Below are positions 1 through 63,502 of a DNA stretch of 63,502 bases, piece after piece. The stretch is taken from the NCBI GenBank assembly GCA_038853715.1, contig JAWCJE010000003.1, positions 52,416-115,917 of the forward strand, given 5' to 3'. The translations under genes were made by a program, and so were the position numbers. How positions within the stretch are numbered: the stretch's first letter is position 1; the number at the start of each line of letters is the position of its first letter. The notes beneath the pieces were generated by a model, which saw only the letters and a program-made list of their open reading frames with translations, did no database searches and was not told the DNA's origin. This DNA is from Candidatus Nezhaarchaeales archaeon. GTDB lineage: Archaea > Thermoproteota > Methanomethylicia > Nezhaarchaeales > JAWCJE01.

Positions 1-632
1 AGCGGTATTACTGGTTCAAGTTTTTCTTTGAAAGGTCGAGGTACTCGTACAGGCCACCGTTGAGCCATTTTTAGCTCCACGGTCGCGCCTTCCTTCGTTT
101 TAAGGGTAGCCACTACGTCGTCAATTGTGTACTTGCCATCGCCAATCCAGGTTATTTCGCCTTTAACACCCGGCGGCACCATCACCTTGTGAAGGATAAG
201 CGGGGTCTCTCGAACTTGACCTATGATGTCACCGCCTTCAACGACTTCATTGGGCTTCACCAACGCTTGAAAGTCCCATTTAACGGTGCGAGACAAGGCT
301 GGAGCAGTAACGCCTCTAGTTATGAAGTCGCCTATTTGCTTCTTTATCACTGGTAAAGGTCTTTGAATCCCATCATAGATTTGCTGGAGGATGCCTGGAC
401 CTAGTTCGACTGATAATAGTTCACCGGTTCCTATTACGGGTTCGCCGGGCTTTATACCGCTGGTTTCCTCGTAAACCTGTATGTAAGCTAGGTCTCCTTG
501 GAGCCTTATGATTTCACCTATAAGCCCTAGCTCACTTACTTTAACGGTTTCATACATCATGGAACCGGTCATACCTTTAGCTACTACTAAAGGTCCAGCT
601 ATCCTGGTTATGGTTCCTATGCGGGTTGACAA
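1..632 (-). CDS. atpA: A-type ATP synthase catalytic subunit A (3'-truncated by window edge)
   Basis: N-terminal ~210 residues of the catalytic A subunit of the membrane-bound A1Ao ATP synthase. I read it directly from the minus strand; it opens with a TTG at 630-632 and reads [19 protein letters not shown], the typical beta-barrel start of V/A-type A subunits, followed by the family's GEIIRLQGD segment and the [11 protein letters not shown] region. The P-loop lies beyond the window edge, so the gene is incomplete here only because of the window. It is the fourth gene of a minus-strand operon H-E-F-A, 17 nt after subunit F. Start choice: TTG is the first start giving the family N-terminus. 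Confidence 0.95.
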
Positions 633-649
633 CTTAATCACCTTCCGTT

Positions 650-961
650 TTAAACACGAACCTCCACTCCGATAGCCCTCCTTATGAGTTCGCGAATAGG
701 ATCCACCTTTCTCTTTGATCCCATTTTGGTAGGTATCTCAACAATGGCTGGACGGGGTCTAGTGTATATGGATTGGAAGGCTTGTGGTGCTAGGTCTATG
801 GCTTCCTCGGTGGCGACAATTATGGCCACTTCTTCATCCTTTAAAGCTTTCGTAACTACTTCTTCCACTTCACGGCTTGTTTTAACTACGTATCCCTCAT
901 TTACCCCTGCGAGTTTAAAGCCGGCCACGGTATCTTCATCGCCTAGCACAATTATTTTCAA
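650..961 (-). CDS. atpF: A-type ATP synthase subunit F
   Basis: 103-aa F subunit of the central stalk of the A1 sector. The N-terminus [20 protein letters not shown] is the family signature (Rossmann-like fold), and length is typical (~100 aa). The start is a TTG at 959-961 directly abutting the TAA of subunit E (962-964), so translation is probably coupled. It lies between E and A, the usual archaeal order. Confidence 0.95.
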
Positions 962-1591
962 TTAGCTTTCACCCCATAGTTTTTTAGCCACCGTAAGCCT
1001 TAAGTCGCGCTCCTTACGGTGGAGGCGAGCCTCAAATGTGTTATCGTATACTATCCGTCCATCGCTGGTGGACACGATAGCGCCTCCTATAGTTTTTACT
1101 TTCACATCGGATAAGGTTAAAGCAGTGATAACGTTTAGCTTTCGGGTTATCCGCTTAGCTAATTTAGCCAGATCTATATTTAGATCGGCGTCTTTATCAT
1201 TAAGTTGGACTATGAGGCTGCCGCCACCTATGGCTATTGATGCCTCTTCTATCAACTCCTCGAGGACTTTAGGGTAACGCGGTGTTTTAACGAAGGTAGC
1301 TATCCTTTCGCGCGCTTTTTTAAAGGCTTCATCTATTAGGGATTCACGGGTTTTAAGCCAGCTTTCTTTGGCTTTAAACCTAGCCTCTATAAGGGCTCGC
1401 TTATTGGTTTCTTCAAGCTCCTTCCTATACTTTTCGAGCTCCATTTGGATCTTCCTTAAGGCTTTTTGCCGTTGTTCCTCCTTGATTTTTTCAACCTCGT
1501 TCCTTGCTTGCGATAATATTTGATCGGCTTGTCTACGGGCTTCAGATATAATTTTGTCGATAATCTTAGAGGCTTGCGCTTCGAGGCTCAT
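962..1591 (-). CDS. atpE: A-type ATP synthase subunit E
   Basis: 209-aa peripheral-stalk subunit E. The first ~110 residues are a charged coiled coil (AQASKIIDKIISEARRQADQ...) and the C-terminal half is the globular head (IGGAIVSTSDGRIVYDNT, as in the family). It pairs with subunit H as the stator heterodimer. Its ATG (1589-1591) overlaps the last base of the TAA of subunit H (TAATG), indicating translational coupling. Confidence 0.94.
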   Translation of the reverse strand: MSLEAQASKIIDKIISEARRQADQILSQARNEVEKIKEEQRQKALRKIQMELEKYRKELEETNKRALIEARFKAKESWLKTRESLIDEAFKKARERIATFVKTPRYPKVLEELIEEASIAIGGGSLIVQLNDKDADLNIDLAKLAKRITRKLNVITALTLSDVKVKTIGGAIVSTSDGRIVYDNTFEARLHRKERDLRLTVAKKLWGES

Positions 1592-1926
1592 TAAGGCTTT
1601 TCGCCTCCTGGAATTATCTCAGATAATATGGCCTCTATTGCTTTCTCCATGTTTTGCTCCGCCTGTTTCTTTAATACCTGTTCTTTCTCCTCCTCTTGTA
1701 GTATTCGTTTAAGCTCGGTCTCTAAGGTCTTCTCGGCTTCTTGTTTAAGCTTAGCTTTTTCATCCTCAAGTTGCTTTGACGTATCAATTTCACTGGTAGA
1801 AGCTTCAAGCTTTAATCGTTCTGCCTCTTTTTTAGCCTCTTCAATTATTCGTTTAGCTTCCTCTTCTGCCTTCCTAAACCTTTCTAAGCTTTCAACAAGG
1901 CTTGACATAAAGTGCCGCCGCGCCAC
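1591..1926 (-). CDS. atpH: A-type ATP synthase subunit H (peripheral stalk)
   Basis: 111-aa nearly all-helical, Glu/Lys/Ala-rich coiled coil, matching subunit H (also called G), the E-subunit partner in the peripheral stalk. It is the first gene of the minus-strand operon. Two starts are possible: ATG at 1926, or an internal ATG at 1908 giving MSSLVESLERFRKAEEEAK, which resembles the family start better. Identification rests on coiled-coil character, size and position before E rather than on a specific motif. Confidence 0.82.
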   Translation of the reverse strand: MARRHFMSSLVESLERFRKAEEEAKRIIEEAKKEAERLKLEASTSEIDTSKQLEDEKAKLKQEAEKTLETELKRILQEEEKEQVLKKQAEQNMEKAIEAILSEIIPGGEKP

Positions 1927-1963
1927 TCGTTTACCTAATTAGCGGAGTAGAAAATGAAGCCTC

Positions 1964-1977
1964 CTTTATAAGTTTAG
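1964..1977 (-). promoter_or_regulatory. Probable promoter of the ATP synthase operon
   Basis: On the minus strand this reads AACTTATAAAGG, an archaeal TATA box. A transcription start about 25 nt downstream would fall near 1940, shortly before the atpH start codon. Inferred from sequence and spacing only. Confidence 0.5.
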
Positions 1978-2174
1978 CCCCCTTTAATGGAGGGGTTTAT
2001 GGTGCCTCGTAAGTTTTGTTGATCTTCTTAGATCATCGGGTCTTTTAACTATTCTGCTTTAAACCTTTTCAAGTTTTCAGTAGAGGAAATAGACTCAAGC
2101 CGTACCTAGTATACGCTACTCATTCTCCATTAGCCTTAAAGATTGGGGTTGTAAGGAGGTTGATGGAAAAAAAC

Positions 2175-4466
2175 TTATAATATGTAGCGAGCCCTCATCT
2201 TAAACTCGTGTTTAGCGGCTGGCGACCAGTAGTCTAATGGTTTGTAGGTTGTTATCTCTCTTGCATAGTAGGTTAATGATGAGGGTAGGCTACCACATTG
2301 GAGGCAACGCTTCTTAACTCCGCCATAGGTTTTCCTGCATGAAGGGCAATATGTTAAGTCACGGCTATAGGAGAAGGCGCCCACATTAGATTCGCAGAGC
2401 TTTTTAGTGTAGCGTATTAAGGTCGCTGGCGGGGGAGGGGGTTCGTTAAGCCACACATGAAGGGCGTGCCCACCCGTGCTAAACTTATGGAGTGCTTCCT
2501 CGATGCGAATACGCTTTTTAAGCGGGATTTGGGCTGCTGCTGGTACTGGTGCTGAAAGGGTATAATAGGGGTTAGAGGGTGTACCCTGATAAACACGTAT
2601 CTTATCTGGATACCTTTTAGAGTCCGCTATGGCAAAACGTGTTGAGGGGTCTTCCGTCACTGTTTGAGCTAAGCTAAATCGTACTCCAGCATCTTTAGCC
2701 CGTTCGTCTATGGTTGATGCCGCCAGCTTAACAAGTTTTACAGCCAGTGCTAAGGAGGAGGAGTCCTCATGAAGAAAATAGCCTGTATGCGCTTTAATCG
2801 CTTCGGGCAATCCGACCAGCGTTATGTTGTAGGAGCCTGATTCAAAATTGAAATATGGCTTGCCAGCTACGTTAAAGCATAGTAGGGGGAAGGCTCCTTC
2901 CTTTGCTTTATTTAATAGTCGTCGTTGCTTAACAATTAAAGCATCTATGGCCGCGTTAAGGCTATGTATTAAGAGCGTGAAGAGCGTGTCATCGCTTCCT
3001 TTAGCCTCATAAGCAATTCTCGGTACATTTATCGCTACCTCTCCTATATTTCCAGTTCTAAGTGAGTCAAGTTCCCAATCATCATGCCACTTAGAGTCGA
3101 GCCTTATGAAGTGAGCATCGTAATTAACGTTACCGATCTGCCAAGGAAGTGTAAGGTTGGCGAAGGCGATGATGCCCCATGTTGCGGCTATTTGATGAAT
3201 TTTCTCAACAACTGGGTACACCTGCTTCAATTTAAGCGGGTCATCCCTTACTTTAACTACTATTGACGGCGATAGGAAGGGCCTTCCAAGTATGTCCCCC
3301 TCCATTACTACGTCAAGTAGGGCTTCAGTTATTAGCTCCGCTTCATCAGCGAAGGCGGCATAAGCGTCACCTCTCCCATTTAGTGTTATAGGTATGTTAC
3401 TTAGGTTATTAGGAATCCCTAGCTCCAAGTTTATAGTTACTGAGGGGATGAAGCCTTTAAACTCGAAATTTAGGTTTAATGTGCAGATAAACTCTCGAAG
3501 AAGGTTTTTAACTTCTTCATACTTAAGGCCCTTTGCGTATGGCGCTAAAAACACGTTAAAGTAGTCTATGCACTGATCGCTAGTTAGGTATGCCTCAGCA
3601 GCTGTAATAAGGTTGAGTAATAACCTTAAGGCTTCAGCTAAGCTTTGAGGCTTCCTCGCTGAGAATTGTAGAGGGAGGCTTTCTGGAGCGCTTACTAGAA
3701 AAACTCTTATGTCATGGCGGATGGTATTTAGCTTTAAGAGCCAGTCATGAACGTGTGAGAGGTTTATGGCTCCACTGATATGTGCATCACCAATAGTCCG
3801 TTCACTAAGTAAGGTATACTCCTCTAAGAGGGCTTCAGCTGCTCGCTTCTGTATGTGGAGCGGGGATGAAACCGGGGCTTTAAGAGGGCCTTCTATAAGG
3901 TTTGCAGCGTCAGCGTAAGGCATACCAAGCCTAGTAAATTTATGTCTAAAGTCCTCGAACCGTTTCTCGAGAAGGGTTGATACTACTATTTCCCTTATGA
4001 GGGGACCCGTTAAGTAATCAATCTTCATATTCATTATTTTACGCTCTACTTCGCTAGCCACTTCATTAGCTATCCTACTTGGCATTCCGGTTTCTCGTTT
4101 GAGGTCGTTTATGATTTTATCCTTATTGAAGGGCTCTAATTGGAGTTCTGAGGTTCTTACGAGGGGGGGTCGAGTATGCTTATGTTTTGAGAGGTCCTCT
4201 ATGGGCTCTATAATGCTGGCTAATATCTTACCAGCTTCGGTTAATACATATCTGCCGGTTTCTTGATCTTGGACTGTTAACCCGCTCTTGATTAGGCGCT
4301 TAAGGTGATAGCTAAGGCGGCCACTACTATTTAAATTCAAGCCATTCATCATTGAGGTGAAACTGGCTGAACCCTTACTGCTGAGCATTTTAACTATTTG
4401 AACCCTTACCGGATGTGATAGGGTTGAAAGAATGAGGTTAAATGTTGTAGCATCAACCTTAGGCAA
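2175..4466 (-). CDS. Winged-helix/ATP-cone/NrdD-like fusion lacking catalytic residues (putative nucleotide-responsive regulator)
   Basis: 763 aa. Residues ~1-80 form an ArsR-type winged helix (LSHPVRVQIVKMLSS, then SGRLSYHLKRLIKSGL). Residues ~100-190 resemble an ATP-cone (nucleotide-binding allosteric domain of ribonucleotide reductases). The rest follows class III ribonucleotide reductase NrdD: IGEVAINVPRIAYEA, GKPYFNFESGSYNITLVGL, and a C-terminal zinc site CPSC...CLQC. Key catalytic residues appear lost. Where NrdD has its CCR active-site pair this protein reads NYDAHFIRLD. The conserved Cys after the HxHD segment is replaced (HVHDWLLKLNTIRHD). The C-terminal glycyl-radical loop reads REITTYKPLDYW with no glycine. 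A reductase function is therefore unlikely; a dNTP/ATP-sensing transcription factor is inferred. A true NrdD would have to be encoded elsewhere. Confidence 0.8.
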   Translation of the reverse strand: MPKVDATTFNLILSTLSHPVRVQIVKMLSSKGSASFTSMMNGLNLNSSGRLSYHLKRLIKSGLTVQDQETGRYVLTEAGKILASIIEPIEDLSKHKHTRPPLVRTSELQLEPFNKDKIINDLKRETGMPSRIANEVASEVERKIMNMKIDYLTGPLIREIVVSTLLEKRFEDFRHKFTRLGMPYADAANLIEGPLKAPVSSPLHIQKRAAEALLEEYTLLSERTIGDAHISGAINLSHVHDWLLKLNTIRHDIRVFLVSAPESLPLQFSARKPQSLAEALRLLLNLITAAEAYLTSDQCIDYFNVFLAPYAKGLKYEEVKNLLREFICTLNLNFEFKGFIPSVTINLELGIPNNLSNIPITLNGRGDAYAAFADEAELITEALLDVVMEGDILGRPFLSPSIVVKVRDDPLKLKQVYPVVEKIHQIAATWGIIAFANLTLPWQIGNVNYDAHFIRLDSKWHDDWELDSLRTGNIGEVAINVPRIAYEAKGSDDTLFTLLIHSLNAAIDALIVKQRRLLNKAKEGAFPLLCFNVAGKPYFNFESGSYNITLVGLPEAIKAHTGYFLHEDSSSLALAVKLVKLAASTIDERAKDAGVRFSLAQTVTEDPSTRFAIADSKRYPDKIRVYQGTPSNPYYTLSAPVPAAAQIPLKKRIRIEEALHKFSTGGHALHVWLNEPPPPPATLIRYTKKLCESNVGAFSYSRDLTYCPSCRKTYGGVKKRCLQCGSLPSSLTYYAREITTYKPLDYWSPAAKHEFKMRARYIL

Positions 4467-4491
4467 AAAACTCGCCAGGTTATAATCGTAA

Positions 4492-4917
4492 TTAGTAGTT
4501 CCGTTTAACTTTTTTGGAGTGTATTTTATGGTTCTTAACCATGGTGCGCCACTCAGCTATTAAAGCCTCACCTTCTTCGTCGCTTACATTAAAAACCTCG
4601 TATTTAAGTAAAGCCTCAGCCAGGGCCTGTGCTAGGAGGTGGTAGCAGTACTTGCTTCGCGCTCGGGTTACCACGTTAACGTAAAAGTCATCGCATGTGC
4701 AAAAAAAGCCGGGTAAAACCCAGTAATCCCGCTCCTTACCAACCACAACCCAGAAGAAACGCCCACTTGGAGTCAGAAGGTATTTCTTAACATGACCTAG
4801 ATCAACGGCTTCCAATGCTTTAAGGAAGCGATCTCCATAAATGGCGTAGAGTTTCTCCCACGCTTCCTTAATGGTGAAGGCTTCCTTAAGCTCGTTTATA
4901 AGTGAATACAAGGTCAT
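4492..4917 (-). CDS. SWIM zinc-finger protein
   Basis: 141 aa with a SWIM-type zinc motif near residues 73-95: CTC, a 14-residue spacer, then CYH (CxCx(n)CxH). SWIM proteins bind DNA or partner proteins, and small archaeal members have been linked to recombination, but the specific role here is unknown. It lies 25 nt upstream of the NrdD-like regulator on the same strand, so the two may be co-transcribed. A TATA-like ACTATTTAAGC lies near 4969-4977 upstream. Confidence 0.75.
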   Translation of the reverse strand: MTLYSLINELKEAFTIKEAWEKLYAIYGDRFLKALEAVDLGHVKKYLLTPSGRFFWVVVGKERDYWVLPGFFCTCDDFYVNVVTRARSKYCYHLLAQALAEALLKYEVFNVSDEEGEALIAEWRTMVKNHKIHSKKVKRNY

Positions 4918-5390
4918 TATGACTTTTAATCTCGCTTCAACCTTTAAAAATGCTGATAACGATGCTTAAATAGTTAATTGCCTTCATGTCTTAGCTATGA
5001 GGAAGATTAATTAAACTTAGCCTTATAGCCGCGCGGGCTTATAAAGAGGTATTGTTAGGCAGGCTATTTGTATAAGGCTTAGCGTGTTATTACTAGGCTC
5101 TCGTGTCTTACGGTTATTCTCCTGAAAGATGTCATCCAGGTAGAGAGCCTCTCAACAGTGCTACTCGTACTCTCATATGCCTCCTGTCAGGCCTGTACGG
5201 TCTCCCCAGCTTAGTCTTACACCTATTTCTCGGGTTAACCTCTATAGCTCTAGCTCATGATCGTTAAGTTCCCTAGACTTCGTAGTAAAACTTAGACTAA
5301 AATGATTTAAGTACCTTTAAAGTGGGTTTAACGTTAAATTTAACTTCTATTTCCTTCGAAAGGATTTAAATAAGGGGGACGATGTAAAAT
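4918..5390. other. Divergent intergenic region with hairpin
   Basis: No protein gene is recognised between the divergent SWIM and phosphoesterase genes. AGGCTCTC (5095-5102) and GAGAGCCT (5143-5150) can form an 8-bp stem enclosing 40 nt, which might be a small RNA or a terminator-like fold. I checked for SRP RNA and C/D-box signatures and found none that convince. Confidence 0.4.
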
Positions 5391-6191
5391 TTGATCCACT
5401 TCGTACCGGAAGAGCCCGCGCTTTTAGTGACGGATAAAGCTGGCAAGGTTCTAGTGATCGCGGATTTGCATTTAGGCTTTGAAAGAGAGCTGGCAACAAT
5501 AGGTGTTAATGCTCCTTCGCAAACAGGCAAGCTATTAGAGCGGCTTACATCTATGCTTAATCGGGTGAAGCCTAAGCGTTTACTGATTTTAGGTGATGTT
5601 AAACATGCGGTTCCAAAGATAACGGAGCAGGAATGGTTCGACATACCCGATTTTTTTGAAAACCTGTCGAAGTTAAACATACTGGTCGAGGTGGTGCCAG
5701 GCAATCATGATGGCGATTTGGAAGCCTTACTTTCAAGAGACGTAGTTATTCACGACGTAAGAGGGGTGCTCCTTGGATCGAAGGAGGGGATGGTAGGGTT
5801 ATTTCACGGTCATGCTTGGCCCTCACAAGACCTTCTTCAAGCTAAAGTCCTTGTAATGGCGCATAGCCATCCAACCATTGAGCTGCGTGACCCCTTAGGG
5901 TTTAAGCTTATTGAGCCAGTATGGGTTACGGCAAAGGTGAGAAGGAACAAGTTAAAAGAAGAGTACTCTAAGCGGATGAGGCAACGTTTTAAAAAATTGG
6001 AGACGCAAACCGTAATTATTATGCCAGCTTTTAACCGCTTACTCTTTGGTAAGCCAATAAATTCGATGGAGAAGCCTACCCTCTTAGGCCCTCTTTTTGA
6101 GGTTGAAGCTGTTGACTTGAACGATGCAGACATCTACCTTCAGGACGGAACCTACCTAGGTAAACTTCACAATCTAGTTGCGTCCTTTTAG
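5391..6191 (+). CDS. ICC-like metallophosphoesterase (COG1407 family)
   Basis: 266-aa calcineurin-like phosphoesterase. Metal-site motifs are in order: IADLHLGFE (DxH), ILGDVKH (GDxxH), VPGNHDG (GNHD), FHGHAWP and MAHSHP (GH..H). The N-terminal placement and DLHLGFE fit the archaeal COG1407 family of predicted phosphoesterases. The natural substrate is unknown. Translation starts at TTG 5391 (MIHFVPEEPALLVTD). It sits just upstream of the ribosomal cluster but has its own promoter region. Confidence 0.85.
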   Translation: MIHFVPEEPALLVTDKAGKVLVIADLHLGFERELATIGVNAPSQTGKLLERLTSMLNRVKPKRLLILGDVKHAVPKITEQEWFDIPDFFENLSKLNILVEVVPGNHDGDLEALLSRDVVIHDVRGVLLGSKEGMVGLFHGHAWPSQDLLQAKVLVMAHSHPTIELRDPLGFKLIEPVWVTAKVRRNKLKEEYSKRMRQRFKKLETQTVIIMPAFNRLLFGKPINSMEKPTLLGPLFEVEAVDLNDADIYLQDGTYLGKLHNLVASF

Positions 6192-6237
6192 GTTTGCTAA
6201 AACTCGAGAGTAGGTGTTTAGTAACGAAAGGTTTAAG

Positions 6238-6249
6238 AGTTTATAAAGT
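6238..6249 (+). promoter_or_regulatory. Probable promoter of the uS14 ribosomal cluster
   Basis: GTTTATAAAGT is a good archaeal TATA box. Transcription would begin around 6270, some 30 nt before the uS14 TTG start at 6300. Inferred by sequence and position. Confidence 0.5.
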
Positions 6250-6299
6250 CCTATCATGAAAAGCTGCAACTGAGAATGAAGGCCTGGAGGGTGAAGAAT

Positions 6300-6492
6300 T
6301 TGGGTAAGGTAAGGCCGCCGAAAAGTAGGAAATTTGGGAAGGGATCACGTAAGTGTAGGATATGTGGGACGCATGAGGCGATAATCAGGAAGTATGGGCT
6401 ATATGCTTAGGTTTGAGCTAAGCAGGCCATTCATATGTCGCCGTTGCTTTAGGGAGGTTGCTGTTAAGTTAGGTTTCAAGAAATATTCTTAA
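6300..6492 (+). CDS. rps14: Ribosomal protein uS14, interrupted by a 28-nt BHB mini-intron
   Basis: join(6300..6402, 6431..6492), 54 aa after splicing. uS14 is a small zinc-binding protein of the 30S head. Exon 1 starts at TTG 6300 (MGKVRPPKSRKFGKG), preceded by GGAGGGTG; an in-frame ATG at 6276 is possible but gives a non-family extension. Exon 1 carries CRIC (residues 19-22); exon 2 is in another frame and carries CRRC (37-40) and ends KLGFKKYS. Read straight through, exon 1 hits TAG at 6408. Removing 6403-6430 joins CTA T and TC ATA TGT (LFICRRC) and restores the 14-residue spacing between zinc knuckles seen in archaeal and eukaryotic uS14. A +1 frameshift would instead insert about 10 residues between the knuckles. 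Confidence 0.85.
6403..6430 (+). other. 28-nt bulge-helix-bulge intron in rps14
   Basis: Hand fold in the symmetric archaeal splicing motif. The outer helix is GUAUG (6392-6396) with CAUAU (6432-6436). The 4-bp central helix is GGCU (6397-6400) with GGCC (6425-6428). The 3-nt bulges are AUA (6401-6403) and AUU (6429-6431). The inner hairpin is UGCUUAG (6404-6410) with CUAAGCA (6418-6424), perfect 7 bp. Cutting after the second base of each bulge releases exactly 6403-6430 and restores the uS14 frame. The intron carries the in-frame stop TAG at 6408-6410. Confidence 0.82.
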
Positions 6493-6507
6493 CGAGGAGG
6501 GTTAGAG

Positions 6508-6900
6508 ATGTGTATGCAAGATACATTATCTAATGCTCTATCGACGATAATGAATAACGAAGCAGTAGGTAAATCCGAGTGTTTAGTAACTCCTGCTTCA
6601 AAGCTTATAGCTGGCGTGCTCAAAGTTATGTTAAAAGAGGGTTATATAGGGAATTTTGAGCTAATCGATGATGGAAGGCAAGGAAAAATAAGGGTTCAAC
6701 TACTTGGCAGGATTAATAAGTGTGGCGCAGTAAAGCCTAGGTTCCCGGTTAAACTAGAGGAATATGATAAGTACGAGAAGCGTTACTTACCCTCCTACGA
6801 TATGGGTTTACTCATTGTATCAACACCTAAAGGAATATTATCTCATAAGGAGGCTAAAGCCCTGAGGAGTGGAGGGGTTCTCCTAGCCTACGTTTACTAG
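6508..6900 (+). CDS. rps8: Ribosomal protein uS8
   Basis: 130-aa 30S primary rRNA-binding protein. The family pattern is clear: [18 protein letters not shown] at the N-terminus and the C-terminal [13 protein letters not shown] segment followed by GGVLLAYVY. It lies 15 nt after uS14 with GAGGAGGG ahead of the ATG. Length is normal for archaea and the order uS14-uS8-uL6 is the conserved spc order. Confidence 0.97.
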
Positions 6901-6912
6901 GAGGAAAACGAT

Positions 6913-7455
6913 GTGAAGGTCCTTTTACATCCAGCCTTTAAGGGGGAGGTTGAAGTAGTTAAAGGTGTCAACGTAGAAGTTGAAGGGGCTAAAGTTAAGG
7001 TCAAAGGACCCCTAGGTGTTCTTGAGCGAAGTTTTGAAAAACATATGGTTAAAATTTACACTCAAAACGGAAAGGTGTTTGTTGAAAGTTATATGAAAAA
7101 TAAGAAGGGGAAAGCTACGGTTAACGCTGTGCTAACGCACATCAAGAACATGATGGATGGTGTCCTCAGAGGTTTTACGTACAAGCTCAAAATAATTTAT
7201 TCGCATTTCCCGATAAACGTTAAGGTGGAAGGCGATCACGTAGTAATAGAAAACTTTAGGGGTGAAAAGCGGAAGCGGCTAGCTAAGGTACTTAAAGGGG
7301 TTAGGGTTGAAGTAAAGGGTGATGAGGTTATTATTACCGGTATAGATAAGGAGAAGGTGGGTCAAACCGCCGCTAACATTGAAATGGCCACTAAATCTAG
7401 GGGATATGATCCCAGGGTCTTCCAGGACGGTATATATGTATACCATAAGGGGTGA
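6913..7455 (+). CDS. rpl6: Ribosomal protein uL6
   Basis: 180-aa 50S protein with the two repeated alpha/beta domains of uL6. The C-terminal domain has QTAANIEMATKSRGYDPRVF, the archaeal signature. The start is GTG 6913 (VKVLLHPAFKGE), nested in ATGTG where the ATG is out of frame. Its TGA overlaps the eL32 start, so the two are translationally coupled. Confidence 0.96.
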   Translation: MKVLLHPAFKGEVEVVKGVNVEVEGAKVKVKGPLGVLERSFEKHMVKIYTQNGKVFVESYMKNKKGKATVNAVLTHIKNMMDGVLRGFTYKLKIIYSHFPINVKVEGDHVVIENFRGEKRKRLAKVLKGVRVEVKGDEVIITGIDKEKVGQTAANIEMATKSRGYDPRVFQDGIYVYHKG

Positions 7456-7853
7456 TGATGATGCTACGTAGACTTCGTTTAAATGAAAAGAAGCGACTAT
7501 TGAAAATCAGAAGGACATTAAACGCTTTAAAACCTAGGTTTACTAGGATGAACACTTTAAACCTTAAAAGGGTACCTGATTCCTGGCGTAACCCGAGGGG
7601 GCTTGATAATAAGATAAGGATAGGTCGTAAAGGGTATCCTCAACGGGTTAAAATAGGTTATCGTGGACCAAGAGCTGTGAGAGGGCTTCATCCAAGGGGG
7701 CTTATCGATGTCTTAGTGGATAGTGTTAAAGATCTTGATGGGTTGACGCTAAGCCAGCATTGTGTACGTATAGCTCATACCGTGGGAGCTCGAAAACGGG
7801 CTGAAATCGTTAAAAAGGCTACACGATTAGGGTTGACAATCATTAACCCCTGA
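7452..7853 (+). CDS. rpl32e: Ribosomal protein eL32
   Basis: 133-aa archaeal/eukaryotic-specific 50S protein. Recognisable blocks are SWRNPRGLDNKIR and KIGYRGPRAVRGLHPRG. The 5' end is a run GTG ATG ATG ATG (7452, 7455, 7458, 7461), so the exact start is ambiguous; any of the ATGs just after the uL6 stop would serve. Conserved position between uL6 and eL19. Confidence 0.95.
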   Translation: MMMMLRRLRLNEKKRLLKIRRTLNALKPRFTRMNTLNLKRVPDSWRNPRGLDNKIRIGRKGYPQRVKIGYRGPRAVRGLHPRGLIDVLVDSVKDLDGLTLSQHCVRIAHTVGARKRAEIVKKATRLGLTIINP

Positions 7854-7865
7854 AGGGTGTGAATC

Positions 7866-8315
7866 TTGACGCTTAAAACTATAAAACGGCTTGCCGCACA
7901 GATACTTAAAGTCGGCGAAAGAAGGGTTCGGATAGATCCGGAGCAGTACGATAAAGTTTCTTCGGCTATAACTAAGGAGGATGTAAGGCGCTTAATTAAT
8001 GATGGTGTCATAACCGTTAAACAGAAGAAGGGAATATCGAAAGGTCGTAAAAGGATGGTTCAGAGACAGAAAAGACGTGGATTAAGAAGGGGGGCTGGTA
8101 GCCGTAAGGGACATAGAGCCTTGAAAGCCAAAGACGCATGGATAAAAAGGGTTAGAGCCCTTAGAGAATTTCTCGTAGAACTAAGAAAGCGACGTATAAT
8201 AACTAAAAACACTTACCGAAAGCTTTACTTAATGGTTAAGAGTAATGTGTTTAAGAGTCGAGCCCAGCTTAAATCCTATATATCCGAGAAGAAGCTCGGC
8301 AGAACACCAGTTTAA
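7866..8315 (+). CDS. rpl19e: Ribosomal protein eL19
   Basis: 149-aa basic 50S protein of archaea and eukaryotes. It shows the family's RLAAQILKVGERRVRIDP N-terminus and the GRRMVQ/RRGAGSRKG basic helix region. The start is TTG 7866 with GTGTGAA upstream, as in other genes here. Part of the ribosomal cluster, 12 nt after eL32. Confidence 0.96.
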   Translation: MTLKTIKRLAAQILKVGERRVRIDPEQYDKVSSAITKEDVRRLINDGVITVKQKKGISKGRKRMVQRQKRRGLRRGAGSRKGHRALKAKDAWIKRVRALREFLVELRKRRIITKNTYRKLYLMVKSNVFKSRAQLKSYISEKKLGRTPV

Positions 8316-8329
8316 ACTAGTGACCCAAC

Positions 8330-8926
8330 GTGGTTAAGGCTACATTCAAGCTGCCCTTTAGAAGACGGAGGGAAGGTAAAAGTGATTATAGATTAAGGAG
8401 GAAGCTTGTACTCTCTGGAAAACCCCTTCTAGTAGTGAGAAGGACGAATAAGAATGTAATAGTCCAGGTTATTAAGCCAGAGGTGAACGGCGATAGGACT
8501 CTCACAGCCTCTTCATCAATGGAGGTTAGCCGCCGCTTTAAATGGCTTGGTTCAGGTAAAAATACGTCAGCCGCCTACCTTACCGGTTACTTAGCTGGCT
8601 TAAAAGCCGTTAAGTTAGGCATAGAAGAGGCTGTACTTTACGTTGGCCTGCATAGACCTGTTAAGCATTCAAGGGTTTTTGCCGCTCTTAAAGGGTTTAT
8701 TGAAGCTGGAATCAAAGTACCTCATGCGGAAGATGTCCTACCGGATCATGATAGGTTGATTGGAAAACATATAGCCGATTACGCTAAAAAACTATCGGTT
8801 GAAAACCCTGATCTCTACAAAAAGATTTTTTCAAGGTATTTAGCTAAAGGGTTGGCACCCGAACTCTTACCAACGCACGTTGAAGAGGTAAAAGAACTTA
8901 TCAGGAAATGGGCGGCTAAACAATAA
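8330..8926 (+). CDS. rpl18: Ribosomal protein uL18
   Basis: 198-aa 5S rRNA-binding protein. Family motifs include FRRRREGKSDYRLRRKL and the GHKNTSAAYLTGY-like segment (here GSGKNTSAAYLTGYLAG). The length is that of the archaeal/eukaryotic form, longer than bacterial. The start is GTG 8330. It lies 14 nt after eL19. Confidence 0.96.
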   Translation: MVKATFKLPFRRRREGKSDYRLRRKLVLSGKPLLVVRRTNKNVIVQVIKPEVNGDRTLTASSSMEVSRRFKWLGSGKNTSAAYLTGYLAGLKAVKLGIEEAVLYVGLHRPVKHSRVFAALKGFIEAGIKVPHAEDVLPDHDRLIGKHIADYAKKLSVENPDLYKKIFSRYLAKGLAPELLPTHVEEVKELIRKWAAKQ

Positions 8927-9000
8927 TACGACGTTAAAAAGGTTTTAAAGGATCTTTAAATGAAAGTAGTGCTAGCTGCTTAAGTGTTGGTGAAGAGGAA

Positions 9001-9624
9001 GTGGCAAGCCGGGATCTAGGGCTCTGGGAGCCGAGGACACAACTTGGAAGGTTAGTAAAACAGGGAAAAGTAACCAGTATAGATGAGGTTTTCGCGCTTA
9101 ATTTACCTATAAGAGAAGTTGAAATTATAGATTACTTGCTTCCCAATCTCGTCCATGAGGTTATCGACGTGGGCTTAGTTCAAACTCAAACAGATGCTGG
9201 GGAGATTTCAAGGTTTAGGGTTGTGACCGTTGTAGGTAACGGTGATGGCTACGTTGGCTTAGGAAGCGCTAAAGCAAAGCAAATGCGGAACGCGATCGAT
9301 AAAGCCGTGGTTAACGCGAAGTTAAACTTAATACCGGTCAGACGAGGATGCGGAAGCTGGGAATGCAGGTGTGGCCAACCTCATAGTATTGCTTTCCGCG
9401 TTAAGGGTAAGGCTGGGAGCGTAAGGGTTACTTTAATGCCAGCACCAAAAGGAACAGGATTAGTAGGTAGCGAAATAGTTAAGAGCGTACTACGTCGAGC
9501 CGGTATACGTGATGTGTGGACTAGGGCTGAGGGCGAGACTCGTACACTTATAAATACGGCTAAAGCAACCTATGAGGCCTTAAAGCAAACCTATACTGTA
9601 AAGCTACCCTCAATGCGGATCTAA
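9001..9624 (+). CDS. rps5: Ribosomal protein uS5
   Basis: 207-aa 30S protein. The double-stranded RNA-binding motif region RFRVVTVVGNGDGYVGLG and the C-terminal PAPKGTGLVGSEIVKSVL are diagnostic of archaeal uS5. The GTG start at 9001 is preceded by GGTGAAGAGGAA. A 74-nt gap from uL18 contains no other gene. Confidence 0.96.
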   Translation: MASRDLGLWEPRTQLGRLVKQGKVTSIDEVFALNLPIREVEIIDYLLPNLVHEVIDVGLVQTQTDAGEISRFRVVTVVGNGDGYVGLGSAKAKQMRNAIDKAVVNAKLNLIPVRRGCGSWECRCGQPHSIAFRVKGKAGSVRVTLMPAPKGTGLVGSEIVKSVLRRAGIRDVWTRAEGETRTLINTAKATYEALKQTYTVKLPSMRI

Positions 9625-9635
9625 GGTAATTATGT

Positions 9636-10112
9636 ATGGTAGGAGAAGCGTTACTCTGTGTCATAAGGTTAAGAGGGAAGGTTGGAGTAAGCGAAGAAGA
9701 TGAAAATACCCTTAAAATGCTTCGATTACATAGGAAAAATCATGCAGTATTAGTTAAGAAAGTACCAAGTATCATGGGCATGCTGCTTAAGGTTTCAAGC
9801 TACATAACTTACGGTGAGGTGGACCTTGAAACACTTACTCTTCTTTTAAAGAAGAGAGGGAGGTTAATCGGGGATAAGCCGATTACCGATGAATACGCGA
9901 AGAAGTTAGGCTATGAAAACGTAGACATGCTAGCTAAGTCGGTGTATGAACAAAGGACGAATATTAAAGACCTTCCCAAATTTAAACAAGTTTTTCGGTT
10001 GCATCCTCCAAGCAAAGGATTTAAGGGTAGCATTAAGAAGCGGTATGGAGCGGGTGGGGAGTTAGGATATCGAGGCACCGCCATTAACGAGCTCCTAAAA
10101 AGGATGATCTAG
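9636..10112 (+). CDS. rpl30: Ribosomal protein uL30
   Basis: 158-aa archaeal-length uL30 (bacterial forms are ~60 aa). It reads LLCVIRLRGKVGVSEED then LRLHRKNHAVLV, the family core, and ends with FRLHPPSKGFKGSIK...GAGGELGYRG. The ATG at 9636 is chosen over an out-of-frame ATG at 9632. It is the last gene of this cluster; uL15 and secY, which usually follow, are absent, and EF-2 converges with a 4-nt overlap. Confidence 0.96.
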   Translation: MVGEALLCVIRLRGKVGVSEEDENTLKMLRLHRKNHAVLVKKVPSIMGMLLKVSSYITYGEVDLETLTLLLKKRGRLIGDKPITDEYAKKLGYENVDMLAKSVYEQRTNIKDLPKFKQVFRLHPPSKGFKGSIKKRYGAGGELGYRGTAINELLKRMI

Positions 10113-12341
10113 CGGGGCATAAAATCTTCAGGTTTCGGTACTTCTTTAGGTAACCCCTTACGCTCCCTTATCTTAAGGATTAAACTTGTAAGTAATGACT
10201 CTGGTACTGGTTGCCAGCCCTTAACCTCAAGTGCCCAAAAAGCTCTTCCAGCAGTAGCGCTTCTAATTTCATTAGCTAGGTCAAAGGTTTCCGCCACCGC
10301 TATTTCGCCTTTAATGACCATGAGTAAACCGCTTGATTCTAACCCAATTATTTTACCTCTACGGGTAAGTAGTATCCGGCTAAGACCAGAGATGAACTCA
10401 GGAGGGCACTTAGCTTCTATTTTCATTATAGGTTCCAGTAAGGTTGGTTTAGCCGATAGGAAGCCGCATAGTATTGCGTCTTTGAGCGCGGGCATCATTT
10501 GAGCTGGCCCTCTATGAGCTGGGTCTTCGTGGACTTGTGCATCGGTTAATACGACCTTAACTCCTCTGCAAGGTTCATGGCAGAGCGGCCCTTCGGCTAA
10601 AGTCCATTTAAACCCGGATATTAACGTGTCCTTCACCTCCCTTAGATGTTGTAAGCCCTTCGTTGCGTCTACAAAAACGTTGAGGTATTCATCGATAGCC
10701 CATATGTTGCGGGCCTCATCGGTGTCCCATCCAGCTTTTTCACGTAGTATTTTTGCTCTACTTCTCCAGTCCTGTCCATCATAAACTTCGCCGACCTCTA
10801 ATAACTTAATGGTATCTGAATCTAAAGGTTCAACATTCACGTAAACCCTATTATGCTTATTGGGGCTTTTACCCTCAAAAGGCCCTGCAGATGTTCTTAC
10901 GGTTTCCCTATAGACTACAAGTGGAGGAGATGTAACAACGTCGAGGCCTCCCGTTCTTTGCTTTAAATCCCAGAGCGCTATTTCTAAGTGTAATTGCCCC
11001 ATGCCTGCAATTAGGTATTCGCCAGTTTCTTCGTTTATCTTAACGTGAAGTGTCGGATCCTCGATGGCTATTCTCCTTAAGGCATCAACCAATTTAGGTA
11101 GATCCGCGCTTCTCTTAGGTTCAATAGCCATGGTTACCACTGGTTCACTAATGTACCTTAAACGCTCAAAGGGCACCATAGATCCTTTTAGCGCCACGTG
11201 AACAATGGTTTCGCCTGCTCGTGCTTTATCTAATCCTAGCATAGCCACTATGTTACCAGCTATAACCCTATCGCATACTTCACGGTAGGGGCCCATGTAG
11301 AGACCTACTTGCTGTACTTTACCTTCAGCTTGAGCCATTATCAGATAAACATCCTCACCGGTTTCAACAGCTCCTGAGAAAACTCTACCGGTAGCTACTA
11401 AGCCTGCATGGGGATCCGCTATTACCTTGCTAACACAGACTACTGTTGGACCTTTATCGTCGCAAGTTACCATAGCTTTCCCCACTTCACTATTTAAGTC
11501 ACCTTTCCAGAGCTTTGGAACTCGGTAGCGTTGGGCATCCATAGGGTTTGGAACGTGTTCAACGATCATATCCAGGATAGCATCGTAAAGTGGTACCTCC
11601 TTAGCTAATTCCTCCACGTAATTATGTTCGTAAGCATCGATTATATTTGAAAACTTGAAGCCCTTTCGCTGCGCTATGGGAACCGTTACCCCCCATTTAT
11701 GAAGGGCGCTACCAAAAGCCACTTGACCCTTAGTGAAGTCCACTTTCCATACGTTTCTAAACTCCGGTTCCGCATAAAGTTCGATTAGGCCATTAAAGTC
11801 CTTAACTATGCTTAAAAAGCGTTGCTGGATTTCGCTCACCGTTAACTTTAACTCCTTTATTAATCGGTCGACTTTATTAATGAAAAGTAGGGGACGAACA
11901 CGTTCCTCGAGCCCTTGTCTGAGGACTGTTTCGGTTTGAGTCATAACACCTTCGACCGCATCACAAACTACTAATCCTCCATCCATTACTCTTAGACTAC
12001 GTGTCACATGGCCGGTGAAGTCGACGTGTCCTGGAGTATCAACTAAGTTCACTACGTAGGGTTTACCCATCCATTCATGGTATAACGATACGTTAGCGGC
12101 TTTAACTGTCATCTGCCTCAATTGTTCGATTTCTACGTAATCTAAGGCTAAGGCCTTTCCGGCCACTTTTGGTGAAAGCATACCTGCAGCCATGAGAAGA
12201 CTATCAATCACGACCGCTCTAAAGAGTGGTTCTCGTGGTAGTCTTCCCATGATCAACGTGAGCTAGCGTTCCTACATTCCGGACCTGCTCGCGATTTTTC
12301 ATTAGCTTTATTACTTCCTCTGTCTGCTTAAAACGCACCAT
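10109..12341 (-). CDS. fusA: Elongation factor 2 (aEF-2), interrupted by a 25-nt BHB mini-intron
   Basis: complement(join(10109..12206, 12232..12341)), 735 aa, normal for aEF-2, the ribosomal translocase GTPase. Exon 1 (start ATG 12341) encodes residues 1-36 and part of 37, including the P-loop AHVDHGKTT (27-35). Exon 2 supplies the rest: [13 protein letters not shown] (G3), INKVDR (G4), and the domain IV tip [11 protein letters not shown] with the diphthamide histidine. Exon 1 read on unspliced RNA ends at TAG 12221-12219 after 40 residues. The long open frame from 12256 starts with unrelated residues and lacks G1. Removing 25 nt yields GKTTTSDSLL, matching crenarchaeal EF-2. It converges on uL30. 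Confidence 0.93.
12207..12231 (-). other. 25-nt bulge-helix-bulge intron in the EF-2 gene
   Basis: Minus-strand hand fold. The outer helix is GAAGACUA (exon 1) with UAGUCUUC (exon 2), perfect 8 bp plus a neighbouring C-G. The 4-bp central helix is CACG (12237-12234) with CGUG (12212-12209). The bulges are AGA (12233-12231) and AUU (12208-12206). The inner stem is ACC with GGU, capped by CUC-UUUA-GAG. Cutting after the second bulge base removes exactly 12231-12207 and joins ACG AG with T GAT (T-S-D). The intron contains TAG in the exon-1 frame. Confidence 0.92.
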
Positions 12342-12618
12342 GTCCTTCTCACCCCTTGTACTCTATGAAATGTAGCTTACAGCACTTTTAAGCTTAGGGG
12401 TTTAAATCATTAACTACCTTCACCGTAAATGGTAAAGGTAACAGTTACTAACCCTTATGAGGGATGGTAACATGCTGGAAAACCAATAATTAACCTGTCC
12501 ACATTTACCATTACGGCAGCCACGACCCTCAAAGCTTTAATTGTTTCAAAATGATACTTTAGGTGTGGCTAATCACACCCATCATTAAAGCTGGTCTCCA
12601 ACTTAGAGGGAGGGAGGG
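12342..12618. other. Intergenic region with an imperfect inverted repeat
   Basis: CCGTAAATGGTAAA (12423-12436) and TTTACCATTACGG (12504-12516) are inverted copies with one base missing. They lie between the divergent EF-2 and archaemetzincin genes. They could be a regulatory site or a hairpin. No gene is seen. Confidence 0.35.
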
Positions 12619-13161
12619 TTGCAGACAATACTCCTGCAACCTATAGGCGACGTTGGAATGGTTTTAGTGGTCCGTCTTAAGGAGATGCTTGAATCTACGT
12701 TAAGTGGGCTACATTTTCAAGTAGCCAAGAGGGCGTTACCGCTTCTTAGCACAACTTATAACAAGGAACGTAACCAATACATGGCGGAGGAGAACCTAAA
12801 AGTGCTTCATGAATTAATTATTAACTCATCATTCAGTAAAGTCCTAGGGATCCTCGATGTGGATATCTATGCACCTGGATTTAATTTTATATTCGGCCAG
12901 GCGGAGAAGCCTGGTAAAGCCGCTTTAATATCGCTCACCAGGTTGCGGCCCGAGTTCTATGGCCATAAGAGTAATGATGCTTTGTTTTACGAGCGTATTC
13001 TCAAAGAGGCGCTACATGAAATAGGGCATATGTTTGGTTTAGACCATTGCAATCGTCAATGCGTTATGAAGTTCAGTAATTCGATATACGATACTGATAG
13101 GAAACCGGCTTCCTTCTGCTTCACATGTACACTTAAAATGGCAAAAGCAATGACTACATAA
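12619..13161 (+). CDS. amzA: Archaemetzincin, zinc metalloprotease
   Basis: 180-aa archaemetzincin of the metzincin clan. The zinc site reads HEIGHMFGLDHC near residues 132-143 (HExxHxxGxxHC). It is followed by CVMKFSNS and the CFTC pair of the second, structural zinc site typical of this family. The physiological substrate is unknown. The start is TTG 12619 directly behind GGGAGGGAGGG. It stands alone between EF-2 and an unrecognised ORF. Confidence 0.92.
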   Translation: MQTILLQPIGDVGMVLVVRLKEMLESTLSGLHFQVAKRALPLLSTTYNKERNQYMAEENLKVLHELIINSSFSKVLGILDVDIYAPGFNFIFGQAEKPGKAALISLTRLRPEFYGHKSNDALFYERILKEALHEIGHMFGLDHCNRQCVMKFSNSIYDTDRKPASFCFTCTLKMAKAMTT

Positions 13162-13267
13162 CACACCTTAAGGCTTTATGAGCGTTACTAACCTTAGTTA
13201 AATCCCTTAAACCGACGCTATTCTTACCAACCTTTAAGGCAGCAAGAAGCAAGAAAAAACAGCGTTA

Positions 13268-13501
13268 ATGGTTAAAGTTTACACGGTTTCTATACCGATA
13301 AACGCTTTCGTAGTCCCTTAGCGCCTTGCAGACTTGGAGGTTAAGAAGAAGTTATTAAGGTTCGCCTCTGAGCCCGAAAGCTACTTCGCGGTAGGCCCCT
13401 CTAATCATAGAGGCATAACAACACTTTTGAAGGAAAAATCTTATGTATATGAAGTAAGGTCTACATGGGGAGGGGGCGCTATTGAGCTCAATCATGGTTA
13501 A
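13268..13501 (+). CDS. Small ORF upstream of atpD, interrupted by an in-frame TAG
   Basis: From ATG 13268 the frame reads MVKVYTVSIPINAFVVP, then TAG (13319-13321), then continues open for 59 codons through RLADLEVKKKLLRFASEPES and RSTWGGGAIELNHG to TAA 13499-13501. The downstream part has protein-like composition and its stop overlaps the atpD ATG (13494), suggesting coupling. I do not recognise the family. It may be a gene decayed by an amber mutation, a readthrough/recoded gene, or a shorter gene starting at TTG 13334 (MEVKKKLLRF). I could not fold a frame-preserving BHB intron over the TAG. Confidence 0.4.
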
Positions 13502-14117
13502 GCCCACTAGGATGGAGCTTATCGCGCTGAAGAGGCGGCGTGTACTAGCCCAAAGAGGTTTATCCCTCTTAAAGGAGAAGCGCGACGCATTAATTATGGA
13601 GCTTTTAGAAGTACTACGTGAATACGGAGCGTTAAAAGCGGAAGCAAGTAAAACTTTTGTTAAAGCTTTTAAAGCGTTAATTAATGCTAAAATGGATTTA
13701 GGCGCTTTAAAGCTCTGGGAGTACGCTTCATCATCGCCGACCACCATGGAGGTCAAAGTTAGGTTTCGTAACGTTATGGGGGTTACTGTTCCCTCATTTT
13801 CATTATCTGAAAACGTAAGCGCGAAACTACCACCTTACAGTTTAACTACGGGTAGGTCAAGTCTTGACGAGGCCGTGAAGAGTTTTAAAGAGGCCCTATC
13901 GGTCGTCGTTAAGCTAGCTGAAGTGGAGGCCTCTATTCGAGGTTTAGCTGATGAAGTTAGAAGGGCGAAACGACGCGTTAACGCCCTTGAAATGATCCTC
14001 ATCCCAAGGTTAGAGAAAAGTATTAGGTATATAGAAGCATATCTCGATGAACGAGCTAGAGAAGACGTATTTAGAATTAAAATACTCAAGAGCACGCGTG
14101 CAAAGCACGCAAGTTAA
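13482..14117 (+). CDS. atpD: A-type ATP synthase subunit D
   Basis: 211-aa central-stalk D subunit. It reads VKPTRMELIALKRRRVLAQRG at the N-terminus and ends in the long C-terminal helix region RRVNALEMILIPRLEKSIRY, the family's signature. It is separated from the H-E-F-A operon by about 11 kb, so the ATPase genes are split. Two starts are possible: TTG 13482, well spaced from GGGGAGGGGG, or ATG 13494, which overlaps the stop of the upstream ORF. Confidence 0.93.
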   Translation: MSSIMVKPTRMELIALKRRRVLAQRGLSLLKEKRDALIMELLEVLREYGALKAEASKTFVKAFKALINAKMDLGALKLWEYASSSPTTMEVKVRFRNVMGVTVPSFSLSENVSAKLPPYSLTTGRSSLDEAVKSFKEALSVVVKLAEVEASIRGLADEVRRAKRRVNALEMILIPRLEKSIRYIEAYLDERAREDVFRIKILKSTRAKHAS

Positions 14118-14230
14118 CTAGGCTAGTGGATGGCTAGAACTTAAAACAACTTCGATGTCTAAGTTTTACTCTAGGTTTAAAGAGGCCCGGTTAAGCCTCG
14201 TATAGGCTTAATGATAACGCTGAGAAGGCT

Positions 14231-14593
14231 TCAACAGCGATTAAGCCCGCCCTTAAGCATCAATATGGCTTTAGCTAGATCCCCCTTAGTGGCCTCTAAT
14301 GCTTTCCTAGCGCTTTCAATACTTACTCCAGCTTGTGCTGCAACTAATTGGACATCTTCCTCCGGTATCGTTAATTGCTTAGTTTCTGATGCTCCAACTT
14401 CCTCTATTAGGTCGCCTACGACTTGATACATGGTTTGCCCGGCCATTTTTATTACCGAAACCTGTGGGTTTTTAATCAGTAAGTTTTTGCTTGGCGTTTT
14501 AAATACGACCTCCACTACCTCACTTAATGGTTCTACGCTTACACCCATTCTCTCCATAAACCTTCGTACTTCCCTAGGGCTCAACCTCCTCAT
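14231..14593 (-). CDS. nac: Nascent polypeptide-associated complex protein (aNAC)
   Basis: 120 aa with a NAC domain (IKNPQVSVIKMAGQTMYQVVG) and a C-terminal UBA domain (EEDVQLVAAQAGVSIESARK...GDLAKAILML). Archaeal NAC acts as a homodimeric chaperone at the ribosome exit tunnel. It shares the strand with the PUA protein 17 nt upstream, a likely two-gene operon. Confidence 0.95.
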   Translation of the reverse strand: MRRLSPREVRRFMERMGVSVEPLSEVVEVVFKTPSKNLLIKNPQVSVIKMAGQTMYQVVGDLIEEVGASETKQLTIPEEDVQLVAAQAGVSIESARKALEATKGDLAKAILMLKGGLNRC

Positions 14594-14609
14594 TAACTAG
14601 GTCCCACTC

Positions 14610-15098
14610 TTACTGCTCTATCCCTCTTCTAGTTTTAACCGCGATACCGCTTTTAAATGCTACCATTTCCTCGCCATTTAGAACTGCACGCCCGACCGCG
14701 ATAAGAGATCCCCGCTCATCTATAACGAGGACTTCGTCCCCAGGTCTTATTTCACCATCGGCAGTAACCACGTGTTTAGCGAATACGTTCCCTCCTCTTT
14801 TAATCGCTGGTATCGCTTCAGTTTTGACCTGAACGGTATACCTGCCCTTTAGACCCGGTAATAAAGCGCGGGCTCCTTCTATTGTCAATGTTAAGTGTCC
14901 ATCTTTAGGTCTCACCGTAGCTATTAACGAGCCGTCAATGTAAGCGTACCTGGTTCTATTGGTCCTAGAAGATCTTACAATCTTAACTTTATAATTGGGA
15001 AATAACAAATAACCGGAGCCTGACCCAAATTGGTAGTCAGCTATAGCTCTAAGCTTTAATAGCTCTTTTGCAGTAGGTTCTTCCAATCGTAGAGGCAT
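14610..15098 (-). CDS. PUA-domain RNA-binding protein
   Basis: 162 aa with a C-terminal PUA domain (residues ~75-150: GRYTVQVKTEAIPAIKRGG, VVTADGEIRPGDEVLVIDE, LIAVGRAVLNGEEM). An N-terminal ~70-residue domain (LKLRAIADYQFGSGSGYLLF) resembles the pre-PUA part of archaeal proteins of the COG1370/COG2016 type. PUA domains bind structured RNA such as tRNA or rRNA. The target is not predictable from sequence. It lies upstream of aNAC in the same direction, pointing to a translation-related role. Confidence 0.8.
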   Translation of the reverse strand: MPLRLEEPTAKELLKLRAIADYQFGSGSGYLLFPNYKVKIVRSSRTNRTRYAYIDGSLIATVRPKDGHLTLTIEGARALLPGLKGRYTVQVKTEAIPAIKRGGNVFAKHVVTADGEIRPGDEVLVIDERGSLIAVGRAVLNGEEMVAFKSGIAVKTRRGIEQ

Positions 15099-15172
15099 AG
15101 CAGCACTCTGAAGAGAGAAGGCATTTTTAAATATTTAAAATGTAGTCATCTATATTTAAGATGATGATGGTT

Positions 15173-15649
15173 ATGTCGACCTGTGAGCTTTGCGGGCGGG
15201 AAGTGAGGGGCGCTCTCAGAACGGTTAGAGTGGAGCAAACAGCAATGCGTGTATGTCATCATTGTGCACGCTATGGGGTAAAGGTCCCTCAGATTAGAGT
15301 AGGGCAGAAACGGTCTTGCAAACCTATTATGCCTTTAGGCGTAGCCGTCAAGAATCAGGCATTAGGTGGAAAGGTTGAGGTTGTTGATGACTATGCCCTA
15401 AGGATTAAGAAGGCCCGAGAAGAATACGGGTTAACGCAGGAGCTTTTAGCTAGGCGTATAAATGAGAAGCTTTCAGTTATTAAAAGGATTGAAGCCGGTA
15501 AGCTTACGCCGCCTTTGGAAGTCGCTCGTAAACTGGAGAAGGCCTTGAAGGTGACTCTTATTAAGCCCGTTGAAGACGGAACTGAGAAAGCATGGGGCTT
15601 CAGGAAGCTTGAATTAACCTTTGGTGATATAGTCGAAGTTAAAAATTAA
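15173..15649 (+). CDS. mbf1: Archaeal MBF1-type regulator (zinc ribbon + HTH)
   Basis: About 158 aa. The N-terminal zinc ribbon is CELC...CHHC, and the C-terminal Cro/C1-type helix-turn-helix is IKKAREEYGLTQELLARRI...VIKRIEAGKLTPPLEVARKL. This is the archaeal MBF1 architecture. Archaeal MBF1 associates with ribosomes, and its transcriptional role is debated. Several ATGs are tandem at 15161-15173; I chose the last, giving MSTCELCG. No Shine-Dalgarno precedes them and AT-rich TATA-like sequence lies close by, so the mRNA is probably leaderless. Confidence 0.92.
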   Translation: MSTCELCGREVRGALRTVRVEQTAMRVCHHCARYGVKVPQIRVGQKRSCKPIMPLGVAVKNQALGGKVEVVDDYALRIKKAREEYGLTQELLARRINEKLSVIKRIEAGKLTPPLEVARKLEKALKVTLIKPVEDGTEKAWGFRKLELTFGDIVEVKN

Positions 15650-15658
15650 TAGAGAACA

Positions 15659-16738
15659 TTAAGCTGAGATGAACTTAACAACTTCGAAGAGTAGTTTACT
15701 TACGTGAGTCCCTGTCTTAGCGCTTATGGGAATAAGTGGATAACTTGGAAAGATTTTGTGCAACATGGTGATCACTTCATTAAGCTTTACCTCGTCGATT
15801 TTATCTATTTTGTTGAGGCACACTATCATTGATGGTCCTGCCGCCAACTCCCTTAAAACCTTATTGGCTGTTAAAGCCTTCCTTGAAACCTCGTTTAAAG
15901 GTTCAGAAGCATCTACGAATAGCAGGATAACGTCTGACATGATCAACTCGCTTAGCGTCGTATAGAAGGCATTAAGAATGAGTGGATGAAGCTCTTCTAT
16001 GAAGCCTATCGAGTCAACGACAATAAAGCTCCTTCCAGCGAAGTCAACCCTTCTAGCACACGTTGACAAGGTCGAAAAGGGGCCCAGACCAACAGGTTTA
16101 CTTTCATTAGTAATGGCATTAAAAAAGGTGGTTTTCCCGGCTTGCGTATAACCAGTCAATGACACTACTGGTAATCCTATCTCCCTCCTCTTCTTGAGTA
16201 ACTCTTCACCCCTACGCCTAATTCTCCTAAGTTTTTCCTCAAGAAGGCGTATACGCTTTCGAGCGTTAGCTTCGTATGTCTTATGAAGGTACTCACCCAT
16301 TGCTCCAAAACCTACTTGTTCACCGTACAAGTTACGGTAGCGTACGAATTCGCGAGTCCAAGGTAACGTGTATTTTAATCGTGCTAGCTCGATCTGCAAC
16401 TTAGCTTCAGTCGTCATAGCTCGTTGCTCAAAAATCTCAAGGATTACTAAGTTTCTATCTATGACGTTAACTTGCCAACCAAGCTCTTTCCTTATTCTAA
16501 AGGCTTGGCCAGCCTTTAACGTATTAGCAAATATTACGTTATTAACCCCCAGCTTAGCTATGAGATCTTTCAACCTCTGAAGCTTACCTCGACCTATTAC
16601 AAAAGCTGGATCGCACTTACTTCTCCTTTGAACCACCAACTCCTTTACTACATAGCCTCGACTTTCAGCCAGCTCCTTTAGCTCTCCTATTAGTTCCTTC
16701 CGCCCTTTGGTAACACATTCAACCAAGACCGCTGACAT
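15659..16738 (-). CDS. hflX: HflX-type GTPase
   Basis: 359-aa ribosome-associated GTPase. The N-terminal HflX domain ends with KLQIELARLKYTLPWTRE and the following helical linker. The G domain begins at LTGYTQAGKTTFFNAIT (P-loop), then VVDSIGFIEEL (G3), LNKIDK (G4) and PISAKTG (G5). HflX homologues bind large subunits and split or rescue ribosomes. The gene converges with mbf1, 9 nt between stops. Confidence 0.94.
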   Translation of the reverse strand: MSAVLVECVTKGRKELIGELKELAESRGYVVKELVVQRRSKCDPAFVIGRGKLQRLKDLIAKLGVNNVIFANTLKAGQAFRIRKELGWQVNVIDRNLVILEIFEQRAMTTEAKLQIELARLKYTLPWTREFVRYRNLYGEQVGFGAMGEYLHKTYEANARKRIRLLEEKLRRIRRRGEELLKKRREIGLPVVSLTGYTQAGKTTFFNAITNESKPVGLGPFSTLSTCARRVDFAGRSFIVVDSIGFIEELHPLILNAFYTTLSELIMSDVILLFVDASEPLNEVSRKALTANKVLRELAAGPSMIVCLNKIDKIDEVKLNEVITMLHKIFPSYPLIPISAKTGTHVSKLLFEVVKFISA

Positions 16739-17295
16739 GAACTCTCCTATAAAGAGGAGGGAACGAGTTCATAAAGTTATCTTACTTAATAATACTCAAC
16801 CCTTTTCAACTTTCCTCAGAAGTAGGACTATCAAGAGAGACAACCTTGTCTTGCCTCGCCTGTATGGTTATGAGGAGTAAAAAGAAAATCGCTAAGCTAG
16901 CTTCTTCAGCTTTTAATGTTTTCAGCTTGGCTTACTTCATTGACTTAACAAAGGATTAAGATCTAATCTTTTTCTCATCCTTAAATATGGGTTTCCTTTC
17001 GCGTAAAGAAATTACACGTCTTCCGCTAGAGTCTTCAGTAGAAAATACTAGTTTACTAGTTTTGAAGCTAACTGATTAAGTTCGTTTTTCACTCTAAACT
17101 TCGGTGGAACGCTAGTTCTCCCTGACGCTGCCCAATGGAGGTCTTCATCACCAAACGCGGAATACGTTAAAAACACGATAAAGTAACGGAGGGACTGGAG
17201 ACCACGAAATTAAGATGTAAAATAATATCGATGGAGCAGTGATTAAAACTTAAATACGTAAATTATGTATAGTGGTCTAGTTTAAAAGCTTAAGG
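16739..17295. other. Intergenic region, no recognisable gene
   Basis: 557 nt between divergent hflX and trm56. The longest feature I noticed is a 29-codon ORF starting MRSKKKIAKL near 16870, with no family resemblance and no supporting site. I see nothing else I can support. Confidence 0.4.
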
Positions 17296-17868
17296 TTGTC
17301 GGTACCCATCATTAAGCCGCGCGTGATGGGTGTGAAGAGAATTTCGATAGTAGTATTGCGCATGGGGCATAGGATTCCTAGAGACTCACGGATAACGACT
17401 CATGTATGCCTTGTTGCTAGAGCTTTTGGAGCTGATGGCGTGATAGTTTCAGACGTTAGAGATGTAGAGTTGGAAAAGAAGATAAATTCGGTTGTTGATA
17501 GATGGGGGGGCCCGTTTTTTATTCAAACTGGTCCACCTTGGGTTAAAGTGGTGAAGGAGTGGTTAGAGAAAGGTGAAGTAGTACATCTAACCCAATACGG
17601 AATACCTTTACCTGAGGTTATAGAAGAAATTAAGGCTTCGGGTAAGGATAAACTCGTGGTGGTTGGCTCTCAGAAGCAGCCACGAGAAGCCTTTGAACTG
17701 GCCAACTACAACGTATCAGTCACTCTTCAACCGCACAGTGAAGTAGCCGCGCTGGCCCTTTTCTTACATTACCTACAGAATGGTAGGGAGTTCTACATGG
17801 AATTTAGTAATGCGAAGTTGAAGGTAATACCTAGCAATAGAGGGAAAAAAGTGATAAAATTGGTTTGA
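17296..17868 (+). CDS. trm56: tRNA (cytidine-2'-O-)-methyltransferase aTrm56
   Basis: Up to 190 aa. This SPOUT methyltransferase 2'-O-methylates C56 in the T-loop of archaeal tRNAs. The core reads VLRMGHRIPRDSRITTHVCL, with ARAFGADG and the C-terminal NYNVSVTLQPHSEVAALALFL. Starts: TTG 17296 or ATG 17326 (MGVKRISIVVLRMGHR); the latter fits family N-termini better. This is notable because two tRNAs in this window carry introns in the T-loop and could only be methylated properly once spliced. Confidence 0.92.
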   Translation: MSVPIIKPRVMGVKRISIVVLRMGHRIPRDSRITTHVCLVARAFGADGVIVSDVRDVELEKKINSVVDRWGGPFFIQTGPPWVKVVKEWLEKGEVVHLTQYGIPLPEVIEEIKASGKDKLVVVGSQKQPREAFELANYNVSVTLQPHSEVAALALFLHYLQNGREFYMEFSNAKLKVIPSNRGKKVIKLV

Positions 17869-18549
17869 CATAATTAGGCCTCAAAGCAACCCGTCTTCTT
17901 ATAGAAGACTTGAAGACCAAGCTTCGCAATACTGGTACTTAAGGTTGGTGAGGGACTTAGATGCGGAGGGAAATATCAACGGAAAATAAGGCTCTTACGG
18001 AGGCGCTACATCTGAGGTAGCAGACACTCAAAGGGCTGTGGAAATAGGGACGCGTTATTTGGCAGTGATACCGAGAAGGGCGGGAAAAGCTGGAGGCCGA
18101 AACAGGGTCGACAGTATGGGAACCTAAAGCGAGGTACGATGAATAGTTCTGCGAGCTGAAGGGGCGCGTTGAGGATCATTTCTAGGCTTTTAAGCCCTCC
18201 ACGCGTGGCTCGCTTTTAATAAGCCTAAGCAAACATACAACAAACACCTAATTATCTCGATACCTCTTAGTAAACGTTAAAAGCTAAGTTGAACGCTAAA
18301 TGGATATCATTAAACCGGATATCCCTAAGGTGGTTACTGTCCTATCGTAGGATATCGCTTTCTACGTAGAAGAACTATTGAATACAGCCGAACCTCGTAG
18401 GAACTTGGTAGTTATCGTTGTGAGGGCTTCGACTTTACGTTAAGGTTATTAAAGTGGAGGTCGCTAACCTTGCTCGGTAAGGGAACGACATTTTTAATAG
18501 TACACTTATCTATGAATTAAAGCTTAAAAATGACGTGGCGAGAAAATGA
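17869..18549. other. Intergenic region with decayed coding remnants
   Basis: 680 nt with no intact gene. One short stretch near 17952-17990 reads DLDAEGNINGK before a stop and could be the tail of a TnpB-like transposase, but the match is too weak to call. Around 18300-18350 there are GGATATCC-type palindromes. I also considered RNase P and SRP RNAs here and rejected both. Confidence 0.3.
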
Positions 18550-18576
18550 TTAGGGGGGAAACTTATAAGCGGTGGT

Positions 18577-19107
18577 ATAATAGACGAAAGCACGATAGCA
18601 GGAGTTGTAAGTGAAATAGCTGGTAAGGATGCAGCTAAAGTCGCATTAACCCTTTTAAATAATGCTTGGTCGACGGACGAGAAAATAGCTGAGATCACGC
18701 AGTTAAAACTGAACGACGTCAGGAGAATACTCTATAGCTTGCTTGATCGACAAATTGTTATGTATAAGAAGAACAGAGATGAAAACATAGGATGGTATAC
18801 GTATTATTGGGCAATTGATAAGGATAACCTTGAACATTTAGCGCTTTTAAGGAAGCGCCAAGCATTATTGAGATTGAAGCTAAGGCTTGATTATGAAAAA
18901 AGCCACGTCTTCTTTAAATGCATTAATGGTTGTGGAAACAGGTTAACGTTTGAGGATGCTATGGAAAGCTACTTTAAATGTCCTCAGTGTGGTCATCAAC
19001 TTGATGAGAGCAATAACCTTAAAATAATTCAAGTATTGGAGCGTAAGATCAAAATACTTGAAGAACAATTAGAGGCAGAGGAAAAGTTGCGTGGAATTTC
19101 TGTTTAA
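18577..19107 (+). CDS. tfe: Transcription factor E, 5' end unresolved
   Basis: TFE (archaeal TFIIE-alpha) stabilises the open promoter complex. The C-terminal part (from TTG 18739) has the zinc ribbon CINGC...CPQC and terminal helix. The essential N-terminal winged helix is encoded upstream in the same frame: DESTIAGVVSEIAGKDAAKV, then DEKIAEITQLKLNDVRRILY. That frame is open back to TGA 18547-18549, yet contains no ATG, GTG or TTG before 18739. Options are an ATA start (18565 after AGGGGGGAA, or 18577 after GGTGG), a sequence error, or an unseen intron joining GTG 18535 or ATG 18530. I searched by eye for a BHB here and found none. The 18577 start is a placeholder. Confidence 0.8.
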   Translation: MIDESTIAGVVSEIAGKDAAKVALTLLNNAWSTDEKIAEITQLKLNDVRRILYSLLDRQIVMYKKNRDENIGWYTYYWAIDKDNLEHLALLRKRQALLRLKLRLDYEKSHVFFKCINGCGNRLTFEDAMESYFKCPQCGHQLDESNNLKIIQVLERKIKILEEQLEAEEKLRGISV

Positions 19108-19745
19108 AAATAGATATTAAACTTAACGAATACAAGTTCCCTTTTAAATGGTCGAAGATTTACGCAGTTTTCGCCGGAGTCTCGAATAGAAATCGTAGAG
19201 TGGACCTCTTCCGCTTTTAGCCGTCCGCAAAGCCAAAAGAGTTGTAGCCATAGATATTGGTAAGATAACAGTTGAATGCGTCAAAGGGAATGTTAAAAGG
19301 CATGGCTTTGAAGCTGAGATTGAAGGCAGGCTTCAGGCTTAGAGACCTCTTTAATCCATTTCACCCATGGGAAAATCTGACCTTGACCAAATATTATAGC
19401 GTCCACGTAATGAATTAACCCGTTATCCGCCTTAATTTAGCTGCATGTTTAAGTCTTCAAGGACTAAACGTGTAACTTCGTAATTTGGAATTAAGGGGGT
19501 TAAAGGGCTAGGTAAGCCTCCCATATGGTCTCAATAACCTTAGCTAGAGGAAAGTTAATTATATGTCCTCATTATTGGTCAGAGGGCATCCTACCGCCAG
19601 CATTATTTTAAACCTCTATTTATAATGCTCCGCAGAAAAAGTATAACTCTGCGATAGGGCGTCTTCCCACTAAGAGCTTTAAGCGCTTCCTGTATAGTTT
19701 TAATGACTTCACGGTTTTAGCGGTCTCTCCATTATTTTATGATGG
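19108..19745. other. Intergenic region with an ORF fragment
   Basis: 638 nt without an intact gene. A plus-strand fragment near 19225-19340 reads VVAIDIGKITVECVKG and continues to a TAG, resembling a beta-strand with an acidic residue as in RNase-H/actin folds. It has no start and is probably a remnant. Confidence 0.3.
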
Positions 19746-19831
19746 CGCCGGGTGCGGGATTTGAACCCGCGCACCCCAGATGGGGTACAGGCTTAGCAAG
19801 CCTGCGCCCTACCAGGCTAGGCGAACCCGGC
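19746..19831 (-). tRNA. tRNA-Ser (GCT)
   Basis: Complete cloverleaf on the minus strand: acceptor GCCGGGT with ACCCGGC and discriminator G, anticodon stem CAGGC/GCCTG around TTGCTAA (anticodon GCT), a long variable arm TACCCCATCTGGGGTGC as expected for serine, and T arm GCGGG TTCAAAT CCCGC. No intron is seen. CCA is not encoded. Confidence 0.95.
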
Positions 19832-19996
19832 TTAGGTTTCTTCTTTTAAGTTTTACTTAGTCTCTGAAACCGAGAGGTTAACGGTATTTAAAATTATAAA
19901 GCTATCGGTATATCCTTATGAGGAAGACCTTAAGGTTAAAAGCTCTCTTCTAAGATAAAGATATATGGAAACCGGTAAGTAAATTTGCGATATTAC

Positions 19997-20070
19997 GCCC
20001 CGGTAGCTCAGTAGGGTAGAGCGGCAGCCTTGTAAGCTGTTGGCCGCGGGTTCAAATCCCGCCCGGGGCT
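19997..20070 (+). tRNA. tRNA-Thr (TGT)
   Basis: Acceptor GCCCCGG pairs with CCGGGGC. D stem GCTC/GAGC. Anticodon arm GCAGC CTTGTAA GCTGT, anticodon TGT. T arm GCGGG TTCAAAT CCCGC. It is intron-free and CCA is not encoded. Confidence 0.95.
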
Positions 20071-20173
20071 TTAAGTTGTCAAAGTTTTGCTTCGTAAAAA
20101 CTTAAACCCTAGACTTGAACGTAACTAAGTTGATTTATAACTTTATATATAGCGTGACTTCTGTGTGGAATTC

Positions 20174-20268
20174 GGGGCCGTAGGCTAGCTTGGTCTAGAC
20201 TGCGAGGCTCGGGCCCTCGTGACCCCGGTTCAAAAGGAAGGCTTACCCTGAAACTCCGGGCGGCCCCA
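20174..20268 (+). tRNA. tRNA-Pro (CGG) with a T-loop intron
   Basis: Acceptor GGGGCCG pairs with CGGCCCC, discriminator A. D stem CTAG/CTAG. Anticodon stem CGAGG/CCTCG around CTCGGGC gives anticodon CGG. The T arm is interrupted: CCCGG TTCA AA then 20 nt then T CCGGG. After removal of 20235-20254 the loop is the canonical TTCAAAT. No intron in the anticodon loop. Confidence 0.92.
20235..20254 (+). other. 20-nt BHB intron in the T-loop of tRNA-Pro
   Basis: Outer helix CCCGG/CCGGG (the T stem). Central 4-bp helix UUCA (20229-20232) with UGAA (20249-20252). Bulges AAA (20233-20235) and ACU (20253-20255). Inner GG/CC. Cutting after the second base of each bulge gives TTCAAAT. This is a non-canonical tRNA intron position (about 59/60), known from some Thermoproteota. 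Confidence 0.9.
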
Positions 20269-20318
20269 TTAAAATTTTTAAGCGCCCTAGCACTAGTATT
20301 GCTTAATCTATTGCGCTG

Positions 20319-20444
20319 ATGGTGTGCTCTATGAATATGGAAGGGTTTTTTAGCTTTTTTGCTAACTATGGCTTCTATATAACAGCATTCATAGCTCTAA
20401 TCTTAGCCTTATTCTACCAAGCATACACAACAAGAAGAGGCTAA
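20319..20444 (+). CDS. Small single-pass membrane protein (hypothetical)
   Basis: 41 codons from ATG 20319, or 37 from ATG 20331 (MNMEGFFSFFANYGFYI). A hydrophobic helix (ITAFIALILALFY) is followed by a positively charged tail (TTRRG), which predicts one transmembrane segment. It has no family match I know. It resembles small membrane subunits in size and topology only. It stands alone after tRNA-Pro. Confidence 0.45.
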   Translation: MVCSMNMEGFFSFFANYGFYITAFIALILALFYQAYTTRRG

Positions 20445-20854
20445 TTATCATAGAATGTTAACGTTTGTCGCATGGTCGTCATTAGGTTACGTACGTGAGG
20501 CCTTCGGCTAGTTTAACGCTTTATCTAAGTTTCCTTTTAAGCGACTGAACCTTTTAATCTTATGCCTTAACCATCTGAACAGCTGTTCGACGTTTTCTTC
20601 CTTCTAAAGGTTCCGTGTTTACGTTCCGCTATAATCCACTCTAAGACCCTCTGTCGTGAACGCATTTGACCTTTAAGTCGGCTTCCCGCTATCTTTAACG
20701 AAGGCTTAATAAGTGTTAAAGCACGAGGCTAGGGACTTAGCTCGACTAAACCGTAACGTTAACTTTCCATACATGTGGAAGGAGTTAAATCCTTTTTATA
20801 AGCTGGCATCAACCATAACGATGTAGCGTGACAAACAAGAATGTTAAGCCAACC
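20445..20854. other. Intergenic region, nothing recognised
   Basis: 410 nt between the small membrane ORF and a minus-strand hypothetical gene. No convincing ORF, RNA or repeat is visible. Confidence 0.4.
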
Positions 20855-21088
20855 TTACTTATAATTTCGAATTAACTTCTCCAATCTGTTAACCACTATT
20901 TGTAAGTCTGTTCTCTTTATGACTCCCTGTTCATCAGTGCGCCCTTTAATCTTCTCTATTAGCTCTTTAATGTCAGAACTTTCATGGATGAGTTTAGAGA
21001 GTTCGGCTTTCATCCGGTTAGGTTCATATACGTATGGGAGAACTTCAATGATACAATCCCACACTTCTTTTGCCTCTTCTGACTTCAT
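20855..21088 (-). CDS. Small hypothetical protein
   Basis: 77-aa, charged, predicted all-helical protein (MKSEEAKEVWDCIIEVLPYV...). It has no motif I recognise. Support comes from its protein-like composition, a good ATG start, and a divergent arrangement with elf1, separated by 74 nt containing TATA-like sequence for both directions. Confidence 0.5.
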   Translation of the reverse strand: MKSEEAKEVWDCIIEVLPYVYEPNRMKAELSKLIHESSDIKELIEKIKGRTDEQGVIKRTDLQIVVNRLEKLIRNYK

Positions 21089-21162
21089 GATTCTCAGCCC
21101 TCTAATTTAAATATAAAGAATCCTTTAAAAACCTGGAAGTACGTAATTAATGAGGGAAAGCC

Positions 21163-21420
21163 ATGGGCGGGAGGAAGCGAAGAAGGAAGATTATTAAAAG
21201 GTTACCTAAAAGAATACCTAGCGTGTTTACTTGTCCTAACTGCGACTCGAAGAGTGTTACTGTAGAAATCGATAGGAAGCAGGAGAAGGCAATAGTAAAG
21301 TGTGGTAATTGTGGTATATGGGCTGAGGTGCCCTCACCGCCAATATATGAAGAGGTGCATGCCTTTAATAAATTCGTAGATTTATATTACGCTAACAAAG
21401 TGGTTGCTCCTAAAGCCTAA
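21163..21420 (+). CDS. elf1: Transcription elongation factor Elf1-like protein
   Basis: 85 aa. A basic N-terminus (GGRKRRRKIIKRLPKR) is followed by a zinc ribbon, CPNC near residues 24-27 and CGNC near 47-50, and a short helix. This is the architecture of archaeal Elf1 homologues, RNA polymerase-associated elongation factors. It begins a plus-strand run with GGGP synthase, the kinase and DP2, separated by 8 nt from the next gene. Confidence 0.9.
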   Translation: MGGRKRRRKIIKRLPKRIPSVFTCPNCDSKSVTVEIDRKQEKAIVKCGNCGIWAEVPSPPIYEEVHAFNKFVDLYYANKVVAPKA

Positions 21421-21428
21421 TTTCGTAT

Positions 21429-22256
21429 ATGAGTACTACATTATGTAGGGATATGGTATACATGGTTGGTAAGGTTGAAAGCTACCTTTTAAAATTACTC
21501 AAGGATAAAGGGGCATTGCACATCGTGCTTATAGACCCTGATAAGACTTCACCAAGTGAAGCCTCTTCGCTTGCTAAGGTTGCTGTTAAGTGTGGAAGCG
21601 CGGCCATTATGATTGGCGGCACATTAGGGGTTTCTGAAAGGGTTATAGATAAGGTCGTGTTAGCGGTAAAACGTGAAGTTAAGGTCCCTGTAATCTTGTT
21701 TCCAAGCAATGTATCCTCGATCAGTAGGTATGCTGATGCTCTTTGGTTCATGTCCTTATTGAATTCAGCAAATACCTACTATATTATAGATGCGCAAGTA
21801 CAGGGGGCTTATATTGTTAAAAAGTATGGGATTGAGCCCATACCCTTGGGGTATATAATTCTTGGAGATGGCGGGGTCGCTGGCTTTGTTGGTCAAGTTA
21901 GGCCTATACCTTCTGAGAGAGCCGATATAGCTATGATGTATTCGTTAGCAGCGCAGTACCTAGGCTTTAGGTTCATTTACTTGGAGGGAGGGTCCGGTGC
22001 TAGGGAACCTTTACCTGGGGCTTTAATAAGTAAGGTTAAAAATGCAATTAACATTCCACTAATAGTTGGTGGAGGTATAAGGACTAAGCAGGATGCTAAA
22101 ACCGTAGTTTCAGCTGGAGCCGACGTCATCGTTACGGGAACGGTTATTGAGAGAAGACATGATGTTGAAAAGGCCCTAACCGAGGTTATTGAGGGAGTTT
22201 ACGAGGGGGTTGCGCTTAAACGTGAACGTGTGGTACATGATCAATTATCCACTTAG
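21429..22256 (+). CDS. Geranylgeranylglyceryl phosphate synthase
   Basis: 275 aa. It makes the first ether bond of archaeal membrane lipids, joining GGPP to sn-glycerol-1-phosphate. TIM-barrel phosphate-binding motifs are visible: LIDPDKTSPSE near the N-terminus, FRFIYLEGGSGA in the middle, and LIVGGGIRTKQDAK then GADVIVTGTV at the C-terminus. Length and motifs fit group II archaeal enzymes. The start is ATG 21429 or the internal ATG before VYMVGKVESYL. It overlaps the following kinase-like gene by 20 nt. Confidence 0.95.
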   Translation: MSTTLCRDMVYMVGKVESYLLKLLKDKGALHIVLIDPDKTSPSEASSLAKVAVKCGSAAIMIGGTLGVSERVIDKVVLAVKREVKVPVILFPSNVSSISRYADALWFMSLLNSANTYYIIDAQVQGAYIVKKYGIEPIPLGYIILGDGGVAGFVGQVRPIPSERADIAMMYSLAAQYLGFRFIYLEGGSGAREPLPGALISKVKNAINIPLIVGGGIRTKQDAKTVVSAGADVIVTGTVIERRHDVEKALTEVIEGVYEGVALKRERVVHDQLST

Positions 22257-22893
22257 TTTTCAACGTATTCTATCGAGAAGTAAAGATAATAGGAAGAACG
22301 TCTTAAGGGAAATAAAAAGGAAAAGCTTTCACTTATTTAGCTTAACCGTGCCTGTTATATACTTCCTTTCTTCAGGGAGTAAAGTGGTTGTACTTTTATA
22401 TATAGCAACATGGTTGTTAATATCGATACTAATTGAGGTTTTGAGGTTAAGGGCCTACGCCCTTTTCCCATTTAAAAGCGTATACGATGCTATAACGAGG
22501 CCTCACGAAAGAAGGGCCTTAGCAGCTTATGTATACTTTTTGCTGGGATCCATGGTTGTAGTAACCTTTTTCGGTTTAGATATAGCTGTGCTAGCGGTTA
22601 CTACTGCCGCTATTGGTGATGCTTTAGCGGCTATTATAGGAACAGCGAAAGGTACGCGTTTACTTAAAACGGTACCTCGTAGAAGTTTCGAGGGCACCTT
22701 AACCGGTGTCGTTGCGGTGTTCTTGACGGGGTTACTCTTTACCCCTCTCATACCTGTATCCACTTTAAGCTTGGTCTTCGCCGCATTAACTTTTGGATTT
22801 ATCGACGTCTTACGTATACCTATAGATGATAATTTTACGCACCCTTTAGTATTAGCTCTAACTTTAACCCTGCTTAAGGGGTATGGTGTTTGA
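22237..22893 (+). CDS. Dolichol kinase/phosphatidate cytidylyltransferase-like membrane protein
   Basis: About 218 aa with roughly six transmembrane segments. It reads EIKRKSFHLFSLTVPVIYF at the start and AAIGDALAAIIGTAKGTR, then RRSFEGTLTGVVAVF. The GDxxAxxxG and K/RS.EGT pattern is that of the SEC59/DGK1/VTE5 family (CTP-dependent isoprenoid or lipid kinases). Coupling to GGGP synthase suggests a lipid or isoprenoid role. The ATG 22237 start is preferred; the frame is open to 22189 but that would overlap GGGPS further. Its TGA overlaps the DP2 TTG. Confidence 0.8.
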   Translation: MINYPLSFQRILSRSKDNRKNVLREIKRKSFHLFSLTVPVIYFLSSGSKVVVLLYIATWLLISILIEVLRLRAYALFPFKSVYDAITRPHERRALAAYVYFLLGSMVVVTFFGLDIAVLAVTTAAIGDALAAIIGTAKGTRLLKTVPRRSFEGTLTGVVAVFLTGLLFTPLIPVSTLSLVFAALTFGFIDVLRIPIDDNFTHPLVLALTLTLLKGYGV

Positions 22894-25800
22894 CGTTGAG
22901 CGGGGAAGCTGACACCTTAAAGTACTTTAACTCGTTAAGCGAGGAAGTTAAACGTTTATATGAAGTTGCTAAAAAGGCACGCTCACGCGGTTTTGATCCC
23001 ACGCTTGATGTTGAAGTACGTCAAACTGACGATTTAGCGGCGCGTGTTGAAGAGATGATCCGTAACATTGGTGAAGAACTTGGTGTTGCGAATAGAATTA
23101 GAGAGTTATGTAAAAGCATGCCGCGTGAGGAAGTAGCCTTCAAGGTTGCTGAGGAGATAGCTTATGGTAAGTATGGAAAATTAGATGATGAGAAAACCTT
23201 AAACCTTGGAATACGTGTTGCCCTCGCCATACTAACTGAAGGTATTACTGCAGCGCCGATCCAAGGTATAGATGCAGTCAGGATAAAGTCTTACCCTGAT
23301 GGTACTAGGTATGCGTCGATATACTTCGCAGGCCCTATTAGATCTGCAGGAGGTACTGCGCAAGCTTTAACAGTGCTTGTCGGAGATCATCTAAGACGGA
23401 TATTGCGTTTAGAGCGTTATAAACCAAGCGAGGAAGAGGTTCGCAGGTTTATAGAGGAAATACGCTTATATGAGAGGGAGGTTGCGCGTTTCCAATATCA
23501 TCACCCAGACAGTTTAATAGAAACCGCGATCAGAAATATACCCGTAGAGGTAACGGGTGTACCAACAGATCCGGTAGAAGTAAGTATTCATAGAGACCTC
23601 CCCCGAATTGAAACTAATAGGGTGCGTGGCGGCGCTTTACGAGTAATTAATGACGGGATTTTGGGAAAAGCTGCTAAGCTTAAGAGGTACATCCAAAAAT
23701 TAGGATTAACGGATTGGGATTGGCTTCTTAAACTCGTTATAGCTAATGAGGAAGGGAAAGCTGCTATCAATAAATACTTAGCTGACGTGGTAGCGGGTAG
23801 ACCCGTATTCTCTTATCCGGCAAAAGCTGGCGGATTTAGACTACGCTATGGAAGGGCTCGGAATACTGGGTTAGCGGCCGTGGGGATACATCCAGCCACT
23901 TTAGAGGTCCTTCAGGGTTTTTTAGCCATTGGAACACAGGTCAAAATGGAGGGGCCCGGAAAGGCTGCAATAGTAGTACCAGTAGACACTATTGAGGGGC
24001 CTATCGTTAAGCTTAATGATGGTAGCGTATTAAGGATTGAAGACGTGAACGTAGCTAAGGAGATGAAGCCAAAGATAGAGGAAATACTTCATCTCGGAGA
24101 TCTTTTAGTATCTTTTAGTGAATTCTTAACCAATAATCAACCTTTGCTCCCTGCTGGATACTGTGAAGAATGGTGGATTGAGGACCTAAAGGACTCCTTA
24201 AATAAGATGGAACACGCCCTTAGAGATTTAGGAATCAACCCGGAAAGGTTAAGATCCATACTTGAAGGGGACCCCCCAACGGGAAGGGAAGCCCTAATTA
24301 TCTCAAGAAGTCTGAACGTCCCACTTCATCCTAAATATACATATTTTTGGAAGGAGTTAAAAACCGACGACGTATTAGCTTTAATAAACTCTTTACGGAT
24401 AGAAACCTTTGACGGAGACTTAGTTGTTAAAGTTAAGCCGAGCCCCCTAATTAAACGAGTTTTGGAGCGACTAGGCGTACCGCATAGTGCAAGTGAGAAT
24501 GGCTACGTCATTACCGGTGACCACGCGTTCGTCATCGCTGAGCTCCTTAGACCATCGGGAAGCTTTAACGTCACAGCTAACGATGGCCTCGAGTTTGTGA
24601 ATAAACTTTCAGGCCTCAGGATCGTTGATAAAGCGCCTACTTATGTAGGGTTAAGGATGGGAAGGCCGGAGAAGGCCGCTGAACGTAAGATGAAGCCACC
24701 CGTACATGTTTTATTTCCAGTGGATGTTTATGGTGGATCACAAAGAGATATCGTGAGGGCTGCTCGTGAGCAGGAGGTCATTAAAGTCGACCTCGCCTCG
24801 ATGACGTGTCCCACCTGCGGTGCCTCTCTCCATCAGTTTATGTGTCCTAAATGTGGGGTTAGAGCCATATTTAATGCGTCGTGCCCTGTTTGTAAGTCAC
24901 CAATAAACAGGGATCAGTGTCCTAAGTGTGGAAGATACGCGGTCTACCATGCAGTAAGAGAGGTCCGCATTAAGGACGCGTTGGAGCACGCCTTTCGTAA
25001 TATTGGTGAGGGGCCAAGTATTCTTAAAGGAGTTAGAGGTTTAACTAATCTATTGAAAATTCCAGAACCGTTAGAAAAGGGTATCTTTAGGTCTAAGTAC
25101 GGGCTTTCCGTATATAAGGATGGAACTATCCGTTTTGATGCGACAAATGCTCCTTTAACTCATTTTAAGCCCGAGGAAGTGGGAGTTGACGTTGAAAGGT
25201 TAAAGCAACTAGGTTACGAAGTCGACTTCGAAGGGAGGCCCTTGGAGCGGGTCAATCAACTCGTAGAATTAAAAGTTCAGGATGTAATAATACCGGAGAA
25301 GGCGGCTAATTACTTAGTTAAGGTGGCGAAGTATGTTGATGAGCTTTTAACTAAGTTTTATAAGCTGGAAGCCTTCTACAAAGTTGAAAAACCATCAGAC
25401 CTCGTAGGGCACATAATCGTAGGTATGTCCCCCCACACGTCTGCGGGAGTAGTAGGTAGAATTATAGGGTTTACGAAGGCCAATGTGTGTTTCGCGCATC
25501 CTTATTGGCACGCGGCAAAGAGGCGGAATTGTGACGGAGATGAGGACTCCATCAGTTTAGCACTCGACGTCTTAATTAACTTTTCAAAGCTTTATCTACC
25601 TGAAAGAATAGGGGGATTTATGGATGCGCCGTTAGTGCTTGTTGTCTCCCTAAATCCAAGGGAAGTTGATGATGAAGTACACAATCTAGAGGTACACAGT
25701 AAGTACCCGAAAGTATTTTATGAGCACACTCTAAGAAAAGCTAATCCTAAAAAGCTTGAGAAGGACCTTGAGTTAGTTTCAAGCCGCCTAGGAAGCGATA

Positions 25801-26282
25801 GGCAGTACCACGACTTTAGATTTACGCATGGGGTTACGCGTATAGATTTAGCTCCTCTTGACTCGACCTATAAAAAATTGGGCTCGGTATTTAAAGCCGT
25901 TAAATTACAACTTGAATTAGCGAGAAAGATTAGAGCTGTAGATGTTGATGATGTTGTTAAACGAATACTAAGCCTCCATTTACTGCCTGACCTGATCGGA
26001 AATTTAAGGGCCTATACCAGACAGATTGTAAGATGTAAAAAATGCGGTGAAAGATATAGGCGTCCACCTCTTATAGGTATATGCCCAAAATGTTCAGGTA
26101 AGTTATCTTTATCCATTCATAGCAAATCGGTAACAAAGTACTTAACCTTAGCACTTAACCTAATTGAGCATTACGATGTTGGCCCCTATATTAAGCAACG
26201 GGTTAAGCTTGTAGAGCGAGAGGTGTTTGATCTATTTAAGGTTTCTATACTAAGTCAAAAGCCGTTAACGGACTACTTATGA
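22890..26282 (+). CDS. polC: DNA polymerase D large subunit DP2
   Basis: 1130 aa, catalytic subunit of the archaeal replicative polymerase PolD, complete and without inteins. The N-terminal region has FAGPIRSAGGTAQALTVLVG. Zinc ribbons lie near residues 635-690 (CPTC, CPKC, CPVC, CPKC pairs). The catalytic segment is RRNCDGDEDSISLALDVL near 870-890. A C-terminal CxxC...CxxC zinc site lies near 1050-1070. The start is TTG 22890, overlapping the previous stop (GTTTGA). The partner DP1 is not in the window. Confidence 0.97.
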   Translation: MTLSGEADTLKYFNSLSEEVKRLYEVAKKARSRGFDPTLDVEVRQTDDLAARVEEMIRNIGEELGVANRIRELCKSMPREEVAFKVAEEIAYGKYGKLDDEKTLNLGIRVALAILTEGITAAPIQGIDAVRIKSYPDGTRYASIYFAGPIRSAGGTAQALTVLVGDHLRRILRLERYKPSEEEVRRFIEEIRLYEREVARFQYHHPDSLIETAIRNIPVEVTGVPTDPVEVSIHRDLPRIETNRVRGGALRVINDGILGKAAKLKRYIQKLGLTDWDWLLKLVIANEEGKAAINKYLADVVAGRPVFSYPAKAGGFRLRYGRARNTGLAAVGIHPATLEVLQGFLAIGTQVKMEGPGKAAIVVPVDTIEGPIVKLNDGSVLRIEDVNVAKEMKPKIEEILHLGDLLVSFSEFLTNNQPLLPAGYCEEWWIEDLKDSLNKMEHALRDLGINPERLRSILEGDPPTGREALIISRSLNVPLHPKYTYFWKELKTDDVLALINSLRIETFDGDLVVKVKPSPLIKRVLERLGVPHSASENGYVITGDHAFVIAELLRPSGSFNVTANDGLEFVNKLSGLRIVDKAPTYVGLRMGRPEKAAERKMKPPVHVLFPVDVYGGSQRDIVRAAREQEVIKVDLASMTCPTCGASLHQFMCPKCGVRAIFNASCPVCKSPINRDQCPKCGRYAVYHAVREVRIKDALEHAFRNIGEGPSILKGVRGLTNLLKIPEPLEKGIFRSKYGLSVYKDGTIRFDATNAPLTHFKPEEVGVDVERLKQLGYEVDFEGRPLERVNQLVELKVQDVIIPEKAANYLVKVAKYVDELLTKFYKLEAFYKVEKPSDLVGHIIVGMSPHTSAGVVGRIIGFTKANVCFAHPYWHAAKRRNCDGDEDSISLALDVLINFSKLYLPERIGGFMDAPLVLVVSLNPREVDDEVHNLEVHSKYPKVFYEHTLRKANPKKLEKDLELVSSRLGSDRQYHDFRFTHGVTRIDLAPLDSTYKKLGSVFKAVKLQLELARKIRAVDVDDVVKRILSLHLLPDLIGNLRAYTRQIVRCKKCGERYRRPPLIGICPKCSGKLSLSIHSKSVTKYLTLALNLIEHYDVGPYIKQRVKLVEREVFDLFKVSILSQKPLTDYL

Positions 26283-27176
26283 TGTTTCCAGTAAGGCTTT
26301 TATCATTTGAACGTCGTAGATAACGCCCATAAGCTCACCTTTAGCGTTTACCACGGGTGCTTGATTCACATCGTACCTTTGTAGCTTCTTGGCGCACTCG
26401 TTAAGTGGAAGGAAATCAGGCACCGTTATTAATTGCTTACTCATAATTTCTGAGACCGGTTTAGGCGGTAAGGATAACTGCCCTTTACCTATGTAGATTA
26501 TCGTGCTAACACTCCAATCCCACTCCTCCTCAGAGGAGGGCTTAGTGCTTGACGTCCGCTGCTTATAGACGACTTCACCTAGATTTAAGAAGTCATGCTC
26601 AGTAACGATGCCAACCATCTTTGAATTATCGTCAAGCACCACTAATACTTGAGTCCCAGCCCAATTCATTATGGAGTAGGCTACTGGTAATGGTGTTTTC
26701 TCCCATATGGTAGGAATTCTTCTATCCATGTATTCCTTCACTGGTGTTGTTAGGTTACTATTGGCGAGTGCTTTATACACCAAGTCAGATACCGTTATGA
26801 CGCCTATGAGTTCACCGTTTACGGTTACCGGAAGGAGCCTTACTTTGCGCTCTGTAATTAATTTAATAACTTTAGATATGGTGTCTGAAGGTTCTACGGT
26901 GGGATGGTCACGTGACATTATTAGCGCCACTTGTTCTTCATCCGGTTTTTTCATTAAATCTCTTCGAGTAACTACACCTACAACCTTCCTTGTCCCCTTT
27001 TTAACCACGGGGAGCCCGGTTACTTTTTTACTTCTCATAATGGAGAGGACTTCGTCTCTTCCCCCGGGTACCTCGGCATAGATCACGTCTTTAGACATTA
27101 GGTCCTTTACTAATAGCCTTTGCAACGTGGGAAACCTCGTCTTTAAGTGTTGCATGTACACGGATTGGACTTGCAC
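26277..27176 (-). CDS. Four-CBS-domain protein
   Basis: 299 aa consisting of four consecutive CBS motifs: VKDLMSKDVIYAEV, MSRDHPTVEPSDTISK, VKEYMDRRIPTIWEK and VSEIMSKQLITVPDF. CBS pairs bind adenosine nucleotides such as AMP, ATP or SAM and usually regulate a partner. No catalytic domain is present. The start could be GTG 27176, overlapping the mazG-like gene, or the internal ATG giving MQHLKTRFPTLQ. Its 3' end overlaps the DP2 stop by 6 nt in convergent orientation. Confidence 0.9.
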   Translation of the reverse strand: MQVQSVYMQHLKTRFPTLQRLLVKDLMSKDVIYAEVPGGRDEVLSIMRSKKVTGLPVVKKGTRKVVGVVTRRDLMKKPDEEQVALIMSRDHPTVEPSDTISKVIKLITERKVRLLPVTVNGELIGVITVSDLVYKALANSNLTTPVKEYMDRRIPTIWEKTPLPVAYSIMNWAGTQVLVVLDDNSKMVGIVTEHDFLNLGEVVYKQRTSSTKPSSEEEWDWSVSTIIYIGKGQLSLPPKPVSEIMSKQLITVPDFLPLNECAKKLQRYDVNQAPVVNAKGELMGVIYDVQMIKALLETS

Positions 27177-27439
27177 TTAGGGCACGAATTACTATATCTG
27201 GCTAACGTGGCGTCCTCAAGATCTACATTTAGGACGTTTGCAACCGTTACAAGCCAAGCTAATACATCAGCTAACTCCTCCTTCACCGCGTTTTGATCTC
27301 CCTTAACTATTGAGCTTCCTAATTCTCCAACTTCTTCTACTAAGTGGATGAAGTTTTTATGAACCCCCCTTTGAGCGTCTCGGTTATGATATATTGAGCG
27401 TACCATTTCCTGGAAATCCCTAATGTGCATAATACTCAC
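27143..27439 (-). CDS. MazG-like nucleotide pyrophosphohydrolase
   Basis: 98 aa. The all-alpha NTP-PPase core reads FIHLVEEVGELGSSIVKGD (EExxE) and VKEELADVLAWLVTVANVL (ExxD). The protein ends with CPKCKSNPCTC, a short cysteine cluster that may bind metal. It probably hydrolyses nucleoside triphosphates to monophosphates in pool clean-up. It is followed by the overlapping CBS protein. Confidence 0.88.
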   Translation of the reverse strand: MSIMHIRDFQEMVRSIYHNRDAQRGVHKNFIHLVEEVGELGSSIVKGDQNAVKEELADVLAWLVTVANVLNVDLEDATLARYSNSCPKCKSNPCTCNT

Positions 27440-27448
27440 ATATCTCTT

Positions 27449-27622
27449 TTATCTAAATAATATGTGGGCTGCTATGACCATTAATGTTACCGTGAACGCC
27501 AATATGATAATGAGTTCAGGTTTAACTTGTATCCCCTTCGTTTCCTCTTCAAAGAAACGTATAAGTCCAGCACCACTATACGGCATAGCCCCTTCAACCC
27601 TCTTCTTTTTGACCTTTGACAT
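27449..27622 (-). CDS. secG: Protein translocase SEC61-beta (SecG-type) subunit
   Basis: 57 aa from ATG 27622 (MSKVKKKRVEGAMPYSGAGL). A charged, cytosolic N-terminus with the conserved AGLIRFFEEE...GIQVKPE block precedes one C-terminal transmembrane helix (IIILAFTVTLMVIAAHIL). This is the archaeal Sec61-beta architecture, a small stabilising subunit of the SecYE channel. The upstream in-frame extension to 27649 (MVNPLLVIV) is not typical and is excluded. Confidence 0.93.
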   Translation of the reverse strand: MSKVKKKRVEGAMPYSGAGLIRFFEEETKGIQVKPELIIILAFTVTLMVIAAHILFR

Positions 27623-27810
27623 GACGATCACAAGGAGGGGATTAACCACTTAAACTAATGTAAGCTAATCCTAAGTTGGATATAAACTTCACTGCACAAC
27701 TATACTTAAGCCTTTAGTTTAAGGAGGCGAACAAATATGAAGGGTTCTGGTCGGTTTATTTACGTACGCTTAAATGGAGCCTAGCTGGTGTAAAAACTGC
27801 TAGTCATTAG

Positions 27811-29625
27811 GTGGATGTTATGAGTAACAGGTATAGTGAGGATGTGATTAAACATTATAGGTCACTATTCAGCTTGCCAAGACTTAAAACCGTAATGTTG
27901 ATAGCTTTTGTAATCTGCTGGTTTTCGGTGCTTCTCCTTAAAGTGTTGGTCGGGTTAGAAATTACGGCGTCAGTCATCCTTGGCTTAATTTTTATTTTAA
28001 TAATGTTTGCTACGGCTTTTTTAAATTCTTGGATCTATGCAGATGAGAAAATCATTGATTTCAGACGTTCCCTCTTCTTATCACTGGTTGGAGTGTCGCT
28101 CTTCGGGTTGGCAAGCTATATTTATTCATTGGCAATGAAGTTGTTCCTAGGCTATTTAAGGATCGATCATAGCGTCTCGATAGGTGCCTCCCTCTATTTT
28201 GCACTCAATCTATTGATTTTTGGAGCTATAAGTAGGGGCACCGCTCTTAAAAAGGTGTCTTCGGCGCTGGTTGGACCTATCATTATGCTTATAGTCATAG
28301 CTTGTTTAATGCCAACTTATAACGTGTGGAGGTTATTCATTATCATTAACCATTTTTTTATACTGTCGATGTTCATCATGGTTCTGCTGGCGTTATCATT
28401 TATGATAATAAACAAGCAGGCGAAGGACGCCATCGGTTTTAACACGCTTACATTATTTAGAGCCTTCATGAGGGATTGGATAGCCGATGAGAAGGAGGAG
28501 GTTGAGAAAATATTATCAAAGCTAGGAGAGGACTACAAAACGAAGACTCAAGTGGTGGTGTTTAGATCTGACCATGGTATTAACGGTATTTTTGTGGTTC
28601 CTAATGTTCATCCAGGACCTTTTAAAAATGTTGGAGGGAGTTTACTTCCAACGTATTTAAATAAAGCTATAAAAGATCGCTATGGCGCAGTTAGCTTAAT
28701 ATTTCATGGAGTATCCACTCATTCGCTTGACCCAACTTCGTATCACGAGAGCATTAAGGTGGTAAATGCGACAATTGATGCTATTGAAAAAGCAAAGCCA
28801 GTCAAAAAAGTAAGCAAGCTCGTACGTAAAAGCGTTAATGACCGCTTATTACTCACGTACCAGGTATTGGGCGTGCCTGTATTCTTCATTTCTAGCCTTT
28901 CAGAGGTAGTTGAGGATTTCCCCTCCAATGTGACTACCTTGTTAAGAGACGTAACTACTAGGGTTAAGCCTAATACTTGTATAGTTATCGATGCGCATAA
29001 TAGGTACGGGGCAGCTGAAGTATTAAGCTTAGACCACTACCTACTAACAAAGCTAACTGAAGCGGCTAGAGCTTTAGTTGATAATACGTCGATCATGACT
29101 TTAGATCTTTTAGAGGCGGGATTTGCTAGTACCCACCTTAAAGATATTGGATGGACGCGGGGGATAGGTGACGCGGGAATCATGTTTTCAGCTTTGAAAG
29201 TCGCTAATGAGCTTTATGGTTACGTATCGATAGATGGAAACAACCTAGTTGCTGGTCTTAGAGAGCAGATTATAGCCCTTTTAAGGGGGCTTGGATATAC
29301 TGATGTCGAGGTTTGCACGACGGATACGCATGGTGTAACAGCGTTAATCAGTGGGAAGGAATATTACGCGGTAGGTGAGGGCTTTAATCGACAGTTATTA
29401 TTAGACAGTATTAAGGAAGTTGCTAAGAAGGCCATGGATAATATGGAGCCAGTTACTATTCACGTGGGAGAAGAAGAAGTCACTATAAAAGTGATAGGAG
29501 GTAGAATGTTGACAAAAATCTGTGATGTCATATCAAAAAGTGTGAGAGTGAGTAAAAGGGTCCTATCATTAACTATGACTGTTTATCTAATTGCTGCATT
29601 TATTTACCTGTTAGTAATGGTCTAA
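27811..29625 (+). CDS. DUF2070 archaeal membrane protein
   Basis: 604 aa. The N-terminal ~210 residues hold about six to seven transmembrane helices. A large soluble region follows, containing VVPNVHPGPFKNVGG, VIDAHNRYG and TDTHGVTAL, with repeated His/Asp that could bind metal. A final helix lies near residues 583-602. This arrangement matches the archaeal DUF2070 family, whose function is unknown. The start is GTG 27811 or, better, ATG 27820 (MSNRYSEDVI). Confidence 0.88.
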   Translation: MDVMSNRYSEDVIKHYRSLFSLPRLKTVMLIAFVICWFSVLLLKVLVGLEITASVILGLIFILIMFATAFLNSWIYADEKIIDFRRSLFLSLVGVSLFGLASYIYSLAMKLFLGYLRIDHSVSIGASLYFALNLLIFGAISRGTALKKVSSALVGPIIMLIVIACLMPTYNVWRLFIIINHFFILSMFIMVLLALSFMIINKQAKDAIGFNTLTLFRAFMRDWIADEKEEVEKILSKLGEDYKTKTQVVVFRSDHGINGIFVVPNVHPGPFKNVGGSLLPTYLNKAIKDRYGAVSLIFHGVSTHSLDPTSYHESIKVVNATIDAIEKAKPVKKVSKLVRKSVNDRLLLTYQVLGVPVFFISSLSEVVEDFPSNVTTLLRDVTTRVKPNTCIVIDAHNRYGAAEVLSLDHYLLTKLTEAARALVDNTSIMTLDLLEAGFASTHLKDIGWTRGIGDAGIMFSALKVANELYGYVSIDGNNLVAGLREQIIALLRGLGYTDVEVCTTDTHGVTALISGKEYYAVGEGFNRQLLLDSIKEVAKKAMDNMEPVTIHVGEEEVTIKVIGGRMLTKICDVISKSVRVSKRVLSLTMTVYLIAAFIYLLVMV

Positions 29626-29649
29626 CCACTTTTCCGCGTACTCTCTACA

Positions 29650-30139
29650 TTAACGCTTGTACCCTATTCTCCTAAGAAAACTCTTACGTTCGTCTATCTT
29701 TTTAGAATCCTCAACCCCCTTAGGTTTAAACCCATCTATTACGCCCAGTATCCTTCTACCTTGATCACTCTCGAAAACCACCACCTCTACAGGATTACTA
29801 GTAGCGCAGAAGACGTTACATACCTCCGATACGTTTCTAATAGCGTTAAGAATGTTTATTGGATAAGCATTATTAATAAAGACCACAAAGGGATGTCTGG
29901 CTCCTATCCATGGCGGTCTTTATGACGTTTTGTATAATTCCTCGTCATTTCCATCGTACCTAATTAAGTAATCGCCTGATGCTTCACAGAACACTACACT
30001 GAATTTGGCGTAAGGTATTGAATTAACTATTGATTCGTAAATATCTTTAACGCTCTTTATGAAGTGCGTTTGACCTAATATAAAGTTAGCCTCTTTGGGT
30101 GTGACAACTTTAACTATTTTAATTGATGACGTGGTTCAT
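29650..30139 (-). pseudogene. Frame-disrupted adenosine-specific kinase (COG1839 type)
   Basis: The C-terminal half is intact (VFINNAYPINILNAIRNVSE... FCATSNPVEVVVFES ... FLRRIGYKR). The N-terminal half is readable upstream: IKIVKVVTPKEANFILGQTH and FSVVFCEASGDYLIRYDGND. Between them the frame reads EELYKTS-stop (TAA); the family needs a one-base insertion, then five codons in a shifted frame (KTAMD), then a two-base insertion before GARHPFVVF. The N-terminus also lacks a start codon in frame (the nearby ATG 30139 is one base off). Several indels suggest a recent pseudogene, though sequencing errors cannot be excluded. Confidence 0.72.
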
Positions 30140-30207
30140 TCCTAATAAAGAAGCTCTATTGTATTTGTTAACTTAACGGAACGTTTTGCTTACAGATCTT
30201 ATACATC

Positions 30208-30252
30208 GTGATTTAAATCACTCACAAGTCACTAAGTGACTTAGTCACTAGT
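30208..30252. promoter_or_regulatory. Cluster of palindromes with TCACT half-sites
   Basis: GTGATTTAAATCAC (perfect 14-bp palindrome, 30208-30221) is followed by AAGTCACTAAGTGACTT (near-perfect) and TTAGTCACTAG. The TCACT/AGTGA half-sites recur in front of the winged-helix gene near 32470. This looks like a multi-site operator upstream of the kinase pseudogene. Confidence 0.45.
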
Positions 30253-30692
30253 CGCTATAAGGCGTACTAATTAAATGTGCTGCAGCAATCAAGACTACTT
30301 GAATGGCTTACTTATCATACCCAATTTATGAAGTTGAACTTATCACAACTATAAACGAAGTTGAAATTCGAGAAGAGAAGGGCCATACTTAGTAAGCCTT
30401 CCATCAGTAACGCGTTAACATATAAACAAGTAATGATCATGGAAGGCTTCGAGCAGTTTTGCGTTGAGCTCGGCTAAAAACTTTTTAATAAACTTGAGTC
30501 TTTTTCCTGAACTAAAAAAAGCTCTTGAATTTTAAATGATAGGTGATTCGCTGACTTCGAGCCCTTTTTAGGTTAACTCCCCGCGTTTCTCGCTTTCTTC
30601 GTCCTTCATATTAACGTCGTTTAAATTCTTTTCCTCTGAGGTTTAACCTTCAAAGTTATTTGTGAATGAGTAGAAGGTTGCTCGTTCACTAT

Positions 30693-30782
30693 GATTTCCT
30701 CTGAAAACTCTTAATAATTAGTTAGCTGGCCAACCTAGCATATCGAAGTCTTAGGATAGCTTAAGAATTTTCAGAGGAAATC
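30693..30782. repeat. MITE-like inverted repeat
   Basis: GATTTCCTCTGAAAACTCTTAA (first 20 bases shown differ by none from the other arm's complement except one position) at 30693-30714 and its reverse complement at 30761-30782 flank 46 nt. The interior (30711-30776) is similar to 61610-61672, so this is a dispersed element. Confidence 0.6.
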
Positions 30783-31869
30783 TATGTTTACACTTCAATG
30801 GATCTCCCGCTATTAGAGCTTATGAAAACTTCTGCACCATGCTGAACTATAAATTGGCAACGTGCCATATAGAACCCTATTAGTAAGGGTTAAAGCCTCT
30901 GTTTCTAGACCCTCTAAACTTGATGCACCTTTTAATAAGGTATGCTAAGGGCTCTGCAGGATGGACTTAAACAGTAGCCTATTAGGTATTTGATTAAATT
31001 TATGACCATTAACAAGGGCTCTGCTACTTTAAGCTATCACCTCCTTATGGACTCTATGAGTTTAATATATTCTGGTTTTTCTATGAAGTATGAAGGCTTT
31101 AAGTCATCTTTGTATATGTGTAAGACTGCGTCCATCCTTAAGGTGTTGCATGGTGCACTAGCTTGGTGCTAAATTCAGACTAAAATTGACATAAATGCTT
31201 TTAGCGTGGGGTTATATCGGCCTTAGAAGTAATACAGCTCCTCAAACTCATGAACGGCGGCGGAAAAAATGGATGAGCAAATTTAGCGGCAAGCCAGCGC
31301 TCCATGGATTCTGTAGTCATTAAGGGGGAGCCTATGTTCTAAGCCTACGCTATTGCAGGCTTCAAGGTAGAAGGGATACTACCCGTATAGATGGAATACT
31401 TCCCATAGGACTTAACGGCCCCTGAAGAATAGCTCCGCTACGAGGATGCTCCTTATTTATGATAGCCGTAAAGCGGAGAAATGACATTAGTAAGGCTCGT
31501 ATGATACCCATATCTAACCCCCTAACTTTTACCATCGTCTCATCTATGAGAAAGTTCTCAAAAACCAGATACACGTCATACAAAAACAACCGAGAAAGGG
31601 CCCCCCTTCCTAATGAACACGTTTTTCACCTTTAGGTTATCTGAGGCCCCCTTAAAGTAACGAAGCCATTAACAAGCATGGAGAAACGTTTAATGGACCC
31701 GTCTCAAAAAACATTGTTTAGGTTAACTAGCCGATCTTCTGTTAGGAGTTTCAAGAGGGGCACAGTAATGAGTAGGAACAATATTTTAAGCCCTTAAACA
31801 TAAGGTTTGGAGTTGCATAGTTGCATAATAAAACCTTCAATGAAGTAGAAAATGATAAGAATGCTATAT

Positions 31870-32472
31870 TCACCTAAGACTGTATGATCCAGACCCTAAT
31901 GTTTTCTTAACGGCGTCTACCACTTCTTGTGGTACTTTATATGAGTACGGGAACGTTCCTTCATCTCTTAGAAGGATGCCAATCTCGTAGAGTTTTTTCA
32001 ATGTTCGAGCAGTGTGCTCCCTAACCTTTCCTATTGCTTTAGCTATTTCCGTTGACCCTTTGCTACTAAATTCTGGTTTTTCCACCAGTAACTTCAAGAT
32101 TTTAAGTTCCGTATCAGAGGCGTTAGATAGGTAATTCGTAACTTCATCCATCGAAAGCGTAGTTAAGCCTTGTTTCTTTAAAGGGTGCGCCCTTGGCCTA
32201 GTTCTTCCAATACTAGGAAGACTAGGCGGCATGGTATGCGAGGGGCCCTCGATGAGGGGCCTAGGTTCCCCGTGAGTTCTTCTCACGGAGCTCTCTAACA
32301 ATTCATTAATCCTACGTACTTCACGCCTTAAGTACACTATCTCGCTTTCCAGGAAATGAATCCGTTCAATAACGTCCCTGTAATAATCAGCTTTGAGGCG
32401 TTCAAGTAAGCCCTCTATTCTTGTAAGGCTATCCTTGAGTGCTTCTATTGTTAATGGCTCCATGGTGGTCAC
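31870..32472 (-). CDS. Coiled-coil winged-helix DNA-binding protein
   Basis: 200 aa. Residues ~10-65 form a coiled coil (ALKDSLTRIEGLLERLK), a Pro/Arg-rich linker follows (~70-100), and the C-terminal ~85 residues are a winged helix (ASDTELKILKLLVEKPEFSS, STEIAKAIGKVREHTARTL, KKLYEIGILLRDEGT). A dimeric regulator is likely. The start is GTG 32472 or ATG 32463. Palindromes at and just upstream of the start suggest autoregulation. The function and targets are not known. Confidence 0.7.
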   Translation of the reverse strand: MTTMEPLTIEALKDSLTRIEGLLERLKADYYRDVIERIHFLESEIVYLRREVRRINELLESSVRRTHGEPRPLIEGPSHTMPPSLPSIGRTRPRAHPLKKQGLTTLSMDEVTNYLSNASDTELKILKLLVEKPEFSSKGSTEIAKAIGKVREHTARTLKKLYEIGILLRDEGTFPYSYKVPQEVVDAVKKTLGSGSYSLR

Positions 32473-32506
32473 TCACTGGTGTGACCTAGTGAAGTTGTTA
32501 CTAGGT
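32467..32506 (-). promoter_or_regulatory. Putative operator of the coiled-coil regulator
   Basis: GGTCACTCACTGGTGTGACC (arms GGTCAC/GTGACC) overlaps the GTG start. CCTAGT...ACTAGG arms follow at 32486-32506. A TATA-like GCTTATATTC lies at 32511-32520 on the minus strand. This places the palindromes over the transcription start. Confidence 0.5.
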
Positions 32507-32594
32507 AACTGAATATAAGCTTTAGCCTTTTATGGAGAAAACGCCTTAAAACTCTTAAGGAGAGGTACGAGTTTAAATGCAAACCCAGAAGTAT

Positions 32595-33038
32595 TTAACT
32601 GTAATTTGTGACTAAAGATTTTAAGGTCTCAAGATCACGAATCCTATACTCTCGTTCAGCTCTACTACCACGCCTTTCAAGAAGACCGGAGTAGAATAAT
32701 CTTGAGAGGTATGTTGAAACCGTTGAAAGCTTCGTCTTCTCACTATAGACCTCTTCAAAAAGTTTTTGGATCTCCTTACTCTTAAACCATCTACCATTGC
32801 TAAAGAAATTTATGATTAACGATGATATTCTTGGTTTTAAGCCTAAAGTTGCTACGCTTTTTTCGTTTTCCTCGGGTGAAAGATAAGTGTTTCTTGTGGT
32901 GCTTGTTGGAGCGAGGATTTCAAACAGATCTAGCAATTGTTGTACTTTCTTACTTGTGACTTTACCTTCTATAGTGACTGTGACCCTTGTTCCATCAGGT
33001 AAAATTCGTTCAACTCGCCACCGCTCCACAGGCATCAC
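32595..33038 (-). CDS. Winged-helix DNA-binding protein
   Basis: 147 aa. An N-terminal ~45-residue beta-rich segment (WRVERILPDGTRVTVTIEGK) precedes a C-terminal winged helix (RISSLIINFFSNGRWFKSKE...STVSTYLSRLFYSGLLERRG). No family name is assigned. Start ATG 33038 or the adjacent ATG 33035. It is the second of two tandem minus-strand regulators in a gene-poor zone. Confidence 0.65.
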   Translation of the reverse strand: MMPVERWRVERILPDGTRVTVTIEGKVTSKKVQQLLDLFEILAPTSTTRNTYLSPEENEKSVATLGLKPRISSLIINFFSNGRWFKSKEIQKLFEEVYSEKTKLSTVSTYLSRLFYSGLLERRGSRAEREYRIRDLETLKSLVTNYS

Positions 33039-33640
33039 CCTTTAGCTGAAACAGCCGCCACCCTTTTATTAACTGTTTTCGCTTATATTTGTAGTTATGT
33101 GAAAGGTGTGAAAGGGTTGTTAACTCATCATCAAACCTCTTTACTCACTTTCAACATAAGAATTATTAATAAAAGTGAGAAAAGGTTTTTCTCCAGTGGA
33201 AGTGGAGGGGTCTACTGTTATTTACCAGTGAAATTCTGTGATTTAGTGATTTGTGATCCCTCTCTTTTTATCACTTTTCTCGCAGGTAAAAAGCGGAGGA
33301 TGTTAGTACACTGAAAAAGACACAATAACCTAAAGGATCCTCTGATTTAATTTTAAAAGATCTTGTATTTTTATTTTAAAAAATATTGGGCTTGATGATG
33401 GTTTTTCTCATAAACTGAAGAATGTAATGTCAATTTTTATGGCCAGAATGTTCGATGAAGACTTAATGAGTTATACATTATGGTGTACTTAACAGTGTAC
33501 TTAAATCCTTGATTAATCCATAAGGTGTCTCCTTAAGGATGCAAAAGGACTACATAACCTTGAAAATTTTCAGACCATATTTTTTATGGTCTCCTTAAGG
33601 AGACTTTAATGGTAGAGAGACTTGTTGTATGATGTAGGGA
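33039..33640. other. Regulatory-looking intergenic region with palindromes
   Basis: About 600 nt without a supported gene. It contains GTCTCCTTAAGGAGAC (perfect 16-bp palindrome, 33589-33604), a partial copy GTCTCCTTAAGGA at 33527-33539, and a direct repeat of GTGTACTTAA (33484 and 33496). TTTCTCCAGTGGAAGTGGAG near 33187 belongs to the palindromic repeat family described at 63.3 kb. Confidence 0.5.
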
Positions 33641-33716
33641 TAGCGGGGGGTGGATTTGAACCACCGATCTACGGGTTATGAGCCCGTCGGGATAGACCTG
33701 GCTTCCCCACCCCGCT
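33641..33716 (-). tRNA. Initiator tRNA-Met (CAT)
   Basis: Minus strand: acceptor AGCGGGG with CCCCGCT and discriminator A. The A1-U72 pair and the three G-C pairs in the anticodon stem (GGG CTCATAA CCC) mark an initiator. T arm GTGGTTCAAATCCAC. No intron; CCA not encoded. The A1-U72 pair is the archaeal initiator identity element. Confidence 0.92.
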
Positions 33717-33778
33717 ATAAAAAATTTATTATAAAAAGGGTTTAATAAACTATTTCGAGGTAATGAGGTTACCTAATA

Positions 33779-34081
33779 ATGAAGCGAAGAGCTTTAATGT
33801 TTGAACTTGCTAAATTCATACCTGCAGAAGAACGTGTTGAACTATTACGTAAACTCTTCATTATTAACGGGGAGTCAGTAAAATCTACCGCTGAAGCTAT
33901 AGGTGCAGCTCGGGCACAGGTTTACAGGTATCTTGGAATGGGACGTCGTCATAACTACCCTTCAATCAACGTTACAGTAAGAATATTAGAAGCCTTATTC
34001 GATAAGGAAGCTGAATGGACTAAAGAAAGATTGAAGAAGATCTTAAAAACGTTTGAGGAGCTTTTAAATCAACTGTCCTAA
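33779..34081 (+). CDS. Helix-turn-helix protein
   Basis: 100 aa. Residues ~30-55 form a helix-turn-helix (GESVKSTAEAIGAARAQVYR YLGMGRR), with a helical C-terminus (KERLKKILKTFEELLNQL). It looks like a small DNA-binding regulator of the kind found on archaeal mobile elements, but no specific family is assigned. ATG 33779 is preceded by GAGGTAATGAGG and AT-rich promoter sequence. Confidence 0.65.
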   Translation: MKRRALMFELAKFIPAEERVELLRKLFIINGESVKSTAEAIGAARAQVYRYLGMGRRHNYPSINVTVRILEALFDKEAEWTKERLKKILKTFEELLNQLS

Positions 34082-34289
34082 TACCGGACACCCCATCGCT
34101 TCTACTGGAAGAAGCAAATTAGTAAAATTCTATCTTCTTCCGTCAAGGAAGATAGCCCAAAAGTTTTTTATTAAAAAAACTTTTAAACCAAACTCTCAGC
34201 TCTTTTTGATAAATAGATCTATTATTGTTAACCTTTATTTTCATACTTACTTACCTTTTCCTCCAGTGGAAATGTAGGGGTGTCGCCCC

Positions 34290-35624
34290 TTACACTTGTA
34301 AACCCCAGAAGTCTTTGGCTGGTCTGATGAACTCTTTAAGTTCCCGTTCAATGCCATATCTAGTGTAAGGTTTAGTTAGATGTCTTTGAGCACGTGGTGG
34401 TGGTATGTACAAACCTAGCTTTATGTTTCTCGGTAGTTCCACTTCTTCTTTATTTAACGTAAAATTTCTTATTCCACAGTTAATACATTTAAATCCTTTA
34501 CCCACCCCCATGCTCTTCATACGTTTGCCACAGTATTGACATCGTGGGTTTACCTTCGTAACTCGAGGAACCAGCTTTAATATTAAGATCTTCTCTAGGT
34601 TTATGGTGGGAGGTATGTAGTCTCGTACTCCTCCATAAACTTCTACTTCGTCACCGGGAAGTAAATCTCTTATAACTTTCCTAAAATTTCCAGTAGGTTC
34701 ATAAGCTGCGCAGTTTAGTGTTATGCCTTCACTTTTTATCGTTAATATTACATGACCTCCGCTAATTGTTATGGGTGCTCTGCATACAACCCCCCTTATT
34801 ACTACTGGGTGGTAGGGTTTTACTTCTAAAGGGTTTTCTAACTTTTTTAAATGTGCGTCGGTTCCTTGATTCGTCCTAAAGATAACCCATCGCTCTATAT
34901 CCTCGTAGACTTTAATCAGTTCCCGAGCTTTTCTTACAACGTATGGAGTCTCCCCTCTTACTCCGTAAAGTATAGGGTCAGGTCCATGGGGTGTTAATAG
35001 AACTCTACCTGTTTGTGGATCTATATTATTAAAAGTTAACGGGTAGGTCAGTCTGTTCATTAACCTTACGGAGTCTACGTCGATCTTCCTTGGGGATCCT
35101 ATGTTTTCTGGTTTACGATATGTTATTAGCTCATATGTATGGTCCCCTATGAGAGTTTCTCCTACAGCGGCTAGAGCTCCTATGGTTCCCCTATTACCCT
35201 TAATACGTATGACATCGATACCTTCATCAATAGCTATCTTCTCAGCCTCTTCAACACTTACTAATCCTTGTATAGCTTTTTTAGCGAACTTAGTTATAAG
35301 TGGGGGGACTTCGGAATGGCAGAAAGCTACAGCAGGACTTGTTTTAGGATGGTTTAAGTCGGCGTTTTCACGTACGAGGTTAACGATTTCCTCCTTTAGT
35401 TCTTTAAGTTTGTCTTCTTTCACACGTATCCTTATGCAAACGGCTCCGTTACCCCTTGTCTTCCAAGGGACATTGGGGTTAAGCCTAATTAGATTAGGGT
35501 AATCTATGAATTCAGCGTTAAAACGTTTAACCAGTGTTTCAACAGCCAAAGCTGCAATGTATGTCGTACATCCACCATTCGGGGAGTCAGTATCATCTAT
35601 ACCAATGTGTAACGTCACATTCAC
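34290..35624 (-). CDS. tiaS: tRNA(Ile2) 2-agmatinylcytidine synthetase TiaS
   Basis: 444 aa. TiaS attaches agmatine to C34 of the AUA-decoding tRNA-Ile(CAU), essential for decoding in archaea. The N-terminal THUMP/catalytic block begins HIGIDDTDSPNGGCTTY. IKGNRGTIGALAAVGE lies in the middle, an OB-fold region follows (VVIRGVVCRAPITISGGH), and a C-terminal zinc ribbon (CQYC...CINC) lies near residues 370-390. The start is ATG 35624. It is downstream of the RNase P RNA on the same strand. Confidence 0.95.
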   Translation of the reverse strand: MNVTLHIGIDDTDSPNGGCTTYIAALAVETLVKRFNAEFIDYPNLIRLNPNVPWKTRGNGAVCIRIRVKEDKLKELKEEIVNLVRENADLNHPKTSPAVAFCHSEVPPLITKFAKKAIQGLVSVEEAEKIAIDEGIDVIRIKGNRGTIGALAAVGETLIGDHTYELITYRKPENIGSPRKIDVDSVRLMNRLTYPLTFNNIDPQTGRVLLTPHGPDPILYGVRGETPYVVRKARELIKVYEDIERWVIFRTNQGTDAHLKKLENPLEVKPYHPVVIRGVVCRAPITISGGHVILTIKSEGITLNCAAYEPTGNFRKVIRDLLPGDEVEVYGGVRDYIPPTINLEKILILKLVPRVTKVNPRCQYCGKRMKSMGVGKGFKCINCGIRNFTLNKEEVELPRNIKLGLYIPPPRAQRHLTKPYTRYGIERELKEFIRPAKDFWGLQV

Positions 35625-35644
35625 GGCGTTACCTGCCTAACTCT

Positions 35645-35963
35645 CATGGGGGTGGATGGGGTACATATCCCCCCTTCTGTTATATGCGGCATTCGACTAT
35701 GCGACAACCTGCTGCTCGTGGGAGCCTCATGGCAGCCATTCGTCTTTATCCGCGCGGGTTGCCACGTTTCAACGTTCCTACCAGCGTCCTCAACGACTTA
35801 GCCATCGCATCAAAGCCATCTGCCGGTAGACGTTTCGTTTCTTTGGCTTAACCATACCCTCTCGGGTAACGCCTTACGGCGTCGCGCCCTCCCATGGATG
35901 GGGGAGATTCCTCAACCATCTTCTATACGATGATCGACAGCCGCTTCAACCCCTTCCACCCCG
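35645..35963 (-). ncRNA. rnpB: RNase P RNA
   Basis: Minus strand. The 5' end GGGGTGGAAGGGG pairs with CCCCATCCACCCC at the 3' end (P1). The conserved regions are visible: GTTGAGGAATCTCCCCC (CR-I, normally GAGGAAAGTCC), the AAGAAACGAAACG and ATGGCTAAGTCG stretches in the centre, and the 3' CGCATATAACAGAAGGGGGG (CR-V, ACAGAA). Length (~319 nt) fits archaeal type A RNA. A TATA-like CTTAAAAAAG lies about 27 nt upstream (near 35990). Ends are approximate by a few nucleotides. Confidence 0.85.
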
Positions 35964-36105
35964 TTTTAGTAGTTTAACCAGCTTTAACTTAAACTTTTTT
36001 AAGCAGACAAATTAAAGTGATAGAGTTAAGTATTGCTAGATTTTAACCATGCCATTATAGGTGGCATACGTAAGGTACCTTATTCATCCTAACCTCCTTT
36101 TAGCG

Positions 36106-36120
36106 TAATCTATATATCTT
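36106..36120 (+). promoter_or_regulatory. rRNA operon promoter (TATA)
   Basis: TAATCTATATATCTT is a strong TATA box about 25 nt ahead of the leader hairpins. It should drive the 16S-23S transcript. Inferred from position and sequence. Confidence 0.55.
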
Positions 36121-36140
36121 CCCTCTTCTTTCAATTAAAC

Positions 36141-36280
36141 TGCCACAGCAGGCGGTACTAATCCGACGTTGAGAGCGTTCCCTCTAAGGATGAAGAGTTA
36201 GTCTCTCCATGCTGTGGCACACTATGGAGATTCAACGGTACTGACCCTTTACTTAAGGGGTCGGAGAGGTTGAATCTGAC
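36141..36280 (+). other. rRNA leader hairpins
   Basis: TGCCACAGCA (36141-36150) and TGCTGTGGCA (36210-36219) form a perfect 10-bp stem. Immediately after it, AGATTCAAC and GTTGAATCT (within 36230-36278) form a second stem. They lie between the promoter and the 16S processing stem and probably belong to the pre-rRNA leader. An independent small RNA is possible. Confidence 0.5.
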
Positions 36281-37873
<1,593 letters not shown>

Positions 37874-37949
37874 TCATGCAACTCGAAACCTGGAGGTTTC
37901 GAGTGAAGAGCGTAGTCGTCAAATGACGGTTGACTGATGACGGCGATGA

Positions 37950-41170
<3,221 letters not shown>

Positions 41171-41209
41171 GCCGAAAACCTATTTATAGACATCTGTTTT
41201 TACTAGTTT

Positions 41210-41319
41210 GGGCCCGTAGCTCAGCCTGGTTAGAGCACTCGGCTGATAACCGAGAGAAAAGAGCCGGGAATGGTCCGGGGTTCGAAAGGTGCAAACACCC
41301 GGATCTCCCCGCGGGCCCA
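41210..41319 (+). tRNA. tRNA-Ile (GAT) with a T-loop intron and an unexplained variable-region insert
   Basis: Acceptor GGGCCCG/CGGGCCC, D stem GCTC/GAGC, anticodon stem CTCGG/CCGAG around CTGATAA (anticodon GAT). The T stem CGGGG/CCCCG encloses TTCGAA, a 19-nt intron (41287-41305) and T; spliced it is TTCGAAT. The variable region is 21 nt where archaeal tRNA-Ile has 5 (AGGTC), an excess of about 16 nt. I could not fold a canonical BHB for that part, so its nature is open. Confidence 0.9.
41287..41305 (+). other. 19-nt BHB intron in the T-loop of tRNA-Ile
   Basis: Outer helix is the T stem. Central helix UUCG (41281-41284) with CGGA (41300-41303). Bulges AAA (41285-41287) and UCU (41304-41306). 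Inner hairpin GGUG-CAAA-CACC. Cutting after the second bulge base gives TTCGAAT. Confidence 0.9.
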
Positions 41320-41770
41320 TTTAACCGTAGAAGGCCTACCCTTTCATAATGCTTATCACTAACTTCTCTTCAGGCCTTACGGATTACATCCTTCACTCCT
41401 TCCTAATACGGTAGGTTTCCGTCAGCGTTTTGAAGCCATTAACCTTTTTAATAGCCTCCTCATCTTCGAATACACGACGATGCTAAAGCAGCGCCCTCAG
41501 TTAGACTAACAGATCCAACCAATAACGTTAACCATACGAAGCATATTTTTTAGCATAAATGAGCTTCACCTAACAATTAAAGCGTTACAAATAGAGCGTC
41601 GTTCTTCCTTTCAGTCTGACCAACCTTTAAATAGTGGTCAAGAAGCAAGTCACAACCCCGAGCATTGCGCGCGCTTAAACTCGTCCTTCTCTCCCTTTGA
41701 GCATGGAAGTATAAAATAAATACATTAAGGTTTGATTAACTTTATATTCCTCCTTATGCCCACTGTTCAT
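41320..41770. other. Intergenic region, nothing recognised
   Basis: About 450 nt between tRNA-Ile and tRNA-Ala. No ORF, RNA gene or clear repeat can be supported. Confidence 0.4.
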
Positions 41771-41844
41771 GGGCCGGTAGATCAGTCTGGTAGATCGTCC
41801 GCCTCGCACGCGGAAGGTCGCGGGTTCAAATCCCGCCCGGTCCA
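41771..41844 (+). tRNA. tRNA-Ala (CGC)
   Basis: Acceptor GGGCCGG/CCGGTCC (one G-U), D stem GATC/GATC, anticodon arm TCCGC CTCGCAC GCGGA (anticodon CGC), T arm GCGGG TTCAAAT CCCGC, discriminator A. The G3-U70 alanine identity pair is present. No intron. Confidence 0.94.
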
Positions 41845-41897
41845 TTAGGCTGCCTCGTTAAACCTAACGTAAGGGTAAATTATCACGTCGATGAAGA

Positions 41898-44327
41898 TCA
41901 GGAGTCAACGGCCACCTTAACGATGTAAATACCCTCGTTTATTATCTCAGCTTTTAATTCTTGTGGCGGAATTCCGAAGCGTAGTTCACGGATCTTATGC
42001 ATAGCTTTTAAGTCATCAGCAAAGATCTCTAATTCGCTTGGCGCGTAGATGATAGCATCAAGTTTTTGGTTTAATGCGACTCCTACCTTTTTCTTATACT
42101 TCCAAATATAGGTGTTAAACCTTAAAAAGGTTTGCGTGAAGCGAGTAAAGCCCGCAAAGGCTTCAAAGGTAGGTTTCGGTAATTTCTCTAGGTGTAGAGA
42201 CCTTTCACTATACATTTCTCGCCATAGCGCCTCAGTAGTAAAGGGGCAAATGGGGGCTAGTAGTTTAAGGATCGTTTTGAAACATTCATGCAATGTGAAC
42301 CAAGCAGCTCGCTGGCTAACCGTACTAAAGGAGTTATCCATGTTGTATGCTCTGGGTTTAACAGCCTCTACATAATGATCTGCAAACACATTCCACGTAA
42401 AATCTTTTAAAGCGTTTGCGGGCACGTATACATCGAACTCATCATATCCCTTTAAACACTTCTTAACCACTTCATTCAGTTCTGCCAGGATCCATCTGTC
42501 GAGAACGTTTAAGGTGTAATCGTGGTCAACTACAGGGAAAGATGATATAAAGCGTCCGACGTTCCATAGCTTCGTCAAGAATAACTTCGCGCCCTTCACT
42601 TTGCTCTCGGAGAACCTATAATTAGAGCCTAGTCTCGATTCTGAAGCACTCCAAAATCGAAAAGCATCAGCGCCGTACTTATTTATTATCGGTATTGGGT
42701 GCACTACGTTCCCCTTAGATTTATGCATAGCTTCCCCTCTCTCATCCAACCCCATGCCTGAAAGCCTTACGTACTTAAAGGCCGGCTTCTTAAATAGTTG
42801 GTAAACTCTTAGCAGCGAGTAATATAGCCAGCTTCTCACGATGTCCACGCCTTGAGGCCTTAACGTACATGGAAAGGCCTTCGCAAATAGCCTCTCATTA
42901 CGTGTATAACCTAAAATGTAAAGGCTCGAGAGGCTCGAATCCATCCAAGTATCGAAGGTCCTCTCCTCCCCGATGAACTCTGTTGACCCACAATTATCAC
43001 ACTTCTTCACTGGCGCTTTCTCCTTCCAAGGTTGGTAGTACCGCCCCGGCTCCGGCAAGAACGCCTTTCGGCACCTCTTACAATACCATAAAGGTACCTC
43101 AGTACCGTAATATCTTCTTCTAGAGATTGGCCAATCGGTGAAAAGGTTATCAATCCAGTCCAGCAATAAGCGCTTTGATTCTTGAGGGTAAAAGGTTATC
43201 TGTTCACATATTGCCTTCAAGTCGTTAACGAAATCTAACTGCTTTAAGTAATATTCAGGCATTGCTATAAACTCTATGGGATCCTTTGACCTCCAACATA
43301 TCGGGATCCTGTGGCGTATCGTTTCCTGCTTAACAATTAAGCCCATGCCCTTTAAATCCTCTATAATTTTTTTCCGCGCCTCGTTAACCTTTAACCCAGC
43401 GTAGGGACCAGCATTTGTATTCATCCTTCCTTCTTCATTAATGGCTATAACAGGCTTTAAACCGAGCTCCCTGAACAACCTTACGTCCGCGTAGTCACCG
43501 TAGGAGCAGAGCATGACTAAACCAGTTCCGAACTCCTGCTTAGCGTAGCTATGGGGAATTATCGGTACTTCCACGTTAAATATGGGGGTTATAGCAGTTA
43601 GCCCTGCTAAACGTTGGTATCGGGGGTCTACAGGATTAAATAGGACGGCCGCACAGGAGCAAATTAATTCGGGCCTTGTGGTCGCGATAATTATGTACTC
43701 CGTGGTCTCCTTGACCTTAAACTTAATGTAATTTAGCTCAGTTTCTTCTTCCATATAGTCGATTTCAGCGTCAGCTAATGAAGTCCTACAGCCAGGACAC
43801 CAATTCGTAGGCCTATTATCCTCATAAATTAAACCTTGCCTCCAAAGATTAATAAACGTAGCCTGAGTTAAACTTCTAAACTGGGGACTATCGGTCCTAT
43901 AGTAGTTTTGCAAATCACAACTCATCCCAAGCCTTCGCGCTATATTAAGTAGTTCTCTCTCCATTTTATCTAAAAAGTTTGAGCAAAGACTTAGAAAATA
44001 CTCTCTGTCTACTTCATGGGCTTTTATACCATACTCTTTTTCAACCTGTACCTCTACAGGTAATCCGTTCCTATCAACGCCGAAGGGGAATAACACCTCA
44101 AACCCTTTCATTCTAAAGTATCGAGAGATCATATCTATCTGAGCATAGTGCGCCGCCGCCCCCACATGCCACGGCCCTGAAGCATAGGGTGGAGGAGTAT
44201 CTATCGAAAATATCGGTTTATCGGTTTCCTCATTAAACTTGTAAATTCCTTCTTTTTCCCATATCTTTAATAGCTCTTCCTCCTTACCGATGTTGATTCT
44301 CGCATCCTTAATTTTAGGTTTAAACAT
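41898..44327 (-). CDS. valS: Valyl-tRNA synthetase
   Basis: 809-aa class I synthetase. The N-terminal active-site motif is PPPYASGPWHVGAAAHY (HIGH-equivalent), with DRNGLPVEVQVEKEYGI; the CP1 editing domain follows (IIATTRPELICSCAAVLF). Zinc-binding CxxC pairs occur (CPGC, CKRC, CDNC). The KMSKS-equivalent is HKSKGNVV near residue 560. These variants fit the crenarchaeal-type ValRS. The C-terminal anticodon-binding domain is complete. It stands alone, divergent from aRF1. Confidence 0.92.
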   Translation of the reverse strand: MFKPKIKDARINIGKEEELLKIWEKEGIYKFNEETDKPIFSIDTPPPYASGPWHVGAAAHYAQIDMISRYFRMKGFEVLFPFGVDRNGLPVEVQVEKEYGIKAHEVDREYFLSLCSNFLDKMERELLNIARRLGMSCDLQNYYRTDSPQFRSLTQATFINLWRQGLIYEDNRPTNWCPGCRTSLADAEIDYMEEETELNYIKFKVKETTEYIIIATTRPELICSCAAVLFNPVDPRYQRLAGLTAITPIFNVEVPIIPHSYAKQEFGTGLVMLCSYGDYADVRLFRELGLKPVIAINEEGRMNTNAGPYAGLKVNEARKKIIEDLKGMGLIVKQETIRHRIPICWRSKDPIEFIAMPEYYLKQLDFVNDLKAICEQITFYPQESKRLLLDWIDNLFTDWPISRRRYYGTEVPLWYCKRCRKAFLPEPGRYYQPWKEKAPVKKCDNCGSTEFIGEERTFDTWMDSSLSSLYILGYTRNERLFAKAFPCTLRPQGVDIVRSWLYYSLLRVYQLFKKPAFKYVRLSGMGLDERGEAMHKSKGNVVHPIPIINKYGADAFRFWSASESRLGSNYRFSESKVKGAKLFLTKLWNVGRFISSFPVVDHDYTLNVLDRWILAELNEVVKKCLKGYDEFDVYVPANALKDFTWNVFADHYVEAVKPRAYNMDNSFSTVSQRAAWFTLHECFKTILKLLAPICPFTTEALWREMYSERSLHLEKLPKPTFEAFAGFTRFTQTFLRFNTYIWKYKKKVGVALNQKLDAIIYAPSELEIFADDLKAMHKIRELRFGIPPQELKAEIINEGIYIVKVAVDS

Positions 44328-44435
44328 ATTATTCCACCGCGGCCCTCATTAAGTTTCTAGGATAAGTTGATCGTAGTTTACGTAAACCTAACCAGTTTTT
44401 AAGTCTGCATGCTTATATAACCCTTATACACTTTA

Positions 44436-45755
44436 ATGATCGTAAACCGAAATGGCATCGTGGAGCGAAGTTTGATGTCCACTGCTGATAAGAGGTCATC
44501 AGTAAAGCGCTTCAAACTGGAGAGAATAATAAAGGAGTTAAAGTCAAAGGAGGGTAGAGGGACAGAACTTATCTCTCTCTATATTCCCGCTGGGAGAGCT
44601 ATCTCCGAAGTCATCAAAGCATTAAGGGAGGAATATGGTACAGCCAGTAATATAAAAAGCGATACTACGCGGCACCACGTCTTAGATGCGATTACTACCA
44701 CGATACAGCGGTTAAAACTTTTTAATGAAACCCCACCTAACGGGCTGGCGGTCTTTTGCGGTTATGTTTCAGGTACAGGTCCCCCGGGTAGTGAAAAATT
44801 AGAGGTCTATGTTATTGAACCACCGGAACCCATAAAAACATACCTGTACCGTTGTGATTCACACTTCCATGTTACTTTCTTAGAGGAAATGATCGCAGAG
44901 AAAGAGGTTTACGGTTTACTAGTAATGGATCGCTCGGAAGCTGTTTTTGCTACGCTTAAAGGCCGTAGGCTTGACATCATCGGGAAAATAACGTCAGGTG
45001 TGCCAGGAAAACATAGCTCAGGTGGCCAATCGGCACGTAGGTTTGAACGAGTTATTGAGCAATTAGCCCACGAGTTCTATAAGAGGATCGGCGAATACTC
45101 TAAGAAGTTGTTTGGCCAAATTCGCGACCTTAAGGGTCTGCTCATTGGAGGACCTGGACCAACAAAGAATACCTTCCTAGAAGGCGAATACTTACCAGTT
45201 GATTTAAAGAATAAAGTGGTAGGGGTTATCGATGTAGGCTACACAGGTGAGGAAGGTATTTATGAACTGGTTAAACGTGGAAGGGATGTTTTAAGGGACC
45301 TTAGGTATGTTAGGGAAAAAGAGATTCTTACCGATTTCCTATACCATGTGGCTAAAAAGCCTGAACTAACTTCTTACGGTTACCTGGAGGTACTTGATCT
45401 GCTGAATAAGGGCATGATCAAGACCCTGTTCCTTTCAGAGGATGCAAACATCATATACGTATCAGTGCGATGCTCCTCCTGTGGATGGCATAAAGAAGCC
45501 GTGGTTAAGCGCCAAGATTACAATAGCCACCTTGAAAGCGTTAAGAACTGCCCCCTCTGTGGAGGTACAACAATAATATCAAGTCAAGACGCGTTAGAGT
45601 ACTTCATAGAGCTAGGTGAAAAAACCGGAGCACAGGTAGAGGTAATATCAACTGAAACCGAGGAGGGGCAAGCGTTAAAAGAATCGTTCGGCGGTGTTGC
45701 CGCAATCCTTAGGTGGACTCTAAGCAAAACTTTAGAACGTCCATATAACCCGTGA
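44436..45755 (+). CDS. prf1: Peptide chain release factor aRF1
   Basis: Up to 439 aa. It recognises all three stop codons and triggers hydrolysis. Stop-codon motif TASNIKSDTTRH (NIKS), peptidyl-transferase motif SSGGQSARRFE (GGQ) and the GGPGPTKNTFLEGEYL segment are all present, plus a C-terminal zinc region (CSSC...CPLC). The start may be ATG 44436 or, more family-like, the ATG at 44475 (MSTADKRSSVKRF) with GGAG upstream. Promoter sequence shared with divergent valS. Confidence 0.96.
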   Translation: MIVNRNGIVERSLMSTADKRSSVKRFKLERIIKELKSKEGRGTELISLYIPAGRAISEVIKALREEYGTASNIKSDTTRHHVLDAITTTIQRLKLFNETPPNGLAVFCGYVSGTGPPGSEKLEVYVIEPPEPIKTYLYRCDSHFHVTFLEEMIAEKEVYGLLVMDRSEAVFATLKGRRLDIIGKITSGVPGKHSSGGQSARRFERVIEQLAHEFYKRIGEYSKKLFGQIRDLKGLLIGGPGPTKNTFLEGEYLPVDLKNKVVGVIDVGYTGEEGIYELVKRGRDVLRDLRYVREKEILTDFLYHVAKKPELTSYGYLEVLDLLNKGMIKTLFLSEDANIIYVSVRCSSCGWHKEAVVKRQDYNSHLESVKNCPLCGGTTIISSQDALEYFIELGEKTGAQVEVISTETEEGQALKESFGGVAAILRWTLSKTLERPYNP

Positions 45756-45861
45756 ACTTGAAAGAAAGAAGCCTTCAGGTTTAACCTGGTGTTAACGCTT
45801 TTCGGGTCTTGAAGTGATAATTTATAAATCCCCCCGCAGATCGGCCCTATGGTGCTCGTAA

Positions 45862-47268
45862 TTGATTGAGCGCGACGAAATGCAAGAAGTAGCTAGATCG
45901 TATAAGGAACCAAAACTTCTAATCCTAGGTTCGCATTCGGCGTTAGATGCGTGGCAAGGAGCTAGAAATTACGGTTTAAAAAGTATAATTTACGTAACTA
46001 AAGATAGGGCCCGTATATACCTACATAACCCCATGGTAGGGAAGCCAGGAGAGTTCATTGAGGACTTACCAATGTTGACGAGGAGAGATTTAGTGGTCGT
46101 AGAGGATCCAGCCTCTTTACTGAAAAAGGGTGATAATTGGAGAAGCGCAATCTTAATACTTGACAGCTACGCTGACATTGTTAAGTACGTCGACGAGCTT
46201 GTAGAGCTTCAATGCATCCAAATACCCAATAGGGCTTTTACCGTTTACGTAGGTGGTGATGAACACTGCAGCGTTATAGAGAAGGAATATAGCGTTCCGA
46301 TAATGGGTTCACGAAAGCTGCTTAAAATAGAGAATAGAGGTGAGGTTGAGAGAGACTACTACTGGTACGCCAAGGCCGCTGGATTACCATACCCTAAATC
46401 TTTCGACTTCGAGCTAACCAATAACGGTATAAAGTTTAAAGAGAGGATTAATCAGCCCTTAATACTAAAAACCGAGCATGCCTATAGAAGATATGAGCGT
46501 TGCTTCATTTTTGCTGCTAACTCCGAGGACTTAGAGGAAAAGGTGCGAAGAGAGCTAGAAATGGGACACTTAAACATAGAAGGGCTGAAAATAGCAAGAG
46601 TTGAAGAATACATACCAGGGCCTCACGCTAACTTCAACTTCTTCTATTCACCTCTAAATGCTATGGAAAGCTGGGGCGATGCTGAGGTTTACTACTCAAA
46701 GCTCCATGGTTACTCGCTAAAGGAGGCTAGGATCTATTTGGCAAACGAGCTCCTCTCCATAGATGAACGACGTGAAACAACGCACGACGGCGTAATTAGG
46801 CTTCCAGCCGATGTCCAGTTAAAAGTAAACTGGGGAAAAACGCCTTACCCATTAACGTTTGAGGTAACCTTTCACGGTGATATATCGATAAGGGAATCAC
46901 TGCTTAAAGATATTCACATTGTTGCTAATGCTTTCCTTAGAGCCACCCAGATATATGAGCCTCCAGGGATAATAGGCGCTTGGTGCTTGCAAACTATAAT
47001 GACGTGGACTAAAATACCTAAGGTTAAGGTTTACGAGAACGTTAGTGTTGGTCTATACGATGTTCCGGATGGAGCGGACATTTACATGCATGTACCAGTT
47101 ACACAAGATGTTGCTTTAAGGCATGGCGGCGGTACCAATACCCACCTAGGGATAGGATCTAAGTACGCGAATGCTAAGTACCAACGCCGCATAAGCATGG
47201 GGGATCGCATAGCCCTAGAGGTTTCTAGGGCTATTAAAAAGGGCATGCTTAGCGAGATAGTTACTTAA
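45862..47268 (+). CDS. PurP-like ATP-grasp ligase (FAICAR synthetase family)
   Basis: 468 aa. The N-terminal domain (LLILGSHSALDAWQGARNYG) and ATP-grasp domain (IARVEEYIPGPHANFNFFYS; THDGVIRLPADVQ; C-terminal GGGTNTHLGIGSKYAN) match the DUF1246/DUF1297 pair of PurP, the formate-dependent step of archaeal purine synthesis. It is about 100 aa longer than typical PurP (~340-360), with inserted segments around residues 60-130 and 280-400, so it could be a paralogue with another substrate. The start is TTG 45862. Confidence 0.8.
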   Translation: MIERDEMQEVARSYKEPKLLILGSHSALDAWQGARNYGLKSIIYVTKDRARIYLHNPMVGKPGEFIEDLPMLTRRDLVVVEDPASLLKKGDNWRSAILILDSYADIVKYVDELVELQCIQIPNRAFTVYVGGDEHCSVIEKEYSVPIMGSRKLLKIENRGEVERDYYWYAKAAGLPYPKSFDFELTNNGIKFKERINQPLILKTEHAYRRYERCFIFAANSEDLEEKVRRELEMGHLNIEGLKIARVEEYIPGPHANFNFFYSPLNAMESWGDAEVYYSKLHGYSLKEARIYLANELLSIDERRETTHDGVIRLPADVQLKVNWGKTPYPLTFEVTFHGDISIRESLLKDIHIVANAFLRATQIYEPPGIIGAWCLQTIMTWTKIPKVKVYENVSVGLYDVPDGADIYMHVPVTQDVALRHGGGTNTHLGIGSKYANAKYQRRISMGDRIALEVSRAIKKGMLSEIVT

Positions 47269-47643
47269 GTTTCATCAACTTACCCTACAATGTTGATGAT
47301 GAAAGCAAGCTTAATTATTACAGGACCTATTACAAGATCTTGACGAGGCTTGACCAGTCAATTTAGGTGGTGGAGTTTTGCGTCGGCCTCGTAAAAAAGA
47401 TGAACTCTATTCTGGAGGACAAAGCATGAAGAAGCGTTAGAACAGTTCAAAGAAAAATTCAACACTAAATTTAGCGGGCTGGAGATGAAGATTAAGACTT
47501 ACGTCGAGCTCTAAAGCCCTTCTAACACTCATAGTTTTCACGCTTCGTTGCTATTGATATCAAACAAGCAATTTTACCCCAGCTAATATTGGTAAAAACC
47601 ATAAACCATTTAAGCCCTTAACCTTTCATCTTAATGAGGCACC
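47269..47643. other. Intergenic region with a coding remnant
   Basis: 375 nt. A short open stretch near 47425-47513 reads HEEALEQFKEKFNTKFSGLE and ends in TAA. It resembles the tail of a coiled-coil protein and lacks a start, probably a remnant. Confidence 0.35.
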
Positions 47644-48333
47644 TTGAAATCAATAGTTATTAAAATAGGCGGACACATACTTTCTTCTACCGCTTTTGAA
47701 CGTCTTTTACACGAATATAATAACATCATTAGGGAGTTAATTAGTAAAGGTTTTAAGGCCTACATCGTGGTTGGTGGCGGTGAATACGCTCGTCGCCTTA
47801 TAAGTGTAGCGAGATCTCTGGGTGCAACTGAAGCATTTTGCGATGAAATAGGTATTTGGGTTTCAAGGTTAAACGCAAACTTAATGGTCGCCGCCCTCAA
47901 GGATTTAGCATACCCTAGAGTTCCGCAAAGCTACGAAGAGTTAAAGGATCTAATAACTAGACCGGAAAAGGTTATTGTGTGTGGAGGCCTGCAACCAGGG
48001 CAATCAACGACGGCTGTTGCTGCCCTAATATCAGAGTTAACATCTTCCCCCCTCATTATAGCTACTGATGTAGATGGCGTTTACTCTAGTGATCCAAAGC
48101 TAGACCCTACTGCTAAAAGAATAGAGGAATTAAGCTATCAGGATTTAGCTCAACTCCTATATCATGGTGCAGCCTTAGCTGGAACATTCAAGCTCTTTGA
48201 CCAGGTTTCATTAAAGATTATAGAGCGTAGCCGTATAGTTGTTCAAGTTGTGAACGGAGGGGTGCCTCAAAACGTATTACGTGCAGCATTAGGGATGCGA
48301 GTAGGATCAATAATTAAACCTACCAAAAACTAA
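47644..48333 (+). CDS. pyrH: Uridylate kinase
   Basis: 229-aa UMP kinase of the amino-acid kinase fold. It reads VIKIGGHILSS, YIVVGGGEYARRLI, then CGGLQPGQSTTAVAALI and ATDVDGVYSSDPKLDP. Archaeal length. It phosphorylates UMP to UDP in pyrimidine metabolism. The start is TTG 47644. It converges with nadK, 4 nt between the stops. Confidence 0.94.
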   Translation: MKSIVIKIGGHILSSTAFERLLHEYNNIIRELISKGFKAYIVVGGGEYARRLISVARSLGATEAFCDEIGIWVSRLNANLMVAALKDLAYPRVPQSYEELKDLITRPEKVIVCGGLQPGQSTTAVAALISELTSSPLIIATDVDGVYSSDPKLDPTAKRIEELSYQDLAQLLYHGAALAGTFKLFDQVSLKIIERSRIVVQVVNGGVPQNVLRAALGMRVGSIIKPTKN

Positions 48334-48337
48334 CTGC

Positions 48338-49183
48338 CTACGTCATTCTCATTCGGATCTCACGTAACTTCTCGTAGAAGTCCCTTCTGTAGGCATGAAG
48401 CCGTAAGAAGGTAGCCGGTTGAGGGGATTTAAAAATATTAACAGTTTCCTTAACTCCAACGTTTAAGAAGCTATAACCATCAACTATTATATTCGCAGGG
48501 GGGCTGGGTTCTACTAGTTTTAATGATAACCTCTTGTTAATTGAAATTACGAAGGGCCTGAGGCTAAGGTTTAATGGGTTGATGGGCACCATTACGATGA
48601 CGTCGAGATCGGGATCCACCACAGGTCCGTTCGCTGATAACGCGTACCCGGTTGCCCCAGTCGTCGTAGCGAATATCACACCGTCCAACCATCCTTCAAA
48701 TATTAAGGTATTATCAGTAAGCACCTTAACACCAATAACTTTAGCGGGTCTGCTTGAAGTTATAAGCGCTTCATTTAAGGCGTCCGTAACCTTATCATTA
48801 ACCGTGACTCTAAGCCGTGCTCTAACCTCTACTTGGTAATTACCCTTCAACACTTCTTCAATAGCTTGCAGCGCGTTTTCAGGCATTATATCGCTCAGAA
48901 ATCCCGATCTACCAACTCTTATACCTAAAATCGGCCTTGAAGCTTTCGGTATATTTTTAAACGCTCTTAGCAGGGTTCCATCGCCACCGATCACAACTAT
49001 GACATCTGCGTCCATCTCGTTTAAAGGCACAGCCTTTTCATGTAGCTTTAACACGTTAGCCGTCTCCTTCTCTACGCACCATTTCACACCTTTTTCATGT
49101 AGATATCTGAGAATGGTGTTCGCAATGTTTAAAGCTTCAGCTGAGTCCGTTCTTGAGACTAAACCGATGCTTGCTTGCCCCAT
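48338..49183 (-). CDS. nadK: NAD kinase
   Basis: 281 aa. NAD(+) kinase makes NADP. The signature VIGGDGTLLRAFK lies near residues 64-76, then ATTTGATGYALSANGPVVDP and IVMVPINPLNLSLRP. Start ATG 49183. It heads toward convergent pyrH and is preceded by IF5A and RdgB on the same strand. Confidence 0.95.
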   Translation of the reverse strand: MGQASIGLVSRTDSAEALNIANTILRYLHEKGVKWCVEKETANVLKLHEKAVPLNEMDADVIVVIGGDGTLLRAFKNIPKASRPILGIRVGRSGFLSDIMPENALQAIEEVLKGNYQVEVRARLRVTVNDKVTDALNEALITSSRPAKVIGVKVLTDNTLIFEGWLDGVIFATTTGATGYALSANGPVVDPDLDVIVMVPINPLNLSLRPFVISINKRLSLKLVEPSPPANIIVDGYSFLNVGVKETVNIFKSPQPATFLRLHAYRRDFYEKLREIRMRMT

Positions 49184-49212
49184 AAGATAATCCCTACGTG
49201 AAGGGGTTAATA

Positions 49213-49611
49213 CTACTTAGTGCGCACTACTCGCTTAATACCCATTACGTCCCAAACCTCAACTTCAATACCAGGGGTTAGGCGCTCCATTATACTTGCC
49301 TCTATAGCCTCTTTGGGCACCTCGTAAACCTCGTAAGAGGTTAAATCCATTAGTTGGATGGATGAAGGTAGAACTGATATGACTTGTGCTGTCCTCTTCT
49401 CTACTATGGGTTGATCCACCTTTTGGTCAGCGGGTACCACCATTGACCTTTTAACGTCGTCAAAAAGCCCTATTGCTATAACTCTAACCTTTGCACTGCC
49501 ATGTTTGCCCGGTTTTGATTTCTCAGCCTCCACGACCTTGCAGGGTACGTTATCGATGATCACGTACGCTCCAGGTTTTAAAGTTCCAGCCTCAACGGGT
49601 CTTTTGGACAA
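49213..49611 (-). CDS. Translation initiation factor 5A
   Basis: aIF5A promotes elongation through stalling motifs. The hypusine loop EKSKPGKHGSAKVRV contains the lysine to be modified, and the C-terminal OB domain follows. The frame is open to ATG 49656 (MNIKRLRDIRWGLKA), but the family begins at KPVEAGTLKPG; TTG 49609-49611 gives MSKRPVEAGTLKPG and has GGTGGGG upstream, so I prefer that shorter start. Followed by nadK. Confidence 0.92.
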   Translation of the reverse strand: MSKRPVEAGTLKPGAYVIIDNVPCKVVEAEKSKPGKHGSAKVRVIAIGLFDDVKRSMVVPADQKVDQPIVEKRTAQVISVLPSSIQLMDLTSYEVYEVPKEAIEASIMERLTPGIEVEVWDVMGIKRVVRTK

Positions 49612-49670
49612 GGCCTTCAAGCCCCACCTAATGTCTCTTAGTCTCTTTATATTCATTTCGTGGGGTTTGC

Positions 49671-50234
49671 CTATTTAACTTGATTGAGGTACCAGTGGGC
49701 AAATTTTTCAAGAGCTTTTTTGCGATGTGAAATCATATTCTTTCTTAAATAACCCATTTCAGCGTACGTCATACCTTCTCCCTCCTTAGGGATGAAGATG
49801 GGGTCAAAGCCCCACGATTCTCCTCGTTCACTATTACTGATCCAGCCTTCAGCCTCTCCAAGGAAACATAAAGGTTCATGCCCAGGCTTACAATAAGCAA
49901 CAACGGACTTAAACACGGCGCTACGATCCTCTACGCCTTCTAGCAGCCTTAGTATCCCCTTATTACCTATAGTTTTGAACACGTAAGAGGAATAAGGACC
50001 AGGGAACCCGTTTAAGCTCTTTATAAAGAGACCTGCATCCTCGATTATGACAGGGCGTAAAATAAGTGAAGCGGCATACCTAGCGCCTTCGAGAGCTATT
50101 TCCTCAAGGCTATCTGATTGAACCTCCTTCCTCTTTACGTTAGCTACGCTAACCCTTATAGAGTACATCGCAAGTATCGCGCATACCTCGTCCACCTTTC
50201 TTCGGTTTAAGCTAACGAATACCAAATCGTTCAC
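49671..50234 (-). CDS. rdgB: XTP/dITP pyrophosphatase (RdgB/HAM1 family)
   Basis: 187 aa. It removes non-canonical purine nucleotides. Motifs: SLNRRKVDEV at the N-terminus, VIIEDAGLFIKSLNGFPGPYSSYV, GWGFDPIF-like SWGFDPIFIPKEG, and the C-terminal ISHRKKALEKF. It lies just upstream of aIF5A, 15 nt apart. Confidence 0.95.
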   Translation of the reverse strand: MNDLVFVSLNRRKVDEVCAILAMYSIRVSVANVKRKEVQSDSLEEIALEGARYAASLILRPVIIEDAGLFIKSLNGFPGPYSSYVFKTIGNKGILRLLEGVEDRSAVFKSVVAYCKPGHEPLCFLGEAEGWISNSERGESWGFDPIFIPKEGEGMTYAEMGYLRKNMISHRKKALEKFAHWYLNQVK

Positions 50235-50295
50235 TTTTTCTCAAAAAGATTAATTAAACCCCTCATTTAACCTCTTTCATACGTTGGTGTAAACC

Positions 50296-50739
50296 GTGAA
50301 GAAAAGCAAGCGGAAGGGGAAATCACACTCGACAAGACCTCTCTCAAGCGATGCTAAAACCATTTGCACCATGAGTACGGACCAGATAGGAGGTTTAATC
50401 ATGGAACTGGCGAAAAAGGGGTACCAGCCATCAATGATAGGTACCATCTTAAGAGATCAGTACGCGGTACCATCACTAAAGGAAATGATGGAGGTAAAGC
50501 TAACAAAATTTCTGCGAGAGAAGAACCTAGCTCCAATGCTACCTGAAGATCTAAGTAATCTAATCAAAAGGGCGTCCACCATAAGGCGCCACCTCGAGGA
50601 ACACCCTAAAGATAAGTCTTCACAAAGAGGTCTTCAATTAACTGAATCCAAAATTCATAGGCTTATTAAATACTACAAAAGAGAAGGGGTTTTACCGCCA
50701 AGCTTCGAGTACAAGCCCGAAAAGCTTCCCGTAATATAG
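50296..50739 (+). CDS. rps15: Ribosomal protein uS15
   Basis: 147-aa archaeal-type uS15 with the N-terminal extension (KKGYQPSMIGTILRDQYAVP) and the conserved C-terminal helices (ESKIHRLIKYYKREGVLPPSF). It is a primary 16S binder. The start is GTG 50296. It is divergent from rdgB and 118 nt before pcc1. Confidence 0.96.
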   Translation: MKKSKRKGKSHSTRPLSSDAKTICTMSTDQIGGLIMELAKKGYQPSMIGTILRDQYAVPSLKEMMEVKLTKFLREKNLAPMLPEDLSNLIKRASTIRRHLEEHPKDKSSQRGLQLTESKIHRLIKYYKREGVLPPSFEYKPEKLPVI

Positions 50740-50857
50740 AGGAACGCGGACTACGATGCACACCTTTTAACCATTAAAGAAAAGCCCTGCTTAGCTTAGA
50801 GATTGTTTTCCTGTTTTAATATTTACCTAAAAAGTTAATGATACCATTAAGAGGTGG

Positions 50858-51130
50858 ATGAGCAAAGTGGTGTTAAAAGTTGGTGTTGAAATTACTATAA
50901 CATGTGTTAATAAAGAGGTAGCGGACATCCTATTAGGGGCTATAAACCCTGACAACCTGAAGGCGCCTCCACCCCTTAAAGTGGAGGGCGAAGTTTCAGG
51001 TAGAAGTTTAATCATGCATGTTAAACATGCAGACCTCGGAACGATTATATCAACTATAGACGACCTTTTAGTTAACTTGAAGTTAGCAGAAAGCGTTTTA
51101 ACCTTACGCTCAAAAAGTAGTCGAGCGTGA
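50858..51130 (+). CDS. pcc1: KEOPS subunit Pcc1
   Basis: 90 aa. Pcc1 is the dimerising subunit of KEOPS, which adds threonylcarbamoyl to A37 of tRNAs. It reads DILLGAINPDNLKAPPPLKV, with the C-terminal TIISTIDDLLVNLKLAESVL helix, as in the CTAG/Pcc1 family. Overlaps the SerRS start by 4 nt (GTGA), so the pair is coupled. Kae1 and Bud32 are encoded 5.1 kb downstream. Confidence 0.88.
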   Translation: MSKVVLKVGVEITITCVNKEVADILLGAINPDNLKAPPPLKVEGEVSGRSLIMHVKHADLGTIISTIDDLLVNLKLAESVLTLRSKSSRA

Positions 51131-52695
51131 ACAGCGTGCGGTTTAGGCTTAAGGCCTCCATAGAATTTAGCACGCCTATCGAATCTGCTAAGAACGAGAT
51201 TAATGAGGCTTTAAATCTGGCAAGCCCTCTCCTCACCAAAGGAACGCCGAAGGGGAAGGAGGGTGAGGGAGCTAAACTAGTTAACTGGTTACTAGCTGAA
51301 AATAAGCTAAAACTGGAGTTAGAGTCAGGGAGGTACGTTAGAGCGCATGATGCCCTCCTAAGGCTTAAAAAATACCTCGCAGAGCGCTTGGGTAGTAGAT
51401 TAAAAGTTGGAGTTCGCGGTCTTATAATTGACGAGTATGAAATATCCATACCCAGAGATGAGGTTGCTCCAAGCGTAGATGCGCAAAAAATCATAGGAGC
51501 CACGGGTACTGTAATATTAAAAGACTCGTTCTTGGTCTTAACGTTCCAAGAGTTAACGGAACGAGATATTCTAGATAGAGTTATTGATCGTGCGCTTAAA
51601 CTATTAATACGTCCTAAGGTTGTACCATTAACACCTAAGGCAACTTTAGTGAGCTTTGGATACGTGTTAAAGTCTTCTCCGCCTAAGTCGATAAAATTTA
51701 GAGAGGAAGTTTCTGTAGTTGCTGAAAAGCTTGGCTGGATCAAAAGATTCCCAGCTCGAGGACAATGGATACTGACAGCGCCCATTACGGCGCTTCTAAA
51801 GGCTATCAGAGATTTAATCACGAATAAGGTCTGTATACCGTTAGACTTTCAAGAATGGTTTTTCCCTCGATTACTGCCTTTTTCGGTTTTAGAGAAGCTA
51901 TCAACTTACGTAGAACATCTACCTGAAGGCATGTTTTACGTTTGTACGCCGCCTAGAGATCCTGAAGCTTTCGAAGAGTTTAAAAAGGAATACGCTCTTA
52001 GAAGAATCTTACGAACCGACCTTTTAAAATCGATACTACCTCCACCATCATATGTATTAGATGCCGTTCAATGCCCACCCTTTTATCAATTCTTCAGTGG
52101 TGAGCTTGTTAGAGCGGAATCCCTACCCATAAAGGTATTTGACTGCATGGGTGGATGGACCTGGAGAAATGAGGCTGGAGGAGTGGAAGGGCTAGCCAGA
52201 ACTAATGAATTCTGGCGGATGGAGATGGTTTACCTCGGTACCCCTGACCAAGTTGTAGAAATAAGAGATAAAATAGTGGAGGCTACGATTGAGCTGGTGA
52301 ATAAAGATTTAGAGCTCGAATGGAGGCTAACGGTCGGAGCCCCTTTCTACTTAGCCCCCGAAGAAGCTAAGAAGAGAACCATAGACATATCGTCATCAAA
52401 GTCGATACCGGCTCTAGATATAGAATGCTACTTACCATACAGAGGACCAAGAGAACAAAGTGAATGGCTGGAAATAAGTTCATGTAACATACATATGCAA
52501 CATTACGTTAAAGCCTTTAAGATAAGGGAGGTTAAAGGAAAGGAACTATGGACTGGGTGTACAGGTCACGGTTTAACGCGCTGGGCCACAGCCATATTAG
52601 CGCAATATGGCTTCGACTTTGATGAATGGCCTAAAACGCTACGAAACACCATAAAGAAACTACCTCAACCGATAAAGATTGTTACTTGGCCATGA
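51127..52695 (+). CDS. serS: Seryl-tRNA synthetase, atypical methanogen-type
   Basis: 522 aa. Unlike the common SerRS with its long N-terminal coiled coil, this protein has an N-terminal beta-rich tRNA-binding domain and class II motifs read as FDCMGGWTWRNEAGG, ARTNEFWRMEMVYLGTP and a C-terminal WTGCTGHGLTRWATA (motif 3). That is the rare zinc-dependent SerRS originally known from methanogens. Start GTG 51127 overlaps pcc1. Confidence 0.88.
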   Translation: MNSVRFRLKASIEFSTPIESAKNEINEALNLASPLLTKGTPKGKEGEGAKLVNWLLAENKLKLELESGRYVRAHDALLRLKKYLAERLGSRLKVGVRGLIIDEYEISIPRDEVAPSVDAQKIIGATGTVILKDSFLVLTFQELTERDILDRVIDRALKLLIRPKVVPLTPKATLVSFGYVLKSSPPKSIKFREEVSVVAEKLGWIKRFPARGQWILTAPITALLKAIRDLITNKVCIPLDFQEWFFPRLLPFSVLEKLSTYVEHLPEGMFYVCTPPRDPEAFEEFKKEYALRRILRTDLLKSILPPPSYVLDAVQCPPFYQFFSGELVRAESLPIKVFDCMGGWTWRNEAGGVEGLARTNEFWRMEMVYLGTPDQVVEIRDKIVEATIELVNKDLELEWRLTVGAPFYLAPEEAKKRTIDISSSKSIPALDIECYLPYRGPREQSEWLEISSCNIHMQHYVKAFKIREVKGKELWTGCTGHGLTRWATAILAQYGFDFDEWPKTLRNTIKKLPQPIKIVTWP

Positions 52696-53182
52696 AAGCT
52701 ATATACCTTTAAATCTAGGAGCCTCATGTCAACTATAATAAAAAAAGTTTAAGTGGTTAGTCCATGAATTGAAGATGATAGTTCAAGTTACGCTTAACAC
52801 TTTACTCAAGCCTCTTTGAAATAGCCTAAGGTTTACACGTTTCTACTGGGTCTTCAGCGAAAACAGCCGATCTTGAACCTAACCTTCTTCTTAAATTCTC
52901 CAGCAGAAGTAGAGACTAGGTTTAATGGTTCAACTTACATTCCTAGTGGAGTTTCAAATGGAAAAAGGCTTAACCGGTTAAATTTAAAACCAGCGTTTGA
53001 CACTACGTAGTTAATATAATCCAGCACCACTTTAGCTCTGCTGTCAGTTAACCCTATGAGGAGATATGGATATAGCCGAGCACGATGGTAAAAGTTAATA
53101 TCCTAGCTTATTTCTTAGCGTTAAGGTGGCCTTAATGGTTTTAATAGGCTTCATAAATCTAATTACAAAGAGGCTATAAAAC
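52696..53182. repeat. Intergenic region with degenerate palindromic repeats
   Basis: No gene. TTTCTACTGGGTCTTCAGCG (from 52840), TTCTCCAGCAGAAGTAGAG (near 52895) and TTCCTAGTGGAGTTTCAAA (near 52939) are degenerate members of the palindromic family best preserved at 63.3 kb. The rest of the gap shows nothing. Confidence 0.5.
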
Positions 53183-53773
53183 TTGTCCGGGTCATTTAGT
53201 AGGAAATTAGTAAAGGCTATGGTTAAGGCACGCTTTAAAGTACTGGCCCCTACCGCCTTCGCGCTTACCGAGGTGGGTGAGGTTTTCGCGTCTTCTCCTG
53301 ACAAGTTGATAAAGCGGACGCTGTGGGTTAACTTTTTCACGCTTACTGGTGATATTTCCCAGCAACACATAAAATTGTTATTTCAAATAGATAAGGTTGA
53401 AGACGGAAAGGCGTACACTATTTTTAAGGGACATGACTTAACAAGGGACTATTTAAGGAGTCTAATTAGACGGGGGTGCTCAAAGATTGATGGTATATTC
53501 GACGTCCTCACTAAGGATGGTTTTCTGCTAAGGGTAACGATAATGGCTATAACTCAAAAACGAGTAAAAAGTTCTCAAGAAAAAGCCATTAGGAAGATTA
53601 TGCGCGAAGTTGTTGAACAAAAATCAGCCAAGCTAAACTTCGATGAATTTGTCAGAGAAATGATTTTAGGGAAAGTGGCCTCTGAAGCGTTTAATACCGC
53701 TAAAAAAATTTGTCCTTTACGCAGAGTTGAAGTACGTAAATCAAAGTTACTTCTAAAAGGAGAAGGTAAATGA
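53183..53773 (+). CDS. rps3ae: Ribosomal protein eS1
   Basis: 196-aa archaeal/eukaryotic 30S protein (S3Ae). It reads VKARFKVLAPTAFALTEVGE, the family N-terminal block, then FTLTGDISQQHIKLLFQID, KGHDLTRDYLRSLIRRG, and VEVRKSKLL at the end. The start is TTG 53183. It stands alone between repeat-rich gaps. Confidence 0.94.
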   Translation: MSGSFSRKLVKAMVKARFKVLAPTAFALTEVGEVFASSPDKLIKRTLWVNFFTLTGDISQQHIKLLFQIDKVEDGKAYTIFKGHDLTRDYLRSLIRRGCSKIDGIFDVLTKDGFLLRVTIMAITQKRVKSSQEKAIRKIMREVVEQKSAKLNFDEFVREMILGKVASEAFNTAKKICPLRRVEVRKSKLLLKGEGK

Positions 53774-53981
53774 GAGTGAAAGTTAGCTCTCAACCTAGGA
53801 GGATCGCTAAGCCCACATTAAGCTACCTTGTTAACATTAAAAGTCGAAAGCGGTGCGAACGAAGTAGCTACGGTTAAGGCTTATGGGGGGTGGGGATACA
53901 GTAAAAGCAAATTCTTATCGACTCTGACGCGAGGTTTAAAATAGGAGTATCTAATGAAAATTAAGGAATACTTGAAGCTTC

Positions 53982-54332
53982 TTAGGGAGGTTTACGTTGG
54001 ATTTTCTTAATATTAAGGTTCTTTAAGTATTTACACGAGTAATAATAAGGACCCTTATAGCTTCCGAATGATTTAAGGCCTTCACTGCGTAATTGCTTTC
54101 TTAGCTCGTTAGCTCTTTCAACGCTAATTTCTTTAGTCCTCTCTAAGTAGTTAATGACCTCTTCAGCCTCTTCGTTACTTTTACAACGTCTTAAGTAATC
54201 GATAGCGTCAGGGATTAGTGGAGGTCTATCCTCAAGTAGGTCTATTAGAGGATAACGCTTTGTTTCTTGCTTAATTTCTTCGTAGAGTTTTGGAAATTTC
54301 CGTTTAAACTCGTCTTCGTCCAGTTCCAGCAC
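53982..54332 (-). CDS. DUF2095-like conserved archaeal protein
   Basis: 116 aa, hydrophilic and mostly helical (KFPKLYEEI, EEAEEVINYLERTKEISVER, ANELRKQLRSEGLKSFGSYK). The segment NYLERTKEIS...LRKQLRSEGLKSFG resembles the uncharacterised archaeal DUF2095 family, from memory. No catalytic motif. Lies 71 nt downstream of ychF on the same strand. Confidence 0.6.
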   Translation of the reverse strand: MLELDEDEFKRKFPKLYEEIKQETKRYPLIDLLEDRPPLIPDAIDYLRRCKSNEEAEEVINYLERTKEISVERANELRKQLRSEGLKSFGSYKGPYYYSCKYLKNLNIKKIQRKPP

Positions 54333-54403
54333 CTTACTGACCAGCCTTAACCCTAACCCTTTTTAGGTTAAGGGACCCTTAATAATTTGTCCCTATTTTT
54401 TTC

Positions 54404-55630
54404 TTACCGTCTTCCATACGTAGAAACTATGGTGATTACATCTCGATCATTTAGCACGTAGTCGGCATTTAATCTGCGCTTAGAGCGGGCATCGATTGCG
54501 AATAGAAATCCTTTGCTTAATTCTTCATGGATAATTCTTGCTAACTCCCTAACCGTAGTACCACGTGGAACAAGCAACGCATCCGGTAGCACGCTTCCCT
54601 CATGATTGGTCAGTTTTATAGGATCCGATACCGGGTATACTACGATCATATCAAGCAACTTGAAGTAAACTATATTCAACAGGTCTTGAACCCCTGTCCC
54701 TCCCCACCGCTTAAGAAATTTATTAATCCTGTCTAATGCTCGTTGTTGCTCATCAGTCAAGCGATTACTGATAACTGTGAAGCTGTTAGCGCCAGGATCA
54801 TAAGCTATGAGCTTTTTCTCGGCAGCCCTTCTAAGCGCAAGTTCAATTTCTGCTGAGCAGGGTACCACGATAGCATCCTTAACCTCAGCTTTAAGTAGAT
54901 CTATATTCTTTTCAGCTATTGAAACATCCGCTTTATTAGCTGCTATTATAATAGGCTTAGCGATCCTTCTTAACTCCCTAGAAAAGGAGAAAAAGTCATC
55001 TTCAACCCAACTACTTGGCTTTTTAATATCGACTCCAGCCTTTCTTAATGCTTGAACCACGTGACTTTTCTTTAAAGAAAGCCCGCTTAACCTTAGTGTT
55101 AAAACCTCGGTGAAATTCTCCTTTAAAACTTCAACCCTTCTTACTACTTGATTCCAGTCCCTTTTTACGATTCCCGCAATCCAAAAGGTTATTTCATCAT
55201 CTATGAGCTTTACATCGTCTAAAGGATTACGAGACCCCGGTTCACAGGGTTTCCCTTCCTCGTCCGTGGAACCAGCGGCATCAACCACGTGGATTAAAGC
55301 ATCCGCAGTCCTAAGTTCATCTAAGAACTTATTGCCAAGGCCTAACCCTTTATGTGCACCTGGAATAAGCCCTGCGACGTCCATCACCTTAACTGGGATA
55401 TAACGTGTTCCGTTAATACAAAGGGAATTCTTAGGATTATCAGCGACATTAAGCTCCTTGCAGACGCAAGGAGCTTTCACGTAAGCTATACCCACATTAG
55501 GCTCAATTGTTGTGAACTGTCTATTCTCTATTTTAGCTGGAACCAGGGTAAGTGCTGAGAAAAGCGTCGTCTTACCGACATTAGTTTTACCCACAATACC
55601 TATGAGAGGAGTACCCATCCTTTTAATCAC
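54404..55630 (-). CDS. ychF: YchF/OLA1-type GTPase with TGS domain
   Basis: 408 aa. P-loop GIVGKTNVGKTTLFSALT near residues 10-27, G3 DVAGLIPGAHKGLGLGN, NKADV as the G4 equivalent, and a C-terminal TGS domain (FLFAIDARSKRRLNADYVL...DVITIVSTYG). This is the archaeal relative of YchF/Obg ATPases associated with ribosomes. Start ATG 55630, or the ATG giving MGTPLIGIVGK. Confidence 0.93.
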   Translation of the reverse strand: MIKRMGTPLIGIVGKTNVGKTTLFSALTLVPAKIENRQFTTIEPNVGIAYVKAPCVCKELNVADNPKNSLCINGTRYIPVKVMDVAGLIPGAHKGLGLGNKFLDELRTADALIHVVDAAGSTDEEGKPCEPGSRNPLDDVKLIDDEITFWIAGIVKRDWNQVVRRVEVLKENFTEVLTLRLSGLSLKKSHVVQALRKAGVDIKKPSSWVEDDFFSFSRELRRIAKPIIIAANKADVSIAEKNIDLLKAEVKDAIVVPCSAEIELALRRAAEKKLIAYDPGANSFTVISNRLTDEQQRALDRINKFLKRWGGTGVQDLLNIVYFKLLDMIVVYPVSDPIKLTNHEGSVLPDALLVPRGTTVRELARIIHEELSKGFLFAIDARSKRRLNADYVLNDRDVITIVSTYGRR

Positions 55631-55670
55631 CTACCCGTTGTCCTTGCAGATAACGGCCCAGCTCTTATTA

Positions 55671-56019
55671 TCAGCTCTTACTTACTACAGTCCTATTAAC
55701 CTTGGTTTTAGGTCTATTGAAGCGAGTCGCGTATGGAGAGCTTAAGGGCTCGAAGTGAGCCTTAATACGCTCCTCTAGCTCTTTAAACCTTGCGTCATAT
55801 TTTGCCCTTAATAGCTCCAGCGCCATCCATATCTGACACTGGAGGACAAGGCGTAGATCGTCGCAAGCCTCCTTTGTCATTTCTTTCCGTCGTTGCTCCT
55901 TCCCTTATTTTCTGCCAAAGCTCGTAGAAAGCTTCGACCATCGTCTTGCTTTCTGCCAGTACCTCCTCGTATGTCCTCTTAATCTCATTATATATAAGCT
56001 TAATGTCTTCCCAGTACAC
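55671..56019 (-). pseudogene. Two overlapping frames, probably one frameshifted helical protein
   Basis: Frame A (ATG 56019) reads MYWEDIKLIYNEIKRTYEEV and stays protein-like to about WQKIREGATTERND, then becomes low-complexity. Frame B (ATG 55880) reads MTKEACDDLRLVLQCQIWMA, then ELLRAKYDARFKELEERIKA. They overlap at 55795-55880 with a +1 offset. The simplest reading is a single coiled-coil protein broken by one base near 55885. Two overlapping genes are also possible. Family not recognised. Confidence 0.45.
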
Positions 56020-56256
56020 CAGTTTGCTTGGGTTGCTTAAGGGGCTCTTAAGTAGGAGAGCGTAGAGCCTCTTATGAGGATCTTAATACAAAAGGATGAG
56101 GTGCCACATACCATGTTGATGTTTGTAGCGATACATTAATTTATTGGGGGCCTTCCATGTTTATTAAGGTTTGACGGTTTTCTATCCTTAATCTTAACTT
56201 ATATGTAAGGGTTTTCCATCATATGGTTGAAGGTCCCCCATAGGGGTCTATCCGAA

Positions 56257-57246
56257 ATGGTTAAAGTTTTAGGTATAGAATGCACCGCCCATACGTACGG
56301 GGTCGGCATTGTAACTGATAGAGGGGAGATATTAGCAAACGTAAACGATACTTATGTACCATTAAAAGGAGGTATACATCCTAGAGATAGTGCTCAACAC
56401 CATAGCTTAGTAGCCGTAAAGGTTTTAAAGCAAGCCTTAGCTGAAGCGAAGTCTTCATTAGAGGACATTGATGCGATAGCTGCTTCCTTCGGCCCAGGCT
56501 TTGGCCCGTGCCTTAGAACGGGATGTACGGTAGCTCGAGTCTTAGCATTATCGCTAGGTAAACCACTTATACGCGTTAACCACTGTATAGCGCACGTTGA
56601 GATCGGACGCTTACTAACAGGGGCTCGTGATCCACTAACCGTATACGTTTCCGGCGGAAACACTATGATTACAGCTTACGCGGAAGGCAGGTATAGGGTT
56701 TTTGGTGAGACACTAGATATAGCTTTAGGGAATTTTCTTGACGTCTTAGCACGTGAATTAGGACTTCCCCACCCAGGAGGACCGATAATAGAAAAGTTAG
56801 CTGAAAAGGGTAAACACTTACTTCCTTTACCCTACGTGGTTAAGGGTCAAGATGTTTCCTACTCCGGGCTTTTAACGGCAGCTAAGAGGAGGTTTAAGGA
56901 AAGAGGATCCATAGAAGATGTATGCTATAGTTCTCAGGAAGTAGCTTTCGACATGCTGGTTGAAGTAGCTGAAAGAGCTTTAGCGCATACCGAGAAGAAG
57001 GAGTTGCTATTAACCGGTGGGGTCGCGGCGAATAAACGCCTTCAAGAGAAGCTTAGCATCATAGCTAAGGAGCACGACGCCCTCTTCTTAGTAGTCCCTA
57101 AGCAGTATGCAGGTGATAATGGTGCTATGATAGCTTGGACGGGTGCTTTGGCGCACAAGTTTTGTATGAGTGATAATATTGAGGAAAGCTTCGTTCAGCC
57201 TAGGTGGAGGATCGATGAAGTCGAAGTTCCATGGAGAAAAGTCTAA
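56257..57246 (+). CDS. kae1: KEOPS catalytic subunit Kae1 (tRNA t6A synthesis)
   Basis: 329 aa from ATG 56257. Transfers threonylcarbamoyl to A37 of ANN-decoding tRNAs. It reads VLGIECTAHTYGVGI, HPRDSAQHHSLVA, the metal site NHCIAHVEIGR (HxxxH), SGGNTMI and the C-terminal LTGGVAANKRL and DNGAMIAWTG. The frame is open to TTG 56227 but the family starts at MVKVLGIE. Its 3' end overlaps bud32 by 32 nt. In some archaea the two are fused; here they are separate. Confidence 0.95.
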   Translation: MVKVLGIECTAHTYGVGIVTDRGEILANVNDTYVPLKGGIHPRDSAQHHSLVAVKVLKQALAEAKSSLEDIDAIAASFGPGFGPCLRTGCTVARVLALSLGKPLIRVNHCIAHVEIGRLLTGARDPLTVYVSGGNTMITAYAEGRYRVFGETLDIALGNFLDVLARELGLPHPGGPIIEKLAEKGKHLLPLPYVVKGQDVSYSGLLTAAKRRFKERGSIEDVCYSSQEVAFDMLVEVAERALAHTEKKELLLTGGVAANKRLQEKLSIIAKEHDALFLVVPKQYAGDNGAMIAWTGALAHKFCMSDNIEESFVQPRWRIDEVEVPWRKV

Positions 57247-57895
57247 TGACGTAAAGGGGGGTTCTTTCCTATTAAAGAAGGGGGCTGAAGCTTACCTTTA
57301 CCTTGAGGATTGGTACGGCTTAAAGGTAATCGCTAAGCGGAGGGTTATAAAAAGCTATAGAGTACCGTCGTTAGATTTAGAGTTAAGAAGATACCGCACA
57401 ATCCATGAAGCCCAACTTATATCTTCAGCTAAGACATTAGGCATCCCGGTACCCACCATTTACGAAGTTAATATTCCAGAGACAACAATAGTCATGGAAT
57501 ACATACCAGGTTTAACCCTCAAACAACTTATAACGACTTGCGATGAGCACTGGAGGCTTCAACTCTTTAAAGAAGTAGGTTCCCTTATAGCTAAGTTGCA
57601 CTTAAATGGTATAGTTCATGGAGATTTAACAACCTCCAACATGATCCTAAGCGATACAAATAGAAAAGTTTTTTTAATAGACTTTGGGTTGGGTGAATAC
57701 TCAAAGTCCATAGAGGCTAGAGGCGTCGACCTTCACTTAATGCTGCGCGCATTGGAAAGCACTCATCCAACGGTTGCGAGGAAGTGCTTTGATTATGTGA
57801 TGCAGGGATATCAAGAAGTAGCTGCCGACCTAGCACCTCTAGTTTTAAAGAGGGTTCAAGATATTAGGAGAAGGGGCCGCTATGTGGCTCGATAA
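57215..57895 (+). CDS. bud32: KEOPS kinase/ATPase Bud32
   Basis: 226 aa from ATG 57215 (MKSKFHGEKSND). Small atypical protein kinase of KEOPS. It reads LLKKGAEAYLYLEDWYG (G-loop region), KRRVIKSYR (catalytic Lys), HGDLTTSNMIL (catalytic loop) and IDFGLGEYS (DFG). The start inside kae1 is the first good ATG. Coupled with kae1. Confidence 0.94.
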   Translation: MKSKFHGEKSNDVKGGSFLLKKGAEAYLYLEDWYGLKVIAKRRVIKSYRVPSLDLELRRYRTIHEAQLISSAKTLGIPVPTIYEVNIPETTIVMEYIPGLTLKQLITTCDEHWRLQLFKEVGSLIAKLHLNGIVHGDLTTSNMILSDTNRKVFLIDFGLGEYSKSIEARGVDLHLMLRALESTHPTVARKCFDYVMQGYQEVAADLAPLVLKRVQDIRRRGRYVAR

Positions 57896-58321
57896 ATCCT
57901 AGAACAATCAGTATTTGATCTTAATCGCTAAGGCCTACCCCGTAGAAAGGTTAAGCCTTCAACTAGATCCTAATACTAAGATTCAGGAAAGACATACCTA
58001 GAGGGGAGATCATAGGGCCTCAAAGAAGATAGGCTACATCATACTAAACCCAACCTAAGAGAAGCCCTTCTCTACGACAAAGCCCAACGAAATTAGAGAG
58101 ATTGACTATCTGCTTAAGTTAGCCAATAAGCTAGAGGAGGTATTGATGGTTAAATGTTTACTGGTTTCTACTGGGACCTTCGGTGGAAATGCTGATTTTA
58201 AATCTAGTCGATTAAGCTTTTCCTGGCTTGAAACTCCAGTAGAAACGTGGGTTTAGACGTCAAGCTTAACCTCTACTTCTGGCAGAGAATACATTAGAAT
58301 TAGCGTTTCTTACCTTTGCTT
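57896..58321. repeat. Intergenic region with palindromic repeats and a remnant ORF
   Basis: No intact gene. A fragment near 58085-58165 reads EIREIDYLLKLANKLEEVL, a coiled-coil tail without a start. Repeat units TTTCTACTGGGACCTTCGG (from 58165) and TTTTCCTGGCTTGAAACTCC (from 58218) belong to the family at 63.3 kb; the first also aligns with the copy at 52840. Confidence 0.5.
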
Positions 58322-58648
58322 CTAATGGAGTATGGTGGCTGCTACTTCCGATATAACAGCCATGATTATGGCGCTCACTATCATATTCCTGCCTCTGTAA
58401 CCCGAGAATCCGCTTCCCCATAATAAGACTCCAATCAGCCCGACCACGAAGTAGGTAATTCGCATTAGAGTGAGAATAAACGATGTAAGTTTTGTAATTA
58501 AATAAAATACGCCAATCTCCATAACTTTAAAGATAGAGTCAACGGCATTACGAGTCACGTTAGCAACATCTGATGCTACCACATTCTCCAGGATTAATGT
58601 GGAAGCAATAAAAATAGAAAAGATCAGATGAAGCGACTTTATTGCCAT
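58322..58648 (-). CDS. Small membrane protein with pilin-like topology
   Basis: 108 aa. An N-terminal hydrophobic signal-like helix (SLHLIFSIFIASTLILENVVA) ends near residue 25 with an A-S cleavage-like site, followed by an amphipathic stretch and two transmembrane helices (ITYFVVGLIGVLLWGSG and MIVSAIIMAVISEVAAT) separated by a short basic loop YRGRN. Signal peptide plus two helices with a basic loop is the layout of VirB2/TrbC-type conjugative pilins. The resemblance is topological; no other transfer genes are nearby. Confidence 0.5.
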   Translation of the reverse strand: MAIKSLHLIFSIFIASTLILENVVASDVANVTRNAVDSIFKVMEIGVFYLITKLTSFILTLMRITYFVVGLIGVLLWGSGFSGYRGRNMIVSAIIMAVISEVAATILH

Positions 58649-58777
58649 AGGGTCTCCATTTTCTTAAAATTAAGAAAATATTTAGCCTCCTCCACTAAAG
58701 TTAGTGGAAACTTATTAATAGAGCCGTCGAAACTGTTGTTATTGTACCTAGTTATGGCGTCGCACTACACGCTAAAG

Positions 58778-61174
58778 TCATTTAGAGGTAAATATTTCCT
58801 TAAGACCTTGTACCCTCTTACTTATGACGCCCTCCAATAAGATTTTTTGTTCAACGCTTGCCACTAAACGCTTGGTTTGTATGACGACGTCTGGGTTTAC
58901 GCTAATACTATCAATTCCGCACCGCACTAAGAACTCCGTGAACTCTGGATAAACGCTTGGGCCTTGACCGCATATGCTTACGGTTACTCCATGTTCATGT
59001 GCAACCTTAATGAGGTGCTCTATCGCACGCTTAACCGCTGGATCACGCTCGTCAAAATACCTCGGGTCAAGACTAGGTAAAACTTGTGAATCTCTATCGG
59101 TTCCTAGTATAAGCTGCGTTAAGTCATTACTGCCAATACTAAATCCATCCACATATTTACAGAACTCGTCAGCCAGGAAAATAACTGATGGAACCTCAGC
59201 CATTATCCATATGTTAAAGTCGCGTGTACGTGTAAGCCCCTCCTCCTCCATAATTTCAAGGCACTTTTCAACTTCCCAAGTGGTCCTTACAAAAGGTAGC
59301 ATCACCCATACGTTCCTAAGACCATATTCATCACGGACCTTCCTAATGGCCTTACACTCTAACTTAAAGGCCTCACGGTACTGTGGTGAAATATAGCGCG
59401 AAACCCCTCGGTAACCTAACATGGGATTGTTCTCTACCTGTTCATACTTCTCACCGCCTTTTAACATACGGTACTCGTTAGTTTTAAAGTCCGAAAAACG
59501 CACTACAACAGGCTTTGGCCGTATCGCACGAGCCACCATCGATATACCCTCAGCTAGCTTATTAACGAACTTCTCCGCCTTCCCCACCTCTATTAGATAG
59601 AGGGGGTGCTCTTCAATCCAATCGGCTATAATGAATTCTATACGCATCAGCCCTATTCCGTCAAAGGGTAGGTCCTTATACTCCTCTATCTTCTCTGGTA
59701 CGCCTAAGTTCATGTAAACTTTAGTTGCTGTTATAGGAACATACTCCGGAGCCAGTTTTGACGTAAAGAAGGTAGGTGCTACTGAAGGCTCTTTATCAAT
59801 ACCTTCTCCTTCATAAACAACCCCCGCATTCGCATCAACAGTATACAGTTGACCGGTACGTAGAACCTTAGTTGCATTTCCGGTTCCAACAATACAGGGT
59901 ATACCTAATTCCCGGCTAACAATGGCTGCATGACAAGTCATACCGCCTTCATCAGTTATTATGGCGCTCGCCATCTTCATATAAGCTGCCCAATCGGGGT
60001 TGGTCATCCTAGTTACAAGAACGTCACCTTTACTAAAGATCTTAGCTACCTCCTCGGGGCTCATACCTATCTTTGCCTTACCAACAGCTATTCCAGGGGA
60101 TGCCGGTAGCCCCTTCACTACTGCTTTCAACTTAGCCATCGCTCCAAGCCCTGGGGCCTTTTCAAGCTTAGCCTTCTTCGCACTCCATACTGTTTCCGCC
60201 CTGCTTTGCACTATGAAGATATTGGAGGGGAACGGTAAATCACAATCAATCGCCCACTCAATGTCTTGAGGACGTCCGTAATGATCTTCAATTTTCTTAG
60301 CCGTCTTGGCTAGCTCTACAATCTCTTCATCGGTTAAGCAAGGAGCCTTCTTCCTTTCAGGTGGTACTTCACTCCACTCAGTCTTACCAGTGCTCAGATT
60401 CCTGATGAGTTCTGCGGGTTTCTCAACTACATGTTTTTCAAGGATTTTTAAGGTCTGCTTATCAACTACGAACCTGTCAGGGGTAACGGATCCTCCAACG
60501 ACCGCCTCCCCCAAGCCCCACGATCCCTCTATGACTATCTTGTTAGGATCACCAGTAACTGGATGTATCGTGAACATAACCCCCGCGGCCTTGGAATTAA
60601 CCATTTTCTGCACAGCTACGCTTATAAAGACCTTTTCATGCGAAAAACCCTTTTGGCTCCGGTAGAAAATCGCCCTTGGTGTGTATAAGCTCGACCAACA
60701 CTTAATAACCTTGCTTAATAGCTCCTCCTCTCCCGATACGTTTAGAAATGTTTCCTGTTGGCCCGCGAAGCTAGCGTCAGGTAAATCTTCCGCCGTAGCG
60801 CTTGAACGCACAGCCACTAAAGGGTTTTCAAGGTTCAACCTTCTTCCTAGTTCTCGGTACGCTTTTACTATTGCTTCCTTAATGGAGTGGGGGATCTCGC
60901 TTCCCTCTATCAATGACCTAATAACCCGACTCGCCTCTTCAGTCTGCTTAGGATCAGTTGGATCCTTAATGCTCTTACTTAACGCTTCACGTATCTTCAC
61001 GTCTAATCCTGTTCTTTCAAGGAAGCTCTTGTAAGCTTGAGCGGTAATGGCGAATCCGGGAGGAACGGGGATGCCGGCATTAATTAATTCCCCTAGGTTT
61101 GCTGCTTTTCCTCCTACCTTGGGGACGTCCTCCTTACGCAAATACTCGAACCAAACTACGTATTCCTCAACCAT
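58778..61174 (-). CDS. ppsA: Phosphoenolpyruvate synthase
   Basis: 798 aa, complete. The N-terminal ATP-binding domain has GGKAANLGELINAGIPVPPGF-type start (VGGKAANLGEL), RSSATAEDLPDASFAGQQET and DIEWAIDCDLPF. The central phospho-His motif GGMTCHAAIVSRELGIP lies near residue 420. The C-terminal TIM barrel has MLGYRGVSRY and SIGSNDLTQLILGTDRDS. It catalyses PEP formation from pyruvate and ATP (gluconeogenesis) or the reverse in some hyperthermophiles. Stands alone. Confidence 0.97.
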   Translation of the reverse strand: MVEEYVVWFEYLRKEDVPKVGGKAANLGELINAGIPVPPGFAITAQAYKSFLERTGLDVKIREALSKSIKDPTDPKQTEEASRVIRSLIEGSEIPHSIKEAIVKAYRELGRRLNLENPLVAVRSSATAEDLPDASFAGQQETFLNVSGEEELLSKVIKCWSSLYTPRAIFYRSQKGFSHEKVFISVAVQKMVNSKAAGVMFTIHPVTGDPNKIVIEGSWGLGEAVVGGSVTPDRFVVDKQTLKILEKHVVEKPAELIRNLSTGKTEWSEVPPERKKAPCLTDEEIVELAKTAKKIEDHYGRPQDIEWAIDCDLPFPSNIFIVQSRAETVWSAKKAKLEKAPGLGAMAKLKAVVKGLPASPGIAVGKAKIGMSPEEVAKIFSKGDVLVTRMTNPDWAAYMKMASAIITDEGGMTCHAAIVSRELGIPCIVGTGNATKVLRTGQLYTVDANAGVVYEGEGIDKEPSVAPTFFTSKLAPEYVPITATKVYMNLGVPEKIEEYKDLPFDGIGLMRIEFIIADWIEEHPLYLIEVGKAEKFVNKLAEGISMVARAIRPKPVVVRFSDFKTNEYRMLKGGEKYEQVENNPMLGYRGVSRYISPQYREAFKLECKAIRKVRDEYGLRNVWVMLPFVRTTWEVEKCLEIMEEEGLTRTRDFNIWIMAEVPSVIFLADEFCKYVDGFSIGSNDLTQLILGTDRDSQVLPSLDPRYFDERDPAVKRAIEHLIKVAHEHGVTVSICGQGPSVYPEFTEFLVRCGIDSISVNPDVVIQTKRLVASVEQKILLEGVISKRVQGLKEIFTSK

Positions 61175-61680
61175 AATCTCAGCTTCTCAATCTATCTAGA
61201 AAGGTTATAGTTCTTATAAGCTTTCACATTCTTCTCTAAATGAAGTTCATCGGTTTGAAGTATTAGTAGCTTCAACCCTAACCTTGTTAATGAAGCCCTA
61301 AAGGCAAGGGTAAGTGTTATCGATCACGATGAAAGGCCTTTTAAGTATTTTAAGTATTGACCGTTTACATCGCTAAAATCACGTTAATAAGCGCATGGAA
61401 AGGCTTAAGGGCTCGGGTAAACGGAGGCATGCCGAGAAGGGAAAAAGGAATGCTTAAAGTCGTTTTATAGTGTGCTATTAATGAAGGGCTCGTTAAGTAC
61501 GTCCTCCCCTTTAATCTCGAATTTATTGAGGTTACTACCATCGTAACAGTTAGCACTAGCATCGTCAGTATCCTTAAGGTTTTTCTACTCAACTTATTCG
61601 AAAAATCCCAATAATTAGTTAATTAGTTAACCTAACGCATCGAAGTTTTAACAATAGCTCAGAAGCTTTTAGACGGCTCA
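61175..61680. other. Intergenic region with a dispersed repeat copy
   Basis: 506 nt. The minus-strand ORF 61365-61592 has an N-terminal hydrophobic stretch but no family features and I do not call it. 61610-61672 (AATAATTAGTT... through GCATCGAAGTTTTAACAATA) matches the interior of the inverted repeat at 30711-30776 at roughly three of four positions. Confidence 0.45.
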
Positions 61681-62184
61681 TTATAGAACTTTAACTTCTA
61701 TCCTAGTAGGGATAGGGAGTTTAGCGGCAGCTCGGCGTAAAGCTTCCTTACCTACCTCCACTTTATCTGATCTAATATTTATGGATATTATGGTATCCCC
61801 AGCCTTTACACGTGCAGCGGTCCCTACTGGGTCGCCGAAGGATAACCTCATTCCATCTTGAAGACGATCCGCGCCAGCAAAAGCCATCATCTTATTCTCG
61901 CGTAGGACTATATGAGGGTAAGGACGAATGACCATGTAAAAGTTTTGAGCACCTAAATTGGACTCTAAGTACTTCCCTGCCATCATACGGCTAGCTTCCA
62001 GTGCGTTATGCCGGATCTGCCCCTCCTCTTTAGCTACTAACTCTAATTTTGCGTTGAAGCTTCCGGACGGATTCCCCATGCTAAACTTAGTTATCTTAGG
62101 CTGGGGTACTCCACCCATATATTCCTTCCTCGTGTAAGGTAACCCCATTCCAACCCTATAGCAACGGTTAGGTCGTAATGGCAC
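61681..62184 (-). CDS. rpl10e: Ribosomal protein uL16 (archaeal L10e)
   Basis: 167-aa 50S protein. MPLRPNRCYRVGMGLPYTRKEYMGG, with IRHNALEASRMMAGKYLE and PYPHIVLRENKMM, is the archaeal/eukaryotic L10e form of uL16, located near the peptidyl-transferase centre. Start ATG 62184. It is divergent from the methyltransferase. Confidence 0.96.
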   Translation of the reverse strand: MPLRPNRCYRVGMGLPYTRKEYMGGVPQPKITKFSMGNPSGSFNAKLELVAKEEGQIRHNALEASRMMAGKYLESNLGAQNFYMVIRPYPHIVLRENKMMAFAGADRLQDGMRLSFGDPVGTAARVKAGDTIISINIRSDKVEVGKEALRRAAAKLPIPTRIEVKVL

Positions 62185-62296
62185 TTATTATCCCCTTAAG
62201 CTTAAGCTTAAAAAGCCGTTCTTAAGCTTTACCTTAGCTAATCCTAGTACGAATTTAAAAACCTGTAATCCCCCTTAATTATCCAGGAGATAACCT

Positions 62297-63034
62297 ATGG
62301 ACCTACGGGTGGTGCTCGTTGAACCTGAGTGGCCCAGCAATATAGGCGGAGTGGCGCGTGTCATGAAGAACTTCGGTTTTAACAAACTTTACCTGGTTAA
62401 TCCCAAGCTAAAGAAGTGGCAGCACGATGCGAAACTTTACGCGGCCCACGGTGTCGATGTTATTGATGAGGCCCAGATCGTAAATAACATTACTGAGGTA
62501 CTCCGAGGAGTTAACATGGTAGTGGGGACAACAGCAAAACTTGCTGCCAGACCAGGTAACGTTACGAGGGTAGCGATTTTCCCTAGCGAGTTGGCCACAA
62601 AACTATCCAGTTTCAGTGGTGTAGTTGCTATAATATTTGGTCGAGAGAGCATTGGACTAACTAATGAAGAGCTAGCGCTTTGCGACATCATAGTCACGAT
62701 ACCTGCTAACCGCGCCTACCCCGTTTTAAACATAGTTAACGCCGCAGCCATCGTGCTCTATGAAATATATATACATAACATGCGGCTAATCGGTAAAGTT
62801 TCTTACTCACCAGCGCCCTCTATTGACGTTAAAAACAGGCTTCTAAGGTACTTTGAAGAAATTGTACAAAAACTCGATAATATGCCAATACATAAGAAAA
62901 AACAAGCCGTAAGGGTGTTCAGAAGCATGATGGGTAGAGCTTTCATATCAAGAAAGGAAGCATCCGTTCTTGTAGGTACCCTTCGTAGGGTAAATTTAGC
63001 TCTTAACATCCTTTCTCGGTCTAAGACAACGTAA
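62297..63034 (+). CDS. TrmJ-like SPOUT RNA methyltransferase
   Basis: 245 aa. SpoU-family knot: VVLVEPEWPSNIGGVARVMKNFGF (motif 1, N-terminal), VVAIIFGRESIGLTNEELALCD (motif 2) and IPANRAYPVLNIVNAAAIVLYEI (motif 3). The TrmJ type 2'-O-methylates position 32 of tRNA; substrate inferred only. Start ATG 62297. The stop overlaps a small ORF (TAATG). Confidence 0.88.
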   Translation: MDLRVVLVEPEWPSNIGGVARVMKNFGFNKLYLVNPKLKKWQHDAKLYAAHGVDVIDEAQIVNNITEVLRGVNMVVGTTAKLAARPGNVTRVAIFPSELATKLSSFSGVVAIIFGRESIGLTNEELALCDIIVTIPANRAYPVLNIVNAAAIVLYEIYIHNMRLIGKVSYSPAPSIDVKNRLLRYFEEIVQKLDNMPIHKKKQAVRVFRSMMGRAFISRKEASVLVGTLRRVNLALNILSRSKTT

Positions 63035-63222
63035 TGATTACGAAGGCTGTCACAGGAAGCTTTGCATACTCAAAAGTTTGCCGAAGAGTACGAGTGCTTC
63101 TTAGATTAATCAATGGGTTAGCGGATGCGTATTACAAAATACATACAATCAATGTTAAACGAACGACTCAGAACTTACCTCTGCCTCTATTAACACTAAG
63201 CGTTCAAAGAAAAAGTCTCTAG
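63034..63222 (+). CDS. Small ORF coupled to the methyltransferase (doubtful)
   Basis: 62 aa, basic, no recognised family. The only support is its ATG overlapping the preceding TAA (TAATG). Composition is unremarkable and it could be chance. Confidence 0.25.
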   Translation: MITKAVTGSFAYSKVCRRVRVLLRLINGLADAYYKIHTINVKRTTQNLPLPLLTLSVQRKSL

Positions 63223-63256
63223 AAGCTATAACCTTAAACTTAAGCCGTTAACCCAG

Positions 63257-63423
63257 TTTCCTGTGGAAACTCCACTAGAAGCCTAGGTTACTTAACCATT
63301 ATTTCTACTGTAGTTTCCACTAGAAATACTGGTTCTGAAGCCAGTTTATGAAATCTATTTCCTCTGGAAACTCCACAGGAAATATAGGTATTTAACCATT
63401 ATTTCTACTGGAGAATTTTAAAG
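63257..63423. repeat. Palindromic repeat array
   Basis: Three 25-bp palindromes with consensus TTTCCTsTGGAA then ACTCCAswrGAAA at 63257-63281, 63302-63326 and 63358-63382, and a half copy at 63402. The intervals are 45 and 56 bp between starts. CTTAACCATTATTTCTACTG and a close variant (TTTAACCATTATTTCTACTG) recur, so the larger unit (~100 bp) is tandemly duplicated. Degenerate copies occur near 33.19, 34.26, 52.84, 58.17 and 58.22 kb. No cas genes and non-unique spacers argue against CRISPR. Confidence 0.7.
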
Positions 63424-63502
63424 AAAAAAAAAGAAGGGATGTTTTTCTCCTTTACTCCTCACTAGTTATGAGGCTTCCACGGTAACAGTAGAAAAGTACG
63501 CC

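Follow-up and report, generated by a model that had tools for sequence, protein, structure and literature searches.

A catalytically dead class III ribonucleotide reductase fused to a winged helix and an ATP-cone is a probable regulator of ribonucleotide reductase genes in archaea

In the window (the whole stretch of 63,502 nucleotides that was analyzed), the gene at 2175 to 4466 on the minus strand encodes a protein in which a winged helix and an ATP-cone precede an entire class III ribonucleotide reductase (RNR; NrdD) fold that still has its Zn(Cys)4 site. Alignment confirmed that this protein has lost every catalytic part: both active-site cysteines, the radical glycine, the flap, loop 2 and the HxHD motif. 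With a probability of roughly 0.7, we read it as a transcription factor that senses ATP/dATP and controls RNR genes and its own gene, similar to NrdR in its working but built from a dead reductase. Hundreds of uncultured archaea carry such a dead NrdD, which now probably turns the genes encoding the active enzyme on or off. We give slightly better than even odds to the view that this protein, here called HTH-NrdD, stands for an undescribed family of RNR-derived factors that predates the split between Methanomethylicia, Bathyarchaeia and several Asgard lineages, regulates itself and replaces NrdR for nrdD or nrdJ. The features concerned are as follows.

2175..4466, minus strand: HTH-ATP-cone-dead NrdD protein, 763 aa (ORF call with a TTG start; Pfam; AlphaFold; Foldseek)
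4197..4451, minus strand: winged helix, ArsR-like, about residues 6-90 (Pfam and profile search)
3912..4169, minus strand: ATP-cone, about residues 100-185 (PF03477)
2367..3869, minus strand: NrdD barrel, about residues 200-700, catalytic elements lost (PF13597 and alignment)
3723..3725, minus strand: Thr248 codon, aligned to the first-strand cysteine (PcNrdD Cys171; naming after PMC11226230) (alignments)
3111..3119, minus strand: Asp450-Ala451-His452 codons, aligned to QCC of the radical-cysteine loop (alignments)
2295..2348, minus strand: Zn(Cys)4 site, Cys707/710/721/724, retained (invariant in the A1 alignment)
2250..2252, minus strand: Thr739 codon, aligned to the radical glycine (alignments)
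4492..4917, minus strand: SWIM-type zinc protein (CxC...CxHxxA), 141 aa, co-oriented (ORF and homologues upstream of HTH-NrdD)

The sequence-only reading had proposed an ArsR-like helix-turn-helix (HTH), an ATP-cone and a full NrdD-like body, and Pfam matched each of them above its curated cut-off. The winged helix matched HTH_20 (E 3.7e-7), HTH_5 (E 1e-5) and DUF7347 (E 7e-9), and its profile also matched HlyU 3jth and 5znx. The ATP-cone matched PF03477 (E 4.6e-7; 30.7 bits versus a cut-off of 25.8), while residues 205-761 matched NRDD (PF13597; E 7e-75). Against the NrdD equivalog TIGR02487, the protein scored 275 bits and was below the 326-bit cut-off; therefore, it is NrdD-like yet outside the curated enzyme set. 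TIGR00244 (NrdR) was absent among its NCBIfam matches. Structure prediction, suggested earlier as a check, yielded a confident NrdD fold: the AlphaFold model, based on 111 aligned proteins, had a mean pLDDT of 91.8 and a pTM of 0.82. Its top PDB match in Foldseek was the Prevotella copri NrdD 8p2s_B (E 1.4e-28; TM 0.65 by query and 0.76 by target), and S. thermophilus NrdD was also among the best matches.

The chemistry of P. copri NrdD involves Cys416, Cys171, Gly711, the NxN flap, the HxHD triphosphate motif and loop 2 (PMC11226230). As the reference for residue loss, canonical NrdDs from the same or related archaea were aligned. They carry the first-strand cysteine in PFCQDWD, read CYQCC in the radical-cysteine loop and have the radical glycine in SRVTGYY. 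At the corresponding positions of the window protein we found Thr248, a shortened loop reading NYDAHFI with His452 at the last Cys, and Thr739 within REITTYK. This agrees with the initial observations that the CCR position reads HFIR, that the other conserved Cys is missing and that the glycyl-radical glycine is absent; no catalytic Cys or Gly was present at a shifted position. In addition to these losses, the NxN flap (NANLQ) and loop 2 (RGGQ) are deleted and the HxHD motif is changed in the dead family. The first-strand cysteine was present in 42/42 canonical NrdDs but in 0/99 dead relatives, and the CC pair in 43/43 and 0/99, respectively. The C-terminal zinc site was also recognized correctly at the outset: its four cysteines (707, 710, 721 and 724) are retained in the window protein and in at least 97 of 100 sequences across the dead clade.

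We detected the HTH-ATP-cone-NrdD architecture in 27 genomes out of 40 belonging to the same class as the window organism, with one copy truncated at a contig end. Among 398 genomes taken from the whole phylum, about one in four had it. A pattern scan of named genomes revealed 314 relatives, the best 80 of which come mainly from Methanomethylicota-, Bathyarchaeia-, Hecatellales-, Culexmicrobium-, Frey-, Jord-, Njord- and Helarchaeota-named lineages. Since the winged helix, the ATP-cone and NRDD were found together in all 25 members scanned with Pfam (HTH_5 in 20 and HTH_20 in 19 of them), this architecture is not due to chance. In a FastTree analysis of cone and body, one branch (support 100) set apart the dead proteins (about 99 relatives from Methanomethylicia, Bathyarchaeia and Asgard lineages) as a single clade that needs one state change; the finer placement in the tree is unsure because of long branches. 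Very divergent HTH-NrdD copies with long branches were seen at L021 (2900-5143; G001 C35) and L117; the L021 copy is a second paralogue in G001, with 26% identity to the window copy. L085 from Mnemosynella (5869-8232) was taken out of the dead set: it is an NrdD of the active type that lacks an HTH and seems to have two ATP-cones. Among the canonical sequences, it had the highest score (642 bits) with the dead-family profile.

Sequence pairs within the dead clade had a mean identity of 0.53 in the HTH, 0.67 in the ATP-cone (the most conserved domain), 0.35-0.42 in the barrel and 0.22 in the C-tail. Active NrdD shows the opposite order, with 0.53 for the cone, 0.52-0.70 for the barrel and 0.62 for the tail. 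Selection has shifted away from the catalytic barrel, towards the DNA-binding head and the nucleotide sensor.

We then considered the gene neighborhood. In Bathyarchaeia, HTH-NrdD is co-oriented with and directly upstream of an active nrdD or grx-nrdD in 11 of the 54 named loci with enough sequence around the gene. The same tandem was present in seven genomes of the phylum search, at least one of them on the same contig as a named locus. Most HTH-NrdD genes in the named loci are not adjacent to nrdD. In Bathyarchaeial loci (e.g., L088, L091 and L092), HTH-NrdD is often convergent with pyrB (aspartate carbamoyltransferase, by sequence).

In the window, a co-oriented SWIM protein had been pointed out from the start, and indeed its gene (4492-4917, minus strand) ends 25 bp before the HTH-NrdD start codon; the two genes are likely in the same operon. 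The SWIM protein carries the motif CTC...CYHLLA, a CxC...CxHxxA pattern resembling that of Sws1-type SWIM proteins. Homologues are located directly upstream of HTH-NrdD in G001 and G002 and nearby in the Bathyarchaeial G225. A metallophosphoesterase gene is close to SWIM and HTH-NrdD in the window (5391-6191, plus strand), G002 and G225. Directly downstream of HTH-NrdD, ORFs resembling archaeal A-type ATPase subunits were observed (window 650-1926, minus strand), and G001 (L052) has similar genes in the same place.

Promoter regions provided a second line of evidence. Of the 16 Methanomethylicaceae (family f9) genomes searched, 15 contain the sequence TATCNAWTTTTTTAARN7CTCNAAAA (at most one mismatch) exactly once, just upstream of nrdD. 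This candidate element carries TATCAATTTTTTTAAAT...ACTCTAAAA, is near-invariant while its flanks diverge, and lies just upstream of a BRE/TATA-like stretch. In three Methanomethylicaceae genomes (G034, G036 and G037), the nrdD element is present and HTH-NrdD was not found, a mismatch that may reflect gene loss, incomplete genomes or another binder. Copies of the nrdD element with three mismatches were noticed upstream of a purC-like gene at L189 and L206 (G021 C33 and G022 C44), a possible link to purine synthesis.

A related word, [AT]CT[CT]TAA[AT]TTTTTAAAC, had 10 matches in 1.04 Mb of related loci, eight of them upstream of HTH-NrdD, two upstream of nrdD and none elsewhere. It was also found upstream of HTH-NrdD in G225, which is outside the defining set. 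The candidate element in the Bathyarchaeial HTH-NrdD own promoter reads ACTYTAATTTTTTAAAC. In a held-out test, a matrix built solely from the Methanomethylicaceae nrdD sites was applied to other lineages, with AT-matched genes as a control. Upstream regions of HTH-NrdD scored higher than those of other genes (AUC 0.70; 1 of 300 column-permuted matrices was as good), and strong sites were present in 8/69 versus 4/472 regions, although part of this signal could be promoter, since the elements overlap or adjoin AT-rich core-promoter-like sequence. For RNR genes of lineages other than Methanomethylicaceae, the upstream scores of this matrix were not significantly raised (37 of 300 permuted matrices did as well). 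Counts of the word and of matrix hits in other intergenic regions speak against reading the element as an ordinary BRE/TATA, although it may overlap the core promoter.

Further sites were found by eye and are suggestive only: TACAAAATTTTATACA-like sites before TCTAAAAA in Bathyarchaeial nrdD promoters, and TACAAGTTTATACGA in the nrdJ promoters of G331 and G359. The 8-mer TACTCTAA, which is common to several promoters, was spotted after inspection and is exploratory only. In family f6 (L043-L046), the palindrome AAGAGTAATATACTCTT (0-1 mismatches) is located upstream of HTH-NrdD in four genomes, and the nrdD promoters of this family carry TTTTAGAGTAGTT.

No operator-like element was recognized upstream of grx-nrdD, nrdJ or the SWIM-HTH pair, either in the window genome or in the two closest relatives that have the gene. 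The sequence-only reading had suggested control of real RNR genes and a motif search upstream of nrd genes. Control of RNR genes is supported indirectly by the nrdD adjacency in Bathyarchaeia, the nrdD-specific element in Methanomethylicaceae and the related element at the regulator genes, but not by a recognizable operator in the window organism's own nrdD promoter; the search gave gene-specific candidate elements in Methanomethylicaceae and Bathyarchaeia but none in the window organism. The main targets of such a nucleotide-sensing transcription factor could instead be genes other than those for RNR, for example in purine or pyrimidine biosynthesis or in replication. This would fit the many copies beside pyrB rather than nrdD, the three-mismatch element upstream of purC in G021 and G022, and the position of the window copy beside the SWIM protein and the ATPase genes. 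However, the only near-perfect promoter element in Methanomethylicaceae is that at nrdD, and the HTH-NrdD/nrdD tandem pairs recur, so we regard non-RNR genes as rather unlikely main targets.

NrdR is described as rare in archaea (PMC9110341). None was found in the window genome, and in the phylum sample NrdR was above the cut-off in 7 of 151 genomes, all in one family. Active RNRs, which were to be sought elsewhere in the genome, are encoded there: an intact NrdD (CYQCC, RVTGYY) with a glutaredoxin gene directly upstream, and also a class II NrdJ. The canonical NrdD at L024 (1136-4450; G002 C28; 1104 aa) has an insertion at CYQC (CLPGDELIVVR...), an intein by appearance, and NrdJ at L218 (1116-4937; G331 C27) has 1273 aa, compared with 919 aa for that of its close relative G359 (L219), so that an intein is possible there too.

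In five genomes (G209, G225, G331, G359 and G391), the dead protein is the sole NRDD-family member and NrdJ is the RNR. An NrdD partner is thus not needed, which argues against a role as an accessory subunit. Such a role, in which HTH-NrdD would act as a regulatory subunit in mixed dimers with active NrdD and the winged helix would be a protein-interaction domain, is suggested by the homologous fold, the ATP-cone and the tandem with nrdD in some genomes. Given these five genomes with class II NrdJ only, and an N-terminal domain that is a well-conserved ArsR-like HTH, we consider it improbable.

The retained zinc site and fold could also point to an active, unusual reductase or another glycyl-radical enzyme with its residues at shifted positions. 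About a fifth of the dead members have a glycine near the radical position; the motif there is KxYGxYKPS and not RVTGYY (among 22 aligned members checked, one was the true NrdD L085, and the rest read like KxYGxYKPS). Moreover, a Thermotoga NrdD is described as lacking a pre-positioned radical cysteine (PMC4493059). Against this, none of the 99 members has either of the conserved catalytic Cys positions, the flap, HxHD, loop 2 and the glycyl-loop context are gone, and the same genome encodes an intact NrdD, which together make enzymatic activity very improbable. A decaying nrdD pseudogene fused by chance to a regulator, to which the faster-evolving barrel might hint, is hardly credible for an open, full-length gene with 314 relatives and one clade in several major archaeal groups, and is already contradicted by the strong conservation of cone and HTH.

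For the favored reading of HTH-NrdD as an ATP/dATP-sensing regulator of RNR genes, we infer nucleotide binding, DNA binding, the identity of the bound elements and the direction of regulation as follows. The winged helix would bind operators in RNR promoters (nrdD, often with grx in front or nrdG behind) and in its own promoter; where NrdJ is the sole RNR, the nrdJ promoter would probably be the target. The ATP-cone would read the ATP/dATP balance, and the dead NrdD body would serve as a scaffold for dimerization and signal transmission rather than as an enzyme. ATP or dATP in the cone would change the oligomer that presents the DNA-binding heads. In NrdR, ATP and dATP in the cone alter the oligomer state (PMC9110341). 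The cone of NrdD already shifts the balance between dimers and tetramers with ATP and dATP (PMC11226230), and thus the switch could come with the inherited scaffold. By analogy to NrdR, the DNA-binding form would be favored when dATP is high, and the RNR genes would be repressed. Repression is more likely than activation because of this analogy and because the f9 element is located just upstream of a BRE/TATA-like stretch.

The HTH-NrdD family is a candidate for adjusting RNR expression to the dNTP pool in archaea without NrdR, with a defined sensor, a DNA-binding head and predicted operators, and it is widespread in uncultured archaea. If annotation relies on PF13597 only, HTH-NrdD is counted as an anaerobic RNR, and the five genomes are credited with an NrdD that they lack. 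No description of such a protein was found in the open-licence literature searched, including two papers on RNR evolution. We know of no earlier RNR that lost catalysis and became a regulator; HTH-NrdD would be the first.

HTH-NrdD shares with NrdR (TIGR00244) an ATP-cone, a DNA-binding domain and zinc, and by analogy the expected reading of ATP/dATP and control of RNR genes and its own gene. However, NrdR has about 150 aa and binds DNA by an N-terminal Zn-ribbon (PMC9110341), whereas HTH-NrdD has a winged helix before the cone and a whole dead NrdD after it, so that the two are homologous in the cone only. NrdD (PF13597, TIGR02487) is similar in its ATP-cone, 10-stranded barrel, C-terminal Zn(Cys)4, domain order and the match to the P. 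copri structure; HTH-NrdD differs by the lack of both Cys, the radical Gly context, the NxN flap, HxHD and loop 2, and by the extra winged helix. The HTH_20/HTH_5 domain, whose profile matches HlyU, is common to ArsR/HlyU-type regulators, but ArsR proteins are small dimers, whereas the HTH of HTH-NrdD makes up only one part of a protein of 763 aa. BirA, PutA and NadR are enzymes doubling as transcription factors, and they too combine a metabolic enzyme scaffold with DNA binding; they keep catalysis, while the HTH-NrdD family has lost the catalytic residues. HTH-NrdD would function like NrdR without being a member of that family, and it descends from NrdD without being a reductase.
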